Assembly (NCBI RefSeq): GCF_013201625.1
Contig: NZ_CP053839.1
Coordinates: 310,001-374,000, forward strand
DNA: 64,000 bases
DNA from: Aliarcobacter lanthieri
Lineage (GTDB): Bacteria > Campylobacterota > Campylobacteria > Campylobacterales > Arcobacteraceae
Direction: 5' to 3'
Positions within the stretch are counted from its first letter, which is position 1, and every line of letters starts with the position of its first letter. The position numbers and the translations under genes are program-made. A model generated the notes under the pieces. The model had not been told where the DNA came from and did no database searches. It saw only the letters and a list, made by a program, of their open reading frames with translations. Of this stretch, positions 1 through 64,000 are shown piece after piece.

Positions 1-1579
1 CTTCAACTCTTAATCTATCCATATGAGTACGTACTAATAATTGATGAGCCGTATTTCCAAATACATCAAAGCCTGCAACAAGTGAGTAGTAAATTCTCTC
101 TAAAAGAGGAAAGTCAATAACCCATAATGTTTTAGGAACTCCACCTAATGCTCCATAGTGAAGTGATGCTGAATCAAAATGCCTATAAATAGTTAAAATA
201 GAATCATTCTTTTCACTTTTTCTGATATATTCTAGTTTCATTCCCTCTGGATAATACTTTTGATATATATTTGCCCTATCTTCTTGATATTTTTTTGTTT
301 CTTTTTCATGCCCTAAGTTTTTAAATGTTTGATATAAAGACGGATCTTCTCCCAATTGATTTGGTACTTTCAAGTATTCAAAATTATTTTTTAAAAAGTT
401 TCTATCAATTACACTTAAATCATATTTTGGATCTAAAAACATAACCCAAAAATGATCTTGAATAACATTTAGTGCTATCTGACCTTTACAAACAGGACCT
501 TTAATAAAAGTATTTACAAAAAAGTATATATCTTCTAGTAAAAATTTATATCTACTATTTGCTGGAATTTGTTCAAAAACTTCTAAAGCATTTGGAGCAA
601 TTTTCATATCATAAGATGGCATATAAGGCTCTTTCATCCAAAGAGGTTTTATAAAAATATCATTATAAAATTTTAATTTATTATCATCAATTTTATAAAC
701 CATATGAGTTTTATGTACTATAGTTCCTTCAACTTTTTGTAATCTATAATAAAATGGTTCTTTTATTTCATCATAAGGAAATCTTGTTGCTATTATATTT
801 GGTTTTTGTCCTGTTGGTGTACTTGAACGAATAAGTTCAAAAAAGTTTTCACTATTTTCATCAAAGTATATATGAGACAAAAATAGATGTTCATATATAT
901 ATCTTGCAGTTACTTTATGTTTTATTTCATCCTTATTTAAAAAATCTTCAAATTTTTTTATTTGTTGTTTTTCAAAATCTGTTGAAAAAGATTTTTTCGT
1001 ATCATCAATTGCACCATTATCAAGCCAAGTCATAAGAAGATTATATTCATCTTTAGATAATGCTGGAAAACCATAAGGCATAGCTTTATGTGGATTATCA
1101 TCTAAAAAGTCTTCTAACTCTTCTTTATTTTTAACACAAGATAGTTTATCTGTTTCAGGTGAGTATTCACCTATATTTACTGGATTCCTATCTTTTTCAA
1201 AAAGATATTGCATCATAATAGAAGCATTTGATTCTTCCATTTTATCAGTCATAGAAGAAAATCCTTTTTTTCTCCAATCATTTGTGTTTAAAGCATCTAC
1301 AAAAAGCCTAGTAGGATTCGCAGCACTTAATCTTGTAGCATAAACAGAATCTTTTGAGCTTCCTCTATCAAGACCATCAAAAGAACCTAGATTAAGTTGG
1401 CAAGGTGAGTTATAACATGAGTGACAAGATACACATCTTGAATCTAAAATTGGTTTGATATCTTTTTCAAAAGATATATCTTTATCTATTTTTTGAAATT
1501 CAACTGGATCTAAAGGTTTTGAAGAACAGCCAAAAAATATAGAAGATAGTAAAATTAAGATAAATAATTGAAATTTCAT
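1..1579 (-). CDS. cti: Fatty acid cis/trans isomerase (Cti), C-terminally truncated by the window edge
   Basis: About 526 N-terminal residues are visible; the rest lies left of base 1. Cti is a periplasmic c-type cytochrome that converts cis-unsaturated fatty acids of membrane phospholipids to trans, stiffening the membrane under solvent or heat stress. The start ATG at 1577-1579 opens a lipoprotein-like leader: a hydrophobic stretch ending FFGC, with C18 as the candidate lipidated cysteine. The heme motif CVSCH follows at residues 49-53, then CYNSPC and the typical 'LNLGSFDGLDRG' segment and a 'MPYGFPALS' segment. The pattern matches the Cti family (known from Pseudomonas and Vibrio). The lipobox and the extra cysteines near the heme site are worth noting. 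The gene is divergent from pyrB. Function is assigned from the family; the full length cannot be judged. Confidence 0.85.
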   Translation of the reverse strand, partial: MKFQLFILILLSSIFFGCSSKPLDPVEFQKIDKDISFEKDIKPILDSRCVSCHSCYNSPCQLNLGSFDGLDRGSSKDSVYATRLSAANPTRLFVDALNTNDWRKKGFSSMTDKMEESNASIMMQYLFEKDRNPVNIGEYSPETDKLSCVKNKEELEDFLDDNPHKAMPYGFPALSKDEYNLLMTWLDNGAIDDTKKSFSTDFEKQQIKKFEDFLNKDEIKHKVTARYIYEHLFLSHIYFDENSENFFELIRSSTPTGQKPNIIATRFPYDEIKEPFYYRLQKVEGTIVHKTHMVYKIDDNKLKFYNDIFIKPLWMKEPYMPSYDMKIAPNALEVFEQIPANSRYKFLLEDIYFFVNTFIKGPVCKGQIALNVIQDHFWVMFLDPKYDLSVIDRNFLKNNFEYLKVPNQLGEDPSLYQTFKNLGHEKETKKYQEDRANIYQKYYPEGMKLEYIRKSEKNDSILTIYRHFDSASLHYGALGGVPKTLWVIDFPLLERIYYSLVAGFDVFGNTAHQLLVRTHMDRLRVE

Positions 1580-1642
1580 TTTGTCCCTTATATAAATTAT
1601 ATATACATTATAGTAAAAGTTTATTTTTAAAGTGCTTTTTGC

Positions 1643-1648
1643 TAAAAT
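1643..1648 (+). promoter_or_regulatory. -10 element of the pyrB promoter
   Basis: TAAAAT preceded by TTTTTGC, about 26 bases upstream of the pyrB start, with AT-rich DNA upstream and no clear -35, as usual for sigma-70 promoters in Campylobacterota. Inferred from sequence only. Confidence 0.45.
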
Positions 1649-1673
1649 CTCAAACTAAAATAAAAGGAAAGAA

Positions 1674-2558
1674 ATGCAACATCTTATTAGAACTTCTGAT
1701 TTTACAAAAGAGGAAATTTTAGATATTTTTAGCGATGCAAGAGAGTTTTTAAGTTTTAAGCCTTGTGATATTTTAAAAGGCAAGATAATTGTAACTTTAT
1801 TTTTTGAAAACTCTACAAGAACGAGAAGTTCTTTTGAAATAGCAGCAAAAAGATTAGGAGCTGAGGTTGTAAATCTTGACGTTGGGACATCTTCTACAAA
1901 AAAGGGTGAAACAATGTACGATACTGTTGCAAATATCAATGCAATGAAACCAGATGCTATTATTATTAGACATAGTGAATGTGGATTACCTGAAAGTTTA
2001 ATAGGTTATGTTGATTGTCCTATTATAAATGCTGGAGATGGTAGACATTCTCATCCAACTCAAGCACTACTTGATTTATTTACTATTTATGAACATTTTA
2101 AAGGTGAAACAGATGGTAAAAGAATAGCTATAGTTGGAGATGTAAGAAACTCAAGAGTTGCTGGAAGTAATAGAAGACTTCTTCCACGATTTGGAATAGA
2201 TGTGAATTTAGTTGCTCCTGATTGTTTTAAATATGAAGGAAATGAATTTAAGCAATTTAATACAATAGCTGAAATTATTGATGATATGGATATTGTTATG
2301 AGTTTAAGAAGTCAATTAGAAAGACACAATATTACATATTTTGAATCACTTCAAGAGTATGCAAAAGACTTTTGTATAACTACTGAATTAATGGAAGGAA
2401 GAGATTTCTTACTACTTCATCCAGGTCCAGTTAATAGAAATATTGATATTAGCGATGATGTGCTAAAAGATCCTAGATGTAAAGTTTTAGAACAAGTTAC
2501 AAATGGTGTTGCAATCAGAGCAGCAATTTTAAAGAAGTTGATTCTAAATAAAAAGTGA
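1674..2558 (+). CDS. pyrB: Aspartate carbamoyltransferase catalytic subunit
   Basis: Catalyses the committed step of pyrimidine synthesis, carbamoyl phosphate plus aspartate to N-carbamoylaspartate, in the cytoplasm. At 294 residues it has the usual length for the catalytic chain. Visible motifs are the carbamoyl phosphate loop FENSTRTRSSFE (about residues 45-56), HPTQALLDL in the middle and HPGPVNRNID near the C-terminus. The start has a good ribosome site (AAAGGAAAG) and a -10 element upstream. The last codons overlap the GTG start of pabB by four bases, so the two are probably translationally coupled. No pyrI is present in the window, as expected for this branch. Confidence 0.97.
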   Translation: MQHLIRTSDFTKEEILDIFSDAREFLSFKPCDILKGKIIVTLFFENSTRTRSSFEIAAKRLGAEVVNLDVGTSSTKKGETMYDTVANINAMKPDAIIIRHSECGLPESLIGYVDCPIINAGDGRHSHPTQALLDLFTIYEHFKGETDGKRIAIVGDVRNSRVAGSNRRLLPRFGIDVNLVAPDCFKYEGNEFKQFNTIAEIIDDMDIVMSLRSQLERHNITYFESLQEYAKDFCITTELMEGRDFLLLHPGPVNRNIDISDDVLKDPRCKVLEQVTNGVAIRAAILKKLILNKK

Positions 2559-3514
2559 ATAAAGAAGATATAAGAATAGAAATTAATAAATTTGGTTCTG
2601 AAAAAGAGCCTTTTTTATTTATTATTTCTTATGATTTAAGTAAATTATATATACAAAAGCTAGATAGTTTATCTAATATAAAATATGAGATAAACTCTAT
2701 AAAAACTACTCAAAAATTAAAAAAAATAGATTTAAAAAAGTTTCCATTATCTTTTAAAGATTATAAAAATAAGTTTGATTTTATACAAGAAGAGATAAGA
2801 AAAGGGAATAGCTATCTTTTAAACCTTACAGCAAAAACAAAAATAAGAACTGATTTAAGTTTGGATACTATTTATGATAATATAAATAGCGATTTCAAGC
2901 TAAGAGTAAATATAAATGATGATAATTTTATATGTTTTAGTCCTGAAAGATTTGTACAAATAAATAATAATCAAATATTCACATATCCTATGAAAGGAAC
3001 AATAAAAGCAGATATTAAAAATGCTAAAGAGATAATACTATCAAATAATAAAGAATTAGCAGAACATACTATGGTTGTAGATTTACTAAGGAATGATTTA
3101 GGTATAGTTGGACTTGATGTAAAAGTAGATGAATTTAGATATATTGAAAAAGTGAATGCTGGAATGCAAGAGCTATATCAAGTTAGTTCTAAAATTAGTG
3201 CAAAATTAAAAAATGATTGGGTAAATAATTTAGGTGATATTATAGTTTCTCTTTTACCAGCAGGAAGTATAACTGGAACTCCAAAGAAAAAAACAGTTGA
3301 GATTCTGGAAAATATAGAGGGATATGATAGAGACTTTTATACAGGAATTTTTGGAATATTTGATGGGGATACTTTTGATAGTTATGTTTTAATAAGATTT
3401 ATTGAAGAAAAATATGGTGAACTATTTTATAAAAGTGGTGGAGGGATAACTTGTGATAGTGATGCCTCTTTAGAATATGAGGAACTTCTTGATAAAATTT
3501 ATTTACCATTTTAG
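2555..3514 (+). CDS. pabB: Aminodeoxychorismate synthase component I (chorismate-binding)
   Basis: Chorismate-utilising enzyme that aminates chorismate to 4-amino-4-deoxychorismate for folate synthesis. The 319-residue protein is the short form carrying only the chorismate-binding domain. Seen are 'GNSYLLNLT' near residue 88, 'FSPERF', 'YPMKGT', the strongly diagnostic PAGSITGTPK segment at about residue 236 and GIFG with a C-terminal SGGGITCDS. The start is GTG, overlapping the pyrB stop (GTGA). A pabC-like gene lies 1.3 kb downstream, separated by a hydrolase and a regulator. The amidotransferase PabA is not in this window. Anthranilate synthase is the main alternative, but the short length and the nearby lyase-like gene favour PabB. 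Confidence 0.9.
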   Translation: MNKEDIRIEINKFGSEKEPFLFIISYDLSKLYIQKLDSLSNIKYEINSIKTTQKLKKIDLKKFPLSFKDYKNKFDFIQEEIRKGNSYLLNLTAKTKIRTDLSLDTIYDNINSDFKLRVNINDDNFICFSPERFVQINNNQIFTYPMKGTIKADIKNAKEIILSNNKELAEHTMVVDLLRNDLGIVGLDVKVDEFRYIEKVNAGMQELYQVSSKISAKLKNDWVNNLGDIIVSLLPAGSITGTPKKKTVEILENIEGYDRDFYTGIFGIFDGDTFDSYVLIRFIEEKYGELFYKSGGGITCDSDASLEYEELLDKIYLPF

Positions 3515-3574
3515 TTTATCCTACTTTTTTCCTTTTTATTAATATTAAAATTTTAAAAATAAAAAAAGGATAAA
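3515..3574 (+). promoter_or_regulatory. Possible ribosome-site-sequestering hairpin before the isochorismatase-like gene
   Basis: TTTATCC at 3515-3521, just after the pabB stop, is the exact complement of GGATAAA at 3568-3574, which contains the ribosome-binding site of the next gene. A second tract, CCTTTTTATT (3531-3540), can pair with the adjacent AATAAAAAAAGG. The region is very AT-rich, so part of this may be chance. Confidence 0.3.
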
Positions 3575-3576
3575 TT

Positions 3577-4134
3577 ATGAAACAAACTGCTTTACTCATA
3601 GTAGATTTTCAAAATGACTATTTTAGTACATTTGAAGGTGCAAAATTTGAATTAGAAAAAACAGAAAATGCTTCAAATAATGCTTCAAAAATATTAGAAT
3701 TTTTTAGAAAAAGTCAAGGGAATATTATTCATGTTAAACATGAATCTCCAAAAGGTGCAGCTTTTTTTGAAATAGGAACGCAAGGAGCAGAAATTCATAG
3801 AAGTGTACAACCACAAAACAATGAAGTCGTAATAACAAAAAACTTTCCAAATTCATTTAAAGATACAAATTTAAAAGAGATTTTAGATGAAATAAATATA
3901 AAATCACTTATTATTGTAGGAGCAATGTCTCATATGTGTATAGATGCTACAACAAGAGCAGCAAAAGATTTTGGGTATGAATGTACAGTTTTAAGTGATG
4001 CAACTGTAACAAGAGATTTACTATTTGGTGATATAGTAGTTCCAGCTAAATATGTTCACGCATCTTTTATGGCAGCATTAGAGTTTGCTTATGCAAGAAT
4101 TAAAACAACATCAGAAATTTTAGAAGGATTATAA
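3577..4134 (+). CDS. Isochorismatase-family cysteine hydrolase
   Basis: A 185-residue cytoplasmic hydrolase of the isochorismatase-like superfamily. The catalytic triad is visible: Asp10 in LLIVDFQNDYF, Lys88 in VITKNFPNSF and Cys121 in VGAMSHMCIDATTRAA. The cis-peptide region before the cysteine (GAMSHM) is also typical. Family members hydrolyse nicotinamide, ureidoacrylate, N-carbamoyl compounds or isochorismate; the substrate cannot be read from the sequence. It lies between pabB and a regulator gene in what looks like one transcription unit, 62 bases after pabB, with a ribosome site (AAAGGATAAA) that may be masked by upstream pairing. True isochorismatase activity is possible because of the chorismate-using neighbours, but this is only suggestive. 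Confidence 0.88.
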   Translation: MKQTALLIVDFQNDYFSTFEGAKFELEKTENASNNASKILEFFRKSQGNIIHVKHESPKGAAFFEIGTQGAEIHRSVQPQNNEVVITKNFPNSFKDTNLKEILDEINIKSLIIVGAMSHMCIDATTRAAKDFGYECTVLSDATVTRDLLFGDIVVPAKYVHASFMAALEFAYARIKTTSEILEGL

Positions 4135-4138
4135 AATA

Positions 4139-4825
4139 TTGAAATTAAGTAATTTACTCGTTCTTTATGTCTACGATAAAAAAGTAGATGAAGAAATAGT
4201 GACACTATTAAATAAAGAGTTTAAAAAAGTCTTTTTAGCAGCTAATTTAAAAGAAGCACAAAATAGTTATAAAAAATATTCACCTTGTATTATAATAATT
4301 GAAGACAGTTTTAAAGATAGAAAAATGGTAGATTATTTACAAGAAATTAGAAAAATTGATATTAAAACAGCATTTGTTATTTTGACAAATAATAAAACAA
4401 ATTCATATAGTTTGGAATTAATGGAGTTGTATATCACAAAATATATTATCTCTCCTTGCAAAGAAGAAATTTTATATTTTTCTTTATTAAAATGTTTGGA
4501 TGTGATTGAAAGTAGGATTTATAGTAATGTAAAACTAAAAGACAATATTTTTTTTAACTTTCAAACTCAAAGTATAATAAATGATGGAGAAATTATTATT
4601 TTGAATAAAAAAGAGAGTATTTTGATAAATCTTTTTATTCAAAATCCAAATAGAGTAATTACTTATGAAGAGTTAGAATATCATATTTGGAATGGGGAAT
4701 CAACTCAAGCAGCACTGAAATCTTTGATTAGAGATTTTAGAAAAAAAACTTATAAAACTATTCTAAAGAATTATTCAGGAATAGGATATAAGTTAAATTT
4801 AGAAAAAAATATATTAGGAAAATAA
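4139..4825 (+). CDS. OmpR-type response regulator with degenerate receiver
   Basis: A 228-residue protein with an N-terminal receiver-like domain (about 1-120) and a C-terminal winged helix (about 135-220, with 'LNKKESILINLFIQNPNRVITYEELEYHIW' spread across residues typical of OmpR/PhoB). The receiver appears inactive: the acidic pair after strand 1 is replaced (VLYVYD), Glu55 sits where the phosphoacceptor aspartate should be (IIIIED), and the invariant lysine is serine (YIISP). Only the threonine of VILTN is kept. It starts with TTG, four bases after the hydrolase stop. No histidine kinase is adjacent. It is probably a phosphorylation-independent transcription factor; its targets are unknown. 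Confidence 0.8.
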   Translation: MKLSNLLVLYVYDKKVDEEIVTLLNKEFKKVFLAANLKEAQNSYKKYSPCIIIIEDSFKDRKMVDYLQEIRKIDIKTAFVILTNNKTNSYSLELMELYITKYIISPCKEEILYFSLLKCLDVIESRIYSNVKLKDNIFFNFQTQSIINDGEIIILNKKESILINLFIQNPNRVITYEELEYHIWNGESTQAALKSLIRDFRKKTYKTILKNYSGIGYKLNLEKNILGK

Positions 4826-4826
4826 T

Positions 4827-5399
4827 GTGGAAAGTATAAGATATTTTGAAACAATAAAATGTGAAGATTTTGAAGTTTTTAATTTAGACTTTCATAATAA
4901 AAGAGTTTCTAATACTATTGGTCTAAATTTAAACTTGCAAGAATATATAAATCCAATATCAGGTGAACTTTTAAGATGTAAACTTATATATAATGACAAT
5001 GATGTTATTGATGTACAATATTTTCCATATAATAAAAGAGAAATAAAAAGTTTTAAAATAGTTTTTGATGATGAAATAGATTATTCAAAGAAATATTTCA
5101 ATAGAGAAAACTTAGATAAACTTTTTTTTAAAAAAGATACTTGTGATGAGATAATTATTGTAAAAAATGGTTTTATAACAGATACAACTATTGCAAATAT
5201 AGCTATTTTTGAAGATGGATATTGGATAACTCCTAAAACTCCACTTTTAAAAGGTACAACAAGAGAGAGATTATTAGAAAGAAAACAAATAATAGAAAAA
5301 GATATAAGTTTAGATATGCTTCTGGATAGTTCAGAAATTGCTATTATGAATGCTATGATAGGATTTGAAATAATAGAAAAACCAAAGATAATTCTTTAG
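4827..5399 (+). CDS. pabC: Class IV aminotransferase-fold protein, probable aminodeoxychorismate lyase
   Basis: A 190-residue protein, short for the PLP-dependent fold-IV family (usually 260-300). Matching features are the N-terminal 'FNLDFHNKR' substrate/PLP phosphate region, Lys89 in KYFNR as the likely PLP-binding lysine, and the ITDTTIANIAIF strand, where most relatives have Glu in place of the first Asp. It would release pyruvate from aminodeoxychorismate to give 4-aminobenzoate, which fits pabB upstream. The start is GTG, one base after the regulator stop; an overlapping ATG at 4825 gives only a four-codon frame. The 3' end overlaps the convergent PhnA-like gene by four bases. Branched-chain aminotransferase is unlikely given the size. 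Confidence 0.7.
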   Translation: MESIRYFETIKCEDFEVFNLDFHNKRVSNTIGLNLNLQEYINPISGELLRCKLIYNDNDVIDVQYFPYNKREIKSFKIVFDDEIDYSKKYFNRENLDKLFFKKDTCDEIIIVKNGFITDTTIANIAIFEDGYWITPKTPLLKGTTRERLLERKQIIEKDISLDMLLDSSEIAIMNAMIGFEIIEKPKIIL

Positions 5400-5950
5400 T
5401 TTTTCTTTATGAATTGAGTAAGAATTACTATTTTTACTCCGTTTACTCTTCCTTCTATTTGCTCTGGATTTGATGTAAGTGATATATTTCTTACAGCAGT
5501 TCCTCGTTTTGCAGTAAATCCAGCTCCTTTTACTTCTAAATCTTTTATTATTGTAACTGTATCGCCAGCATTTAAAACTACTCCATTGCAATCTTTATGT
5601 ATTATATTTTCATCAAATGTTTCTAAACCTTTATTTGCCCATTCTAAAGTCTCATCATCTAGATAAATCATATCTAAGAGTTCTTGATTCCCAATCTTTT
5701 TTAACATTCTATATGATAAAACTTGTACGGCAGGAACTGTACTCCACATAGCTTCACTTAGACAGTACCAGTGATTTGGATCTAGTTCACAATTTTCTTC
5801 AAATTGATTTTTACAAGTGCAGCATAAAAGTACACTATCATCAATAGTTGAATTACTAGGAGCAACTTCATAAATACTTAAATCTTCTTGACTTTTACAA
5901 AGTTCACAAGATGAGTTGCTTCTAGCTGATAAATCTTCAAAAATACCCAT
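5396..5950 (-). CDS. PhnA-like zinc-ribbon protein
   Basis: 184 residues when started at the ATG at 5948-5950, which has AGGAA seven bases upstream; a longer in-frame start at 6013 lacks a ribosome site. The N-terminus has paired cysteines (CELCKSQEDL and CCTCKNQF) of a zinc ribbon, and the C-terminus has the PhnA/YjdM beta domain (DCNGVVLNAGDTVTIIKDLEVKG, split by families as 'GDTVxxIKDLxVKG'). The name comes from an alkylphosphonate operon, but these proteins are not the phosphonoacetate hydrolase and their role is unsettled. The gene converges on the pabC-like gene with a four-base overlap of stop regions. Confidence 0.8.
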   Translation of the reverse strand: MGIFEDLSARSNSSCELCKSQEDLSIYEVAPSNSTIDDSVLLCCTCKNQFEENCELDPNHWYCLSEAMWSTVPAVQVLSYRMLKKIGNQELLDMIYLDDETLEWANKGLETFDENIIHKDCNGVVLNAGDTVTIIKDLEVKGAGFTAKRGTAVRNISLTSNPEQIEGRVNGVKIVILTQFIKKN

Positions 5951-6065
5951 AATTTTTCCTAATATTAAATATTTGGAATTATAGCAAAATAGACTTTTAT
6001 TGATGTAAATCATAAAAATTAAGGATAATTTTTATTAATATAAACTTTTATTTTAAGGAATATGA

Positions 6066-6662
6066 ATGCACTTTTTTTTTAAACAATTTAAAAAAATAAA
6101 CTCAGAAAATTTTGATAAATCAAATTTATTATGGTCATGGATTGGTTCATTCTTAGGGATAATTGCGATTACTTATTTTCATACAGATTTTTTAGATGAT
6201 ACAGATTTAACTTTAGTTGTTGGTTCATTTGGAGCAAGTGCAGTTTTAATTTATGGAGCAGTAAACTCTCCTTTAGCACAACCAAGAAACTTAATAGGTG
6301 GACATATAGTATCAGCAATAGTTGGAGTAATAGCTTATAAACTATTTTCTTCAAATATTATTTTAGCTTCAGCAATAGCTGTTTCAACAGCAATATTTTT
6401 TATGCAGATAACTCTAACTTTACATCCTCCTGGTGGAGCAACAGCATTAATAGCAGTAATTGGAAGTGAACAAATTCATGAACTTGGATTTTTATATGTA
6501 TTAGTTCCAGTTTTTAGTGGAGCTATAATTTTATTTTTAATAGCAGTTTTTGTCAATAATATACCAAAAAATAGAGCTTATCCAGAAAGTTTTAAAAACT
6601 ATTTAAAAAGACATTATCAAAGATATAAAAGAAAATCTTTAAAAAGAAGAAGAAAAGAGTGA
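6066..6662 (+). CDS. HPP family integral membrane protein
   Basis: A 198-residue inner membrane protein with about four to five hydrophobic segments (roughly residues 22-40, 50-70, 80-115, 140-162) and a very basic C-terminal tail (KRHYQRYKRKSLKRRRK). The diagnostic LHPPGGATAL motif lies near residue 120, and the N-terminal LVVGSFGASAVLIYG and SPLAQPRNLIGGH segments are typical of the HPP family. Some cyanobacterial and plant members transport nitrite; a transport role here is inference. It ends five bases from the convergent L,D-transpeptidase gene. Confidence 0.85.
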   Translation: MHFFFKQFKKINSENFDKSNLLWSWIGSFLGIIAITYFHTDFLDDTDLTLVVGSFGASAVLIYGAVNSPLAQPRNLIGGHIVSAIVGVIAYKLFSSNIILASAIAVSTAIFFMQITLTLHPPGGATALIAVIGSEQIHELGFLYVLVPVFSGAIILFLIAVFVNNIPKNRAYPESFKNYLKRHYQRYKRKSLKRRRKE

Positions 6663-6667
6663 AAGTT

Positions 6668-7897
6668 TTATATTAAAATTACTTTTACTCTATTTAAACT
6701 TTTTATATTTGAAAACTCTTCAATAAGTTTTGTTAATTCTAAAACATCTATATTTTTCATTCTAATACAACCAGCACTTTCATTTCTACCTAGAGTTTTT
6801 TCATTTAAAGTTCCATGTATTCTATATGTAGTTTTCCCATCAACTTCATGAGTAAGATTTAACTTTGCAGCACCCATATAATTATATTTATGATTAGCTG
6901 GTACAACATTAGGTAAGATTATACCTTTTTTTGCAAAACTCTTTTTTGTATCTTCTGTTGGATACCAAACTGGATTTAGTGATATTTGAGATATTTTTCC
7001 AATACCTAAAGGTTTTTTAATATCATTTTTACCAGTAGATACAATATAACTTTTGATTTTTTCTTCTTTATCACCGATTTTGGCAAAAACTTCCATAATA
7101 TTTGTTTTAGAATCTACTTTTATTATTAAATTTTCATAGTTATTAAGTGAGTTTTTGTTCTCTTGTTTTAAAGTATTTTTCGGAATGCTTTTTTTCTCAT
7201 AAACAGTTTTTATTTGCTGATTATTTTGAGCATCATATTCTTCCATACTTATATGTAATAGTTCATCTTCATCTTCTGGTGAAATATTATTATCATGTAA
7301 ATTACCAAAATCTACTTCACTTTTTAATTCTAAATTATTTTTTACAATATCTTTTTGTTTATCGTCTTTTTGTGATATTTCAGGTTCTTCACTATAAGGT
7401 AAAAGACCTATAATTTCTAAATTATCAGGAATAGCTGAAACTAAAGGGATAATAGATTCTTGGTTTATTGGATTTGTTGTATTTATTATTTCATCATTAT
7501 TTATTGATATTTCTTCAACTTTATTTTGTTCTTTTATTTCAATTTCTTGAGTAGGTTTAATAACTTCATTCATATCAATAAAAAGTTTTCTTTTATCAAT
7601 TTTTTTTACAATATTTTCATCAATCTCTTTTATATATGGTTTTTGTTCAAGCACATATTTTGAAGCATGTTTTAGAGTAACTTTTGCTATTTCTTTATCA
7701 TCATAAACATTTAAATTTGTAAAGTATTTATTTTGTTGTTTTACAATAAAAACTTCTCCTCTCATATTGTCATAGATTCTTTTTTTACATACTAAAGCAT
7801 ATTCTAAAGTTGAAGTTGCACAAACTGCAATTGTATATTTTTCTTGTGCAAATAAAATTGTTGAGAATAAAAAAAATATAGCTAAAAATTTGTTCAT
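6668..7897 (-). CDS. Secreted L,D-transpeptidase (YkuD domain)
   Basis: 409 residues with an N-terminal signal peptide (MNKFLAIFFLFSTILFAQ), an SPOR-like or adaptor region to about residue 90, an acidic low-complexity linker (about 100-250) and a C-terminal YkuD catalytic domain. The active site is visible: His361 in HGTLNE and Cys377 in RNESAGCIRM. Such enzymes form 3-3 peptidoglycan crosslinks or attach lipoproteins; in Helicobacter and Campylobacter related proteins set cell shape (Csd6/Pgp2 type). Whether this one is a transpeptidase or a carboxypeptidase cannot be decided here. It is divergent from the MotA/ExbB-like gene. Confidence 0.9.
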   Translation of the reverse strand: MNKFLAIFFLFSTILFAQEKYTIAVCATSTLEYALVCKKRIYDNMRGEVFIVKQQNKYFTNLNVYDDKEIAKVTLKHASKYVLEQKPYIKEIDENIVKKIDKRKLFIDMNEVIKPTQEIEIKEQNKVEEISINNDEIINTTNPINQESIIPLVSAIPDNLEIIGLLPYSEEPEISQKDDKQKDIVKNNLELKSEVDFGNLHDNNISPEDEDELLHISMEEYDAQNNQQIKTVYEKKSIPKNTLKQENKNSLNNYENLIIKVDSKTNIMEVFAKIGDKEEKIKSYIVSTGKNDIKKPLGIGKISQISLNPVWYPTEDTKKSFAKKGIILPNVVPANHKYNYMGAAKLNLTHEVDGKTTYRIHGTLNEKTLGRNESAGCIRMKNIDVLELTKLIEEFSNIKSLNRVKVILI

Positions 7898-7942
7898 AAT
7901 ATAAAATCCTTTTAAAATTTCTGCTATTTTACTAAATTTTGA

Positions 7943-7948
7943 TAAAAT
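7943..7948 (+). promoter_or_regulatory. -10 element upstream of the MotA/ExbB-like gene
   Basis: TAAAAT in the context TTTTGATAAAAT, 31 bases before the ATG at 7980. It resembles an extended -10 promoter. Inferred from sequence. Confidence 0.4.
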
Positions 7949-7979
7949 ATAGGTTATTTAAAAGATTAAGGAATGAATT

Positions 7980-9146
7980 ATGTTTAAAGAAGAAGATTTT
8001 TTAGAATTAAATTCAAGATTTCATACAACTTGTAAGCCTTTTTCAAGAGTATTTACACTTTTTAGTGTTCCAGCAATACTTTTTGCATTGGTAATATTAT
8101 GTTATTTAGGTGTTTTACCATTAAAAGTTGAAATTCATAGTGTTATTTTAATAGGTTTGATATTTTTAATTTACCTATTTTTTATAAGACACAATGCTTA
8201 TTATGTATCTTGTAAATTTAAAACATTATATAGTGAACTTCAAATATCACTACAAGATTATATAAATAACAATTTACTTACTATTGGTGAAACTTCAAAA
8301 GCAAATGGTAGTGTTGATGATTTCTTACAAGATTATACAAGTAATTTAAGAAATAACAATTTTTCAAGTATTGCAAGTGGAATTTTCCCAACTTTAGGTA
8401 TTTTAGGAACATTTATATCTATTGCAATTTCAATGCCTGATTTTACGTCTACAAATACTTTTGCACTTGATGGAGAAATAACAAAACTTTTAAGTGGAGT
8501 TGCAACAGCATTTTATGTTTCAATATATGGGATATTTTTATCTATTTGGTGGATATTTTTTGAAAAATTTGGAATGAGTAGATTTGACCATGATAGATTT
8601 GTTATCAAAGAAAGCACTAAAAACTTCTTTTGGACAAGAATAGATATTGAGTCAATTCATATAAAAAGTAATATTGACAACTTCTCAAGTATGAGTGATA
8701 TATTTAAACAATTAACATCTAGTGATATTTTAGAAAGTATTAATAGTTCTATAAAAAAACGATATGAAGCAGTTGAAGAGATTTTACAAAAAGAGTATAT
8801 TTTATCTTTAAGAATAGATGAAAATATCACAAATTGTGAAAAACTAGCTAGAACTGTTGAGAGTTTAGGACAACAAATAGATAATCAAAATAATATTTTC
8901 TTAGAAACTTCAAAAAGTTTAAATTATAATATTGAAAAGTTAAATTCTCATATGGATAATCTAAGTAGTGAAAATCTAAAAGCAATATATTCAAATATTG
9001 TAAAAAGTATTGAAACTATGAAAAGTGATATGGAAAAAATAGAGTGGAAGTTTGAAGAAGGTTTAAAAGAATCTTTAAGACAAATAGATGAGCAAACTTC
9101 AAATATAGTAAAAGATTTGAGTATCTTTAAAGATTTATCAAAGTAG
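7980..9146 (+). CDS. MotA/TolQ/ExbB-type proton channel subunit with coiled-coil tail
   Basis: 388 residues. Four membrane segments are visible: about 24-46, 52-69, 133-151 and 170-194. The last two carry the channel signature (FPTLGILGTFISIAI and LLSGVATAFYVSIYGIFLS) shared by MotA, ExbB, TolQ and ZorA. Residues from about 240 to the end form a long polar, probably coiled-coil cytoplasmic tail. It should form a pentamer around a dimer of the next protein, making a proton- or ion-driven motor in the inner membrane. It is not the flagellar stator, because MotA lacks this tail, nor an ExbB/TolQ, which are much shorter. It is followed six bases later by its MotB-like partner. Confidence 0.85.
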   Translation: MFKEEDFLELNSRFHTTCKPFSRVFTLFSVPAILFALVILCYLGVLPLKVEIHSVILIGLIFLIYLFFIRHNAYYVSCKFKTLYSELQISLQDYINNNLLTIGETSKANGSVDDFLQDYTSNLRNNNFSSIASGIFPTLGILGTFISIAISMPDFTSTNTFALDGEITKLLSGVATAFYVSIYGIFLSIWWIFFEKFGMSRFDHDRFVIKESTKNFFWTRIDIESIHIKSNIDNFSSMSDIFKQLTSSDILESINSSIKKRYEAVEEILQKEYILSLRIDENITNCEKLARTVESLGQQIDNQNNIFLETSKSLNYNIEKLNSHMDNLSSENLKAIYSNIVKSIETMKSDMEKIEWKFEEGLKESLRQIDEQTSNIVKDLSIFKDLSK

Positions 9147-9152
9147 TACATT

Positions 9153-10151
9153 ATGTATAAAAAAGAAAAAAATCAAGAAGAAAACTTTTGGATATCTTAT
9201 GCTGATTTGATGGCTGGTTTACTTTTTGTATTTATTCTAGTAATTGCTTCAATAGTTATTAAATATATCTATACTCAACATAGTCTTGAAGATAGTGAAG
9301 ATGCTAAATCAAAACTATTTTATGAATTAGCAAAAGCTAAGAATCTTTATCAAGAGAGTCAATCAAAACTGGATGATGCAAATAAAAGAATAATTTTAAG
9401 TTCAAATGAGATAGAAAAATTGAAATCACTATTACTTGAATATGAGTTAACAATAAAAGATGAAAAAGATAAAAATGAGAATTTAAATTTAGCTCTAGGT
9501 GATAGTACAAATCAAATTAGTTTAAAAGATGAAGAACTAAAACTTTTAGCAGATAAACTTTTAGTTCAAACTCAAATCCATCAAAAAATGGTAGAAGATT
9601 TTGATATAGCAAAATTAAAAATCAAAACTTTAACAGGAATAAAATTAAATGTTATAGCGAAACTAAAAGAAAAACTTGGCAACTCTATCAATGTTGATGA
9701 AAAAAGTGGAGCTATAAAGTTTTCTTCAAATATTTTATTTGATCAAAATTCTTATGTTTTAAAAGAGGAATCAAAAAAAGAATTAAGTACAGTTTTAAAA
9801 AATTACCTATCAGTTTTATTTGAAGATAAAGATATATCAAAATATATAGAAAATATTACTATTGAAGGTCATACAAATAGTGATGGTACATATCTATCAA
9901 ATCTTTTATTATCTCAACAAAGAGCAATGAGTGTTATGCAGTTTTTATATGAATCAAATATTGTAGATAAAAAACTTTTAAGCACTTTTGTAAACTCTAG
10001 TGGAAGAAGTTCAGCTGATTTGATTTTAGATAAAAATAACGTTGAAGATAAAGATGCATCAAGAAGAATAGAGATTAAATTTACTATTAAAAATGAAGAA
10101 GCTATAAAAGAGATACAAAACTATTTGGATAAACAAAATGAGAATAAATAG
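9153..10151 (+). CDS. OmpA/MotB-like peptidoglycan-binding motor subunit with long coiled coil
   Basis: 332 residues: a short cytoplasmic N-terminus, one membrane helix (about 16-38) with Asp18 in SYADLMAGLLF, the likely ion-carrying aspartate; a periplasmic coiled coil (about 47-155); and an OmpA-like peptidoglycan-binding domain (about 185-312) with GHTNSDGTY (239-247), the LSQQRAMSV helix and RRIEI (304-308). The architecture equals MotB or ZorB, with an unusually long spacer. Together with the upstream gene it probably forms a cell-wall-anchored ion-driven rotary or force-transmitting complex. Its 3' end overlaps a 46-codon frame. Confidence 0.85.
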   Translation: MYKKEKNQEENFWISYADLMAGLLFVFILVIASIVIKYIYTQHSLEDSEDAKSKLFYELAKAKNLYQESQSKLDDANKRIILSSNEIEKLKSLLLEYELTIKDEKDKNENLNLALGDSTNQISLKDEELKLLADKLLVQTQIHQKMVEDFDIAKLKIKTLTGIKLNVIAKLKEKLGNSINVDEKSGAIKFSSNILFDQNSYVLKEESKKELSTVLKNYLSVLFEDKDISKYIENITIEGHTNSDGTYLSNLLLSQQRAMSVMQFLYESNIVDKKLLSTFVNSSGRSSADLILDKNNVEDKDASRRIEIKFTIKNEEAIKEIQNYLDKQNENK

Positions 10152-10278
10152 TAGAAAACCTTTATATGAGCCTAAGAATCTTCAAGATTTATCAAAACAG
10201 ATAAAAGAAAAAGTAGTGGAAAAACAACTAAATATCTTTCAAAAGATATTTAGGTTTTTATTTAAAAAGAAGAGTTAA
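10138..10278 (+). CDS. Small basic protein of 46 residues after the MotAB-like pair
   Basis: An ATG at 10138, inside the last codons of the OmpA-like gene (14-base overlap), opens a 46-codon frame ending at TAA 10276-10278. The peptide begins MRINSRKPLYEPKNL and ends in a basic, aromatic tail (FRFLFKKKS) that could lie on the membrane face as an amphipathic helix. It fills exactly the space before the convergent dehydrogenase gene, whose stop is one base away. I know no family for it. The tight overlap suggests translational coupling to the motor genes; chance cannot be excluded for so short a frame. Confidence 0.5.
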   Translation: MRINSRKPLYEPKNLQDLSKQIKEKVVEKQLNIFQKIFRFLFKKKS

Positions 10279-10279
10279 A

Positions 10280-11206
10280 TTATTTTAAAAACTCTTCTAT
10301 ATTTTTTGCTACCATTTGAACAAGCCTAGTTCTAGCTTCTATACTTGCCCAACCAATATGTGGAGTTAAGACTAATCTCTCTTTATTTTTTACTTTTAGA
10401 AGAGGATTTGATTCTAGTATTGGTTCTTTACTTACAACATCAATTCCACAAAAAATTTCTTTTTCATCTATAATTTTTGCTAAATCTGTTTCATTTATAA
10501 TTCCACCACGTCCTAGATTTAGTAAAATTGCACCATTTTTTAAATTTTTCATATTTTCATAATTTAAAAGGTTTGCTGTTTGTTCATTTAATGGAGCATG
10601 AATAGAGATAATATCACTTGTTTTAAGAAGTTCATCTAAACTTACACTTTTATATTCATTGTTGCTATTTTTACCACTTGTTGAATAATATACAACTTCA
10701 CAATCAAAAGCTTTAGCTTTATTAGCAAAATTTCTTCCTATTTCACCAAGTCCAATAATACCTACTCTTTTTTTATCTAATTCATAAAAAGGCTTATCTA
10801 TATGTGTGAAAAGATTACTTTTTTGCCAGTTTCCTTCATCTACATAATTTTTATAATAATTAAGTTTTTGTACAAAATAAAAAATCATAGAAAAACCTAC
10901 TTGAACAACACTTGAAGTTGAATACCCCGCAACATTTTTTACAACTATATTTTTTTGTTTAGAATATTCTAAATCTACATTATTCATACCAGTTGCAGTT
11001 ATACAAATAAGTTTTACTTTTGAGTTATCAATTTCATTTTTACCAATAATTACTTTATTTGTAAGAACAATATCTGCGTCTTTTATTCTTTCTTTTGTTT
11101 CAGATTCTTTTGTAGTATCATAAGCTTTTACATTCCCAAATTTATTAAAAATTGATACATCTATATCAAATCCTAAACTTGCTCTATCTAAAATTACTAT
11201 GTTCAT
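10280..11206 (-). CDS. D-2-hydroxyacid dehydrogenase (NAD-dependent)
   Basis: 308 residues, the usual size of the family that includes hydroxypyruvate, glycerate and lactate dehydrogenases. The Rossmann motif GIIGLGEIGRNFA lies around residue 150; catalytic residues are Arg in LNLGRGG, Glu in SKEP and His in TPHIGW near residue 280. The reaction would be reversible reduction of a 2-keto acid to a D-2-hydroxy acid in the cytoplasm. The 'TGMNNVD' and 'VAGYSTSSVVQ' segments resemble the glycerate/hydroxypyruvate reductase branch, but the substrate is not certain. It is transcribed alone, towards the MotAB-like cassette. Confidence 0.9.
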   Translation of the reverse strand: MNIVILDRASLGFDIDVSIFNKFGNVKAYDTTKESETKERIKDADIVLTNKVIIGKNEIDNSKVKLICITATGMNNVDLEYSKQKNIVVKNVAGYSTSSVVQVGFSMIFYFVQKLNYYKNYVDEGNWQKSNLFTHIDKPFYELDKKRVGIIGLGEIGRNFANKAKAFDCEVVYYSTSGKNSNNEYKSVSLDELLKTSDIISIHAPLNEQTANLLNYENMKNLKNGAILLNLGRGGIINETDLAKIIDEKEIFCGIDVVSKEPILESNPLLKVKNKERLVLTPHIGWASIEARTRLVQMVAKNIEEFLK

Positions 11207-11292
11207 ATTCTATCCTTATTTAAATTCTGATTATAACATAAAAGATAAAATAGTATAAATATGATTTTTAATTGTTAAGTATTTTTTAAAAT

Positions 11293-11311
11293 AGGGTGCA
11301 AAGTGCACCCT
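11293..11311 (-). terminator. Terminator of the lysine-rich protein gene
   Basis: Perfect 8-base inverted repeat AGGGTGCA/TGCACCCT with a three-base loop; on the minus strand it is followed by TATTTT. It sits six bases after the stop of the 11317-11538 gene and is GC-rich against the background. Confidence 0.7.
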
Positions 11312-11316
11312 TGAAA

Positions 11317-11538
11317 CTATTTGCTACTTATTTTTATAGCTTTTTTTATAGAACTTAATTTTTGATTTAAGTTTTTTGATTTCTTTTTATCACCTTTTGC
11401 TACTTTTTTTAGCTCAGATTTTAATTTTGCTCTTTTAGTTTTAAGAGTACCTATAAGTTTTTTTACTTTTTTACTATTTTTAGTACTTTTCCCTTTTGAA
11501 ATTTTGTTTAACTCTTTAACTGCTTTTGATGTTTTCAT
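11317..11538 (-). CDS. Small lysine-rich basic protein, unknown function
   Basis: 73 residues when started at the ATG at 11536-11538, which is preceded by AAAGGAC; an upstream in-frame start at 11583 has no better site. About 27 of the 73 residues are lysine, mixed with serine, alanine and leucine, with almost no aromatic residues. No domain is recognised. The composition recalls histone H1-like or other nucleic-acid-compacting proteins, or a ribosome-associated factor, but this is inference from composition only. It is a single-gene unit with its own terminator, so it is likely a real expressed gene. Confidence 0.65.
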   Translation of the reverse strand: MKTSKAVKELNKISKGKSTKNSKKVKKLIGTLKTKRAKLKSELKKVAKGDKKKSKNLNQKLSSIKKAIKISSK

Positions 11539-11701
11539 CTTTTGTCCTTTATAATATTTTTGTTTATAAAAACTTATAAACATACCTTCTTTATGATATT
11601 TTTATTCCTAAATATCGGTGAAGATGGGTCATACTACTCAATACATACTTAAGTATAGGTTATACTTTATTTTTTGTATTAGTTAATATTAAAAAGAATA
11701 A

Positions 11702-12679
11702 CTAATTTCTTTTTTGTCCTGTTTTAGGAGAAGATACAATTTTTTGTAAATCTATACTTAAATTATTGTAAAAAAGTTCTCCATAATTTGTTTCTCTATT
11801 TATAGTTTCATATGCTTGTGTAATAGTATTATTGTATTTTAGTGCTTCGTGAAGTATTTTTAGAATTTTAACAGATTCTAAAAAATTTACATGTGATGGT
11901 GCTTCTATTGGTGAACTATAATATTTGTGCATTCTTTCAACTAAGTTTTTATTTCTTATTTCTATAAATACTGATTCAATAGGAGATTTGAAAAATAGGA
12001 TTTTCTTTTTTACATTTATAGATATATAAGTTGTTTCCATTCCATATATTTTTCTTGAAAATGAGTCGAATAAAAATAGTTTTTTATTATAGTTATTATT
12101 AAAAAGTTCATACATAAGTTCTAAAATTTTCATTTTTTCATCTTTAGTAAAAAAGTTTCCAATACTAGCAAAACAAAAACTTAAAATTGATTTTATTGAA
12201 TACCATTCTGTTGTATCATAATCATATCTTAGCATTTGATCTATTCTTTCTTGTTTTAATTCTTCTATATCAATACTTGTAGAACTTTTGTACACTTTTC
12301 GTACAGCAGAGTCTCTATACATTGGTCCTGGAAATTGTGCTTGAATTACAAATCGTCTATTTTTTTCATGCTCAATTATATATTTTAATCTTCCTTTATA
12401 GTCTTCATCTATTATCCTAACTTCTTTTTGAGGAATTTGAGTAATAGATTTTATAAATTCATCACCACTACATGCATCTTCCCAAATATAATTTGGATAC
12501 CTAAATATTTGACATATTTTATCTTGAATATCTTTGTTTATATCAACTTCAGTTATTTTGTCTATCCACGAAGTTACAGTTCTTCTGTCTTTATTTATCA
12601 TTGATGCAAACTTTGATATACTTAAATTTGAACGATTAAAAATTTCTATAAATTTATCTAATGAAGATTTAAAATTCAT
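11702..12679 (-). CDS. Putative helix-turn-helix regulator divergent from the prp operon
   Basis: 325 residues. Residues about 18-42 look like an XRE/Cro-type helix-turn-helix (NLSISKFASMINKDRRTVTSWI). The remaining 280 residues match nothing I recognise; there is no sigma-54 activator module, no HExxH protease motif and no clear ligand domain. The gene is divergent from prpB with a 173-base shared upstream region holding an inverted repeat, so it is a good candidate to control propionate catabolism. It would then be unlike PrpR or GntR-type regulators of other prp clusters. DNA binding is moderately sure; the target is inferred. Confidence 0.6.
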   Translation of the reverse strand: MNFKSSLDKFIEIFNRSNLSISKFASMINKDRRTVTSWIDKITEVDINKDIQDKICQIFRYPNYIWEDACSGDEFIKSITQIPQKEVRIIDEDYKGRLKYIIEHEKNRRFVIQAQFPGPMYRDSAVRKVYKSSTSIDIEELKQERIDQMLRYDYDTTEWYSIKSILSFCFASIGNFFTKDEKMKILELMYELFNNNYNKKLFLFDSFSRKIYGMETTYISINVKKKILFFKSPIESVFIEIRNKNLVERMHKYYSSPIEAPSHVNFLESVKILKILHEALKYNNTITQAYETINRETNYGELFYNNLSIDLQKIVSSPKTGQKRN

Positions 12680-12706
12680 AAGCTTCCTTTAACAATACTT
12701 TTATAT

Positions 12707-12716
12707 ATTGTACAAT
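12707..12716. promoter_or_regulatory. Candidate operator in the regulator/prpB intergenic region
   Basis: The palindrome ATTGTACAAT lies about 30 bases upstream of the regulator gene and 100 bases upstream of the prpB promoter. Related half-sites (AACAATAC at 12691, TTGTAAAT near 12770 and ATACAATC near 12790) flank it. A regulator-binding role is inferred from position. Confidence 0.35.
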
Positions 12717-12815
12717 AATTACACAAAAAAGACAAATTAAGAGCATTTAAAAATATATGTATAAAAGTTGTAAATCTTAATTATAAATAATACAATCAAA
12801 AGAAAACAAAATAGG

Positions 12816-12821
12816 TATAAT
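12816..12821 (+). promoter_or_regulatory. -10 element of the prp operon promoter
   Basis: A consensus TATAAT in the context AGGTATAATGG, 31 bases before the chosen prpB start. Its position also argues against translation starting from an in-frame ATG at 12820, which would lie inside the promoter. Confidence 0.6.
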
Positions 12822-12852
12822 GGAATCTAATCATTTTTTTAAAGGAATAAGT

Positions 12853-13740
12853 ATGACAAGTGCAGGAAAAAGATTCAGAGAAGCTCTAAAACAAGAGGCT
12901 CCATTACAAATCGTAGGAACTATTAATGCTTACCAAGCATTACAAGCTACAAAAGTAGGACATAAAGCTATTTATTTATCAGGTGGAGGTATTGCAAATG
13001 CTTCTTATGGATTACCAGATTTAGGTATGACAATGTTAGAAGATGTTTGTATCGATATTAGAAGAATTACTTCTATTTGTGATACGCCATTAATAGTGGA
13101 TGCTGATACTGGTTGGGGACATGCATTTAATATAGCTAGAACTGTAAAAGAATTTATCAGATATGGTGCTGCTGGGTTACATATTGAAGATCAAGTTGCT
13201 GCAAAAAGATGTGGACATAGACCAAACAAAGAGTTAGTATCTACTGAAGAAATGTGTGATAGAATTAGAGCAGCAGTAGATGCAAAAAAAGAATTAGATC
13301 CAGATTTCTATATCATTGCAAGAACTGATGCACATGCAAGTGAAGGACAACAAGCTGCAATTGATAGAGCGAAAGCTTATGTTGCTGCTGGAGCAGATGC
13401 AATTTTTGCTGAAGCAATTCATACTTTAAAAGAGTATAAAGAGTTTACAGATGCAGTAAACATTCCTGTATTAGCAAATATTACAGAATTTGGAGCTACA
13501 CCAATGTTTACAACTGAAGAATTGTCTTCTGTTGGTATTGATATGGTACTTTATCCATTATCAGCATTTAGAGCTATGAATAAAGCTGCATTAAATGTAT
13601 ACCAAGAATTAAAAGATAAAGGAACTCAAGAAGCAGTTATTGACACAATGCAAACAAGAATGGAATTATACGATATGTTAAATTATCACTCTTATGAGCA
13701 AAAAATGGACGAATTATTTTCAAAAGGAAAAGCTAGATAA
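12853..13740 (+). CDS. prpB: 2-methylisocitrate lyase
   Basis: Last enzyme of the methylcitrate cycle: splits 2-methylisocitrate into pyruvate and succinate. Started at 12853 (AAAGGAATAAGT upstream) the protein has 295 residues, matching E. coli PrpB. Visible are the catalytic loop [10 protein letters not shown] with the active cysteine, the metal-site region [12 protein letters not shown] and [11 protein letters not shown]. It belongs to the isocitrate lyase/PEP mutase superfamily; the KRCGH form and the prpC/acnD/prpF neighbours identify it. A nine-base-pair hairpin overlaps its stop codon. Confidence 0.95.
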
Positions 13741-13750
13741 TTAGCTTTTC
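13727..13750 (+). terminator. Weak hairpin at the prpB/prpC junction
   Basis: GAAAAGCTA (13727-13735) pairs with TAGCTTTTC (13742-13750) around a six-base loop that includes the prpB stop, followed by ATATTTTATTT. It may cause partial termination or protect the prpB mRNA end. It is one of three hairpins inside this operon. Confidence 0.45.
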
Positions 13751-13789
13751 ATATTTTATTTAAAATTAAATCAAACTAAGGAGAGAATT

Positions 13790-14941
13790 ATGAGTACTAC
13801 AAATACAGAGTTTAAACCAAAAAAATCTGTTGCACTTTCAGGTGTAGCAGCTGGAAGTACAGCATTATGTACAGTTGGAAATACGGGGAATGATTTATAT
13901 TATAGAGGATATGATATTTTAGAATTTGCTGAAAAAGCTGAATTTGAAGAAATTGCATATTTAATAGTTCATGGAGAGCTACCTAATAAAGAAGAGTTAA
14001 AAGCTTATAAAGCAAAACTTAAATCTTTTAGAGATATTCCACAAGGTGTAAAAATTGCATTAGAGCAATTGCCAAAAAACTGTCACCCAATGGATGTTAT
14101 GAGAACAGGATGTTCAGTTCTTGGAGCATTAAATCAAGAAGATGAATCTCATCCAAAAGCTGCTGCACAAGATATTATCAATAAATTAATGGCATCTTTT
14201 GGTTCTATGCTTTTATACTGGTACCATTTTGCATATAATGGAAAAAGAATTGATGTTGTAACTGATGATGATACAATTGGTGGACATTTTTTACACTTAT
14301 TACATGGTGAAAAACCAAGAGAATCTTGGGTTAAAGCTATGCATGTGTCTTTAATTCTTTATGCAGAACATGAATTTAATGCTTCAACTTTTACTTCAAG
14401 AGTAATTGCTGGTACAAATTCAGATATGTATTCTTGTATTACTGGGTCTATTGGAGCATTAAGAGGTCCAAAACATGGTGGAGCAAATGAAGTTGCATTT
14501 AGAATTCAAGAAAGATACTCTTCAGCTGATGAAGCAGAAAAAGATATCAAAGAACGAATTGCTAAAAAAGAGATAATTATTGGATTTGGACACCCTGTTT
14601 ATGCGACAAGAGATCCAAGAAATGTTGTTATCAAAAAAGTTGCAAAAGAACTATCTGAAGAAAATAAAAATATGTTAATGTATGATGTAGCTGCAAGACT
14701 TGAAGAGGTTATGTGGGATCAAAAGAAAATGTTCCCAAATCTTGACTGGTTCTCTGCTGTTTCATATAATCAAATGGGGATTCCAACAGATATGTTTACT
14801 CCTATTTTTATTATTGCAAGAGTTACAGGATGGGGTGCACACGTTATTGAACAAAGAGAAGATGGGAAAATAATAAGACCATCAGCTAACTATACTGGTC
14901 CAGAGCCAAGAGCTTATATACCTCTAGAAGATAGAAAATAA
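13790..14941 (+). CDS. prpC: 2-methylcitrate synthase
   Basis: Condenses propionyl-CoA with oxaloacetate to 2-methylcitrate. 383 residues, typical of PrpC and shorter than the gltA product encoded at 51190-52476. Citrate synthase landmarks are GPKHGGANE (catalytic His), [14 protein letters not shown] (second catalytic His) and the [20 protein letters not shown] segment with the late Asp/Glu-rich tail. The ribosome site is strong (AAGGAGAGAATT). It is flanked by hairpins on both sides. Confidence 0.95.
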
Positions 14942-14947
14942 TTCTTT

Positions 14948-14978
14948 AATTTAGGCTAAATTTAGCCTAAATTTTTTT
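14948..14978 (+). terminator. Intrinsic terminator-like hairpin between prpC and acnD
   Basis: A perfect 26-base palindrome, AATTTAGGCTAAA/TTTAGCCTAAATT, followed by seven Ts to 14978. It has the form of a Rho-independent terminator but lies inside an evident operon, so partial read-through is expected. Confidence 0.7.
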
Positions 14979-15008
14979 ACAATAAATTTCAAAAAAATGG
15001 AAAATAAA

Positions 15009-17597
15009 ATGACAAATGAAAAATATCTTAAACAATTAGATGGTTTAGATGTTAAATATTATGATGTAAAAAGTGCAGTTGAAGATATCACTCCTGGTTC
15101 TTTTGCAAAACTTAATTACACTTCAAGAGTATTAGCAGAAAACTTAATTAGAAAATGTCCTAGTGAAGATTTAAAAGATTCACTAATTCAATTGATAGAA
15201 AAAAGAACAGATAAAGATTTTCCTTGGTATCCAAGTAGAGTAATCTGTCATGATATTCTAGGACTTACAGCTTTTGTTGATTTAGCAGGTCTTAGAGAAG
15301 CAGTTGCTTCACAAGGTGTAGATCCACAAAAAATCAATCCAGTTGTTCCAACACAATTGATAGTAGATCACTCGTTAGCCGTTGAATGTGGTGGATATGA
15401 TAGCGATGCTTTCCAAAAAAATAGAGATATTGAAGATAGAAGAAATGCAGATAGATTTGATTTTATAAATTGGACAAAAAAAGCATTTGATAATGTTGAT
15501 GTTATTCCTCCAGGAAATGGAATTATGCACCAAATCAACCTTGAAAAAATGTCTCCAGTTGTTCATAATATCGATGGAATTGCTAGTCCTGATACATTAG
15601 TTGGTACAGATTCACACACTCCTCACGTTGATGCTTTAGGAGTTATAGCAGTTGGTGTTGGTGGACTTGAAGCTGAAAATGTTATGCTTGGAAATCCTTC
15701 TTATATGAGAGTTCCAGAAATAATCGGAGTTGAGATAAAAGGTACAAGAGCAGCAGGAATAACTGCAACTGATATTGCACTTTCTTTAACATCATTTTTA
15801 AGACAAAACAATGTAATCTCTGCTTATTTAGAGTTCTTTGGAAGTGGAATTAAATATTTAGATTTAGGAGATAGAGCAACTATATCTAATATGACACCAG
15901 AATATGGTGCAAGTGCTGCTATGTTTGCTATTGATGATAGAACTATTGATTATTTAAAAATTACAGGAAGAAGTCCAGAACAAGTTAAATTAGTTGAAAC
16001 TTATGCTAAAGCAAATGGTTTATGGGCAGATAGTTTAAGTGAAGCTACTTACTCTAGAACTATTGAATTTGATTTAACAACAGTTACAAGAAGTTTAGCA
16101 GGACCTTCTAAACCTCATAAATTAGTACCTACTTCAACTTTAGATTCTGAAGGTATCACTAAAAAGATTGAGATTAAAGATGAGGTTATCCCAGATGGTG
16201 CAGTTTTAATTGCAGCCATTACTTCATGTACAAATACTTCAAATCCTAGAAATGTTGTTGCAGCTGGACTTGTAGCTAAAAAAGCAAATGAACTAGGACT
16301 TACAAGAAAAAGATGGGTAAAATCTTCACTAGCACCAGGTTCTAAAGTTTCTGAACTATATTTAAAAGATTCTGGTCTTTTAGCCGAGTTAGAAAAATTA
16401 GGATTTGGAATTGTAGGATTTGCTTGTACAACTTGTAATGGTATGAGTGGAGCTTTAGATCCAAAACTTGAGAAAGAAGCAGCTGATAGTGGAGTTTACA
16501 CAACAGCAGTTTTATCTGGAAACAGAAACTTTGATGGAAGAATTCACCCATTTATTAAAGAAGCATTCTTAGCTTCACCTCCACTTGTTGTTGCTTATGC
16601 ACTTGCTGGAAGTATTAGATTTAATATTGAAACAGATGTTTTAGGTAAAGATAAAAATGGAAATGACATCAAATTAAAAGATATTTGGCCAAGTGATGAA
16701 GAAATAGATGCAATAGTTTACAAATCAGTAAAACCTGAGATGTTTGCAAAAATCTATGATCCAATGTTTGCTAAAGGTGTAAAAGAGGCAGCTGAACCAT
16801 TCTATAAATGGGATGCAAAATCTACATATATTCAAAAACCACCATATTGGGAAGATGAATTTATGACTATGCCAGCTCTTAAAAATTTAAGACCACTTGG
16901 AGTTTTCCCAAATGATATTACAACAGACCACTTATCTCCATCAAATGCTATTCAAGCAAAAAGTGCTTCTGGAGAGTATTGTTTAAAAATGGGATTACCT
17001 TTAGAAGATTTAAACTCTTATGCAACACATAGAGGTGATCATAATACTGCATTGAGAGCAACTTTAGCAAATCCAAAACTATATAATGAAATGGTTAAAG
17101 ATGAGCAAGGTAATGTAAAACAAGGAAGTTTGACAAAAATTATGCCAGAAGGTGTTGAGTCAAGAATGTGGGAAGCAATAGAAACTTATATGGGAAGAAA
17201 ACAACCATTAATTATTGTTGCTGGAACAAACTATGGACAAGGAAGTTCTAGAGACTGGGCAGCTAAAGGTGTAAGACTTGCAGGTGTTGAAGTTGTAATT
17301 GCTGAAAGTATTGAAAGAATACATAGAACAAATCTTGTAGGTATGGGTGTTTTACCACTTCAATTTAAAGATGGTGAAACAAGACATACTTATGCTATAG
17401 ATGGAACAGAAACTTTTGATATTTTAGGAGATATTACTCCAAGATGTGATTTAACAGTTTCTATGACTAGAGCAAATGGTGAAAAAGTAGAATTTAAAGT
17501 TCTTTGTAGATTAGATACTTCTGCTGAAGTTGAAGTTTATAAAAATGGTGGAATTTTACAAAAATTTGCTAAAGATGTGATTGCAGCTAGTAAATAG
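15009..17597 (+). CDS. acnD: Fe/S-dependent 2-methylisocitrate dehydratase
   Basis: Aconitase-family enzyme that dehydrates 2-methylcitrate to 2-methyl-trans-aconitate; replaces PrpD and needs PrpF. I prefer the ATG at 15009 (TGGAAA upstream; 862 residues) over one at 14997 with no ribosome site. The [4Fe-4S] ligands are seen in ITSCTNTSNPRN and FACTTCNGMSG, and the swivel domain has GTNYGQGSSRDWAAKG. HPF, QINLEKMSPVVHN and DSHTPHVDALG are further aconitase landmarks. The length and the prpF neighbour separate AcnD from AcnA. It has a terminator-like hairpin both before and after it. Confidence 0.93.
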   Translation: MTNEKYLKQLDGLDVKYYDVKSAVEDITPGSFAKLNYTSRVLAENLIRKCPSEDLKDSLIQLIEKRTDKDFPWYPSRVICHDILGLTAFVDLAGLREAVASQGVDPQKINPVVPTQLIVDHSLAVECGGYDSDAFQKNRDIEDRRNADRFDFINWTKKAFDNVDVIPPGNGIMHQINLEKMSPVVHNIDGIASPDTLVGTDSHTPHVDALGVIAVGVGGLEAENVMLGNPSYMRVPEIIGVEIKGTRAAGITATDIALSLTSFLRQNNVISAYLEFFGSGIKYLDLGDRATISNMTPEYGASAAMFAIDDRTIDYLKITGRSPEQVKLVETYAKANGLWADSLSEATYSRTIEFDLTTVTRSLAGPSKPHKLVPTSTLDSEGITKKIEIKDEVIPDGAVLIAAITSCTNTSNPRNVVAAGLVAKKANELGLTRKRWVKSSLAPGSKVSELYLKDSGLLAELEKLGFGIVGFACTTCNGMSGALDPKLEKEAADSGVYTTAVLSGNRNFDGRIHPFIKEAFLASPPLVVAYALAGSIRFNIETDVLGKDKNGNDIKLKDIWPSDEEIDAIVYKSVKPEMFAKIYDPMFAKGVKEAAEPFYKWDAKSTYIQKPPYWEDEFMTMPALKNLRPLGVFPNDITTDHLSPSNAIQAKSASGEYCLKMGLPLEDLNSYATHRGDHNTALRATLANPKLYNEMVKDEQGNVKQGSLTKIMPEGVESRMWEAIETYMGRKQPLIIVAGTNYGQGSSRDWAAKGVRLAGVEVVIAESIERIHRTNLVGMGVLPLQFKDGETRHTYAIDGTETFDILGDITPRCDLTVSMTRANGEKVEFKVLCRLDTSAEVEVYKNGGILQKFAKDVIAASK

Positions 17598-17598
17598 G

Positions 17599-17631
17599 TT
17601 TTAAGAGAGTTTTACTCTCTTAAAATTTTTT
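17599..17631 (+). terminator. Intrinsic terminator between acnD and prpF
   Basis: TTTTAAGAGAG (17599-17609) pairs perfectly with CTCTCTTAAAA (17615-17625) around TTTTA, followed by six Ts. This is a textbook Rho-independent terminator, yet prpF lies 50 bases further on with no obvious promoter of its own. Confidence 0.8.
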
Positions 17632-17680
17632 AAAGAGATTTTCTTGTCTTTTTAAAAAGTTTTAAATTTTAGGAGAAAAT

Positions 17681-18856
17681 ATGGCATATAAACCACAAAT
17701 TAGAGTAAAAGCAACATATATGAGAGGTGGAACTTCAAAAGGAACATTTTTTAATATAGCAGATCTTCCAAAAGAAGCACAAGATAATCAAGATATTAAA
17801 AATAAACTTCTTCAAAGAATAGTAGGAAGTCCAGATATTTATAAACAACAAATGGATGGTATGGGTGGAGCAACATCTAGTACATCAAAAGCTATACTTG
17901 TAGGAAAATCAACAGTTCCAAATCATGATGTAGATTACTACTTTGGTCAAGTTGCTATTGATAAAGATTTTATGGATTGGAGTGGAAATTGTGGGAATTT
18001 AAGTTCTGCTGTTGGACCTTTTGCTATTCATGAAGGTCTTGTTGATAATGTTCCACAAAATGGTGTTTGTTGTGTAAGAATTTGGCAAGCAAATATCAAA
18101 AAAACTATTCTTTGCTATGTTACTATGGTTGATGGACAAGTAAAAGAAATGGGTGATTATTATATTGATGGTGTTGCTTTTCCTGCTGAAGAGATTTTAT
18201 TAGAGTTTGCAGAACCTGTTGATCCGAGTGAAGAGTTATTTCCAACTGGAAATTTAGTAGATGATTTGGAAGTTCCAGGAATTGGAACATTTAAAGCTAC
18301 TATGATAACAGCAGGTATTCCTACAATTTTCTTAAATGCTAGTGATATTGGATATAAAGGAACTGAACTTCAAGCTGATATAAATAGTGATGCCGAAGCT
18401 CTTACTAGATTTGAAAAAATAAGAAGTTATGGTGCTTTAAAAATGGGACTAATTTCTGATTTAAAAGAAGCAGAAACAAGACAACATACTCCAAAAATTG
18501 CTTTTGTTGCTCCAAAATCAGACTTTACAACTTCAAGTGGTAAAGAAGTAAAAGCAGATGAGATTGATTTACACGTACGAGCTTTATCTATGCAAAAACT
18601 TCATCATGCTATGATGGGAACAGCTTCAGTAGCTATTGGTGTTGCTGCTTGTATTGAAGGAACTTTGGTAAATATTGCTGCTGGTGGTGGAGAAAAAACT
18701 GCTGTTGAGTTTGGACATCCATCTGGAACTTTAAAGGTTGGTGCTGTAATAAAATGCGAAAATGGTAAATATGTTGTTGATAAAGCTACTATGAGTCGAA
18801 GTGCAAGAATAATTATGAAGGGTGAAGTTTACGCACCTGCAGAAATTTTAGGGTAA
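17681..18856 (+). CDS. prpF: Aconitate isomerase / AcnD accessory protein
   Basis: 391 residues, usual for PrpF, a diaminopimelate-epimerase-fold protein that isomerises 2-methyl-trans-aconitate to the cis form so that aconitase can finish the methylcitrate cycle. Landmarks are ATYMRGGTSKGTFF at the N-terminus, DGMGGATSSTSK, WSGNCGNLSSAVGPFA and GVAACIEGTLVN/EFGHPSGTL near the C-terminus. It is the last gene of the prp operon, closed by a bidirectional terminator. prpD and prpE are absent from the window. Confidence 0.95.
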   Translation: MAYKPQIRVKATYMRGGTSKGTFFNIADLPKEAQDNQDIKNKLLQRIVGSPDIYKQQMDGMGGATSSTSKAILVGKSTVPNHDVDYYFGQVAIDKDFMDWSGNCGNLSSAVGPFAIHEGLVDNVPQNGVCCVRIWQANIKKTILCYVTMVDGQVKEMGDYYIDGVAFPAEEILLEFAEPVDPSEELFPTGNLVDDLEVPGIGTFKATMITAGIPTIFLNASDIGYKGTELQADINSDAEALTRFEKIRSYGALKMGLISDLKEAETRQHTPKIAFVAPKSDFTTSSGKEVKADEIDLHVRALSMQKLHHAMMGTASVAIGVAACIEGTLVNIAAGGGEKTAVEFGHPSGTLKVGAVIKCENGKYVVDKATMSRSARIIMKGEVYAPAEILG

Positions 18857-18875
18857 TTAAAACTTCTTAAATATT

Positions 18876-18907
18876 AAAGAAGATAGATTTTCTATCTTCT
18901 TTTTTTA
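18876..18907. terminator. Bidirectional terminator between prpF and the convergent hydrolase gene
   Basis: AAAGAAGATAGA (18876-18887) pairs with TCTATCTTCTTT (18891-18902) around TTT, followed by a T-run on the plus strand; the A-run on the left supplies Ts for minus-strand transcripts. Confidence 0.8.
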
Positions 18908-19447
18908 TTTTATTAAAGATGAAATAGCTTTGAAGTTTGGATTTTTTGCATCAACAGTTAGTTCAAATAAAATTGATTCATAAGTTGTAGGAATTACTCC
19001 AGCTTGAACAAGCCTTTTTATAGCCATTTTATGGTCAAGTTTTGTTCTACTTCCACTACAATTTGTAACCAAAATTACATTAAATCCATTTTCAATTAAA
19101 TCTATACAAGTTTGAAGTACACAAACATGAGTTTCTATTCCTGCAACAATAATATTTTTCTTATCACTTTTTTTAAATGCTTCTAAAATATCATTTGTTT
19201 GACAACCAGAAAATGTAGTTTTTTCATAAGATGAATATTCTTCTACAAGTTCTTTTAAAGCAGGGATAGTTTCACCAATACCTTTTTTATATTGTTCATT
19301 TACTATAATTGGTACATTTAAAACTTTCATTCCACGTACTAAAATAGGAAGAGTTCTCTCCAACTCATCCTTATTTCCAATATGTGGGAAAAGTTTTTCT
19401 TGCACATCAACTAAACAAAATAAAGAATCTTCTAATTTTATTCTCAT
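18905..19447 (-). CDS. Isochorismatase-family hydrolase, YcaC-like
   Basis: 180 residues with the cysteine hydrolase triad: Asp14 in LVDVQEKL, Lys76 in YEKTTFSG and Cys109 in GIETHVCVLQTC. The NEQYKKGIGET segment (50-60) is typical of the YcaC-like branch. These are cytoplasmic enzymes of largely unknown substrate. It is a separate gene from the isochorismatase-like protein encoded at 3577-4134, from which it differs clearly around the active site (ETHVC against MSHMC). It ends in the terminator shared with prpF. Confidence 0.87.
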   Translation of the reverse strand: MRIKLEDSLFCLVDVQEKLFPHIGNKDELERTLPILVRGMKVLNVPIIVNEQYKKGIGETIPALKELVEEYSSYEKTTFSGCQTNDILEAFKKSDKKNIIVAGIETHVCVLQTCIDLIENGFNVILVTNCSGSRTKLDHKMAIKRLVQAGVIPTTYESILFELTVDAKNPNFKAISSLIK

Positions 19448-19507
19448 TATCTCTCCTTAATTTTCAAATACAAAGATAATATTTACATAAAATCTCTGTA
19501 TTTCAAC

Positions 19508-21226
19508 TTATTTGAGGTATTTAATTAAAAGATATGTATTTGGAAGTATAATATCTCCAGATAGTTCATTAATAGACATTGAATAAAAAAATATTTTTAT
19601 TTTCATATTTTTATCCTCTGTTATAAATGTCATTTCATCATTAGTATACTGAACAGAGGCTTTACTAATATTAGTTTTAAACTTATTTATAAATTCTGTT
19701 ATATCAAATTCACTAAAATTAATATTATCTTTTGTAGGAATTTTAATTATATATTTATTGTCATGGTATAAAATTGAAAGTGTATTATTATCCATTATAT
19801 CGTATCCTGATATATCTATAATATTTGTTGAATTATTAGAATAGAGATATATATTATCATTTTGATATGTATCTTGGTTTTCTCCACAAACCCACTTTGA
19901 TAAGTAATTGAAACCTAAACTTTCTGTAGCAAAATAAGGAAAGTTTATATTTTCTGTGGATTTATATTTATCATAAATAGTTGGAATGGCTTCATTTAAA
20001 AATTCTATATTTCTGTGTTGATATAATGAATTAATAGAACTAGAAATATTACATCTGATATTTTTATTAGTTTTATTAGATAAATTACTATTTTGTGAAA
20101 GTAATTCTTTTAATTTATTTAATTGAGCTACATCATTTACATAATAACTATTTATTTTGTATCCATACTGACTAAAGATTAGGAGTATTGCAAAAGCTAA
20201 GAAAATATATTCATATCTATATTTTTTGTATAATAATATATACAAAAATGCTCCTATTAGCCAAACTCCAGTCATTACAATCATATATCTATTTGTACTC
20301 CAACCATATTGAGTTATTCTCATAGAAATAGCAGTAAATAGTAAAGATAGCTGAATTAGAGCTATGAATATTAGAATCTTTTTATATCTATTTTTATAAG
20401 GAGTCCAAAATATATAAGTAATAAGAGAAAAAATAGCAAATGTGATTGATAACCATACAACTACTCCATTTGGCCATTCTTTCAAAAATAATATTTTAAT
20501 AATATATCCTAATAAGATTAAAGAGTACACTACAACGATTGTTGTCAAAATATATTTGCTAAAAAAGTTTACAATTCTATTATAAAAAACTAAGTTAGAT
20601 TGTAAATCATTTGGATTTTTATTAAGTGATAATAAAAAGTAGTGTGTACAAAAAACACCAAAAACAACAATGGCTAAATATTCTCCATATGTATATTTTT
20701 TTATATTTAAATCAAATAGCATAACAATAGAAGTTATTGCAAGGTATAAAGATATAAATAAAATAACTCCAAATATTAAACTAATGATTATTGATTCTAC
20801 AATATTTATAGCCCAATTTAAAAATCTTTGATTATCTCTTTCTTGATTTTGAAAGGGAATATATAAAAGTAAAATCATAGATATAGTTATTATGCAAAAA
20901 TGTTTTGTAAATAAAATAATAATTGAGTAATCATTTTCAAAAGGTAAATAATAATAATATAAAGTGGTTAGTAATAAAGCAATAAATAGAAAAACTTTTT
21001 TTCTATTAGAAAAATATGCTACTAATGTTAGAAAAAATCCAATTGAAGAAGTATAAATGATATTTATAAGATATATATATTCTTTAGATTTATAGTCCAA
21101 ATAATTACTTACTAATATAATAGAAGAAATAGAGAATATAAATATAAAGAATGATGAAAGTTTATACTCTAGTGCAGAACTAAATAGTTTTTTAAAAAAA
21201 TCTAAAATAATGTTTGTTATATTCAT
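19508..21226 (-). CDS. Polytopic membrane protein, DUF4153-like
   Basis: 572 residues with roughly ten to twelve hydrophobic helices over the first 370 and a hydrophilic C-terminal region (about 375-572), probably outside the cytoplasm. The segment AISMRITQYGWSTNRYMIVMTG, read here as its core 'ITQYGWSTNRY', and the preceding 'WPNGVVVWLS' are characteristic of the DUF4153 family, whose function is unknown. The gene lies 23 bases downstream of hemC on the same strand, but nothing suggests a role in heme synthesis. Residue content of the C-terminal domain (many Asn, Tyr, Ser) suggests an extracytoplasmic beta-rich fold. Confidence 0.65.
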   Translation of the reverse strand: MNITNIILDFFKKLFSSALEYKLSSFFIFIFSISSIILVSNYLDYKSKEYIYLINIIYTSSIGFFLTLVAYFSNRKKVFLFIALLLTTLYYYYLPFENDYSIIILFTKHFCIITISMILLLYIPFQNQERDNQRFLNWAINIVESIIISLIFGVILFISLYLAITSIVMLFDLNIKKYTYGEYLAIVVFGVFCTHYFLLSLNKNPNDLQSNLVFYNRIVNFFSKYILTTIVVVYSLILLGYIIKILFLKEWPNGVVVWLSITFAIFSLITYIFWTPYKNRYKKILIFIALIQLSLLFTAISMRITQYGWSTNRYMIVMTGVWLIGAFLYILLYKKYRYEYIFLAFAILLIFSQYGYKINSYYVNDVAQLNKLKELLSQNSNLSNKTNKNIRCNISSSINSLYQHRNIEFLNEAIPTIYDKYKSTENINFPYFATESLGFNYLSKWVCGENQDTYQNDNIYLYSNNSTNIIDISGYDIMDNNTLSILYHDNKYIIKIPTKDNINFSEFDITEFINKFKTNISKASVQYTNDEMTFITEDKNMKIKIFFYSMSINELSGDIILPNTYLLIKYLK

Positions 21227-21249
21227 AATGTGTCCTACACCAGTTTAAT

Positions 21250-22188
21250 TTATTTAAAAGCCATAGTCTCAGCTCTTGCTAAAAGTTCTTTTGCACCTTT
21301 TTGTATAAATTCATTTGCAAAATCTTTTCCAGCAATTTCATAAGAGTTAATATTTACTATTTTTTCATCTTTTATATATTCTGTCCCATCAGGAAGTCCA
21401 ACTATTGCAGATATTTTTACACTCTTTTCATCTAAAATTGTAGCTTTTACACCTATTGGAACTTGGCAACCACCTTGAAGAGTATCTACAAAACCTCTTT
21501 CAATTTTTGACTCTATTTCAGCATTTTTATCATTTAAAACTTTTACTATTTCTATAATCTCTGGATTAGTTGTTGTTTCAATTCCTAAAGTTGCTTGTCC
21601 CATAGAAGGTATCATAACATCAGTAGAAATGGGATTAAAATATTTCACTTCATTTTGTAGATTTAATTTTTCAATTCCAGTTGCTGCAAGTATAATTGCA
21701 TCGTACTCACCAGCATTTAATTTTGCTATTCTTGTATTTATATTCCCTCTTAAATCTTTTAGTTCTATATCTGGTCTTAAGATTTTTATAGCCATTCTTC
21801 TTCGCAGACTTGTAGTTCCCACAACTGCACCTTTTGGTAAATCTTCTAAAGAACTATATTTATTACTTAATAGAGCATCTTGAGGATTAAACCTTTTTGA
21901 AACAGCAGCTAACGTTAAACCATCTTCAAATTGAGTAGGAACATCTTTTAATGAATGAACAGCTAAATGTGCAGAACCTTCAATCATAGCAACTTCTAAC
22001 TCTTTTGTAAAAAGACCTTTACCACCAATTTTTGCTAATGGGACATCAAGAATTTTATCTCCTTTTGTTACAAATTCTTGAAGTTCAATTTGCATATCAG
22101 GATAGTGTTTTTGAAGTTCAGCCTTTATATACTCACTTTGCCAAAGTGCAAGTTGACTTCTTCTAGTTGCAATTACAAGTTTTTTCAT
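21250..22188 (-). CDS. hemC: Porphobilinogen deaminase (hydroxymethylbilane synthase)
   Basis: Polymerises four porphobilinogens into hydroxymethylbilane in heme synthesis. 312 residues, as expected. Landmarks are IATRRSQLALWQ at the N-terminus, KGLFTKELE, HSLKDVPT with the conserved lysine and aspartate, the arginine-rich LRGNINTR and Cys241 in LQGGCQVPIG, which carries the dipyrromethane cofactor. It begins ten bases after the end of the DsbC-like gene in the minus-strand run. Confidence 0.97.
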   Translation of the reverse strand: MKKLVIATRRSQLALWQSEYIKAELQKHYPDMQIELQEFVTKGDKILDVPLAKIGGKGLFTKELEVAMIEGSAHLAVHSLKDVPTQFEDGLTLAAVSKRFNPQDALLSNKYSSLEDLPKGAVVGTTSLRRRMAIKILRPDIELKDLRGNINTRIAKLNAGEYDAIILAATGIEKLNLQNEVKYFNPISTDVMIPSMGQATLGIETTTNPEIIEIVKVLNDKNAEIESKIERGFVDTLQGGCQVPIGVKATILDEKSVKISAIVGLPDGTEYIKDEKIVNINSYEIAGKDFANEFIQKGAKELLARAETMAFK

Positions 22189-22198
22189 TATTTACTCT

Positions 22199-23032
22199 TT
22201 ATTTTTTACCTAAAGATTTATATTTTTCTCTAGTTGTATCTTTCTCACCATTAACATAAATTGTTGGAGTACCACTTACTAATACATCTTCTCCCATAGC
22301 AATATCTTTCTCAATAATACTATTTATCTCTTTTTTATTTAATTCTTCAATTTTTATATCTAAGCCTAACTCTTTATTAAATGCTTCTAAAATAATTGTT
22401 TCATCTGTTAAATTTGGTTCAAAATATTTTGCCCAATCAGTTGTATATACTTTCATCAATATATCATTTCCATTTTTTACTTTTGCAATATCAATAAGTT
22501 TTGATAATGGAACTGAAGCTTGATGTATATGTGTTAATGGAAAAGAGTAGTAATAAAGTGCAATTTGATCACTATTTTTATTTACAAAGTCTATAACTTC
22601 AGGAATATATTGTGTACAAAATGGGCAAAGTGGATCTGAGAAAACTACAATTTTATTTTTTGCTTTTTCATTTCCAGCAATTAGTTTTGATTTTTGGTAG
22701 TACTTATCTGATAATGTAGGAGTTACAGTGTCTTTTAAAGATTTTCCAGTTGTAATATCATATAAATCAGTAGCTATAACTTTCCCATCACTAAAAAGAA
22801 TATCTTTTACTTTCATATTTTTATCTTGAATAGTTGCATCTAATTCTAAAATATAACCATTCCAATCTTTTAGTTCAAGTTCTTTTTTATAAAAAACTTT
22901 TATATTTTTAACTTTAACATTTGGATTTTGAGCAACTCTTTTTTTCTCAAAATCTATAACTGAATTATCATTTGCTAATAATGTAACACTTGCAAATGCA
23001 CTTAAAACCAATAATTTTGTAATCTTAATCAT
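22199..23032 (-). CDS. Periplasmic DsbC/DsbG-like thiol:disulfide oxidoreductase
   Basis: 277 residues with a signal peptide (first ~20, ending LLAND), an N-terminal region resembling the DsbC dimerisation domain (about 25-110, with 'ILFSDGKVIATDLYD') and a C-terminal thioredoxin fold. The active site is CPFC at 136-139 in FSDPLCPFCTQY, and the cis-proline loop is SGTPTIYVNG. It would isomerise or reduce periplasmic disulfides. Such proteins with CPFC/CPYC are common in this phylum, where they may serve cytochrome c maturation. Isomerase against oxidase cannot be told from the sequence. Confidence 0.82.
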   Translation of the reverse strand: MIKITKLLVLSAFASVTLLANDNSVIDFEKKRVAQNPNVKVKNIKVFYKKELELKDWNGYILELDATIQDKNMKVKDILFSDGKVIATDLYDITTGKSLKDTVTPTLSDKYYQKSKLIAGNEKAKNKIVVFSDPLCPFCTQYIPEVIDFVNKNSDQIALYYYSFPLTHIHQASVPLSKLIDIAKVKNGNDILMKVYTTDWAKYFEPNLTDETIILEAFNKELGLDIKIEELNKKEINSIIEKDIAMGEDVLVSGTPTIYVNGEKDTTREKYKSLGKK

Positions 23033-23056
23033 ATCCTATCCTTTTATAAATTTATT

Positions 23057-24850
23057 TTAACTTCGTGATTTTACAGTAATTCTTTTAATATCAAATAACT
23101 CTTTTGCTTTATTTAACATTTTTGAATTTAATATATCATTTATTTGTAACTCTTTTGAAGATAGTTGTGTATCTTCACTTTTTATAGCACCAGCTACACA
23201 ACTAGAGCTAAATTCAATATCTTCTACCATAGAACCTATTTCTTCACTTAGTACCTGCTCACTTTGTTGAATTTCTTTAGGAGTTTCTAGTAAGGTGGCT
23301 TCTTCCTTTTTAAAATCTAGCTCAACATTCGAGCCAAAAATATCTTGTGCAAAAGTCTTAATAAGCCCAAAATATTTAAATAAAAGTTTTCTATCTTCAT
23401 CTTTTGCATAAGATATTATATGTAGTTTATTTTCACTAAAGCCATCAAAAATAAAGTTTTTTTCAAAACACTCCCCTAATGTATAGTCTCTATCATATAC
23501 TTTTTCTATTAAATGTTGATATAAATCATTATATTTATCATTTTCCTCTTCAAAAGGTATGTATTCTATCTCTTCAGTTTTTATAATTTCATTTTTATCA
23601 GATTCTTCTATAATTAGTTCTTCATCAAATGGAGTTGGATCTGATAATTGAGTATTTATAGATTTAATAGGTTGTTCCACTAATTTTGGTTCTTCAGTTT
23701 TTATTTCAATTAACTTCTCTTCAATAATTTTTGTTTCAACTATATGGTTTTTTTCTATTTTTAAAGGTTCATTTCTTACTGGCATTTTATCAATTTGTTC
23801 AATGATTTCATCAATTGATTTTAAGTTTGTAGCTTCTACAAGTTTCATTAATGTAAGAATTAAAACAAATGTATCGTCACTATTTAGTGCTAATAGTTGT
23901 TTTGCTTCACTTAAAATTCTAAAAAATCTATCAAATAAAGATATGTCAAATCTAATATCCTTTGAAATCATCTTATCTTTTAAATATATAGATATTTCAT
24001 CACAAATTTGAGAAACTTCATAGTTTTGAAGTTCTGGAAGAAGAGTATTAATATCACCCTTATTTAAAATAATCTTAAAAATATTTTCCATTAAAGATGG
24101 ATCTATAAGTCCTAACATATCAACAATACTAGAAGTTGAGACTTTCCCTCTTGAAAATATTATTGCTTGGTCAAGTAATGTTAATGTATCTCTTAAACTT
24201 CCTTGTCCACTTCTTGCAAGTATTTCTAAAGCTTCTTTTTCAAATTCTATATTTTCAATATTTAAAATATGTATTAAGTGATTAACTACATCATGTTGTG
24301 ATATTTTGTTAAATCTAAAATGTTGAGTTCTACTTAAAATTGTAGCTGGGAGTTTTAATGCATCAGTTGTTGCAAGTATAAATTTTACAAAGTTTGGTGG
24401 CTCTTCAAGAGTTTTTAATAAAGCATTAAAAGCTTGAGTTGTAAGCATATGAACTTCATCAATGATAAAAACTTTGAATTTTGCAGAGCTTGGTTTATAT
24501 TTTGTATGTTCAATTAACTCTTTTATATCATCAATTCCTCTATTACTTGCAGCATCCATTTCTATAATATCAAGATGTTTACCATTATTTGCACTAAGGC
24601 AATTATCACAGACTTCACATGGTTTTGATGTTGGTCCATTTGAACATAAAAGTGCTTTTGCCATTATTCTTGCAGTACTAGTTTTCCCACTTCCTCTAAG
24701 TCCTGAGAATAAATAAGCATGAGATAGTCTTGAAGAATCTAAAGCAAGGCTTAGAGTTTGAGAAATTGTAGTTTGTCCTATTAAATCTTCAAATCTTTTG
24801 GGTCTATACTTTAAAGCTAAAACTCTATCTTTTAAACTATTTTCAATCAT
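23057..24850 (-). CDS. dnaX: DNA polymerase III subunit gamma/tau
   Basis: 597-residue clamp-loader ATPase. Walker A is GLRGSGKT (50-57), the zinc cysteines are C69, C78, C81 and C84, and Walker B with sensor is DEVHML (131-136) followed by the LLKTLEEPP SRC-helix region. Residues about 1-365 are domains I-III; after a variable acidic linker (about 370-440) comes a tau-like C-terminal region. An A-AAA-AAC heptamer at codons 366-368 lies at the domain III border, and the -1 frame stops three codons later, so a gamma-like product is conceivable. The stop-side neighbour is the DsbC-like gene; the start overlaps murI by four bases. Confidence 0.96.
   Translation of the reverse strand: MIENSLKDRVLALKYRPKRFEDLIGQTTISQTLSLALDSSRLSHAYLFSGLRGSGKTSTARIMAKALLCSNGPTSKPCEVCDNCLSANNGKHLDIIEMDAASNRGIDDIKELIEHTKYKPSSAKFKVFIIDEVHMLTTQAFNALLKTLEEPPNFVKFILATTDALKLPATILSRTQHFRFNKISQHDVVNHLIHILNIENIEFEKEALEILARSGQGSLRDTLTLLDQAIIFSRGKVSTSSIVDMLGLIDPSLMENIFKIILNKGDINTLLPELQNYEVSQICDEISIYLKDKMISKDIRFDISLFDRFFRILSEAKQLLALNSDDTFVLILTLMKLVEATNLKSIDEIIEQIDKMPVRNEPLKIEKNHIVETKIIEEKLIEIKTEEPKLVEQPIKSINTQLSDPTPFDEELIIEESDKNEIIKTEEIEYIPFEEENDKYNDLYQHLIEKVYDRDYTLGECFEKNFIFDGFSENKLHIISYAKDEDRKLLFKYFGLIKTFAQDIFGSNVELDFKKEEATLLETPKEIQQSEQVLSEEIGSMVEDIEFSSSCVAGAIKSEDTQLSSKELQINDILNSKMLNKAKELFDIKRITVKSRS
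23736..23755 (-). other. Candidate frameshift site in dnaX
   Basis: On the minus strand, codons GAA-AAA-AAC (366-368) hold a run of seven As. A -1 shift reads CCA-TAT-AGT-TGA and stops at 23738-23736, giving about 371 residues. A +1 shift also stops within three codons. No clear downstream stem-loop or upstream Shine-Dalgarno-like enhancer was seen. Frameshifting or transcriptional slippage is inferred by analogy with E. coli and Thermus dnaX. Confidence 0.35.
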
Positions 24851-25629
24851 ATTTCACACTTTCCTATCTCAAAATTTATATTTTTTAAAACTGTATTTAC
24901 CATATCAAAACTTATCTTACCACTATATAAAATAGTTATTTTTTGTTCTTTATTTATACTATTTTTATTTTCACTTAAATCTTGTAATCTTTTTGCAATA
25001 GCATTTGCTGATTCATATAGAATAACATTATCATCAAAAAATTTTTTTATTTCATCTTTTATAATTGGATAGTGAGTACAACCTAATACTACACTATCAA
25101 TATTTTTATTTTTTAAATCTTTTAAATATTTTTTTAAAAACTCTTGTAAACTCTTTGTTTCAATATCAGCTTCTTCAATTTTTTTTGCTAATCCACTACA
25201 AGGAATATGATATAAGTTTAACTCTTGATTAGTTGATAGTTTTTCTACAAGTTCTTTATATTTTCTACCATTTATTGTTGTTGGAGTTGCTAAAACTGCT
25301 ATATTCTTTGTTCTTGAAGTTAAAATTGCAGGTTTTAAAGCAGGTTCTACTCCAATTATAGGTAAATTTCTATATTTCTCTCTTAAAAATTTTATTGAAA
25401 TTGAAGTTGCTGTATTACAAGCAACAACCAAAATATCTATATTATAATTTTTTATTAAATAGTTTGTAATATTATCACATCTTTGTAAAATTTCATTTGT
25501 ATCTTTTTCACCATAAGGTGCAAATAATGTATCTGCTATATAAACATATTCTGTATTTTCTACACTTTTTGCAATTGCGCTTAATATAGTTAATCCACCA
25601 ATTCCTGAATCAAAAACTCCTACTTTCAA
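24847..25629 (-). CDS. murI: Glutamate racemase
   Basis: Supplies D-glutamate for peptidoglycan. 260 residues with the two catalytic cysteines Cys71 (VVACNTATS) and Cys184 (VLGCTHYPI) and the N-terminal GVFDSGIGGLTIL. The start is TTG at 25627-25629 with AAGGAT upstream. It is the first gene of the murI-dnaX pair (four-base overlap) and is divergent from the UDG-like gene. Confidence 0.96.
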   Translation of the reverse strand: MKVGVFDSGIGGLTILSAIAKSVENTEYVYIADTLFAPYGEKDTNEILQRCDNITNYLIKNYNIDILVVACNTATSISIKFLREKYRNLPIIGVEPALKPAILTSRTKNIAVLATPTTINGRKYKELVEKLSTNQELNLYHIPCSGLAKKIEEADIETKSLQEFLKKYLKDLKNKNIDSVVLGCTHYPIIKDEIKKFFDDNVILYESANAIAKRLQDLSENKNSINKEQKITILYSGKISFDMVNTVLKNINFEIGKCEI

Positions 25630-25656
25630 ATATATCCTTATTGAAATTTTGGCAAA

Positions 25657-25662
25657 ATTATA
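25657..25662 (-). promoter_or_regulatory. -10 element of the murI-dnaX promoter
   Basis: TATAAT on the minus strand in the context GATATAATTTTGCC, 28 bases before the TTG start of murI. Confidence 0.5.
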
Positions 25663-25699
25663 TCTAAATTAAAATTTGAATTTGATATAAAGGATATCT

Positions 25700-26365
25700 T
25701 TGTTTTTTCACTATCATCCATATACGTCTTATATAAATACTGATACTAAAATTATCATTGTAGGAACACTTCCTCCACCAAGATTTTGTACAAAAGAGTT
25801 AAAAAATTCAGATGTAGATTTTTGTTATGGTTCTAAAGATAATTTATTGTGGCAAATATTTAATAAAATTTTTTCTTTAAATTTAATCTTTGAAAATACT
25901 AAACAAGCTATAGAACAACGAAAGAAATTTTTAAAAGATAGTAAAATTGGAATTTGTGATATAGTAGAATCTTGTAATAGAGAAAAACTTGATGCAAGTG
26001 ATAACTCTATGCTTGATATAAAATTAAAAGATATTTTAAAATATTTATTAGAATATAAAAATATTGATACTATATTTTTTACAGGAAAATATTCAAAAAA
26101 TAGTCCAGAGTATTTTTTCCGAAAAGTATTAAAAGAACAAGAGATAGATTTTCTATTAATAAAAAATGATTTTTTACGAGTTCATAAATTTGAATTTGAT
26201 AATAGAATTTTTACAGCAATTTCTTTAATTTCACCATCAAATACAGCAAATAAATCTATTGGAGCATCTTTGATTTATAAAAATAGAAAATTAATGGATA
26301 AAACTTATACAACTTTTGATTTTAGAGTTGATGAATATAAAAGAGCAATTACATTTAAAAGCTAA
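25700..26365 (+). CDS. Uracil-DNA glycosylase superfamily-like protein
   Basis: 221 residues starting at TTG (AAAGGATATC upstream). The first strand and loop, IIIVGTLPPPRFC (18-30), followed by DFCYGSKDNLLWQIF, resemble motif A and the 'YY/FYG..N.FW' region of the UDG fold, and a late LISPSNTANKS resembles the SPS motif of motif B. I recognise it as a distant relative rather than a known family; the usual catalytic Asp or Asn of motif A is not evident because prolines occupy that place. It could act on damaged bases or be a non-enzymatic member. It stands alone, divergent from murI. Confidence 0.5.
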   Translation: MFFHYHPYTSYINTDTKIIIVGTLPPPRFCTKELKNSDVDFCYGSKDNLLWQIFNKIFSLNLIFENTKQAIEQRKKFLKDSKIGICDIVESCNREKLDASDNSMLDIKLKDILKYLLEYKNIDTIFFTGKYSKNSPEYFFRKVLKEQEIDFLLIKNDFLRVHKFEFDNRIFTAISLISPSNTANKSIGASLIYKNRKLMDKTYTTFDFRVDEYKRAITFKS

Positions 26366-26410
26366 AATTTTTAATTAGGAAGGAAAATAATTTGAATTTT
26401 AGCTTTTAAA
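26354..26410. repeat. 16-base perfect inverted repeat across the end of the UDG-like gene
   Basis: TTTAAAAGCTAAAATT (26354-26369, containing the stop codon) and AATTTTAGCTTTTAAA (26395-26410) are exact complements, separated by 25 bases that include AGGAAGGAAA. The loop is long and no T-run follows, so it is not a textbook terminator. Confidence 0.6.
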
Positions 26411-26450
26411 ATGATTTATAATATAAATAGGTGTGAGGTGGTAAAGTTTA

Positions 26451-26475
26451 AAACTTAAGGGAAGTCCTTAAGTTT
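26451..26475 (-). terminator. Terminator of gdhA
   Basis: AAACTTAAGG (26451-26460) and CCTTAAGTTT (26466-26475) form a perfect 10-base stem with loop GAAGT, ten bases past the gdhA stop; on the minus strand it is followed by TTAAACTTT. Confidence 0.65.
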
Positions 26476-26484
26476 ATTATTTGA

Positions 26485-27852
<1,368 letters not shown>

Positions 27853-27869
27853 TCAAATTTCGGGTAGCA

Positions 27870-27875
27870 ATGATA
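27870..27875 (-). promoter_or_regulatory. -10 element of the gdhA promoter
   Basis: TATCAT on the minus strand in the context CTGGTATCATTGC, 33 bases before the gdhA start. Inferred from sequence. Confidence 0.4.
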
Positions 27876-27974
27876 CCAGAGATTTTATTTTATTTAGCTG
27901 AAAAAGTAGGTAGAAAATTTACAAATTTATAAATTAACTACCTTTTTTTATAAAATTAAGCATATTTTAAGTAT

Positions 27975-29297
27975 TTATTCATTCATAGAAGCAAAAAAAT
28001 CATCATTATTCTTTGTTTTTTGCATTTTTGGATATAAGAATTTAAGAACATCAACTTCATCCATTTCACTCATTGCATTTCTTAAAATCCATGTTTTTTG
28101 TAAAGTATCAGCACTAAGTAAAAGTTCTTCTTTTCTTGTACCAGATTTTGTAATATCAATAGCAGGATATACTCTTTTATTTGCAGCATTTCTACTTAAT
28201 ACAACTTCACTATTCCCAGTTCCTTTGAATTCTTCAAATATAACTTCATCCATTTTTGAACCAGTATCAATTAAAGCTGTTGATATAATAGTTAAACTTC
28301 CACCTTCTTCAATATTACGTGCAGCTCCAAAAAATCTTTTTGGCTTATGTAAAGCGTTTGCATCAACTCCACCAGAAAGAACTTTTCCTGAACTAGGAGT
28401 TACTGTATTATATGCACGAGCTAATCTTGTGATTGAATCAAGTAAAATAACAACATCTTTTTTCATTTCAACAAGTCTTTTAGCTTTTTCAATAACTATT
28501 TCAGCAACTCTAACATGGTTATGAGCAGGTAAATCAAATGTTGAACTATAAACCTCGCCTTTTACACTTCTTTGCATATCTGTTACTTCTTCTGGTCTTT
28601 CATCAATTAATAATACCATTAAAGTAACTTCTGGATGATTCCTTGAAATTGCATGTGCTAATTCTTTTAAAAGTTCTGTCTTCCCAGTTTTTGGTGGAGC
28701 AACTATTAAACTTCTTTGTCCTTTACCCATTGGAGCAAATAGATCTAATACACGTCCTGTTAGTTTTTGTGAATCATATTCAAATTTAAATTTTGTAGTT
28801 GAATATAGTGGAGTTAAGTTATCAAAAAGTGGACGATTTTTTGAATCTTTTACTGGCAGATAATTTATAGCTTCAATTTTTAATAAAGCATTGTATTTTT
28901 CACTATCCTTATTTGGTGGACGAACCTGTCCAGTTACAATATCTCCTGTTCTAAGTGCAAATTTTCTAATTTGAGTTGCACTTACATAAGAATCATTTGA
29001 TGTATCAGAAAAATTTCCATCAATTGCTCTTAAAAATCCAAATCCACCTTCTTTTATCTCTAAAATACCAGTGAATAAAATAAATCCACCAGCATCAATT
29101 TGAGAAGCAAGTATCATAAACATTAAGTCTTGTCTTTTTAATTCTTGTGGATTTTCAACTTCAAGTTCATTTGCAATATCTAATAGAGTTTCTAAAGGAA
29201 GCTCTCTTAATTGCTCAATCTTATAACCTTCAACAGGGATATGTGTTCTTGTCTTTTTTGTAGTTTTTGTTTTTATTTCTTCTTTAGATTCTTCCAT
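27975..29297 (-). CDS. rho: Transcription termination factor Rho
   Basis: 440-residue hexameric RNA helicase. Residues to about 60 form the Rho N-terminal helical domain ([17 protein letters not shown]), then the cold-shock-like RNA-binding domain ([14 protein letters not shown]) and the ATPase core with Walker [25 protein letters not shown] and the R-loop/secondary RNA-site segment [14 protein letters not shown]. The N-terminal acidic extension is short. Three 9-base direct repeats lie just upstream. Transcribed as a single gene. Confidence 0.97.
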
Positions 29298-29332
29298 AAG
29301 TATAATTGCCTTTGATTTTACATAATATAATA

Positions 29333-29359
29333 TGTAGTTTATGTAGTTTTTGTAGTTTT
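29333..29359. repeat. Three 9-bp tandem repeats upstream of rho
   Basis: TGTAGTTT(A/T) occurs at 29333, 29342 and 29351, an exact nine-base period, read as (A/T)AAACTACA in the direction of rho. The array is 36-62 bases upstream of the rho start, over or just before the probable promoter. Possible roles are protein binding or leader control. Confidence 0.6.
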
Positions 29360-29411
29360 AAAGTGAAGTGTAATTTTAGTATTTATTTTTAAAATTGTCA
29401 ATATAAATTAA

Positions 29412-29438
29412 AAAAGAGTATCAAATTGATACTCTTTT
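29412..29438 (-). terminator. Terminator of the peroxiredoxin gene
   Basis: AAAAGAGTATCA (29412-29423) pairs with TGATACTCTTTT (29427-29438), a perfect 12-base stem with loop AAT; on the minus strand TTTTTT follows. It ends 14 bases past the stop codon. Confidence 0.85.
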
Positions 29439-29451
29439 ATGTAATCTGGTA

Positions 29452-30048
29452 TTATAATTTACCTTCATTTTTAGCTAGGTAATTAGCAACACCATCTTTA
29501 TCTGCTTTCATACCCTCATCACCTTTTTGCCATCCTGCTGGACAAACTTCACCATATTCATTAGTAAATAGCATAGCATCTACCATTCTAATCATTTCAT
29601 CAACATTTCTACCTAATGGTAAATCATTTATAACTGCATGTCTTATTGTTCCATCTTTATCAATTAAGAAAGACCCTCTTAATGCAACTGATTCTCCAAA
29701 TAATACATCATAATCTTTAGAAATTTGTTTATTTAAGTCAGCTACCATTGGAAATTTTACTCTTCCAATTCCACCATTTTCAACAGCTGTTTCTCTCCAT
29801 GCAAAGTGAGAAAACTGTGAATCAACTGAACAACCAATTACATTAATTCCTCTAGCTTTGAATTCATCAGTTCTTTTTGAAAATGCAATGATTTCTGATG
29901 GGCAAACAAAAGTAAAATCTAAAGGCCAAAAGAATAATATTGCACCTTTCTCCCCAATATTTTTATATAAGTTAAAATCTTCTACAATTTGACCATCCGC
30001 AAGTACAGCTGTTGCTGTAAAATCTGGAGCTTTTTTAGTTACTAACAT
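29452..30048 (-). CDS. Typical 2-Cys peroxiredoxin (AhpC/TSA family)
   Basis: 198 residues. The peroxidatic Cys49 lies in PLDFTFVCPSE and the resolving cysteine near residue 170 in GEVCPAGW, followed by the YF/YL-type C-terminal helix region that makes these enzymes sensitive to over-oxidation in some lineages. It reduces hydrogen and organic peroxides using thioredoxin or a similar donor. No ahpF is adjacent. It is divergent from a ferredoxin gene across a 166-base AT-rich region. In Campylobacter the close homologue is called AhpC and is under PerR control; I could not see a convincing PerR box. Confidence 0.93.
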   Translation of the reverse strand: MLVTKKAPDFTATAVLADGQIVEDFNLYKNIGEKGAILFFWPLDFTFVCPSEIIAFSKRTDEFKARGINVIGCSVDSQFSHFAWRETAVENGGIGRVKFPMVADLNKQISKDYDVLFGESVALRGSFLIDKDGTIRHAVINDLPLGRNVDEMIRMVDAMLFTNEYGEVCPAGWQKGDEGMKADKDGVANYLAKNEGKL

Positions 30049-30087
30049 TTTAAATCCTTTTTTATAATTTTGAAATTTAATGTTGAA

Positions 30088-30093
30088 ATTGTA
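30088..30093 (-). promoter_or_regulatory. -10 element of the peroxiredoxin promoter
   Basis: TACAAT on the minus strand in the context AGATACAATTTC, about 40 bases before the start at 30048. Inferred from sequence. Confidence 0.4.
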
Positions 30094-30214
30094 TCTATTT
30101 TTTTTTATACTTAGCTTAAATAGAAAAATATTTTTTATTTAATAATTTTTATCTTTAATAATAAATTTATTTTTCCTATGATAGAGTTTAGAAAATTTAT
30201 TACGGAGAATATTT

Positions 30215-30487
30215 ATGGCAGTAAAAATTACTGATATTTGTATTAGCTGCGATGCTTGTTTAGATGAGTGCCCAGTTGGTGCTATTGTAGATAATGATGA
30301 TAATCCGACAGGTGAAGACATATATTTTGTATATAAAGATAAATGTGTTGAATGTGTAGGACATAATGATGAACCAGCCTGTGCTGATGCCTGTCCAACT
30401 GAAGGCTGTATAGTATGGGATGAAGTTGGTTCTAGTAAAATTGAAAAAGAGGATAGAGGTGTTGTAGGAACACCTGTTGTTGAATAA
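30215..30487 (+). CDS. 2[4Fe-4S] ferredoxin, Alvin-type
   Basis: 90-residue electron carrier. The first cluster motif is CISCDACLDECP and the second is CVECVGHNDEPACADACP, with eight residues between the second and third cysteines, plus one further cysteine (EGC). That spacing and the C-terminal extension are typical of the Allochromatium-type ferredoxins with two low-potential clusters. Likely partners in this phylum are pyruvate and 2-oxoglutarate oxidoreductases, neither seen here. A TACGGAG ribosome site precedes the ATG, and a terminator follows. Confidence 0.92.
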   Translation: MAVKITDICISCDACLDECPVGAIVDNDDNPTGEDIYFVYKDKCVECVGHNDEPACADACPTEGCIVWDEVGSSKIEKEDRGVVGTPVVE

Positions 30488-30501
30488 AAATTTAAATAAT
30501 T

Positions 30502-30532
30502 GGTAAGTAGTTTATACTACTTGCCTTTTTTT
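30502..30532 (+). terminator. Terminator after the ferredoxin gene
   Basis: GGTAAGTAGT (30502-30511) pairs with ACTACTTGCC (30516-30525) with one G-T pair and a four-base loop, followed by seven Ts. Confidence 0.85.
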
Positions 30533-30543
30533 ATTTTTTCAGA

Positions 30544-30549
30544 TATAAT
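30544..30549 (+). promoter_or_regulatory. -10 element of the ndk promoter
   Basis: TATAAT in the context CAGATATAATCCG, 37 bases before the ndk ATG at 30581. It lies directly after the ferredoxin terminator, so the ndk-fabH run has its own promoter. Confidence 0.6.
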
Positions 30550-30580
30550 CCGCGACTTAAAAATTTATAGAGGAATAGAT

Positions 30581-30994
30581 ATGGAAAGAACATTATCAAT
30601 TATTAAACCTGATGCAGTAGCAAAAAATGTTGTTGGGAAAATCTTAGATAGATTTGAATCTGCTGGATTAAAAATTGCAGCAACAAAAAAAGTACAATTA
30701 AGTAAAGCTGATGCAGAAGCGTTTTATGCAGTTCATGCAAGTAGACCTTTCTTTAAAGATTTAGTTGATTTTATGATCTCTGGACCAGTTGTAGTTTCAG
30801 TTTTAGAAGGTGAAAATGCAATGTCAAAAAATAGAGAACTAATGGGTGCAACAAATCCAAAAGAAGCAGCAGCTGGAACTATTAGAGCAGATTTTGCAGA
30901 TTCAATTGATGCAAATGCAGTTCATGGATCAGATTCTTTAGAAAATGCAGAAATTGAAATTAATTTCTTTTTTGCACAAAGAGAAATTTGTTAA
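30581..30994 (+). CDS. ndk: Nucleoside diphosphate kinase
   Basis: Balances nucleoside triphosphate pools by phosphoryl transfer. 137 residues when begun at [13 protein letters not shown] (30581; AGAGGAATAGAT upstream). The phospho-histidine lies in NAVHGSDS near residue 118, and the RPFF and ISGPV segments are in place. It heads a cluster with the DUF177, rpmF, plsX and fabH genes, five bases from the next start. Confidence 0.97.
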
Positions 30995-30999
30995 TTTAA

Positions 31000-31380
31000 A
31001 TGAAAATAGAGTTTAAAAAAGTACCAAATGATTTAAAAGAATTAAAAACAGAATTTAATTCAGTTAAAATTGAAGGTACTTTTTGTAGAATTTCATCATC
31101 ATTAGTAAAAATTGAAGCAAAACTTAGTGGCAATATAAAAGTAGATTGTTCAAGATGTGCAGAACTTGAAACTTTAACTTTAAATGAAGAGCTTAAATTA
31201 ATTTTAAGTGATGGCCTTTTTAAAGGTGAAGAGAAAGATGAATTTTTAGTAATAGAAGTTGAAAATAGTTTAATTGACTTCGATGAAATAATCGAAAGTG
31301 AATTAAATAGTATAAAAAGCGATTATCACATTTGTAACAATTGTTTACAAAAAGATGAACTCGTTGAACAAGAATTTTAA
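31000..31380 (+). CDS. DUF177/YceD-like protein
   Basis: 126 residues with two CxxC pairs: Cys50/Cys53 (VDCSRCAE) and Cys112/Cys115 (CNNCLQ), which may bind zinc. It belongs by position and pattern to the YceD/DUF177 family, which in bacteria and chloroplasts is linked to 23S rRNA accumulation and nearly always precedes rpmF. Here too rpmF follows after 12 bases. The sequence is divergent, so the family call leans partly on context. Confidence 0.8.
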   Translation: MKIEFKKVPNDLKELKTEFNSVKIEGTFCRISSSLVKIEAKLSGNIKVDCSRCAELETLTLNEELKLILSDGLFKGEEKDEFLVIEVENSLIDFDEIIESELNSIKSDYHICNNCLQKDELVEQEF

Positions 31381-31392
31381 AGGAGAATAATT

Positions 31393-31545
31393 ATGGCAGT
31401 ACCAAAAAGAAGAGTGTCTCATACAAGATCAGCAAAAAGAAGAACTCATTACAAAATCGAATTAAAAAGACCAGTAAAAGATACTGATGGATCTTGGAAA
31501 ATGCCTCATATGGTTAATCCAAACACTGGTGAATATAAAAACTAA
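31393..31545 (+). CDS. rpmF: Ribosomal protein L32
   Basis: 50 residues beginning [17 protein letters not shown], the invariant start of bL32, with an AGGAG ribosome site. It lacks the paired zinc cysteines of some L32 forms, as seen in cysteine-free types. Its TAA stop (31543-31545) overlaps the plsX ATG by one base, so translation is coupled. The order DUF177-rpmF-plsX-fabH is a widely conserved ribosome/lipid cluster. Confidence 0.96.
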
Positions 31546-32561
31546 TGTTAAAAATAGCTATAGATGCAATGGGTGGGGACTTTGGTCCTGAACCTATAAT
31601 AGAGGGATTAATATTAGCTATTAGAAATAATAATAATTTTACAGCAATAGCTGTAGGAGATAAAGAACAACTTTTAAGACTTATCCCACCAACATTTCTT
31701 AATAGAATAGAAATACTTGATACAAAAGATGTTATTAGTATGCACGATAGTGCAACTGACGCTCTCAAAAGAAAAGAATCAACAATTTATAAAGCAATAG
31801 AATTAGTTAAAGAAGGAAAAGCTGATGCAATCGTTTCTGCTGGACATTCTGGAGCTAGTATGTCTTTAGCAACTTTGAAAATTGGAAGAATTAAAGGGGT
31901 ATCAAGACCTGCAATAGCAACTTTGATGCCTACAAGTGAAAATCAAAATACATTAGTTTTAGATGTTGGTGCAAATGTTGATAGTGATGCAAAAAATTTA
32001 TTTGAATTTGCCGTTATGGGACAAGCATATGTTCAAAGTGTACTTAGAATTGATGAACCAATTGTAGGACTTTTAAGTAATGGTGAAGAAGAAAGTAAAG
32101 GTAATGAGGTAACTAAAGAAGCTTATAAGTTAATCTCAAAAGTTCCAAACTTTGCTGGGAATGTTGAAGGTAGTGATATTTTTAAAGGTACAGTTGATGT
32201 TGTTGTTTGTGATGGTTTTGTTGGTAATATATTACTTAAAACAGCTGAAGGTGTTGCAGATACAATTGGTAAAATAATTAAAAAGAATTTAAAAAGATCT
32301 CTTATTTCAATTACTGGAGCAGTATTGATGAGAAAAGTTTTTAAAAACTTAAAGGTTAGAGTAGATTATGCTGAATATGGTGGGGCACCACTTCTTGGAG
32401 TTAAAGCTCCTGTTATTATCTCTCATGGAAAATCAAATCCAAAAGCAATTAAAAATGCAATATTTCAAGCAATACAATCAGCTAGTTCAAATTTAGATGC
32501 TATTATTGAGCAAAGATTAGTGCAATATGCAACTAAAGAAGATAATAGTAAAGAAATTTAA
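31545..32561 (+). CDS. plsX: Phosphate acyltransferase PlsX
   Basis: Converts acyl-ACP to acyl-phosphate for phospholipid synthesis. 338 residues with the N-terminal [12 protein letters not shown] signature, [20 protein letters not shown] and the late [19 protein letters not shown] segment. It is a peripheral inner-membrane enzyme. It is tightly packed between rpmF and fabH (11-base gap). Confidence 0.97.
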
Positions 32562-32572
32562 GGATTATTAAA

Positions 32573-33574
32573 ATGACCTATGCAGCATTTAGATCAATTG
32601 GTGCTTATATTCCACCAAAAATTATGACAAATCAAGATTTTGAAAAGATAATTGATACAAGTGATGAGTGGATTACAAAAAGAACTGGAATTAAAGAAAG
32701 AAGAATAGCTGAGAGTAATGAAGCTTCTTCAGATTTAGGTTATCGTGCAGCACAACAAGCTATTCAGAGAGCAAATATCAACAAAAATGAAATTGATTTA
32801 GTTATTTGTGCAACTGTAACACCAGATTTTTTATGTATGCCTTCAACTGCTTGTTTAATCTCTTCAAAGCTTGAATTAGAAAATGTTATGGCTTTTGATG
32901 TAAGTGCAGCTTGTACAGGTTTTGTATATGCATTAAATATTGCAAAAGCTTTTATTGAATCTGGAATGAAAAAAAATGTTTTAATTGTTGGAGCGGAAAA
33001 ATACAGTTCAATATTAAACTATGAAGATAGAACAACATGTTTTATATTTGGTGATGGAGCAGGAGCAGCAATTATTAGTGCAACAACTAATAAAGAAGAA
33101 GCTATTATTGATGTACATTGTTCTAGTGATGGAGCATATGAAGATTTAATAAAAACTGCTGGTGGTGGAAGTAAACACCCATGTTCACAAGAGGTTTTAG
33201 ATAATAAAATGGCATGTATCAGTATGAAAGGAAATGAAACTTTCAAGTTAGCTGTTAAAACTCTTACTTCTGATGTTAAAGAGATGTTAAAAAGGCATAA
33301 TCTTTCAAATTCAGATATAACACATTTTATTCCACATCAAGCAAATTTTAGAATTATAAAAGCTGTTGGCGAAGCCTTAAACTTGAGTGAAGAACAAACA
33401 GTTGTTACAGTTGATAAATATGGTAATACTTCAGCAGCTTCTATTCCTATGGCTATGAATTTTGCTTTTGAAGAAGGAAAAATAAAAGCTGGAGATACTA
33501 TACTTTTTGATGCTTTTGGTGGTGGTCTTACTTGGGGTTCAGCACTATTTAAATTTGCTCCCAAAAATAAATAG
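32573..33574 (+). CDS. fabH: Beta-ketoacyl-ACP synthase III
   Basis: Starts fatty acid synthesis by condensing acetyl-CoA with malonyl-ACP. 333 residues with the Cys-His-Asn triad: Cys114 in DVSAACTGFVYA, His in FIPHQANFRI and Asn in KYGNTSAASIP. The DEWITKRTGI motif near the N-terminus is also typical. It is the last gene of the cluster and ends at a hairpin terminator. Confidence 0.97.
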   Translation: MTYAAFRSIGAYIPPKIMTNQDFEKIIDTSDEWITKRTGIKERRIAESNEASSDLGYRAAQQAIQRANINKNEIDLVICATVTPDFLCMPSTACLISSKLELENVMAFDVSAACTGFVYALNIAKAFIESGMKKNVLIVGAEKYSSILNYEDRTTCFIFGDGAGAAIISATTNKEEAIIDVHCSSDGAYEDLIKTAGGGSKHPCSQEVLDNKMACISMKGNETFKLAVKTLTSDVKEMLKRHNLSNSDITHFIPHQANFRIIKAVGEALNLSEEQTVVTVDKYGNTSAASIPMAMNFAFEEGKIKAGDTILFDAFGGGLTWGSALFKFAPKNK

Positions 33575-33598
33575 GTAATAACTTACCTATCTTATTTT
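33571..33598. terminator. Terminator after fabH
   Basis: ATAGGTAA (33571-33578, overlapping the stop) pairs with TTACCTAT (33583-33590) around TAAC, followed by CTTATTTT. The convergent gene at 33597 may share it. Confidence 0.6.
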
Positions 33599-34034
33599 AA
33601 TTAAATTTCTTATTATTTGGATTATTCTTAAATATATTAAATGAATTATCTTTTAAATCTTTTTTATTAAATTTTTCAACAGTTGCAGTTAAATTTATAT
33701 AAATAATATTATCATTAACAATAATTTGTAATATAGAAAAAAGTGGTATTTTTAGAACACTACCAAAATTCTCTTCACCAAAACCTGCTTCAAAGAATAG
33801 AAAATTGCCATCGATTCTTACTGTTGTAAAAGTATATCCAGCTAGCGTAAATAGTGAGAATTTATTTAATTTCTTTTTAATATCTTTTGGTAAATCTGGT
33901 TCAAAAATAACTGATTCAATATTTACAACTAAACTAAATTCAATATTTTTACTAATAATATGATTAATGATATCTTTTACATGATTTTGTGCTAATTCTT
34001 TAAAATTATAATCTTCAATAATAGTTTTTAACAA
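33597..34034 (-). CDS. Conserved-looking protein of unknown function (possibly SspB-like fold)
   Basis: 145 residues. The N-terminus looks helical (KELAQNHVKDIINHIISKN) and the middle is beta-rich, with 'FTTVRIDGNFLFFEAGFGEENFG' segments followed by VLKIPLFSILQIIV. The order helix, strands, 'F-G-G/E' hairpin and 'IPL..I' resembles the ClpXP adaptor SspB, but the identity is too weak for a firm call. The C-terminus is polar and Asn/Lys-rich. It starts 12 bases after the second dynamin-like gene and is probably in the same transcript, so a link to membrane remodelling is possible. Confidence 0.4.
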   Translation of the reverse strand: MLKTIIEDYNFKELAQNHVKDIINHIISKNIEFSLVVNIESVIFEPDLPKDIKKKLNKFSLFTLAGYTFTTVRIDGNFLFFEAGFGEENFGSVLKIPLFSILQIIVNDNIIYINLTATVEKFNKKDLKDNSFNIFKNNPNNKKFN

Positions 34035-34045
34035 AATAAGATCCT

Positions 34046-36064
34046 TTATATATCATCTTTAATTTTTATAATATCATCTATTTTTTCGAGATATTCTCTT
34101 TTTTTATCTTGTACAAATTCTACTCTAGCTTTATTTATATCTAAATATTGTTCTTTTGAGTATTTTATAATCTTGAATAAGTAATTTCTTTTTGAAGTCA
34201 AGAAATCCTCGATTTTTTCAAAACCAAAATTTGCTTTAAGTTTTGCAACAATTTCATCTTCTCTTGGGCAATTTATTGAAAATCTTGAAGGCTCTTTTTT
34301 ATAAAGTTCTTCACTTTCAATAATTTGTTGTTCAAAGTGAGCTATAGTTGCTTGAGTAACTTGAATATATGAATAAGATAAAGCACCATTAAAATAAGCA
34401 AATTTTTTTCTTAGAGCAGAAATATTTTCTAAAATTGCTTTATAAAATTCCCTTATAACATTTTCATAAACTTTTGCTGCAAAATGTCTAGTGTTAGAAA
34501 ATTCAATATCAGAAGCTATTTCTCTTTGTTTTCTTAATAGTTCATAATGTTCTTGCCATTTTGCTATGTCATTTTTTACAATTCTAAAAACATCTCTAAA
34601 TGCTTCATCAGCATCTAATTCAATATTCTTTAGAAGCTTAATTGAGCGTTTAAACATTTTATCTATTGTTTGATCATCATAAAATAATGCTTTATAAACA
34701 GCATCTGAGTCAATCCAAAATGATTCATATTCAAATTTCTCAATTTTACCACCAAAAAGAGATTTAGACTCCTCAAATCTTGAAGCTTTTTTTCTTTTAA
34801 TATTTTTAAATGTCTCTTGAGCAATTTTTTCCATAATATCTTCTAAAGAGTTATAAATACTAAATAATTCTTTAGAATATTTTTTATGAATATTATCAAA
34901 TGCTTCTACAACTCTTGGTTCACATGAGTCTAGTATTTCAATTAAAGCATCATACACTTTTATAATTGTTTCATATTCTGATACTAAAATATCACAAAAA
35001 CCTTTTAAATCTTTTTTAATAGCAAACTCTTTTGCTTCAGCTGCTTGTGGACGAATTGTTGTATCAATAAAGTTTAAAACTTCTTGGATATTAGAATCTT
35101 CTAAAAGTTTTGTATTATCAGTATTATCACTTATTTTAATATTCTCTATTTTACTTATATATTTATCAAATTCTTTTTCAAAGAGATCTAAACTACTATC
35201 TTTTGCTAGATATTCTTTGAAAGTATTTAAAATAATATTTTTTTCATCTTCTATTAGAATATCTTTATGACTTGCTCTTCCTTCAAGAGCTTTTATTGCT
35301 GAGATAGGTACAACTTTAGCAAAATATTTTGCAAACTTTTCACTTACATATTTTGTAGTTGTTTTAATTTGCTCTTCAGTTAATTTATCTTTTTGGTTTA
35401 GTACACATAAAGATTTATTCTTAAAGTGTTGCATATACTCTTCTAAAACTTCAGCTTCAGATAGTTTTCCTGCATTATCTATTAAAGTTAACCATATAAT
35501 TCCACCAACATCTCTTAAAACTTTTCTTGTAATATCTGTATCACTTTGAGATTGTGAGTTAAGACCTGGAGTATCAACAAAAGATATATCTTTTAAAATA
35601 GGCATAGGTGCATACAAAGTAAGATATTTTATATCTTTCATTTGATCTTCTCTTTGATCTGTAAAATCAGCAATACTTTCAATTGGAGCATACTCTTGAA
35701 CACCAGAATAATAAGTAATTTTTAATTTATATTCTTCTCCATAGTTTATAAAATTTACTTTAGAGGTAACAGGAGTAATACCCGTTGGTAAAATATTTCT
35801 TGAAAGTAGAGCATTTAAGAATGTTGATTTTCCTGCACTAAATTGACCAGTTATAGCAACTTCCATTGGATATCTAGCACGTCTAATTTGTTTATTTAAA
35901 ATAGTTTTTAGTTGTAATGATGGATGGAACTTTTCATCAAGAAGTTTATCTATAGTTTTTTTTATATCACCAACTAATCCATCTTCATAAATAATTTCAT
36001 TTTGAATAGATTGTTCTTTATACTCATTTACAAAACTTTTTAAAATATTTATATTTGCACTCAT
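34046..36064 (-). CDS. Dynamin-like GTPase, second of a tandem pair
   Basis: 672 residues. G1 is GQFSAGKS (73-80), G2 threonine lies in PTGITPVTS, G3 is DTPGLNS and G4 is NQKD. After the GTPase domain come long helical segments (about 300-670) typical of bacterial dynamin-like proteins, with a short hydrophobic patch as possible membrane paddle. Its position after a first dynamin-like gene and frdCAB matches C. jejuni Cj0412 (DLP2), where the two proteins form a heterotetramer that tethers membranes. The start codon overlaps the stop of the first GTPase gene by one base. Confidence 0.9.
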   Translation of the reverse strand: MSANINILKSFVNEYKEQSIQNEIIYEDGLVGDIKKTIDKLLDEKFHPSLQLKTILNKQIRRARYPMEVAITGQFSAGKSTFLNALLSRNILPTGITPVTSKVNFINYGEEYKLKITYYSGVQEYAPIESIADFTDQREDQMKDIKYLTLYAPMPILKDISFVDTPGLNSQSQSDTDITRKVLRDVGGIIWLTLIDNAGKLSEAEVLEEYMQHFKNKSLCVLNQKDKLTEEQIKTTTKYVSEKFAKYFAKVVPISAIKALEGRASHKDILIEDEKNIILNTFKEYLAKDSSLDLFEKEFDKYISKIENIKISDNTDNTKLLEDSNIQEVLNFIDTTIRPQAAEAKEFAIKKDLKGFCDILVSEYETIIKVYDALIEILDSCEPRVVEAFDNIHKKYSKELFSIYNSLEDIMEKIAQETFKNIKRKKASRFEESKSLFGGKIEKFEYESFWIDSDAVYKALFYDDQTIDKMFKRSIKLLKNIELDADEAFRDVFRIVKNDIAKWQEHYELLRKQREIASDIEFSNTRHFAAKVYENVIREFYKAILENISALRKKFAYFNGALSYSYIQVTQATIAHFEQQIIESEELYKKEPSRFSINCPREDEIVAKLKANFGFEKIEDFLTSKRNYLFKIIKYSKEQYLDINKARVEFVQDKKREYLEKIDDIIKIKDDI

Positions 36065-38418
36065 TAGTGTAGTCCTTTTATTGTAAGCAAGATATTTTCT
36101 AATTTTTTAATATTTTTATGAATATTTATAGATAATTCGGCTCTATTTTTATCATTTTCTTCAAAAGAAGATAACTGATTTTGTAAACTTTGTTCTTCAT
36201 TTTGAAGTCTTTGTTCAAAGGCTTTTAATGGAGCATTTAAAGTTGTAAAGAAAGTATCTATCAAAAGAGAACTAACTTTTTTTGCTTTAGCTTTAATATC
36301 TTCTTCAATTGCTTTAAATTCATTCTTGATAATATCTGTTAAAATTCTATCTAATTCATTTATTTTCCCATCTTTTGCATTTGATACAGCTTGGATTATT
36401 TGATTTACTAAAATGTCATTATTTGAAGTTAAAAAACCTGATTTAAAATCATCTTGAAAAAATCCACGAGCATCGAAATTGTCATTTTTATGTCCTATTG
36501 CAAAACCTAAATCATGATATTTTTGTTCACATTGCTCACCAATTGTTTGAGATTTCTTTATAAACTTATATCTATAATCTCTAATTACATCAATAATTCC
36601 ATCTTTTACCGCAGTTTCAACTATAACTTTTACTCTTGAATTTTCTGGACGCTTTTTATTTTTTTCTAAAGAGTATCGTACATCATTTACTACTCTTTGT
36701 CTTATAACATTTTGAAGTTCTATTAATTCACTTTGTAAAAATGTTTCAAGAGAATTTATGTATGATTTTGCATCATTTTTATAATAATTTATATCTTCTG
36801 TCATTGAAGATAAAAATCTTTTATTTAACTCTTTTTTCTTATTAAATTCATTAAGCTCTTTTTCTAATTCATCTTTTGATTTACTTAAAAGAGTTAACTC
36901 ATAGTTGTTGAATCCTATTTGTTTTTCTATTAATCTACTTATTTGAGTTTTTGTAGATTGTATTACTAAATCACCTTTTTGTGAAGATGTTCCAAATAAA
37001 GTATCCATTAGGTAGTTTTCAATTTCTAAAATACCAGTATCTTCTAAAGTAAATCCAGCTTCAAGTGCTTGCTCTTCTCGTCCAGTTCTATGTAATAGTG
37101 CCATATATCCAGATATTGGAACAAATTTAATTGTTTTTAAAATATGATCCAATTGAGAGTCTTTATTTTGAGCTTTTAGTTGTTTTTGAATTGAATTTTT
37201 TGTATAGTTTATAACTTCTTCAAGATTTGCTTTACTAACAGTATCTGCTCTTGTAATAACAACTAAAAGCTTTGAAATATTTTGATATAAAACGGCATCA
37301 ATAATGAATTCAACATCTTTTAAAGTTGCACTTTGGGATACATTCATTAGATGTAGCATCATATCACATTTGCTAATATACTCTTTTGTAATTTCTTCTC
37401 TTTGTATAACAGGATCATCAAGACCTGGAGTATCTACTATTTCTATCCCATCTTGTAAAAATGGAAGATTAGAACCTAATTCTACATATTTTACTAAATT
37501 ACATTTTTTTCCACTATGTTCAGCTGAAGTGTAAGAAGCTAAGTCATTTATATCAACTTCATCAAATCTTGAATTAGGTTTTATGTAGTCTTTTAAACTA
37601 TCTTGAAAAACTTTATTTGTTTCATTTACAAAATCTTTCATACTTTCAAGTTGTTTTGCTGAATTTTCTATCTTTTCCCATTCTTTTGTATTCCAATAGA
37701 AAACTTTAGCATTATTGCTAGGATTATGTTTTACTATTGTTAAATTTGCAGTTTCAGGAACAACTGCACTTCCTAGTATTTCTTTTCCCATTAGTGCATT
37801 TAGCATAGTTGATTTACCAGCATTCATAACACCAGTAATCCCTATAGAAAATTTTTGATTATTTATATATTTATTAGTATTTTCAAGTTCTAATAATATC
37901 TCTTTATTTGAAAGTTCATTTTTAAGTTCAAGGATAATATTTTCAATAGAAGTTTTTAATTCTTTAAATGAACTTTTATGATCATCATCTATTTTAATTA
38001 AGTTTGTATTTAATTCATCATTTGAATTTTCTAACTCTTTATCATCAAATAAAGAGATTAGTTTTGAGTAGTTTTCATTATTTAATATATTTTCATCTTT
38101 TAAGTATTCAAATGTTGAATGAATAGTATTGATGTATTTTTTTGTTTTATTATTTAAGATTATCTCTACAATATCATTTTGAATATGATGAAGTTCATTT
38201 ATATTTGAAGGAGTTTTTATATTTATGTTTTGACATAAAGTTCTAAATGAGGTTAGATTTATATATTTATCATAGTTTTTTCTATTAGCACTAATAATTA
38301 ATGCAAAAATAGTAAAGTTATTTTCATCTAAAATTGTATTTAGAGGTTCAATATCCAAATTCTTTTCAAATGAAATACCATGGTATAATAAAAAATAATC
38401 ACTTGCTAAACTCATCAT
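36064..38418 (-). CDS. Dynamin-like GTPase, first of a tandem pair
   Basis: 784 residues. A helical N-terminal extension (about 1-190) precedes the GTPase domain: G1 GVMNAGKS (196-203), DTPGLDDP as G3 and TRAD as G4. A long helical bundle follows (about 490-784) with coiled-coil segments. It corresponds in order and size rank to C. jejuni Cj0411 (DLP1), located directly after frdB as here. Two adjacent ATGs (38418 and 38415) follow AGGAGAG; the second has the better spacing. Likely role: membrane tethering or remodelling together with its partner. Confidence 0.9.
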   Translation of the reverse strand: MMSLASDYFLLYHGISFEKNLDIEPLNTILDENNFTIFALIISANRKNYDKYINLTSFRTLCQNINIKTPSNINELHHIQNDIVEIILNNKTKKYINTIHSTFEYLKDENILNNENYSKLISLFDDKELENSNDELNTNLIKIDDDHKSSFKELKTSIENIILELKNELSNKEILLELENTNKYINNQKFSIGITGVMNAGKSTMLNALMGKEILGSAVVPETANLTIVKHNPSNNAKVFYWNTKEWEKIENSAKQLESMKDFVNETNKVFQDSLKDYIKPNSRFDEVDINDLASYTSAEHSGKKCNLVKYVELGSNLPFLQDGIEIVDTPGLDDPVIQREEITKEYISKCDMMLHLMNVSQSATLKDVEFIIDAVLYQNISKLLVVITRADTVSKANLEEVINYTKNSIQKQLKAQNKDSQLDHILKTIKFVPISGYMALLHRTGREEQALEAGFTLEDTGILEIENYLMDTLFGTSSQKGDLVIQSTKTQISRLIEKQIGFNNYELTLLSKSKDELEKELNEFNKKKELNKRFLSSMTEDINYYKNDAKSYINSLETFLQSELIELQNVIRQRVVNDVRYSLEKNKKRPENSRVKVIVETAVKDGIIDVIRDYRYKFIKKSQTIGEQCEQKYHDLGFAIGHKNDNFDARGFFQDDFKSGFLTSNNDILVNQIIQAVSNAKDGKINELDRILTDIIKNEFKAIEEDIKAKAKKVSSLLIDTFFTTLNAPLKAFEQRLQNEEQSLQNQLSSFEENDKNRAELSINIHKNIKKLENILLTIKGLH

Positions 38419-38431
38419 CTCTCCTAAATAA

Positions 38432-38472
38432 AAAAAGTTAAATACATATAGATATATGATATTTAACTTTTT
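38432..38472 (-). terminator. Terminator between frdB and the dynamin-like genes
   Basis: AAAAAGTTAAATA (38432-38444) pairs with TATTTAACTTTTT (38460-38472) around a 15-base loop; on the minus strand a T-rich tract follows. It would end the frdCAB transcript, at least partly. Confidence 0.65.
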
Positions 38473-38482
38473 CTATTATTTA

Positions 38483-38510
38483 AATTTATGAGAGGAAACT
38501 CTCATAAATT
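38483..38510 (-). terminator. Hairpin directly after frdB
   Basis: AATTTATGAGAG (38483-38494) and CTCTCATAAATT (38499-38510) form a perfect 12-base stem with a four-base loop, one base after the frdB stop. No long T-run follows on the minus strand (TTAAATAATAG). It may stabilise the frd mRNA 3' end or act with the next hairpin as a tandem terminator. Confidence 0.6.
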
Positions 38511-38511
38511 A

Positions 38512-39243
38512 TTATCTTAGTGCTACTAATTTTCTTCTTAAGTAAGCAATCTTATTTTGTAATGGTAAGTGTTTTGGACAATGGTCTTCACAAGCCATTA
38601 AAGACATACAACCAAAAATTCCATCATCATCACCAATTAGTTCATAAAAATCATCAGCAGTTCTTTTATCATGTGGGTCAATATCAAATCTAGCAACTCT
38701 GTTTAATCCAACTGGTCCAACAAAGTTTGGTCTCATTAATGCAGTTCCACAAGAAGCAACACAAATACCACATTCAATACATCTATCTAATTCAAAAGTG
38801 TCATTTGCTACATCTGGGTCAATTCTATCTTCTAGTTTAGAAATATCAACTTCATGGTCATTATGAACCCAAGATTCAACTCTTTTACTCATACCATCCA
38901 TCCATTTACCAGTATTTACTGATAAATCTTTAATAAGTTCAAATGCAGGCATAGGCATTAATTGTAGTTTACCTGAAGGATAGTTTGAAACAAGTGTTCT
39001 ACAAGCAAGAGATGGTTTCCCATTTACAACCATACCACAACTTCCACAAATTCCAGCTCTACAAACAAAGTCAAAAGATAAATCTGGATCATAGTTCTCT
39101 CTGATTTGTGTTAAAGCAATAAAAAGAGTCATACCTGGAGTTTCTTCTAATTTATATTCAACAAAGTGAGGTTTAGAAACCTTACTTCTTGGATTAAATT
39201 TTAGAACTGATATTGTAATTTCTCTACCTTTTTGTGCGCTCAT
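38512..39243 (-). CDS. frdB: Fumarate reductase iron-sulfur subunit
   Basis: 243 residues carrying three clusters: [2Fe-2S] ligands Cys61, Cys66, Cys69 and Cys81 ([15 protein letters not shown]), then [11 protein letters not shown] and [13 protein letters not shown] for the [4Fe-4S] and [3Fe-4S] clusters. It passes electrons between the quinone site of FrdC and the flavin of FrdA. Gene order frdC-A-B is the Wolinella/Campylobacter type. Its ATG overlaps the frdA stop region by one base. Confidence 0.95.
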
Positions 39244-41228
39244 TATTTATCTCCTGCTCTTTCATTTTTCTCTTTATAGTTCATTGGTAAATCAAAAGGC
39301 ATTAATGCATGTTGAATTTCATGTCTATCTTTTCCTTCAGCTTGCATTTGTTCAGTTGTTTCATCAACTTGAGCTTGTCTCACTGCTGATAATTCATTTT
39401 CAATGATCATACCTTTAGCCCCATAACCTCTAAATGCTGGAGGCATTTCCATTGTCATAATATCAAGTGGTTCATAAGTTATTTCTGGTTCTAATGCATC
39501 TTTTGATGGCCAAGAAGTAAGAGTTCTACTTAACCAATTTGCATCATCTCTTTTTAGATAATCTTCTCTATAGTGTGCTCCTCTTGATTCTGTTCTATCT
39601 CTTGCACCTTTAGCAACACAAAGAGCTACTTTTAACATTTTTGGAACTCTATATGCTTCTTCAAGTTCTGGATTCCCTGATTTTTCTTTAGATTTAATAT
39701 TTATTTGTTTAGTTTTTTGTAATAACTCTTTTAGCTCTTCAACAGCTTCAGCTAATGGTTCACCACTTCTAAAGATACCTACTTTTTCATCCATTAATTC
39801 TTTCATTCTATTTTTAATTTTGAAAATATCTTCAGTTCCATTATAAGATAGAATTTCATCTAAATAAGCTTCTTGCTCATCTAAAAATCTTTGAACAGTT
39901 GCAGTAGGAATTGTTACATCATTTGCTAAACAATAATCAGCAAAATAGTTACCAATAATCATACCAGCAACAACTGTTTCAGAAACAGAGTTTCCTCCAA
40001 GTCTATTAAATCCATGCATATCCCAACAAGAAGCTTCTCCACAAGCAAATAAACCTGCTAATTTTTGAGATTCACCAGTTGGTTTTGTTCTAATACCACC
40101 CATTGAGTAGTGTTGCATTGGAAGAACTGGAGCCCAACCTTTTGGACCTTCATCTGCTGGGTCAATACCATTAAATATTTGACAAATCTCTTGAACATCT
40201 CTTAAGTTCTTCTCAATGTGTTCTCTTCCTAAAATAGAAATATCTAACCAAACGTGATATCCATAAGGAGATGGTACACCTTTACCATTTCTAATGTGTT
40301 CAATCATTCTTCTTGAAACAACGTCTCTTGAAGCAAGTTCTTTTTTCTCTGGTTCGTAATCAGGCATAAATCTATGTCCATCAACATCTCTTAAAATACC
40401 ACCATCACCTCTACAACCTTCAGTTAATAAAATTCCTGATGGTACAATTGGTGTTGGGTGAAATTGAACTGCTTCCATATTCCCTAAAGTTGCAATTCCA
40501 GTTTCAAGAGCAATTGCTGCACCTGTTCCTTCACAAATAACTGCATTTGTAGTTTGTTTGAAGATTCTTCCATATCCACCAGTTGCTATACATGTTCCTT
40601 TTGCAACATAAGCTTCTAACTCACCAGTTATTAAATCTCTTACAATTGCTCCATAACATCTATTGTTCTCATGGATTAAGCTTAAAGCTTCTTTTCTATC
40701 TCTAATATCAACATTATGTTTTAAAGCTTCATTTGCAACACCAAATAACATTGTGTGTCCAGTTGCATCAGCTGTATAGCATGTTCTCCATTTTTTAGTA
40801 CCACCAAAGTCTCTTGAAGTAATAAGTCCGTGTCTATCTTCATCTTCAGTAATAGTTGTTTTTTTAGCATTGATAACAGCTTCTCTTGTACCAGCTTTAA
40901 CTCTTGACCAAGGTACCCCCCAAGCTGCTAATTCTCTAATAGCTTTTGGTGCAGTATGAACAAACATTCTAGCAACTTCTTGATCACATCCCCAGTCAGA
41001 ACCTTTTACAGTATCTGCAAAGTGCAAATCTTCGTTATCTCCATCAGACATTTTAGAGTTACCTAAACTTGCTTGCATACCACCTTGAGCAGCAGCAGAG
41101 TGAGATCTTTTAACAGGAACTAAAGATAAAACTATTGTACTTAAACCTTTTTTTTGTGCAGCAACAGCAGCTCTTAAACCTGCAAGTCCACCACCTATAA
41201 CTAATGCATCACAGTAATTAATTTTCAT
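39243..41228 (-). CDS. frdA: Fumarate reductase flavoprotein subunit
   Basis: 661 residues. FAD binding is shown by [15 protein letters not shown] at the N-terminus and the covalent-FAD histidine region [12 protein letters not shown]. The substrate site includes HPTP, the catalytic arginine region DVVSRRM and [20 protein letters not shown]. It catalyses fumarate to succinate at the cytoplasmic face, in complex with FrdB and FrdC. It could also run as succinate dehydrogenase in an organism that respires oxygen; sequence does not decide the direction. Confidence 0.96.
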
Positions 41229-42031
41229 TATGCGATTCCTCCAACACTTTTAGTTTTTAATTCATAATTCATAATTTGTGCAGTTGATGGTTTAAATGAA
41301 TCTCTAGGAATATTGTTTTTAGAGTTTTCGTAACCGATTTTCATATATGCTGCAAGTGTTGCAAATCCTAAAACTAAGAAGAATACTGTTAAAGCCCATT
41401 TAACTTTTTTAAGTGCTTTTCTAGTTGCTTTTGGATTATCACCATCAAACCATCCCCACTTAACACAGAGTCTATATAAACCAATTGTTCCATGGAATTC
41501 AACAGCTAATAATAGAAGAATGTATAGTGGCCACATGTATTCTTCCCATACTCTAGCACTACTTTCATAAGGACCTATTTGATCTGGATGAGTCATTATT
41601 ACATAAATATGCACTGAACCTAAGAAGAACATTGCAAAACCAGTAAATGCTTGAATAAACCATAATTTTGTATCATCATGATTCATACTTTTTGAGTGAG
41701 CTTTAATTACTTGATATTGTTTAAAGTTACCTGGTAACTTTCTCATACCTAAAGCTGCATGCGTAATAAATATTACAAAAATAACTAAAGCAACAATTGA
41801 TACCAAGAGTGGATTTCCACCTTCAAATATAAAGCTTCCTTCAAGTAATTTTGTAACTTGATACATAAAGTCTTTTGACACTAAAATAGATGCAACAAGC
41901 ATCATATGTGCCCACATAAATAAAGCTAAGAATCCACCTGTGAAACTTTGAATGAAGTCAAGTTTTGCAGGTAATCTACTCTTTTTCCCTTCTGTTGTTT
42001 TTCCCAAATAACCCTCTATTAGGTCACTCAT
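41228..42031 (-). CDS. frdC: Fumarate reductase cytochrome b subunit
   Basis: 267 residues with five hydrophobic helices and several membrane histidines ([31 protein letters not shown]) that should ligate two b hemes, as in Wolinella FrdC. It anchors FrdAB and reacts with menaquinone. The conserved Glu of the E-pathway region may be that in [11 protein letters not shown]. First gene of frdCAB; its upstream region is shared with the end of the nuo operon. Confidence 0.93.
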
Positions 42032-42152
42032 TTGCTATCCTTTCTTACGATTTTAGATTTCAGAAAAATGATATCGAAATAATGGTTTAAGATTACTTCA
42101 GAGAATATATAATTTTTGTATTTTGTTTAGGTGAGATTGTAGAAAAGTTACA

Positions 42153-42183
42153 TTTAGCCCCTTCCCATTCTTAAGGGGCTAAA
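42153..42183 (-). terminator. GC-rich hairpin after the nuo operon
   Basis: TTTAGCCCCTT (42153-42163) pairs with AAGGGGCTAAA (42173-42183) around a nine-base loop, 40 bases past nuoN. The stem is strikingly GC-rich for this genome. The T-tract after it on the minus strand is weak, so the terminator call is moderate. Confidence 0.55.
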
Positions 42184-42222
42184 ATATAAAGTAGATTTTA
42201 TAGTGTTACTATAATTAACACA

Positions 42223-43740
42223 CTAATTTATAAATAAAGATTTAACTGCTAATTGAGCAAAGTTTATCAATGTATCAATATTTAATGCTGGGATAAAGAA
42301 TACAACAGCAGAACCTATTCCTCCAATTACTGTTAATATTGCTACGAAAAGTATCGCATATGTTGATACTCTTTTATCATCAAAATCTTCATTTTTACAA
42401 GAATCTTGTGGAGGATAAAAATACATCACAGCAATAAGTCTTAAATAATAATAAACTGAAACAATAGTTGCAAGTATTGCTAATACAGATAAAGCAGTAT
42501 AACCAGCTTTAATAGTTTCAGTAAATACATAAACTTTACCTATAAATCCAATAGTTCCAGGAATTCCAGCAAGTGAAAGCATAAATATTGTCATCATTGC
42601 GGCTAAAAATGGTCTTTGTTTTGCTAAGCCTTTAAAATCATTAAAAGTAACTTTTACATTTGTTTCTGAAATAATATGAGAAGCTAATCCAAATGCACCT
42701 AAAGCTGATACTAAATATGCTATTAAATAGAACATTATAGAATAAGCAGCTTCAATATTTACGATACTTCCTCCTTGAGAAGTTAGAGCAATAAATGCTA
42801 AAAGTAAATATCCTGTATGAACTATTGAAGATGCTGCTAACATTCTTTTTACAATTTGTTGAGTAATAGCAAGCCAAGTTCCAAAAATTAAAGTTAAAAT
42901 AATTACAATTTGTAAAATTCCATCCCAAAAATCTATAATTGGTGCAGCATATTCTAATATAACTCTTAAGAAGAATGAGAATATAGCAATTTTAAATGTA
43001 GATGCCATATATGCTGTAATAACCATTGGAGCACCTCTATAAATATCAAGTACCCAAGATTGGAATGGAAATGCTGCAATTTTAAATAAAAATACAAAGA
43101 AAATAAGAGTTAATCCTATATAAATAAGAGTTAAATCATTTGAACCATTTGATATAAAAGTATAAATATCAGCTAAATTTGTACTAGCTGTTGCTCCATA
43201 AACTAAAACCATCCCAAGTAAATAGAATGCCCCAATAAATGACCCAAGAACTAGATATTTAAAAATAGCTTCAACTCTTTTTGAATCATCACTATTGTAT
43301 CCAACCATAATATAAACACTAAATGAAGCAATTTCTAAAGCAATAAATGCTGTAATTAATTCATTCGCTTGTGCTAAAATCATCATTCCAAATAAAGCAA
43401 AAAGTAAGATTGCAAAAAATTCACCTTTAAAATAGCTTCTATGCTGTAAGTAATGCTCACCAATTAAAAGAGTCAATAAAGTTCCAAGAATTAGTAAAAT
43501 ATTAAAAAAGTTTGAAAAAGTATCAAATGTTAATACGTTATTTAAAAAACTCTCATAAGGTTGAATTGAATATAAAGTATTTACATTCAATAATGCAAAA
43601 ATCAATGCTAAAATTAAAAATATTGAAGATACAACAATATGACTTTTTACAGTAACTTTTTCATACATACTCATAAATAGTAGAGTAATAGCCCCTGCTA
43701 AAACCAACAAAGTTGGTATTAGGTATATAAATTGACTCAT
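42223..43740 (-). CDS. nuoN: NADH-quinone oxidoreductase subunit N
   Basis: 505-residue antiporter-like membrane subunit of complex I with about 14 helices. The discontinuous helices typical of the family and conserved charged residues (for example Lys in [15 protein letters not shown] and the KRMLAASS segment) are visible. Last gene of the operon, overlapping nuoM by four bases, then a hairpin. Confidence 0.95.
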
Positions 43741-45224
43741 TTTGTTGCTCCAATTTGTAGAATATCTTGTAAATAATGTGTAACTGTTGGTTCAAATTTG
43801 TCTATGAATACTTCTGGATAAAATCCCATAACAAATACTAATATAACCCATGGAATAAGTCCAACTATCTCTTTTATTTTTAAATCTCTCATATTAAGTT
43901 CAGCTGAACCTTCCGGTCTATCTTGAAGTATTGCTCTTTGAAACATCCAAAGCATATAAGAAGCTCCAATTATTACAGATAATCCAGCAATAACACCTAA
44001 ATAAATGTTGTAATTAAATACTCCAAAAATAATTAAAAGTTCAGATACGAAACCATTTGTTCCTGGAAGTCCAACATTTGCAAATAGCATAATTGCAAAA
44101 ATAAATGTAAAGATTGGAGCTTTTTTAGCTATTCCACCTAAATCTTTTATAGTTTTAAAACCTGTTTGTTCTTGCATTAAACCAACTAATAAGAACAATG
44201 CTCCAGTTGCTATTGCATGAGCAATTATTAAATATAATGCTCCATTAATACCATAAGAGTTTAATGAGAAAATACCAGCTGCTATAAAGCTAAGGTGTGA
44301 AGCTGATGAATATGCAAACATTCTTTTAATATCATCTTGCATAAGTGCAGCAATTCCAAAGTAAACAAGCCCAAATAGACCAATAATAACAAACCATGTT
44401 GCAAAATCTACATAAACTTCCGGAAATAATGGAATCATAAATCTTACAACTGCATAAACTCCTAATTTTGCCATTATAGATGATAGTATAAATACAGCAC
44501 CTGTAGGAGCATTTTTATATGTTTCCATAATCCAAGTATGAAGTGGAAATAGAGGAATTTTAATAGCAAATGCTGCTAAGAATGCTAAAAATAACCATAC
44601 TTTTTCAGAATAACCAATAATTGAAATAGTCATTAATTTATCATAAGCAAAAGACCAAACTCCAAATTCATTATGATAAGCAACCCCTAAATAAAGTATT
44701 GCTACAAGCATGAGAAGTGAACCGGCCATTGTATAAACTGTAACTTTAATAGTTGTGAATACTTTGTTCCCAAATCCATATTGTCCAATTAATAAGAAAA
44801 CTGGTAAAAGCATAACTTCCCAGAAGAAATAGAAAAGTACAACATCTAAAGATAAAAGTGTTCCAGTAACTCCACTTTGAACTAAAAGCATATTTATCCA
44901 ATAACCTTTAGTTTTACCTTCCCATAAAAGAAGATAAGAAGTAGGGATTAATATAGCAATCATCATTAATATTGTAAGAGAAAATCCATCTAGTCCTAAA
45001 TAATAATTTATACCATATGTTTCTATCCATGCAACATTTGTAACAAATTGCATACTTGAACTTGGTTCAAACTCTATATAAACTTTTAATACTAATGCTA
45101 AGATAACTGTTGTTGTTAGAAAAGCAATATTTCTAATTGTATTAACATCTTTTGTAGTAATTAGTAAACCAAGTGCTACAACTGCTGGTAAAAATATAAT
45201 AAACGAAAGAATATCTGCACTCAT
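43737..45224 (-). CDS. nuoM: NADH-quinone oxidoreductase subunit M
   Basis: 495-residue antiporter-like proton-pumping subunit. Seen are the helix with Glu in [15 protein letters not shown], the Lys in [14 protein letters not shown], and the [14 protein letters not shown] segment. Lies between nuoL (one-base gap) and nuoN (four-base overlap). Confidence 0.96.
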
Positions 45225-45225
45225 A

Positions 45226-47112
45226 TTATAACCCTAATGAAATATATAAATATACAAATATACAAGCCATTCCCACTAGCATAAATGCTGCGTAGAATCG
45301 TACATTTGCATTTTGAATTAATGCAACTTTTTTACCAATTTCAACAAAATTTGTTGAAGATTTCATAATAAAGGCATCAATTACCTTATCGTCAATAACT
45401 TTATCAATGAATTTAGAGATAGCTTTTGTTGATTTAACAAATAATAAATCATAAAGTTCATCTACATAAAGTTTTTTACCAATAAATCCTGTTTCTAACT
45501 CTGGTTTTGATACATCAAAGTTTGCATATTTCTTATAAGCTACAAAAATACCAGTTGCTGCAACAACTACTGATAATACCATTAAAATATACTCTGTACT
45601 ATGAGAAAGAGTTATTACTTTCGAGTTTAATTGACCAAGCCAAGAATCAACTAAATGATTTCCACCAAAAATTGAAGGGAAGTTTAAGAAACCTGCTCCA
45701 ACTGCTCCAATAGCTAAAATTAAAAGTGGAATAGTAATAGTCTTTGATGTATATACATAATCTTTTCTATGATGATTTGGTGCAACAAAAACTATAAAAT
45801 ATAATCTAAACATATAGAATGCTGTTAAAAATGCTGTAAATAATGCAATAGCATAGATTAAATATTGTCCTTCTTGGAAAGCAGCAGTCAAAATAGCATC
45901 TTTTGAGAAGAACCCAGAAAATGGTGGTATTCCTGAAATTGCAATAACTCCAATTAAGAAAGTTAATCCAATAATAGGTAAAGAGGCTCTATGTTGTGCA
46001 ATTTTAAAGATATTTTGTTCGTGGTGAAGTGCTATTATAATTCCTCCTGCTCCCATAAACAACATAGCTTTAAAGAATGCGTGAGTAAAAACATGAAATA
46101 AACCACTTGAATAAAAACCTAATCCAACAGCAATAAACATATATCCTAGTTGACTCATAGTTGAATAAGCAAGAATTTTTTTAATATCCGTTTGTCTTGT
46201 CGCAATAATAGCTGCAAGAAGGGCTGAAAATGCACCAATATATGCTATAAATATTCCTATTTCTTCAATTCCACTATATAAAAAGTGAAATCTTGCTACC
46301 ATATAAACCCCAGCAGTAACCATTGTTGCTGCGTGAATTAAAGCAGAAATTGGTGTTGGTCCAGCCATTGCATCTGGAAGCCAAGTATAAAGTGGAATTT
46401 GTGCTGATTTTCCCATTGCTCCTACAAAAAGTAAGAAACCAGCAAGTAATAACCAACCATTTGTTGTATTTCCTAAATTTTCTTCAATAGATGAAAAAGA
46501 TAGATCAACTTGTCCTAAAGCAAAAAATAGTGTTGCAACTCCTAGTAAGAAACCAAAATCTCCAACTCTATTTACAATAAATGCTTTATTTGCTGCAATA
46601 ACATTCTCTTTTTGCCCATAGTAGAATTTAATTAATAAGTAAGAACAAACTCCAACTCCTTCCCAACCAATAAAAAGAATAATTGGATTATCTGCAAGAA
46701 CTAATATTAACATAGAAGCTAAGAATAAATTAAAATAAGCAAAGAATTTACCAAATCCTTCATCTCCCTTCATATATCCAACAGCATAAATATGAATTAG
46801 CCAACCAACAAATGTTACAAACATTGACATAAAAATAGATAGGTTGTCTCCTAAAAATGCCATGTCTATATTAAGATTTGAAACATTTAACCAAGTGAAT
46901 AGGTGTTGTTTAAATACTATTTTTTCTTCAAGCATTCTTAAAAATAAGCTTAAAGTTATCAAAAAAGATATTAATGGAGTTAATGTTCCAATAATTGCAA
47001 AATAGTTTTCACATATTTTTTTCTTTTTGATATTGTAAAAATATAAAGCACCATTTAAAATAGCACCTAAAAGTGGTGCTAAGATAATCCAAATTAATAA
47101 ATTTGTACTCAT
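45226..47112 (-). CDS. nuoL: NADH-quinone oxidoreductase subunit L
   Basis: 628-residue distal antiporter-like subunit with the lateral helix at the C-terminus. Family landmarks are FIGWEGVGVCSYLLI, GKSAQIPLYTWLPDAMAGPTP in shortened form 'AQIPLYTWLPDAM', and KKILAYSTMSQLGYM. The C-terminal region after about residue 520 includes 'ETGFIGKKLYVDELYD', usual for NuoL. Confidence 0.96.
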   Translation of the reverse strand: MSTNLLIWIILAPLLGAILNGALYFYNIKKKKICENYFAIIGTLTPLISFLITLSLFLRMLEEKIVFKQHLFTWLNVSNLNIDMAFLGDNLSIFMSMFVTFVGWLIHIYAVGYMKGDEGFGKFFAYFNLFLASMLILVLADNPIILFIGWEGVGVCSYLLIKFYYGQKENVIAANKAFIVNRVGDFGFLLGVATLFFALGQVDLSFSSIEENLGNTTNGWLLLAGFLLFVGAMGKSAQIPLYTWLPDAMAGPTPISALIHAATMVTAGVYMVARFHFLYSGIEEIGIFIAYIGAFSALLAAIIATRQTDIKKILAYSTMSQLGYMFIAVGLGFYSSGLFHVFTHAFFKAMLFMGAGGIIIALHHEQNIFKIAQHRASLPIIGLTFLIGVIAISGIPPFSGFFSKDAILTAAFQEGQYLIYAIALFTAFLTAFYMFRLYFIVFVAPNHHRKDYVYTSKTITIPLLILAIGAVGAGFLNFPSIFGGNHLVDSWLGQLNSKVITLSHSTEYILMVLSVVVAATGIFVAYKKYANFDVSKPELETGFIGKKLYVDELYDLLFVKSTKAISKFIDKVIDDKVIDAFIMKSSTNFVEIGKKVALIQNANVRFYAAFMLVGMACIFVYLYISLGL

Positions 47113-47423
47113 TTATTCTCTCCTTGTGAAAGAGATGTAAATAGATCTGTATCTAAAGATCTTTTTGATCTAAATAATAAAATTATAACTGATAAGAATA
47201 TTGCAGCTTCTGCAGCAGCAATTGATATAACCATGATTGTTATAATTTGTGGATCAATATTAAAATGATATCTTGCAAAAGTTACTAAGAATAAATTTAT
47301 GGCATTTAACATAAGTTCTATTGACATATAAATTACAAAGATATTTCTTCTTGCAATTACTCCAATTGCTCCAATTGAGAATAATATCATAGATACAACT
47401 GCATAAGAAGTTAGTGTTATCAT
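47109..47423 (-). CDS. nuoK: NADH-quinone oxidoreductase subunit K
   Basis: 104 residues, three membrane helices, with the conserved glutamates in MSIELMLNAINL and AAEAAIFLSVI that belong to the central proton path. Overlaps nuoL by four bases and is two bases from nuoJ. Confidence 0.95.
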   Translation of the reverse strand: MITLTSYAVVSMILFSIGAIGVIARRNIFVIYMSIELMLNAINLFLVTFARYHFNIDPQIITIMVISIAAAEAAIFLSVIILLFRSKRSLDTDLFTSLSQGENK

Positions 47424-47425
47424 TC

Positions 47426-47947
47426 TTAGTCCTCCTGTGAAGTTATTTTAGATTTTCTTCTTTTTGCAAGAACAACAGAACCAACTAAGGCGATTAGAAG
47501 AAGAATAGATATTAATTCAAAAGCTACAATCCAGTTATTGTATAACTCTAATCCAACTGGTTTTATTTTTCCAAAATCACTCTCTATTGGTGATAAATCT
47601 TTTGCTGGAAGATTTGATACAGCTTTTAAAACTAATACATTTAATGGAATCATTAAAAGTACTCCAAAAGCTATCAATTGATATTTCTTTGGCTCTTTTG
47701 GTAAATCTTCATCTCTAATATTTAAGAACATTAAAATGAATAAAATTAAAGCCATAATAGCACCAGCATAAACAATAATTTGAACCATAAATAGCAAAGT
47801 CGCATTTAAAAGTGCAAACATTCCAGCAACACTAAGCATTGTAATTAATAATCCTAGTGCACTAAACATCGGACTTTTATATACGAGCATAGCAACAGCA
47901 CCAGTTATTGCAAAAAATGCTAAAGCAATAAATATTATATCAGCCAT
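47426..47947 (-). CDS. nuoJ: NADH-quinone oxidoreductase subunit J
   Basis: 173 residues with five membrane helices; the pi-bulge helix region FMVQIIVYAGAIMALILFI is typical. Shares its start base with the last base of nuoI's stop. Confidence 0.94.
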   Translation of the reverse strand: MADIIFIALAFFAITGAVAMLVYKSPMFSALGLLITMLSVAGMFALLNATLLFMVQIIVYAGAIMALILFILMFLNIRDEDLPKEPKKYQLIAFGVLLMIPLNVLVLKAVSNLPAKDLSPIESDFGKIKPVGLELYNNWIVAFELISILLLIALVGSVVLAKRRKSKITSQED

Positions 47948-48447
47948 TATTCAAAATCCTTTGATCTTTCATTTGCCATTAAAGCTTTTTTATTTAACAT
48001 AAAATCTTCCCTTTTTGAAGCTGTGAAAGAAAAAATTCCTGTATCCATTCTTATCGCATCACAAGGACAAGCTTCAACACAATATCCACAGAATACACAT
48101 TCTAAAAGGTCAATTTTAAACTCTTTTGGTCTTTTTTCATCAACTCCATCAAATCTCTCTTCAGCTTCAATAAAAATACATTCTGCTGGACAAGCAGTTG
48201 CACACATAAAACATGCAACACATTTTTCAGATCCATCATCATGCTTTGTAAGTCTATGAACACCTCTATATCTTGGAGTTATATCTGTTGGTTGAACTTC
48301 TGGATATTGAAGAGTATTTACCCCTTCAACATCTCTTAAATTTTTAAAAAAGTGTCTAAAAGTTGTTTTCATCCCACCTGCAATTCCAGGTAAGTATAGT
48401 TTGTCTTTTAGAGAATTTCCATATCTTGGTACTACTTTTATTGCCAT
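47947..48447 (-). CDS. nuoI: NADH-quinone oxidoreductase subunit I
   Basis: 166 residues with two [4Fe-4S] motifs (CVACFMCATACPAECI and CVFCGYCVEACPCDAI) forming clusters N6a and N6b that carry electrons to NuoB. It lies on the membrane interface between NuoCD/B and NuoH. Confidence 0.96.
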   Translation of the reverse strand: MAIKVVPRYGNSLKDKLYLPGIAGGMKTTFRHFFKNLRDVEGVNTLQYPEVQPTDITPRYRGVHRLTKHDDGSEKCVACFMCATACPAECIFIEAEERFDGVDEKRPKEFKIDLLECVFCGYCVEACPCDAIRMDTGIFSFTASKREDFMLNKKALMANERSKDFE

Positions 48448-48448
48448 A

Positions 48449-49723
48449 TTAATTTCCTATCACAACAATTATTGCTGTTACAACGATATTTAAAAGAGCT
48501 AATGGAATTAGAACTTTCCAACCTAACATTTGAAGTTGGTCATATCTAAATCTTAAAACAGTCCATCTAACCCACATATAAACAAAAGCCATCATAAAAA
48601 ACTTAACCATAAATGTTGCTACTTGTAAAATAGCAGTTATAATATTAACTCCATTTGTTCCAAGTCCAGTTACTAAAAATGATATTAAAAGTGCTACTAT
48701 TGCTATGCAAATTGTCCAGAATATAGCAGTTAAAACTTTTGTCTCTTTTTCTCTAGAAGTGTCTTTCCCAACAGCTTTATTATTTTTCTTCATCCATCTT
48801 GTAAATATAAAAATTTGAATTGGAAGTAAAACAATAATAGCTAAAATTACATAGTTTATATTAGATTGAATTGTAGCTGTATCCATCCAAGGAATTTGAT
48901 AACCACCAAAAAATAGAGTAACAATCAATGCACTCGAAGCACTCATAGCAGCATATTCACCAACTTGGAAAAGTCCAAACTTCATAGCACTATATTCTGT
49001 ATGATATCCTGCAACAATTTCGCTTTCTCCTTCAGCTAAGTCAAAAGGTGCTCTATTTGTTTCTGCAAATGAACAAACAATAAAAATAATAGCTGCTAAT
49101 GGTTGAATAAAAATTCCCCACATAGGAATTACACCTAAATATGTTCCAGCTTGAGCATTTACCATATCTGTTAAGTGAATTGAGCCATAAGATATTATGA
49201 TTGAAATTAGTGATAATCCCATTGCTGCTTCATAAGATATTACTTGAGCTGAAGCTCTAATTGAACCTAAAAGACCATATTTATTTGAAGAAGAATATCC
49301 TCCAAGAATAATTCCATAAACTGTTAATCCTGCAAATGCTAAAAACCATAATATCCCTAATTCAGTTGGGATAGCTTGCATTATATGAGCTTTACCATCA
49401 ATAGTTAAAACATCAGCATAAGGAATAACTGCAAAAGTTAAGAAAGAACATAAAAATACAAGTGCAGGAGCAATTGTAAAGAAAAATTTATGTTTTACAT
49501 GAGCAGGAGTAAAATCTTCTTTAAAAATAAGTTTTAACATATCAGCAACTGCTTGAACAAGTCCACCTAATCTTATAAATCCAATGTTACATCTATTTGG
49601 ACCACTTCTATCTTGGATAAATCCTGCAATTCTTCTTTCCCACCAAACCCAAAGTGGAGTAAGTCCAACTGCAAGAACTACTGCAAGAAGTATATTTACA
49701 ATAATTACAATAACACTACTCAT
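48449..49723 (-). CDS. nuoH: NADH-quinone oxidoreductase subunit H, unusually long
   Basis: 424 residues; the usual NuoH is about 320-350. Conserved parts are ERRIAGFIQDRSGPNR, the quinone-cavity loop SFAETNRAPFDLAEGESEIVAGYHTEYS and the last helix region WVRWTVLRFRYDQLQMLGWK. Between FFGGYQIPW (to ~279) and the last conserved helix (from ~362) there is an extra stretch of about 75 residues with two further hydrophobic segments (about 290-308 and 329-352) joined by a basic linker. The insertion appears real because frame and flanking motifs are intact. Overlaps nuoG by four bases. Confidence 0.95.
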   Translation of the reverse strand: MSSVIVIIVNILLAVVLAVGLTPLWVWWERRIAGFIQDRSGPNRCNIGFIRLGGLVQAVADMLKLIFKEDFTPAHVKHKFFFTIAPALVFLCSFLTFAVIPYADVLTIDGKAHIMQAIPTELGILWFLAFAGLTVYGIILGGYSSSNKYGLLGSIRASAQVISYEAAMGLSLISIIISYGSIHLTDMVNAQAGTYLGVIPMWGIFIQPLAAIIFIVCSFAETNRAPFDLAEGESEIVAGYHTEYSAMKFGLFQVGEYAAMSASSALIVTLFFGGYQIPWMDTATIQSNINYVILAIIVLLPIQIFIFTRWMKKNNKAVGKDTSREKETKVLTAIFWTICIAIVALLISFLVTGLGTNGVNIITAILQVATFMVKFFMMAFVYMWVRWTVLRFRYDQLQMLGWKVLIPLALLNIVVTAIIVVIGN

Positions 49724-51156
49724 AAAGTTCCCTTTTCTATCATAGATTTTATGTCCTCTATAATTGTAGTAATAGTTTTCATAGGATTATTTCTATTCAT
49801 TTGTGAAACAACCTTTTGTCTAATTCCATCACAATTTATGTATGAACCACTTTTCTCATAAAATGATGCAACACCTAAAGCAATATTTGATACACCAATT
49901 GTTAAACAGTGGTGAGAAAAAAGTGATATTACTTTTTTATTTTCTAAAAGATTTAGATTATTTTCAAAATAACTATTCTCAACGATAATAACAGTTTTTG
50001 CTTCATTTAATGAATTCTCAAAAAATTCTTTTGTTTCATCAATATTTAACTCTTTAAAAGATGCTCTATTTGCAGTTTTGTCTTTTTGTCTTAACCAATC
50101 ATCACTTTGTTCTTCATCATAAGTATTTGGAGAGTAACCGCTTAATTTAATATTTAGCTTTTCACTTAAGTTTTTACAGTTTAGCATCTCTTCATATGAT
50201 AAACTAGGACTTAAAAGCATTAATATATTTTTTGAAGTAGATAACTCTTTGAAAATATTTGCAATAGCATTTGACGTATTTGTTTCATTTTTATCAATTA
50301 AAGCTATTTCAAATCTATTTGTTGCTTCATTATGATAAGATAATCTTCCCTTATCACATATAAACCAACCATTTACAGCTTTGTTTACTCTTGGTCTAAA
50401 TCTATAAATCATGTCATCTTTATATTTTTCTTTTCTATGATCTACATGTATATTACACCCTTTTGAACAACCATTACAAATAGCTTCAAAACTTTGTAAG
50501 AACCAAACTCTTTGTTTAAATCTAAAATCTTTACTTGTTAATGCTCCAACTGGGCATAAATCTACAACATTCATTGCATAAGGATTATTTAAAGGACGAC
50601 CAGGGAATGTGCCTATTACAGAATGGTCTGTTCTACTTATAACTCCAAGTTCAGCAGTTTTTGTGATATCTTTACAGAATCTTACACATCTAAGACAAAG
50701 AACACATCTTTCTTGATCTAGCATTACATTAGACCCTAAATCAACTCTTTTTTCTGCATTATTTTTATCATCAAGCGCAAATCTTGAAGAGTAGAACCCA
50801 GATTCCATATAGTAATCTTGTAGTTTACACTCTCCAGCTTGATCACATGTAGGACAGTCAATTGGGTGATTTATAAGTTCAAGTTCAAGAATGTCTCGTC
50901 TTACTTTTTCAATCTTCTCACCTTTTGTTCTTACAATCATTCCATCTTTTATAGGTGTGTCACAGGCGATTTGAGGTCTTTTTTGTCCCTCAATCTCAAC
51001 CATGCACATTCTACAATTTCCATCTTTTCCCAACGCTTGATGATAACAAAAGTGAGGGATATGAATATTTTCATCTAATAATTTATCAATCAGCAAGCTA
51101 CCTTTCGTAGCCTGCATTTCAATACCATTAATTGTTATACTAACTGTTTCAGCCAT
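49720..51156 (-). CDS. nuoG: NADH-quinone oxidoreductase subunit G, short form
   Basis: 478 residues, much shorter than the common 700-900. All cluster ligands are present: [2Fe-2S] Cys37, 48, 51, 65; His97 with Cys101, 104, 110; Cys151, 154, 157 and 201; and the extra N7-type set Cys227, 230, 234 and 267. The molybdopterin-oxidoreductase-like part that follows is cut to about 200 residues. The four-base overlap with nuoH and intact reading frame argue against a recent frameshift. It is separated from nuoF by gltA. Confidence 0.93.
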   Translation of the reverse strand: MAETVSITINGIEMQATKGSLLIDKLLDENIHIPHFCYHQALGKDGNCRMCMVEIEGQKRPQIACDTPIKDGMIVRTKGEKIEKVRRDILELELINHPIDCPTCDQAGECKLQDYYMESGFYSSRFALDDKNNAEKRVDLGSNVMLDQERCVLCLRCVRFCKDITKTAELGVISRTDHSVIGTFPGRPLNNPYAMNVVDLCPVGALTSKDFRFKQRVWFLQSFEAICNGCSKGCNIHVDHRKEKYKDDMIYRFRPRVNKAVNGWFICDKGRLSYHNEATNRFEIALIDKNETNTSNAIANIFKELSTSKNILMLLSPSLSYEEMLNCKNLSEKLNIKLSGYSPNTYDEEQSDDWLRQKDKTANRASFKELNIDETKEFFENSLNEAKTVIIVENSYFENNLNLLENKKVISLFSHHCLTIGVSNIALGVASFYEKSGSYINCDGIRQKVVSQMNRNNPMKTITTIIEDIKSMIEKGTL

Positions 51157-51189
51157 AAATTATATCCCTTTAACCTTTTTTTTATTTTA

Positions 51190-52476
51190 TTAATTACCTG
51201 TATATAACTGTCTTGGTCTTGCAATTTTATGTTTTGGATCTTGTTTTAATTCAGACCATTGTGCTAACCATCCTGGAGTTCTTCCTATAACAAAAATTGG
51301 AGTAAACATCTCTACAGGAATTTTAAGAGCAGTTAAAATTACACCTGAATAGAAATCAATATTTGGGTATAAACCTCTTTCTTTAAAGTAGTCATCACTT
51401 AATGCGGCATCTTCAACAGCAGCAGCAATATCAAGAAGTTTAGAATCAAGATTTAATTTTTCTCTTAATTGATCTTGTAAGCTTTTTAAAGTTTCAGCTC
51501 TTGGATCTCTATTTTTATATACTCTATGCCCGAATCCCATTAATCTAAATGGATCATTTTTGTCTTTTGCTTTTGCAATATATGAAGGAACATTTTTAAT
51601 ATCACCAATTAATTTTAATTGATCCATAACTTTTTCATTTGCTCCACCATGAGCAGAACCCCAAAGTGCAGAAATACCAGAAGCAATAGCAACATAAGGG
51701 TGAGCTTCTGTTGAACCAACATTTCTTACAGTTGTTGTAGAAGCATTTTGTTCGTGGTCTGCATGTAGAGTTAAAATTGCATCAAGTGCGTCAACTTCAA
51801 TTTGAGTAATTTCATCATTTTTACCATTTCCTAGATATTTCATTCTTCCACCTGGATAAGCTCTTAACATATATAAGAAGTTTTCAGTGAAATATCTATT
51901 TACATCTGGATAAATTAGTGGAGTTCCAATAGAATTTCTATATGCCATAGCTGCAATAGTAGGCATTTTAGCTAAAATTCTTCTTCTCATTGTTTTAAAA
52001 GCATCTTCATCTTCTAAATGTAAATGATCTTTATAAAATGCTGCAAGGGCCATAGTAGCTGCTCCCATAGTAGCCATTGGGTGTGCACCATCTGGTAAAG
52101 CATCAAAAAGTCTTATAATCCCTTCATTTAAGAATGATCTATGTCTTATTTCTAAATCAAAATCTTTTGATTCTTGTTCACTTGGTAATCTTGCATTCAT
52201 TAAAAGGTGAGCAACATCTAAAAAAGAGTGTTTACCAGCAAGATCAGCTATATCATAACCTCTATATCTTAATTCAGAGTTTTCTCCATCAATAAATGTA
52301 ATTTTTGATTCGCAAGATGCAGTTGATGTATAACCAGGATCATAAGTAAACATTCCTGAATCTTTATAAAAACTTGAAATATCAACTACGCTAGGTCCTC
52401 TTGTACCATCTACGATGTTATATTCGTAAGTCTTACCATTTCTATTGTCTGTAAAAGTCATTGTATTCTTTGCCAT
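51190..52476 (-). CDS. gltA: Citrate synthase
   Basis: 428 residues, the size of the hexameric type II enzyme. Condenses acetyl-CoA with oxaloacetate. Landmarks are the N-terminal beta region (SCESKITFIDGENSELRYRGYDI, in part), HADHEQNAST with a catalytic His, GSAHGGANEKVM and MGFGHRVYKNRDPRA, and the C-terminal ARPRQLYTG. It lies inside the nuo operon between nuoF (20-base gap) and nuoG (33-base gap), on the same strand, so it is probably co-transcribed with complex I. It is distinct from PrpC. Confidence 0.96.
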   Translation of the reverse strand: MAKNTMTFTDNRNGKTYEYNIVDGTRGPSVVDISSFYKDSGMFTYDPGYTSTASCESKITFIDGENSELRYRGYDIADLAGKHSFLDVAHLLMNARLPSEQESKDFDLEIRHRSFLNEGIIRLFDALPDGAHPMATMGAATMALAAFYKDHLHLEDEDAFKTMRRRILAKMPTIAAMAYRNSIGTPLIYPDVNRYFTENFLYMLRAYPGGRMKYLGNGKNDEITQIEVDALDAILTLHADHEQNASTTTVRNVGSTEAHPYVAIASGISALWGSAHGGANEKVMDQLKLIGDIKNVPSYIAKAKDKNDPFRLMGFGHRVYKNRDPRAETLKSLQDQLREKLNLDSKLLDIAAAVEDAALSDDYFKERGLYPNIDFYSGVILTALKIPVEMFTPIFVIGRTPGWLAQWSELKQDPKHKIARPRQLYTGN

Positions 52477-52496
52477 TTTGTTCTCCTTAATTAAAA

Positions 52497-53747
52497 TTAA
52501 TTTTTTAAATATTCTTCAAATTCACTTCTAAATTTTTTAACAATACTAGCTATAATATCTTTTACTGCTGGTGCAAAAACACAAACAGTTTTTCCATTCA
52601 TAGTATCACACACATCAAATATTGTTTGTAAATCATCAGAAGTTGCTTTTCCATCTAATACATCTCTTAAAATTTTATCAATCCAACCACAACCTTCTCT
52701 ACAAGGAGTACATTGACCGCATGATTCATGATGATAGAACTCTATAATATTTTTTGCAACATCAACCATTGAAGCACTTTCATCAATAACAATCATTCCT
52801 CCAGTACCTAAAGTTGATCCTATATCCCACATTGATTCATAATCCAATACAGCTTTTTCTACTTCTTGCGCTGTTAATATTGGACATGATGTTCCACCTG
52901 GAATAATAGCTTTTAGTTTTTTACCTTCAAGCATACCACCACCTAGAACGTTTAGGAAATCAATCATTTTGTTTCCATATTCCATTTCATATACACCAGG
53001 ATTTTTAACTGGTCCAGAAATAGCAAAAAGCATAGTCCCTGGAGATTTCTCTGTACCGTATTTTGTATATCCTTGCGCTCCATTTTCTACAATATTTGGA
53101 ACAGATGAAATTGTTTCTACATTATTTACAGTTGCTGGTTGTCCATAGAACCATTCACACTCTTTACCATGTGGTTTAAGTCTTGGATGTCCTCTTTTAC
53201 CTTCTAATGATTCAATAAGTGCAGATTTTTCTCCACAAATATAAGCTCCTCCACCTCTATGAACTGTAATATCAACTTTAAAGTTATATTTGTCCATTAT
53301 TTTATCACCAATAATTTTAGCTTTATACGCTTCTTGTATTGCTTCATTCAATCTATCAATAAAGAATTTATATTCACCTCTAATATATATATACGCGTGA
53401 TTTGCTTGTATTGCCCAACAAGTACAAATAATACCTTCTATTAAAAGATGTGGATCATATTGAAAAATTTGTCTATCTTTAAAAGTTCCTGGTTCACTTT
53501 CATCACCATTAACAATTAGATATCGTGGACGCTCATCAACTGGTGGCATAAGCTCCCATTTTGGTCCACAGGCTGCTCCACCACCACCTTTTCCTCTAAG
53601 TCCAGATTTTGTAACTTCAGAAGTAACTTCTTCTGGTTTCATAGTAAAAAGTTTATCAATAGAAGAATATCTTCCATTTGCTAAAGCAACTTCAAGTTTA
53701 TGAGAGTTTGGAATATCAAAATTTTTACTTACTATTCTAGTTACCAT
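52497..53747 (-). CDS. nuoF: NADH-quinone oxidoreductase subunit F, with active-site variation
   Basis: 416-residue NADH- and FMN-binding subunit. Cluster N3 ligands are in CGQCTPCREGC. The FMN loop reads GLRGKGGGGAACGPKW (49-64) where most NuoF have a GRGGAGFPTGLKW pattern, and the nucleotide-site motif reads CGEKSALIESLEG, with Lys174 in place of the second glutamate of GEETAL. That glutamate contacts the NADH ribose in known structures, so cofactor preference may differ. Overlaps nuoE by 11 bases. Presence of NuoE/F contrasts with Campylobacter and Helicobacter, which replace them. Confidence 0.93.
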   Translation of the reverse strand: MVTRIVSKNFDIPNSHKLEVALANGRYSSIDKLFTMKPEEVTSEVTKSGLRGKGGGGAACGPKWELMPPVDERPRYLIVNGDESEPGTFKDRQIFQYDPHLLIEGIICTCWAIQANHAYIYIRGEYKFFIDRLNEAIQEAYKAKIIGDKIMDKYNFKVDITVHRGGGAYICGEKSALIESLEGKRGHPRLKPHGKECEWFYGQPATVNNVETISSVPNIVENGAQGYTKYGTEKSPGTMLFAISGPVKNPGVYEMEYGNKMIDFLNVLGGGMLEGKKLKAIIPGGTSCPILTAQEVEKAVLDYESMWDIGSTLGTGGMIVIDESASMVDVAKNIIEFYHHESCGQCTPCREGCGWIDKILRDVLDGKATSDDLQTIFDVCDTMNGKTVCVFAPAVKDIIASIVKKFRSEFEEYLKN

Positions 53748-54222
53748 TTTTGCACTCCCAAATTATTTTCTCTAACTTCTCTTTTGTTAATTTTCCATGA
53801 TAAACATTGTTTAAAGCTATCATTGGAGCATCTCCACAAGCACCTTGACATTCAACTTCATTAAAAGTGAATAGCCCATCTGCACTTGTTTGACCAGGCT
53901 CTAAACCTAAAGTATCTTTTATAAAAGATTTAAGTTCTCTTGCTCCCATAAGCATACAAGATACAGTTTTACATAATTCAATATGATATTTTCCAATTGG
54001 TTTAAGATTAAACATTGTATAAAAAGTTGCTACTTCATATACTTGCATTGGACTTTTATTAACTCTTGAAGCTACATAAACCATAGCTTCTGGACTTACC
54101 CAACCTTCTTGTTCTTGAACTATCCAAAGTGCAGGTAGCATACAAGAGTCTAATTTTGGGTATCTTGATACATACTCTTGAAATTTTGCTTCATTTTGTG
54201 GTGTATAACTAAAATTACTCAT
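53737..54222 (-). CDS. nuoE: NADH-quinone oxidoreductase subunit E
   Basis: 161 residues, thioredoxin-like [2Fe-2S] protein (cluster N1a) of the NADH module. The ligands are in CKTVSCML and VECQGACGDAP. The N-terminal helices (SCMLPALWIVQEQEGWVS) match the family. One-base overlap with nuoCD and 11-base overlap with nuoF. Confidence 0.94.
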   Translation of the reverse strand: MSNFSYTPQNEAKFQEYVSRYPKLDSCMLPALWIVQEQEGWVSPEAMVYVASRVNKSPMQVYEVATFYTMFNLKPIGKYHIELCKTVSCMLMGARELKSFIKDTLGLEPGQTSADGLFTFNEVECQGACGDAPMIALNNVYHGKLTKEKLEKIIWECKNGN

Positions 54223-55856
54223 TATCTATCAAACTCCCCAGCAATAAAATTCAAACTAGCCATTGTTATAACAGAGTCAGCAAGCATTGTACCTTCAACT
54301 ATTTTTGAAAAAGCTGCAAGTGAATAAAAACATGGTGGTCTACATTTTACTTTATATGGTCTTCCACTTCCATCACTTACAATGAAAAATCCTAATTCTC
54401 CATTTGTAGCTTCTGTTGAGCTATAATATTCACCTTTTGGAACTTTTATTCCTTCAAAAGTTAGTTTAAATTGATTCATTAATCCTTCAATATTTCCATA
54501 AACATCTTGTTTAAGTGGTAAAACAGCATTTGGAGCATATATATTTATAGCACCATCTGGCATATTTTTCATAGCTTGTCTAATAATTCTTATAGATTGA
54601 GTCATCTCTTCAAATCTACACATCATTCTATCGTAAACATCACCATGACTTCCGATAACTACATCAAAATCAAAGTTCTCATATCCATAATATGGTTTAT
54701 CTTTTCTCAAATCATGAGCAACTCCAGCAGCTCTTAAATTTGGACCAGAAATACCATATTTTATAGCAAAATCAGCTTTTATAATACCTACATCTTGAGT
54801 CCTATCTTGATAAATTCTATTGTGAGCAATTAAAGATAATGTATCACTAATACTTGTTTCTGTAGTTTTTAAAACAGCTTCTAAATCATCTTCAAAACCA
54901 TCATATAAATCAAATTCTAAACCACCAATTCTTGTATAAGTATTTGTCAGTCTAGCTCCTGTTAATTTTGATAATAAATCATAAGCTTGATCTCTTGCAG
55001 AGAATAAATACCAAAGACTTGTAAGCCCACCTAAATCAACCATATTTGCAGCATTACAAACAATATGATCAATAATTCTACTTAATTCTCCTATTACAAC
55101 TCTTATCATTTTAGCTCTAGGAGTTATATCTATATTTAGCATATCTTCAATTGCTTTTGCCCAACCAATGTTATTTAATATAGCACTACAATAATTTAAT
55201 CTATCTGTATATGGGATAACTTGAGAATATGTATGGTTTTCACATGCTTTTTCAAATCCTCTATGTAAGTATCCAATTTCAGTTACACATGCAGCTATTG
55301 TTTCACCTTCCATTGCAACAAAGTTCCTAATAGTACCATGAGATGCGGGGTGAGATGGACCAACATTTAAAAGCATTAAATCATCTATTTCTATATCACT
55401 ATAACCTTTTGATTTAAGTAAAGGTAACATTTCATCCATTAAATCTTCAGTTTCAGTACAAATTTGTCCTTTTGTAATTTGATAATCTTTTCTTAAAGGA
55501 TGACCAGTAAATTGGTGATGATTTAAAACTCTTTTTAAATTTGGATGACCAATAAATTTTATTCCATATTGATCAAAAGCTTCTCTTTCCGCCCAATCAG
55601 CAGAACCATAAATATCAAAAATAGAATCTACTGATAAAGTATTGTCATCTACAAAAGCTTTAACAGTAATTTCTTTTTTAAAGTTATTACTTCTTAGTAC
55701 ATAAACAACTGCAAATCTCGAAGGAGTGGTATCTGGAAATTTTAGATAATCAATCGCTGTAATATCTAATAAAAGAGTATAGCTTTCTTCATTTTTAAGT
55801 TTAAGAATAGTACTTCTTATATCTTTTGAATCAATCAATAAATCACACTTAAGCAT
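54222..55856 (-). CDS. nuoC: NADH-quinone oxidoreductase subunit C/D fusion
   Basis: 544 residues. The N-terminal ~140 are NuoC ([17 protein letters not shown] and HPLRKDY), joined to NuoD (about 155-544) with [30 protein letters not shown] and the C-terminal DPVFGEVDR-like end (NFIAGEFDR). The quinone-site His and Tyr region is in place. A fusion of C and D is known from E. coli, while several Campylobacterota keep them separate. Overlaps nuoB by eight bases. Confidence 0.94.
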
Positions 55857-56364
55857 CTAAAAATCCTTTGTATTCTTTTACTCTATCTTTCAAAATTGAT
55901 TCATTTTTTGATTTCTCTTGAATTCTCATAATTGCATCAAGAACAGCTTCAGGTCTTGGAGGACAACCAGCAACATATTCATCAACAGGAATAATTTCAT
56001 CTATTCCTTGAACTGTTGCATAATTATCATAAAAACCACCAGAACAGGCACATGCTCCCATAGAAATAACCCATTTTGGTTCACACATTTGCTCATATAT
56101 TTTTTTTAAAATAGGTGCTTGTTTATATGAAATAGTTCCAGCTACTATTAATAAATCAGCTTGTCTTGGAGAAAATCTTACAACTTCTGCTCCAAATCTT
56201 GAAACATCATATTTTGCAGCTGCAACAGCCATAAATTCAATCCCACAACAGGCTGTTCCAAAAGCCATCGGCCAAAGAGAAAACGATCTTCCCCAATTAA
56301 CTGCAGCATCAAGCTTAGTAGTGATTATAGAATCACCTAAATTTGCTTCAACTCCTAATCCCAT
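55849..56364 (-). CDS. nuoB: NADH-quinone oxidoreductase subunit B
   Basis: 171 residues with the N2 cluster ligands: the adjacent cysteines in [11 protein letters not shown], then GACACSGG and [10 protein letters not shown]. This terminal cluster reduces quinone. Ten-base overlap with nuoA. Confidence 0.96.
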
Positions 56365-56717
56365 GATAAAGCCTTTTTCTTATAGATATAGATTAAACCA
56401 ATAAATAGTAATCCCATAAAGATGAACATTTTAAATAGTCCAGCAACTCCTAATTCTACTACATTTATAGCCCAAGGAAACATAAAAATTACCTCTACAT
56501 CAAATAGTAAGAATGAGATTGCAACTAAGTAAAATTTTATAGAAAATCTTATGTTTGTAGTCCCAATAGGATTCGTAATCCCACTTTCATAAACTTTATT
56601 TTTATATTCTGAATCTTTATTTTGAGGTCCTATAAATCTTGTAAGCATAAATACACCTACAAGAATTAAACCAATAGCAATAAAAATTACAGATGCTAAG
56701 ATTAATTCAGTTGACAT
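56355..56717 (-). CDS. nuoA: NADH-quinone oxidoreductase subunit A
   Basis: 120 residues with three membrane helices; the loop [24 protein letters not shown] (in part) and the acidic [14 protein letters not shown] helix are diagnostic. First gene of the nuo operon, 38 bases downstream of a probable -10 element. Confidence 0.95.
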
Positions 56718-56754
56718 CTTTTTTCCTAATTTTCAAAAATTTTAATCAATTCTG

Positions 56755-56760
56755 ATTGTA
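56755..56760 (-). promoter_or_regulatory. -10 element of the nuo operon
   Basis: TACAAT on the minus strand, preceded by TTTGTG (extended -10), 38 bases upstream of the nuoA start. The 302-base region 56718-57019 between nuoA and the decarboxylase gene otherwise holds only AT-rich DNA and the second promoter listed next; I saw no RNA gene or repeat in it. Confidence 0.5.
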
Positions 56761-56948
56761 CACAAATTTATCAAACTTAACAATTTAATTTAACTCTTTG
56801 TTGTTAATTATAAAATAGAGTGTGAAAAAATGTAATACTTATCTTAAAAATATATTATTTTATATTTTGTAGATAATATTTAATAGATTTTTAAATTTGT
56901 AACATATTATGAATTATGCTACAAAAAGAAACATCTAAAAACTAATTA

Positions 56949-56954
56949 TATAAT
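56949..56954 (+). promoter_or_regulatory. Possible -10 element of the menaquinone decarboxylase gene
   Basis: TATAAT in the context AATTATATAATTTT, 66 bases before the chosen start at 57020. Several similar AT-rich hexamers lie nearby, so the choice is uncertain. Confidence 0.3.
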
Positions 56955-57019
56955 TTTAATAAATAAAATGATAAAGTCAATTTTATTATTAAATGAATAA
57001 ATCAATTTTAGGGAATGAA

Positions 57020-58834
57020 ATGCAAAAAGCTATAGAATTATTAAAAAAAAATAATCTTCTAAAAATTATAGATGATGAACTAGATATTTATTTAGAAGTT
57101 CCTCATGTTGCCTATATAGAGGTAAAGAAAGAGGAATCAAAAGCTATATTATTTACAAATGTAGTGGATAGAAAAAATGAAAAAAAGTTTGATATTCCAG
57201 TTTTAATGAATGTATTTTGTAATGAAGAAGCTGTAAAATTATTTATTGGTGATGGTGATAAAATTGGTTCTGAAATAGAGAGTTTACTTAAACTTAAACC
57301 ACCTGTAACTTTTAGTGAAAAGATTTCAACTTTTACAAAATTATTTGCTTTAAAAAATACTATCCCAAAAAAGTTAAAAGCTAAAGGAGAATGTCAAGAA
57401 ATTATAAAATTAGGAAATGAAGCAAAACTTAGTGATTTACCTATTATAACAACTTGGGAACAAGATGGAGGACCATTTATTACAATGGGTCAAGTTTATA
57501 CACAAAGTTTAAATGGAGAATTAAAAAACCTTGGGATGTATAGACTTCAAGTTTATGAGGATAATACTTTAGGTATGCATTGGCAAATTCATAAAGATTC
57601 TAACCACTTCTTCCATGAATATAAAAAAGCTGGTAAAAATATGCCAGTTACTATTGGAATTGGTGGAGATCCTATGTATATTTGGTGTGGACAAGCACCT
57701 CTTCCAATAGGAGTTTTTGAACTCATGTTATATGGATTTGTAAAAAATACTCCTGCAAAACTTGTAAAATCTATTACTAATGATATTTGGATACCTTCTG
57801 ATAATGATTTTGTTATTGAAGGATTTGTGGATACAAGTAAATTTAAAATAGAGGGACCTTTTGGCGACCATACTGGATATTATACACTTGAAGAAGAATT
57901 TCCTTTCATGGAAGTAAGTGCTATTACAAGTAAAAAGAATCCAACATTTTTAGCAACAGTTGTAGGTAAACCACCCCTAGAAGATAAATATATGGGGTTT
58001 GCTACTGAAAGAATTTTCTTACCACTACTAAAAACAACTGCTCCAGATTTAGTTGATTATTATATGCCTGAAAATGGTGTATTTCATAACTTAATAATTG
58101 CAAAGATAAATAGCTTCTATCCTGGACATGCAAGTCAAATGATGCATGCATTTTGGGGAGTAGGGCAGATGAGTTTTGTAAAACATGCTATTTTTGTAAA
58201 TTCTGATGCTCCAGAGCTTACAAATCATGATGCTATAACAAAACATATATTAAATAGAATAAATATAGAGGATATTTTAATTTCAAAAGGGGTTGTTGAT
58301 CATCTTGATCACTCTAGTCCAAAATTTGCTATTGGTGGAAAGTTAGGTATTGATTGTACTGGAAATGAAATAGAAGAACTGGGGATTACACTTTTAGAAG
58401 ATAGTGAATTGCTAAGTAAAATGCAACATATAAGTGAAGATATAAGAGGATTGAAACAGTATTACAAAGATACTAAAAATCCTATTTGTATTATAACTGT
58501 AGACAAAACTAGAAGCCAGAAATATCTTTTTGAAGACTTAAAACCACTATTTTCTCATATAAAAATTTTAGTGATTGTTGATAATAAATCAAATGATTTG
58601 GAAAATACTTATATGTTAATTTGGAGAGTTGTAAATAATATTGACTCAAATAGAGATTTATATATTGATGGACAAACTTTATGTTTAGATGGAACAAATA
58701 AGAATTCACTTGATGGATTTACAAGAAGATGGCCAGATGATGTAGATTGTACAAAAAGTGTAATTGATAGTTTAAGAGAAAGAAAAATTATTGATATAGA
58801 TGATGAATTTATTAAAAAGTACCAGTTATATTAG
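57020..58834 (+). CDS. UbiD-family decarboxylase of the futalosine menaquinone pathway
   Basis: 604 residues when started at MQKAIELLKK (57020; AGGGAATGAA upstream); an in-frame ATG at 56993 has no ribosome site. It belongs to the UbiD family, which uses prenylated FMN: the 'TWEQDGGPFIT' and 'GMHWQIHKDSN' segments and the conserved EGPFGDHTGYY motif with the key acidic and arginine residues of the site. Length and pattern fit the SCO4490-type menaquinone decarboxylase that acts on 1,4-dihydroxy-6-naphthoate-pathway intermediates. It needs a UbiX prenyltransferase, not seen here. Divergent from nuo, whose product uses menaquinone. Confidence 0.88.
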   Translation: MQKAIELLKKNNLLKIIDDELDIYLEVPHVAYIEVKKEESKAILFTNVVDRKNEKKFDIPVLMNVFCNEEAVKLFIGDGDKIGSEIESLLKLKPPVTFSEKISTFTKLFALKNTIPKKLKAKGECQEIIKLGNEAKLSDLPIITTWEQDGGPFITMGQVYTQSLNGELKNLGMYRLQVYEDNTLGMHWQIHKDSNHFFHEYKKAGKNMPVTIGIGGDPMYIWCGQAPLPIGVFELMLYGFVKNTPAKLVKSITNDIWIPSDNDFVIEGFVDTSKFKIEGPFGDHTGYYTLEEEFPFMEVSAITSKKNPTFLATVVGKPPLEDKYMGFATERIFLPLLKTTAPDLVDYYMPENGVFHNLIIAKINSFYPGHASQMMHAFWGVGQMSFVKHAIFVNSDAPELTNHDAITKHILNRINIEDILISKGVVDHLDHSSPKFAIGGKLGIDCTGNEIEELGITLLEDSELLSKMQHISEDIRGLKQYYKDTKNPICIITVDKTRSQKYLFEDLKPLFSHIKILVIVDNKSNDLENTYMLIWRVVNNIDSNRDLYIDGQTLCLDGTNKNSLDGFTRRWPDDVDCTKSVIDSLRERKIIDIDDEFIKKYQLY

Positions 58835-59298
58835 ATAACTGGTCTATTTAATCTTAAAAAATATAATGATGGAAGAACTAAACCAAAAGTTATAGCTATT
58901 AAGATAGCTATTGCTTTTAAACCATTATGGACAAAAAGTTCTATTAACTCAATTGTTGCTCCAAATCTATTTATGTCAATTAAGTTTATCATTGCGCTAA
59001 AAGCATAAGTTCCTGGTAATATTGGAATAATTGATGCAACAGTATATACAGGACGTGGTATTTTATATTTTCGTGACCAATAAAGAGCGATGATACCTAT
59101 AATTGCTGAAGCTAAAAATGTAGCTAACTCAATACCAAAATCTAAAGCTAAAAAGATAGTTCTTAAATCATAAACTATTGCTCCTCCTAATGCACAATAT
59201 TTTAAAGTATGTTTTGGAACATTAAAAACCATTCCAAATCCAATAGATGCACAAGCAGCAAATATAGCTTCAATTAAAAGTTTAAAAATTAGATCCAT
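58831..59298 (-). CDS. Threonine/serine exporter family, small subunit (YjjB/DUF3815-like)
   Basis: 155 residues when begun at MDLIFKLLIEAIF (59298; AAAGGATAAAT upstream), with five hydrophobic helices. The middle GALGGAIVYDLR-like segment ('CALGGAIVYDLRT') and SIIPILPGTYAFSAM match the C-terminal half of ThrE, known as YjjB. It should form a two-part transporter with the gene just upstream (two-base gap). Substrate in this group may be succinate, threonine or serine. Its stop overlaps that of the decarboxylase gene by four bases. Confidence 0.8.
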   Translation of the reverse strand: MDLIFKLLIEAIFAACASIGFGMVFNVPKHTLKYCALGGAIVYDLRTIFLALDFGIELATFLASAIIGIIALYWSRKYKIPRPVYTVASIIPILPGTYAFSAMINLIDINRFGATIELIELFVHNGLKAIAILIAITFGLVLPSLYFLRLNRPVI

Positions 59299-59300
59299 AT

Positions 59301-60071
59301 TTATCCTTTGAATCCTAAAATTGTAAATGCTAAAATAATACCTATACAAGTGGATAAAGTAAGAATCATTCCATCCATCCATCTACCCCATCCCATCATC
59401 ATATATCCTTTAAATGAATCCAATATAGAGTTTACAAAAGCAAATCCAGGAGCTAGAAGTAAAACACTGGCTGCCATCGCTATATTTGGAGTTTCACTAA
59501 AACCATATACTTTTGAAAGGCCAGCAATTATTGTAGCAACAAAAGCAGTTATTCCAAAACTTATAATCATCACAAATCTTCTTTTTGCTAGCTCTTGTCT
59601 TGTAAACATTGCAATACTAGAAGCTATAAAAGTAATTGTAAGAGCCATGATATCTCCACCTTGTAAATATGCAAAGCTAGAGCAAGCAAGTCCTACCATA
59701 AAAATAACTAACCATCTATTATAATAGTTTGGTTCAATATTTTTTAAAATAGTATACAAATAGTGTATATCATGGTCATTTCTTTCCATTTGTAAAACTA
59801 TTTTTTGAATTTCACAAACAATACTCATATTGATAGGTTTATGGTGTACTCTTCTAGTTGTAGTTACTGATCTTCCATGATATAAAGTTGTTAAAACAAT
59901 TGCTGATGGAATAAGTGAAATTTCAACAGAATTTGCACCTAATGCTTTACCAAGTCTTTGGGCTGTTTGTTCTATTAAAATACTTTCTGCTCCATATTCA
60001 CTCATTAAAACAGCTGCTTTTATAATACCTCTTGTTATGATTGATTGATCTTCGTGAGATAAATTTTCCAT
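59301..60071 (-). CDS. Threonine/serine exporter family, large subunit (YjjP/DUF1212-like)
   Basis: 256 residues: a cytoplasmic N-terminal domain (about 1-110, with 'LLMSEYGAESILIEQTAQRLG' type helix and VTTTRRVHHKP) and five hydrophobic helices after residue 115. This equals YjjP, the N-terminal half of ThrE. The segment GFAFVNSILDSFKGYMMMGWGRWMDG, here noted by its core 'DSFKGYMMMGWGR', is the family hallmark before the last helix. It pairs with the downstream small subunit. Export of threonine/serine or succinate is a family inference. Confidence 0.82.
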   Translation of the reverse strand: MENLSHEDQSIITRGIIKAAVLMSEYGAESILIEQTAQRLGKALGANSVEISLIPSAIVLTTLYHGRSVTTTRRVHHKPINMSIVCEIQKIVLQMERNDHDIHYLYTILKNIEPNYYNRWLVIFMVGLACSSFAYLQGGDIMALTITFIASSIAMFTRQELAKRRFVMIISFGITAFVATIIAGLSKVYGFSETPNIAMAASVLLLAPGFAFVNSILDSFKGYMMMGWGRWMDGMILTLSTCIGIILAFTILGFKG

Positions 60072-60116
60072 TGTTTTCTTTTCATTTTGAATTTATGAAA
60101 TTATACAAATTTTGTT

Positions 60117-60122
60117 ATAATA
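60117..60122 (+). promoter_or_regulatory. -10 element of the coaX-hisG run
   Basis: TATAAT in the context TTTTGTTATAATAAAGG, 24 bases before the ATG at 60141. Confidence 0.6.
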
Positions 60123-60140
60123 AAGGTTTTAAGGATAAGA

Positions 60141-60473
60141 ATGAAAACAATAACAGAATTTTTTCTAAAAAAAAATATATTATTTAAAGACTTTAAAGAA
60201 GTTTTACCAAAAGAGTTAAATAGTAGAAAAAAGATACAGATTTATGTCGGAACTACAATAGATTTGAAATTTTATGCGATATTTGTAGTGGATAGTAAAA
60301 GCAGATTTATACGAAAGAATGCAGATGAATTAATATCTTTAACAAATACTTTAAGCTCTTATTTGGCTCACAATTTTAAAGTCAAAGAACTATTTATTAG
60401 TAGTCCACTTTGTTCAAAAGCAAAAGAGTATTTAAAAAATAGTGGTTGGAGTGTAAGAGTTGATTTTATGTGA
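60141..60473 (+). CDS. Unknown protein of 110 residues upstream of coaX
   Basis: Predicted soluble alpha/beta protein: N-terminal helix, a strand with QIYVGTTIDLKFYAIFVV, a Lys/Arg-rich turn (DSKSRFIRKNADELI) and C-terminal LFISSPLCSKAKEYLKNSGW. I recognise no family. It has its own promoter and AAGGATAAGA ribosome site and overlaps coaX by 14 bases, so it is probably translated and coupled to coaX. A link to coenzyme A synthesis is only positional. Confidence 0.6.
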   Translation: MKTITEFFLKKNILFKDFKEVLPKELNSRKKIQIYVGTTIDLKFYAIFVVDSKSRFIRKNADELISLTNTLSSYLAHNFKVKELFISSPLCSKAKEYLKNSGWSVRVDFM

Positions 60474-61086
60474 TATTGGAAATACGACTTTTCATTTTTT
60501 AATAGATGGAAAACATAAAAAATATTTTTTAGATGAAAAAATACCAAAGTTTAAAGATGAGATTTTTTATATAAGTGTTAATGAAAAAGCTACAAAAAAG
60601 TTACTTAAAAAAAATCCACAAGCAAAAAATTTATCAAATATTATAAAATTTGATACAACATATAAAGGAATGGGTATAGATAGAATTGTTGCTTCGATAT
60701 ATCAAGAAAATACTATAGTTGTTGATGCAGGAAGTGCAATAACAGTTGATATTATAGAAAATAAAATTCATAAAGGTGGATTTATACTTTTAGGAGTATA
60801 TAGTTTTTTAAAAAGTTATGAAAAAATATCAAAAAAACTAAAGGTAGATTTTGAAAAAAATATTAATTTAGATAAAATTCCACTTCAAACAAAAGATGCT
60901 ATTTTGTATGCTTTAACGAAATCCATCATTTTACCTATCAAAGAAGTAAGTTTAAATAAAAATATAATTTTTACTGGTGGAGATGGAGAATTTTTAAGCC
61001 AATTTTTTGAAAATAGCCAATATAAAAAAGATTTAATATTTGAAAATATGAAAAGGATAATAGATGCTAACAATTGCATTGCCTAA
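60460..61086 (+). CDS. coaX: Type III pantothenate kinase
   Basis: Phosphorylates pantothenate, the first step to coenzyme A. 208 residues, a compact form. Landmarks are the N-terminal LCDIGNTTFHF phosphate loop, GMGIDR, VVDAGSAITVD and FTGGDGEFL. It starts with TTG inside the preceding gene, with GGAG about eight bases upstream. It overlaps hisG by 23 bases. Confidence 0.9.
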   Translation: MILCDIGNTTFHFLIDGKHKKYFLDEKIPKFKDEIFYISVNEKATKKLLKKNPQAKNLSNIIKFDTTYKGMGIDRIVASIYQENTIVVDAGSAITVDIIENKIHKGGFILLGVYSFLKSYEKISKKLKVDFEKNINLDKIPLQTKDAILYALTKSIILPIKEVSLNKNIIFTGGDGEFLSQFFENSQYKKDLIFENMKRIIDANNCIA

Positions 61087-61672
61087 GGGAAGAATTGCAG
61101 ATGAAACTCTAGATAGATTTGAAAAAGCTTTTGGAGAGAAGTTTATTTTTGAAGATAGAAAACTTATTATGGAAAAGGCTGGATTTAAATTTTTAAATGT
61201 AAGAAATCAAGATGTTCCAACTTATGTTATGCATGGAGCTGCTGATTTGGGTGTTGTTGGACTTGATGTTTTAGAGGAAAAAGAGTACGACTTGATAAAA
61301 CTTTTGGATTTAAAACTTGGTCGTTGCAAAGTTGCTTTTGGTTTAAGAGCAGGTGAGAAATTAAATTTTGATAAAAGTAAAATTACAATAGCTACAAAAC
61401 ACGAGAAAATAGCTAAAAAATATTTTGAGCAAAAAGCTATGGCAGTTGAGATTATAAAGCTTTATGGTTCTATCGAATTAGCTCCTTTGGTTGGGCTTTG
61501 TGACTGTATTGTTGATATTGTTGAAACTGGCGAAACTATGAAACAAAATGGACTTGAAGTGGGACCTACTATCATGGAAACGACTGCACATTTAATAGCA
61601 AATAAAAACTCCTTTTATGCAAAAAAAGATTTGATATTTGACTTAAAAGATAAATTAGAGAAGTTTTTATAA
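61064..61672 (+). CDS. hisG: ATP phosphoribosyltransferase, short form
   Basis: First enzyme of histidine synthesis. At 202 residues it is the short HisG lacking the regulatory domain, which in known cases requires HisZ. Landmarks are ALPKGRIADET, the GAADLGVVGLDVL segment and the PRPP loop DIVETGETMKQNGL. The ATG lies 23 bases before the coaX stop with AAAAGGATAA upstream. Confidence 0.95.
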   Translation: MLTIALPKGRIADETLDRFEKAFGEKFIFEDRKLIMEKAGFKFLNVRNQDVPTYVMHGAADLGVVGLDVLEEKEYDLIKLLDLKLGRCKVAFGLRAGEKLNFDKSKITIATKHEKIAKKYFEQKAMAVEIIKLYGSIELAPLVGLCDCIVDIVETGETMKQNGLEVGPTIMETTAHLIANKNSFYAKKDLIFDLKDKLEKFL

Positions 61673-62367
61673 TGGGTTTAGATTTATATGCAAAAATAGA
61701 AGGATTTTTAGATTTTGAAGAGGAGATTTATACTCTTCATAAAGAGTTTTTAAAATTTATAATTGTAAATGATATAGACAATATTATAGATATTGGTTGT
61801 GGTCAAGGATATTTTTTAGAAAATCTAAAGATAAATAAAAAAAGAGCTTTTGGAATAGATTTGAGTAAGGAACAAATAAGGATTTGTGAAGAGAAGAATT
61901 TAAATGCAAAAGCTATGCCTTTATGTGAAGTTAAAGATAAATTTGATTGTGCAACTGCAATTTTTGATGTGCTTAACTATATTCCTAAAAATGAACTTCC
62001 TTTATTTATAAATGAAGTTAGTAATGTATTAAATGAAAATGCTTATTTTATCTTTGACATAAATACATATTTTGGATTTGATGAGGTTGCACAAGGAACT
62101 ATAACAATAGATAATGAAGATAGATTTATTGCAATTGATGCTAATTTTGAAGACAATAAACTTCAAACAGATATTACACTTTTTGAAAAAGATGAAAGTG
62201 GAAAATTTATAAAAGAACAAGATAGTATAATTCAAGAATATCATTCAAAAGATGAGTTAGAAAAGCTTATAAAAATAAATTTTGAGATTATAGAAATAAA
62301 AGAATTTTTCCTTCATACTGATGATAATCCAGACAAATTGATATTTATTTGCAAAAAAATAAAATAA
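61672..62367 (+). CDS. Class I SAM-dependent methyltransferase
   Basis: 231 residues. The SAM-binding motif I is DIGCGQGYFLENL (about residue 42), followed by the acidic GIDLS at the end of strand 2 and FDCATAIFDVLNYI as motif II/post-II. The substrate is unknown; the C-terminal half is beta-rich and acidic, as in small-molecule methyltransferases of this group. It overlaps the hisG stop by one base, so is in the same transcript. Confidence 0.85.
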   Translation: MGLDLYAKIEGFLDFEEEIYTLHKEFLKFIIVNDIDNIIDIGCGQGYFLENLKINKKRAFGIDLSKEQIRICEEKNLNAKAMPLCEVKDKFDCATAIFDVLNYIPKNELPLFINEVSNVLNENAYFIFDINTYFGFDEVAQGTITIDNEDRFIAIDANFEDNKLQTDITLFEKDESGKFIKEQDSIIQEYHSKDELEKLIKINFEIIEIKEFFLHTDDNPDKLIFICKKIK

Positions 62368-62470
62368 TTTCTTAAGAATGTGTATTTTTTACACATGGCT
62401 TAATAATAATTATTAACTAATACTACTTTAATCCCTAAAAAATAATCTAAAAACTATAATAAATATACTT

Positions 62471-62476
62471 TATAAT
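62471..62476 (+). promoter_or_regulatory. -10 element of the chemoreceptor gene
   Basis: TATAAT in the context CTTTATAATAAATA, 32 bases before the TTG start; another TATAAT lies at 62455-62460. Upstream, 62379-62425 holds two small palindromes (ATGTGTA/TACACAT and TTAATAATAATTATTAA) of unknown role. Confidence 0.45.
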
Positions 62477-62502
62477 AAATATAAGTTTGGGGAGGGATAA
62501 AC

Positions 62503-64000
62503 TTGAATATAAATTCGTTAAAAATAAAGATTTTAGTAATTACATTAATACCTGTTATTATAGGTATTTTTGTTCTTTCTGGTATAAATTTTGAAAAGAC
62601 TCAAAGTACTTTAAATAATACTTTAAGTAATTTTGAGATTGCAATAACAAAAGAAAAAGAAGCATTAATTAGACATGAATTTGAAGTAGCAAAAAGTTTG
62701 ATTGATACTATAATCGCAAAAGAACAAGATCTACAAGTTGCAAAGGAGAAGGTTATAGAACTTCTAAGTGGAGTTAGATATTTAGAAGATAAAAGTGGAT
62801 ATTTTTTTGCTTATGAGCAAAGAGATGATGGCTATTATTTTGGATTTCATCCTGCAAATCCATCTTTAAATAATAAAAAAACTGATATAAAAGCACCTGA
62901 TGTAAAAGGATATGCTTTTAGAGAAGATTTGATTAAATATGCAAAACAACAAAAGTATGTAAATTATTATTATGAGAATCCAGCTACAAAAGAAGTTATT
63001 CTTAAAATGGCATCTTCTATATATATTCCTGAGTTTAATTGGGTTTTAGTAACAGGAATTTATGCAGATGACATTCAAAAAGGTATAAATGAATTAAAAA
63101 CTACCATAGATAAAGATATAAACACACTTTTTGTTATTGCTATTACTGTTACAATAGCTCTTTGTATAGTTTTAATTTTTATTATAATTCCAGCTGTAAA
63201 TAAAATTATAATAAAACCTTTAAGTATTTTTCAAAATACTTTAGAAGAGTTTTTTAAATATCTAAATGGTGAAACACAAGAAGTTCATAGAATAAAGAAT
63301 TATTCAAAAGATGAAATAGGGCAAATGTCTAAAACACTTGATAGAAATATTGAAAAAGCTAGAAAAGATATAGATGACAACAATATTTTTATAGATAATA
63401 CAATTGAAATTTTAGGTAAATTCCAAAATGGTGATTTATCTCAACGATTAAATATTGAAGTTCAAAGTCCAAATTTAGTTAAATTAAAATCAGTTATGAA
63501 TAAAATGGCTCAAGAATTGGAACAAAATATTGTTAATGTTTTAAAAATAATTGATGAATATAGTAGTTATAAATACCTAAATAAAGTAGATATAACAAAG
63601 TTTGAAAATCATATTTTACAACTTGCAAAAGGAGTAAATAATTTAGGTGATTCTATTACTAAAATGTTAGTTGAAAATAAGAAAAATGGAGAAACTCTAG
63701 CTTCTAGTTCACATACACTTTTAGTAAATGTAGAAAAATTAAATGATAGCTCTACAAGCACAGCTGCTAATCTTGAGGAAACTTCTGCTTCACTTGAAGA
63801 GATGACTTCAAATTTAAGAAATAGTACTGAAAATATGCAAAAAATGTCAAAAATAGCATCAAATGTTACAGATAAAGCAAAAAGTGGAGAAAGTTTAGCA
63901 AATCAAACAATGAATGCTATGGAAGAGATAAATAATCAAGTAACTTCTATAAATGAAGCTATTGCAGTAATTGATAATATAGCTTTCCAAACAAATATAT
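62503..64000 (+). CDS. Methyl-accepting chemotaxis protein with Cache sensor, truncated by the window edge
   Basis: The first ~499 residues are visible. The start is TTG at 62503 with a very strong GGGGAGGG ribosome site. A first membrane helix (about 8-27) precedes a periplasmic single-Cache domain (to about residue 205; SGYFFAYEQRDDGYYFG and the FNWVLVTGIY end are typical), then a second helix (about 207-230), a HAMP region and the start of the signalling domain (ANLEETSASLEEMTS, DNIAFQTN). The ligand is unknown; related single-Cache receptors often sense small organic acids. The methylation and CheA/CheW-binding tip lies partly beyond the window. Confidence 0.93.
   Translation, partial: MNINSLKIKILVITLIPVIIGIFVLSGINFEKTQSTLNNTLSNFEIAITKEKEALIRHEFEVAKSLIDTIIAKEQDLQVAKEKVIELLSGVRYLEDKSGYFFAYEQRDDGYYFGFHPANPSLNNKKTDIKAPDVKGYAFREDLIKYAKQQKYVNYYYENPATKEVILKMASSIYIPEFNWVLVTGIYADDIQKGINELKTTIDKDINTLFVIAITVTIALCIVLIFIIIPAVNKIIIKPLSIFQNTLEEFFKYLNGETQEVHRIKNYSKDEIGQMSKTLDRNIEKARKDIDDNNIFIDNTIEILGKFQNGDLSQRLNIEVQSPNLVKLKSVMNKMAQELEQNIVNVLKIIDEYSSYKYLNKVDITKFENHILQLAKGVNNLGDSITKMLVENKKNGETLASSSHTLLVNVEKLNDSSTSTAANLEETSASLEEMTSNLRNSTENMQKMSKIASNVTDKAKSGESLANQTMNAMEEINNQVTSINEAIAVIDNIAFQTNI

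Follow-up and report, generated by a model that had tools for sequence, protein, structure and literature searches.

A ZorAB-type gene pair with a heptad-spaced shaft: a candidate housekeeping motor in Aliarcobacter lanthieri and other Campylobacterota

The best described motors close to the locus reported here are the ZorA-ZorB (ZorAB) pairs of Zorya I and II. In the solved complexes (8vvn, 8vvi and 8qyd), the ZorA core carries a pair of helices and a beta-hairpin in the stretch from TM2 to TM3, with a long helical tail behind it, ZorB has a single transmembrane segment (TM) with a channel aspartate and an OmpA domain, and the two genes are adjacent. According to the available part of PMC11890865, the ZorA tail is required in Zorya, ion flow and wall binding are also important, and ZorAB directs ZorE to the membrane. 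PMC12505986 singles out two helices with a beta-sheet, which the legend of its Figure 4 places in the cytoplasmic domain, as a feature that only Zorya-type proteins have; in the available text of that paper, ZorAB was omitted from the phylogeny, and Campylobacter and Arcobacter are absent. The architectural features listed above recur, in sequence or in predicted models, in a gene pair, A-B, that we describe here from Aliarcobacter lanthieri.

The window analyzed comprises 64,000 nucleotides (bases 310001-374000) of the 2.28 Mb genome, which is a single contig. Positions below are those of the window, and the relevant features are as follows:

6668-7897, minus strand: gene for a protein of YkuD (L,D-transpeptidase) fold by Pfam; divergent neighbour, outside the conserved unit
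7980-9146, plus strand: A subunit, 388 aa; Pfam MotA_ExbB match and predicted model
9153-10151, plus strand: B subunit, 332 aa; Pfam OmpA match and predicted model, with a TM holding the invariant aspartate D18 (FWISYADLMAGLLFVF), a periplasmic helix (residues 49-175) and an OmpA-type domain (residues ~188-312)
10138-10278, plus strand: micro-ORF C, 46 aa; overlaps the 3' end of B

A, B and C run in the same direction and abut or overlap. The initial annotation had described a MotA/MotB-like pair with channel and OmpA features, and this was borne out: the ORFs are as it gave them, and both Pfam matches lie above cut-off (MotA_ExbB on A, 30 bits against 22.9; OmpA on B, 46.4 bits against 27.2), with MotB_plug below its cut-off on B. 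It was also right that the YkuD gene is divergent and that the neighbours hold no nuclease or helicase, none being found by Pfam in A, B, the micro-ORF or seven neighbours (ten proteins in all); TolA/TonB, TolB and Pal were likewise not found by Pfam among the seven neighbours scanned.

AlphaFold models were computed from 74 sequences each for A and B (pTM: 0.51 each; mean pLDDT: 78.3 for A and 84.7 for B). The model of A has helices at residues 20-43, 52-69, 126-150 and 160-212, in which TM1 to TM3 were placed by eye in the first three and TM4 from about residue 160; between TM2 and TM3 are two predicted helices (73-82 and 84-97) and a beta-hairpin (strands 99-102 and 105-108). The long cytoplasmic tail reported earlier is predicted to be helical to the C terminus (helices 220-245, 248-325 and 330-387, with low confidence towards the end). 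In B, a helix at 9-42 holds the TM and is followed by a single 127-residue helix (49-175) and the OmpA domain, so that the previous estimate of a ~110-residue periplasmic coiled coil was about right or low. T144 and S181 of A and D18 of B, which would supply the Ser/Thr and the channel aspartate that face each other in a ZorAB-type motor, are invariant in 74/74 sequences.

Comparison with ZorAB and other ion-driven motors

The best NCBIfam and PADLOC matches were ZorA for A and ZorB for B. Both proteins fell well short of the NCBIfam cut-offs for ZorA and ZorB (at best 33 against 100 bits for A and 84 against 400 bits for B), and the PADLOC ZorB1 model PDLC00609 scored 195 bits on B. In a PDB profile search with profiles made from 17 relatives, ZorA ranked first for A (8vvn at 1.9e-10, then 8vvi and 8qyk) and ZorB first for B (8qyd at 1.9e-25, then 8vvn and 8vvi). 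Foldseek placed ZorA in all of the top 6 positions for A (E-values: 3.6e-5 to 2.0e-4; query-length TM-score: up to 0.35) and ZorB in all of the top 5 for B (best E-value: 8.0e-12). VIA-align Z-scores for A were 10.2-11.0 with ZorA, 9.2 with TolQ, 8.7 with a designed helical channel and at most 6.8 with MotA/PomA, in a range (Z below ~13) in which matches between helical bundles may reflect a common arrangement only; given the score of the designed channel, the ZorA margin is real but small. The pair is thus recognisably of ZorAB type, outside the subfamily named by NCBIfam, and its nearest solved relatives are ZorA and ZorB and not flagellar, Tol or Exb motors. The initial annotation had weighed its proposal of an undescribed machine against placement in a known clade of defined function; the nearest relative is clear, but it brings no defined function with it.

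A tree was built from the A core together with B, with 33 rows for the window family. With the MotAB row left out, a branch supported at 98/96 parted the window family from the rows of Zorya and of the Helicobacter-type pair. With a single MotAB outgroup (branch length 10), whose point of attachment the tree did not settle, the family no longer formed one side of a branch (it did so in 20% of the bootstrap replicates).

No effector gene (ZorC/ZorD, ZorE or ZorF/ZorG) was found by Pfam on the seven neighbours, and the genome itself gave no ZorE match at 1e-15 and no ZorD match at 1e-40. True Zorya loci do occur among the phylum relatives: one (L198) holds ZorC and ZorD, and four (L191, L192, L193 and L195) hold ZorE. 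ZorE was found in 6/298 genomes (E-values up to 1e-15) and ZorD in 12/298 (E-values up to 1e-40), of which only G082 was counted as Zorya I, because the other ZorD matches were partial and the profile also responded in 7 of 14 control genomes. In two genomes (G172 and G204), a member of the window family occurs alongside a distinct Zorya II locus (ZorA, ZorB and ZorE). With no effector found at the locus and neither ZorE nor ZorD in the genome, A-B is not Zorya as defined. The earlier judgement that this is not a recognisable Zorya system therefore stands as regards effectors and falls as regards the pair, whose PDB sequence and fold matches are recognisably those of ZorAB. Unlike ZorAB of Zorya I and II, A-B occurs here with no ZorC, ZorD or ZorE found (ZorE and ZorD profiles genome-wide, Pfam at the neighbours), is core in its genus and not accessory, branches apart as described above, and has the extra small gene C in many lineages.

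With MotAB/PomAB the pair shares the channel logic and the OmpA wall anchor, but the fold of A is closer to ZorA and the pair is kept in genomes without FliM; a flagellar origin was rejected on these two grounds. With TolQR/ExbBD it shares the ring fold of the A type, but its B has an OmpA domain. Four further MotA/ExbB-type genes were found in the genome, in loci which, from sequence and gene order, we take to be a MotA-MotB pair, a TolQ-TolR-TolA-TolB-Pal set and two ExbBD sets. A Tol or Exb identity was rejected in view of these own copies elsewhere, and since the other four motor genes are accounted for, A-B is a fifth, separate motor, in agreement with the first reading that it was neither flagellar nor Tol/Exb.

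A second ZorAB-like pair was noticed at L054:7749-12223 and at L180, L181, L183, L184 and L186, where A is 693-891 aa long and the order is exbB-exbD-small protein (p59)-A-B; genomes with this order we take to be Helicobacter-type. None of them is among the 6 ZorE matches. This pair is also of ZorAB type and in L054 adjoins peb4 and fba, as A-B does in Campylobacter, but it has its own place in the tree on the Zorya II side, a short periplasmic linker, an A of 603-1170 aa and a frequent link to exbB/exbD. It is possibly another non-defence ZorAB motor.

Length and phase of the B shaft

Shaft length was taken as the residue count from D18 to G186, the latter lying just before the OmpA domain. 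Across 74 aligned B proteins this count takes 23 values from 154 to 336, a 2.2-fold variation, and is 0 mod 7 in 69/74 and 4 mod 7 in the remaining 5/74, the 7n+4 phase being the step expected from an eleven-residue insert. No insertions or deletions were found among the 74 in D18-38 or I157-G186. On the tree, at least 42 length changes are needed against only 5 phase changes. A wider set of 113 family proteins, of which 109 were measurable and 98 distinct, was counted by anchor alignment; a motif-based recount (87/105 in the main phase) was distorted by false motif matches inside the coil and was set aside. Among the 98, 90 were at phase 0, 5 at phase 4, 2 at phase 3 (including L078, part of which is masked) and 1 at phase 6 (L053, with one residue apparently missing outside the coil), so that the heptad rule is broken in 8/98. 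Within the window, the best heptad period of the B helix was 3.51, equally strong in 13 of 500 shuffles.

The tail of A served as a control, useful but imperfect because the C terminus is not a domain border. From W218 to the C terminus it has 33 lengths in all seven phases (commonest phase: 29/74), and when measured to an internal motif (42/74 rows) it falls in five phases; unlike the B shaft, the tail follows no heptad length rule.

As the distance from D18 to the OmpA domain stays a multiple of seven while its length varies, B is probably a single rigid, phase-locked coiled-coil shaft. The phase rule supports an unbroken coiled coil and does not in itself prove torque. In light-regulated cyclases, linker lengths are heptad-spaced and govern the coupling of the joined domains (PMC9587094, available part), and with this precedent we read the conserved phase as mechanical coupling.

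Third gene, neighbourhood and distribution

C carries the motif Y-x-P-x-x-L followed by a basic, aromatic C-terminal segment. A pattern count (aromatic/aliphatic-x-P-x-x-L, with a looser form also accepted) found a C-like short ORF behind B in 54 of 98 distinct, uncut loci, and since L074 and L089 read H-D-P-K-K-L and were missed by the pattern, the number is at least 56/98; the micro-ORF had been worth flagging. A model built from 18 near relatives only was run against 5,377 short ORFs of distant loci (a set with a few duplicates of one contig, e.g. L038 and L094), and the ORF at the B stop took the top 6 of 6 and 19 of the top 23 places. Non-synonymous change was lower than synonymous change in 186/190 pairs of 20 sequences, the pairs being non-independent and L074 having been dropped by the pattern. 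By these sequence comparisons, C is a real third gene.

A whole-genome search for C in 24 genomes gave E-values < 1e-7 in 6, every one at A-B, with matches away from A-B at 8e-4 or worse only; one such match, in G069, was out of frame within a large ORF and was taken as chance. No convincing C was found in Campylobacter-family genomes or G079 by this search, whose sensitivity is limited: a C-like ORF in G065 scored an E-value of 0.82, and those in G075 and G084 were not recovered. The blanks in Campylobacter are therefore weak evidence of absence. Directly behind B, no C was seen in Campylobacter, most Sulfurospirillum-type loci and others, and C thus cannot be essential to the basic mechanism. 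Amphipathicity of the C-terminal segment is suggestive only (six sequences; shuffles scoring as high: 79, 111, 50, 36, 783 and 0 of 2000), and a membrane-binding helix there is a guess. In a group labelled Sulfurospirillum or Sulfurimonas (L108, L110, L113, L117, L119 and L120), a different 53-aa ORF with a similarly basic, aromatic C terminus starts 44 bases before the B stop; it may be either a diverged C or an unrelated replacement.

As a stand-alone motor pair conserved together, A-B matched the earlier expectation. Both genes lie on the same strand in 102/102 loci with distinct B in which both ORFs were found, and are at most 40 bases apart or overlapping in 101/102, which is more than chance. 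Neighbour families (proteins of at least 60 aa) cluster within clades only, namely peb4-fba in Campylobacter and YkuD in the genus; a conserved neighbour as a functional clue was rejected, as only A and B are widely common to the loci. The YkuD neighbourhood is present in 18/19 genus loci examined and in 0/21 loci outside the genus set (L036-L055 and L074), and is a genus-level neighbourhood only; it therefore gives little support to the cell-wall action for which the initial annotation had cited it. For a wall anchor, the OmpA domain and the rigid shaft make the stronger case. In the nearest genome, identity is 94% for A and B, 92% for three other neighbours and 75% for YkuD. Ranked by A, Aliarcobacter vitoriensis comes first of the named organisms (94% identity, among the best 80 of 270 relatives, from which near-identical records are possibly omitted).

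Two further ORFs of the window were noted. At 11702-12679 (minus strand) is a 325-aa protein with no family above cut-off and a weak MarR match, adjoining prpB/prpC/acnD/prpF-like genes, of which it is perhaps the regulator; it is 84-90% conserved where present in the genus loci. The ORF at 11317-11583 (minus strand) encodes a lysine-rich product of 88 aa that matches no Pfam family above cut-off.

With a threshold of E < 1e-30, which leaves out six weaker matches (E-values of 6e-7 to 1e-3), A was found in 30/31 genus genomes (the one miss being 87% complete), in 7/30 other genomes of the family and in 12/39 others of the order; within one family its occurrence is patchy from genus to genus. 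A profile search at 1e-10 found 194/397 genomes of the phylum (Campylobacterota), or 193 after removal of the true Zorya I of G082, and the pair is single-copy in these carriers except G403 (two). A-B is thus core in the genus and widespread in Campylobacterota, where ZorE is rare (6/298). Named carriers among the best 80 of 270 relatives are Aliarcobacter, Poseidonibacter, Sulfurospirillum, Sulfurimonas and Campylobacter including C. jejuni, many of the named carriers being metagenome assemblies. FliM was missing from 54/397 genomes, and A-B is present in 38 of these 54 (by subtraction, both being present in 155; the two counts come from the same 397-genome draw as far as identifiers show), so the motor does not depend on a flagellum. 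Plasmid or phage carriage was rejected, as tblastn of A gave no match in 72,556 plasmid and 50,697 phage records.

In the Campylobacter loci examined, the usual order is peb4-fba-A-B-deaminase-like gene, which we take to be Cj0596-Cj0600, A-B being probably Cj0598-Cj0599 in C. jejuni. In the A. lanthieri genome, the place that A-B occupies in Campylobacter, from peb4-fba to the deaminase-like gene (L203:355-6579), is taken by an ExbBD pair in the opposite orientation. In the available parts of the two papers, cj0598 is given as hypothetical (PMC5841378) and Cj0599 is named only within a protein list (PMC2672935). Literature searches on Cj0598, Cj0599, Cj0600 and three CJJ81176 tags brought up passing mentions only, and in searches on ZorAB and motors no title or abstract opening was about a stand-alone ZorAB.

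Proposed mechanism and alternatives

Our main reading, to which we give a probability of roughly 55%, is that A-B is a housekeeping ZorAB-type 5:2 ion-driven rotary motor, anchored to the wall and not serving defence. Its stoichiometry, ion, rotation and output side are taken over from the homologues. By analogy with solved ZorAB, ions would pass D18 of a B dimer enclosed by a ring of five A subunits, and this flow would drive rotation between ring and shaft. As judged from the model together with the heptad rule, the B dimer would form one unbroken parallel coiled coil, ~19 nm long in this species, which would fix the OmpA domains to peptidoglycan, with wall binding as in the homologues. If the shaft is held in this way, it would be the A ring, together with its helical tail, that turns in the cytoplasm, the tail being the putative working end. 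More speculatively, C might join as an adaptor in many lineages, perhaps holding a partner at the membrane through its basic C terminus.

Because a stiff shaft would tie B to the wall, movement would most naturally fall to the A ring and tail, and cytoplasmic output is favoured, with periplasmic output as the main rival. For the latter, the tail of A or C would keep A in place, and the B shaft would turn or pump on peptidoglycan or the outer membrane in the manner of Tol-Pal. A phase-locked coil would pass torque outwards as well as anchor, the strict constraint on the shaft has no counterpart on the tail, and A-B is kept in lineages without FliM. Yet B has an OmpA domain at its end, as do the B subunits that serve as wall anchors in other motors, and the job would already be taken by the presumed TolQ-TolR-TolA-TolB-Pal set; moreover, the usual periplasm is narrower than a coil shaft of 336 residues, so the longest shafts would exceed it. 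We consider periplasmic output rather improbable.

Less probable again is a stand-alone Zorya-like anti-phage system, in which the motor itself would be the effector (e.g. by collapse of the ion gradient) or the effectors would be coded elsewhere. The nearest solved relatives, ZorA and ZorB, and the PDLC00609 score of B point that way, but the pair is core in the genus, single-copy and in fixed gene order over the Campylobacter loci examined, it has no effector at the locus and no ZorE or ZorD found in the genome, and it coexists with a separate Zorya II in two genomes. As far as the available part of PMC11890865 goes, deleting each component abolishes Zorya protection, and ZorAB alone is therefore insufficient in that Zorya. 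An accessory or degenerate flagellar stator would account for the MotA/ExbB match, the sub-threshold MotB_plug and the OmpA domain, but is contradicted by the carriers that lack flagella (38/54 FliM-less genomes); with a MotA-MotB pair of the genome's own, and PomA/MotA chains scoring below ZorA and TolQ, we think it highly improbable.

Carrying the housekeeping motor further, we offer a more tentative picture, which we think doubtful as a whole: a core ZorAB-type motor, new to print as far as searched, in which a rigid shaft of clade-specific length and fixed angular phase would couple the channel to the wall while the tail turns, and which would share a housekeeping ancestor with Zorya, where defence would later have added nuclease effectors. 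The heptad-locked shaft makes a direct mechanical prediction, in that an insertion of seven residues should be tolerated and one of three should not. Two C. jejuni genes, of which one is printed as "hypothetical", gain a probable identity from the pair. A-B is kept even without flagella, and it offers a practicable route to learning what a tail of the ZorA type does with no nuclease to trigger. Zorya is usually seen as a defence machine; a regular ZorAB-type pair in Campylobacter and its relatives would imply a cellular job for this type of motor.
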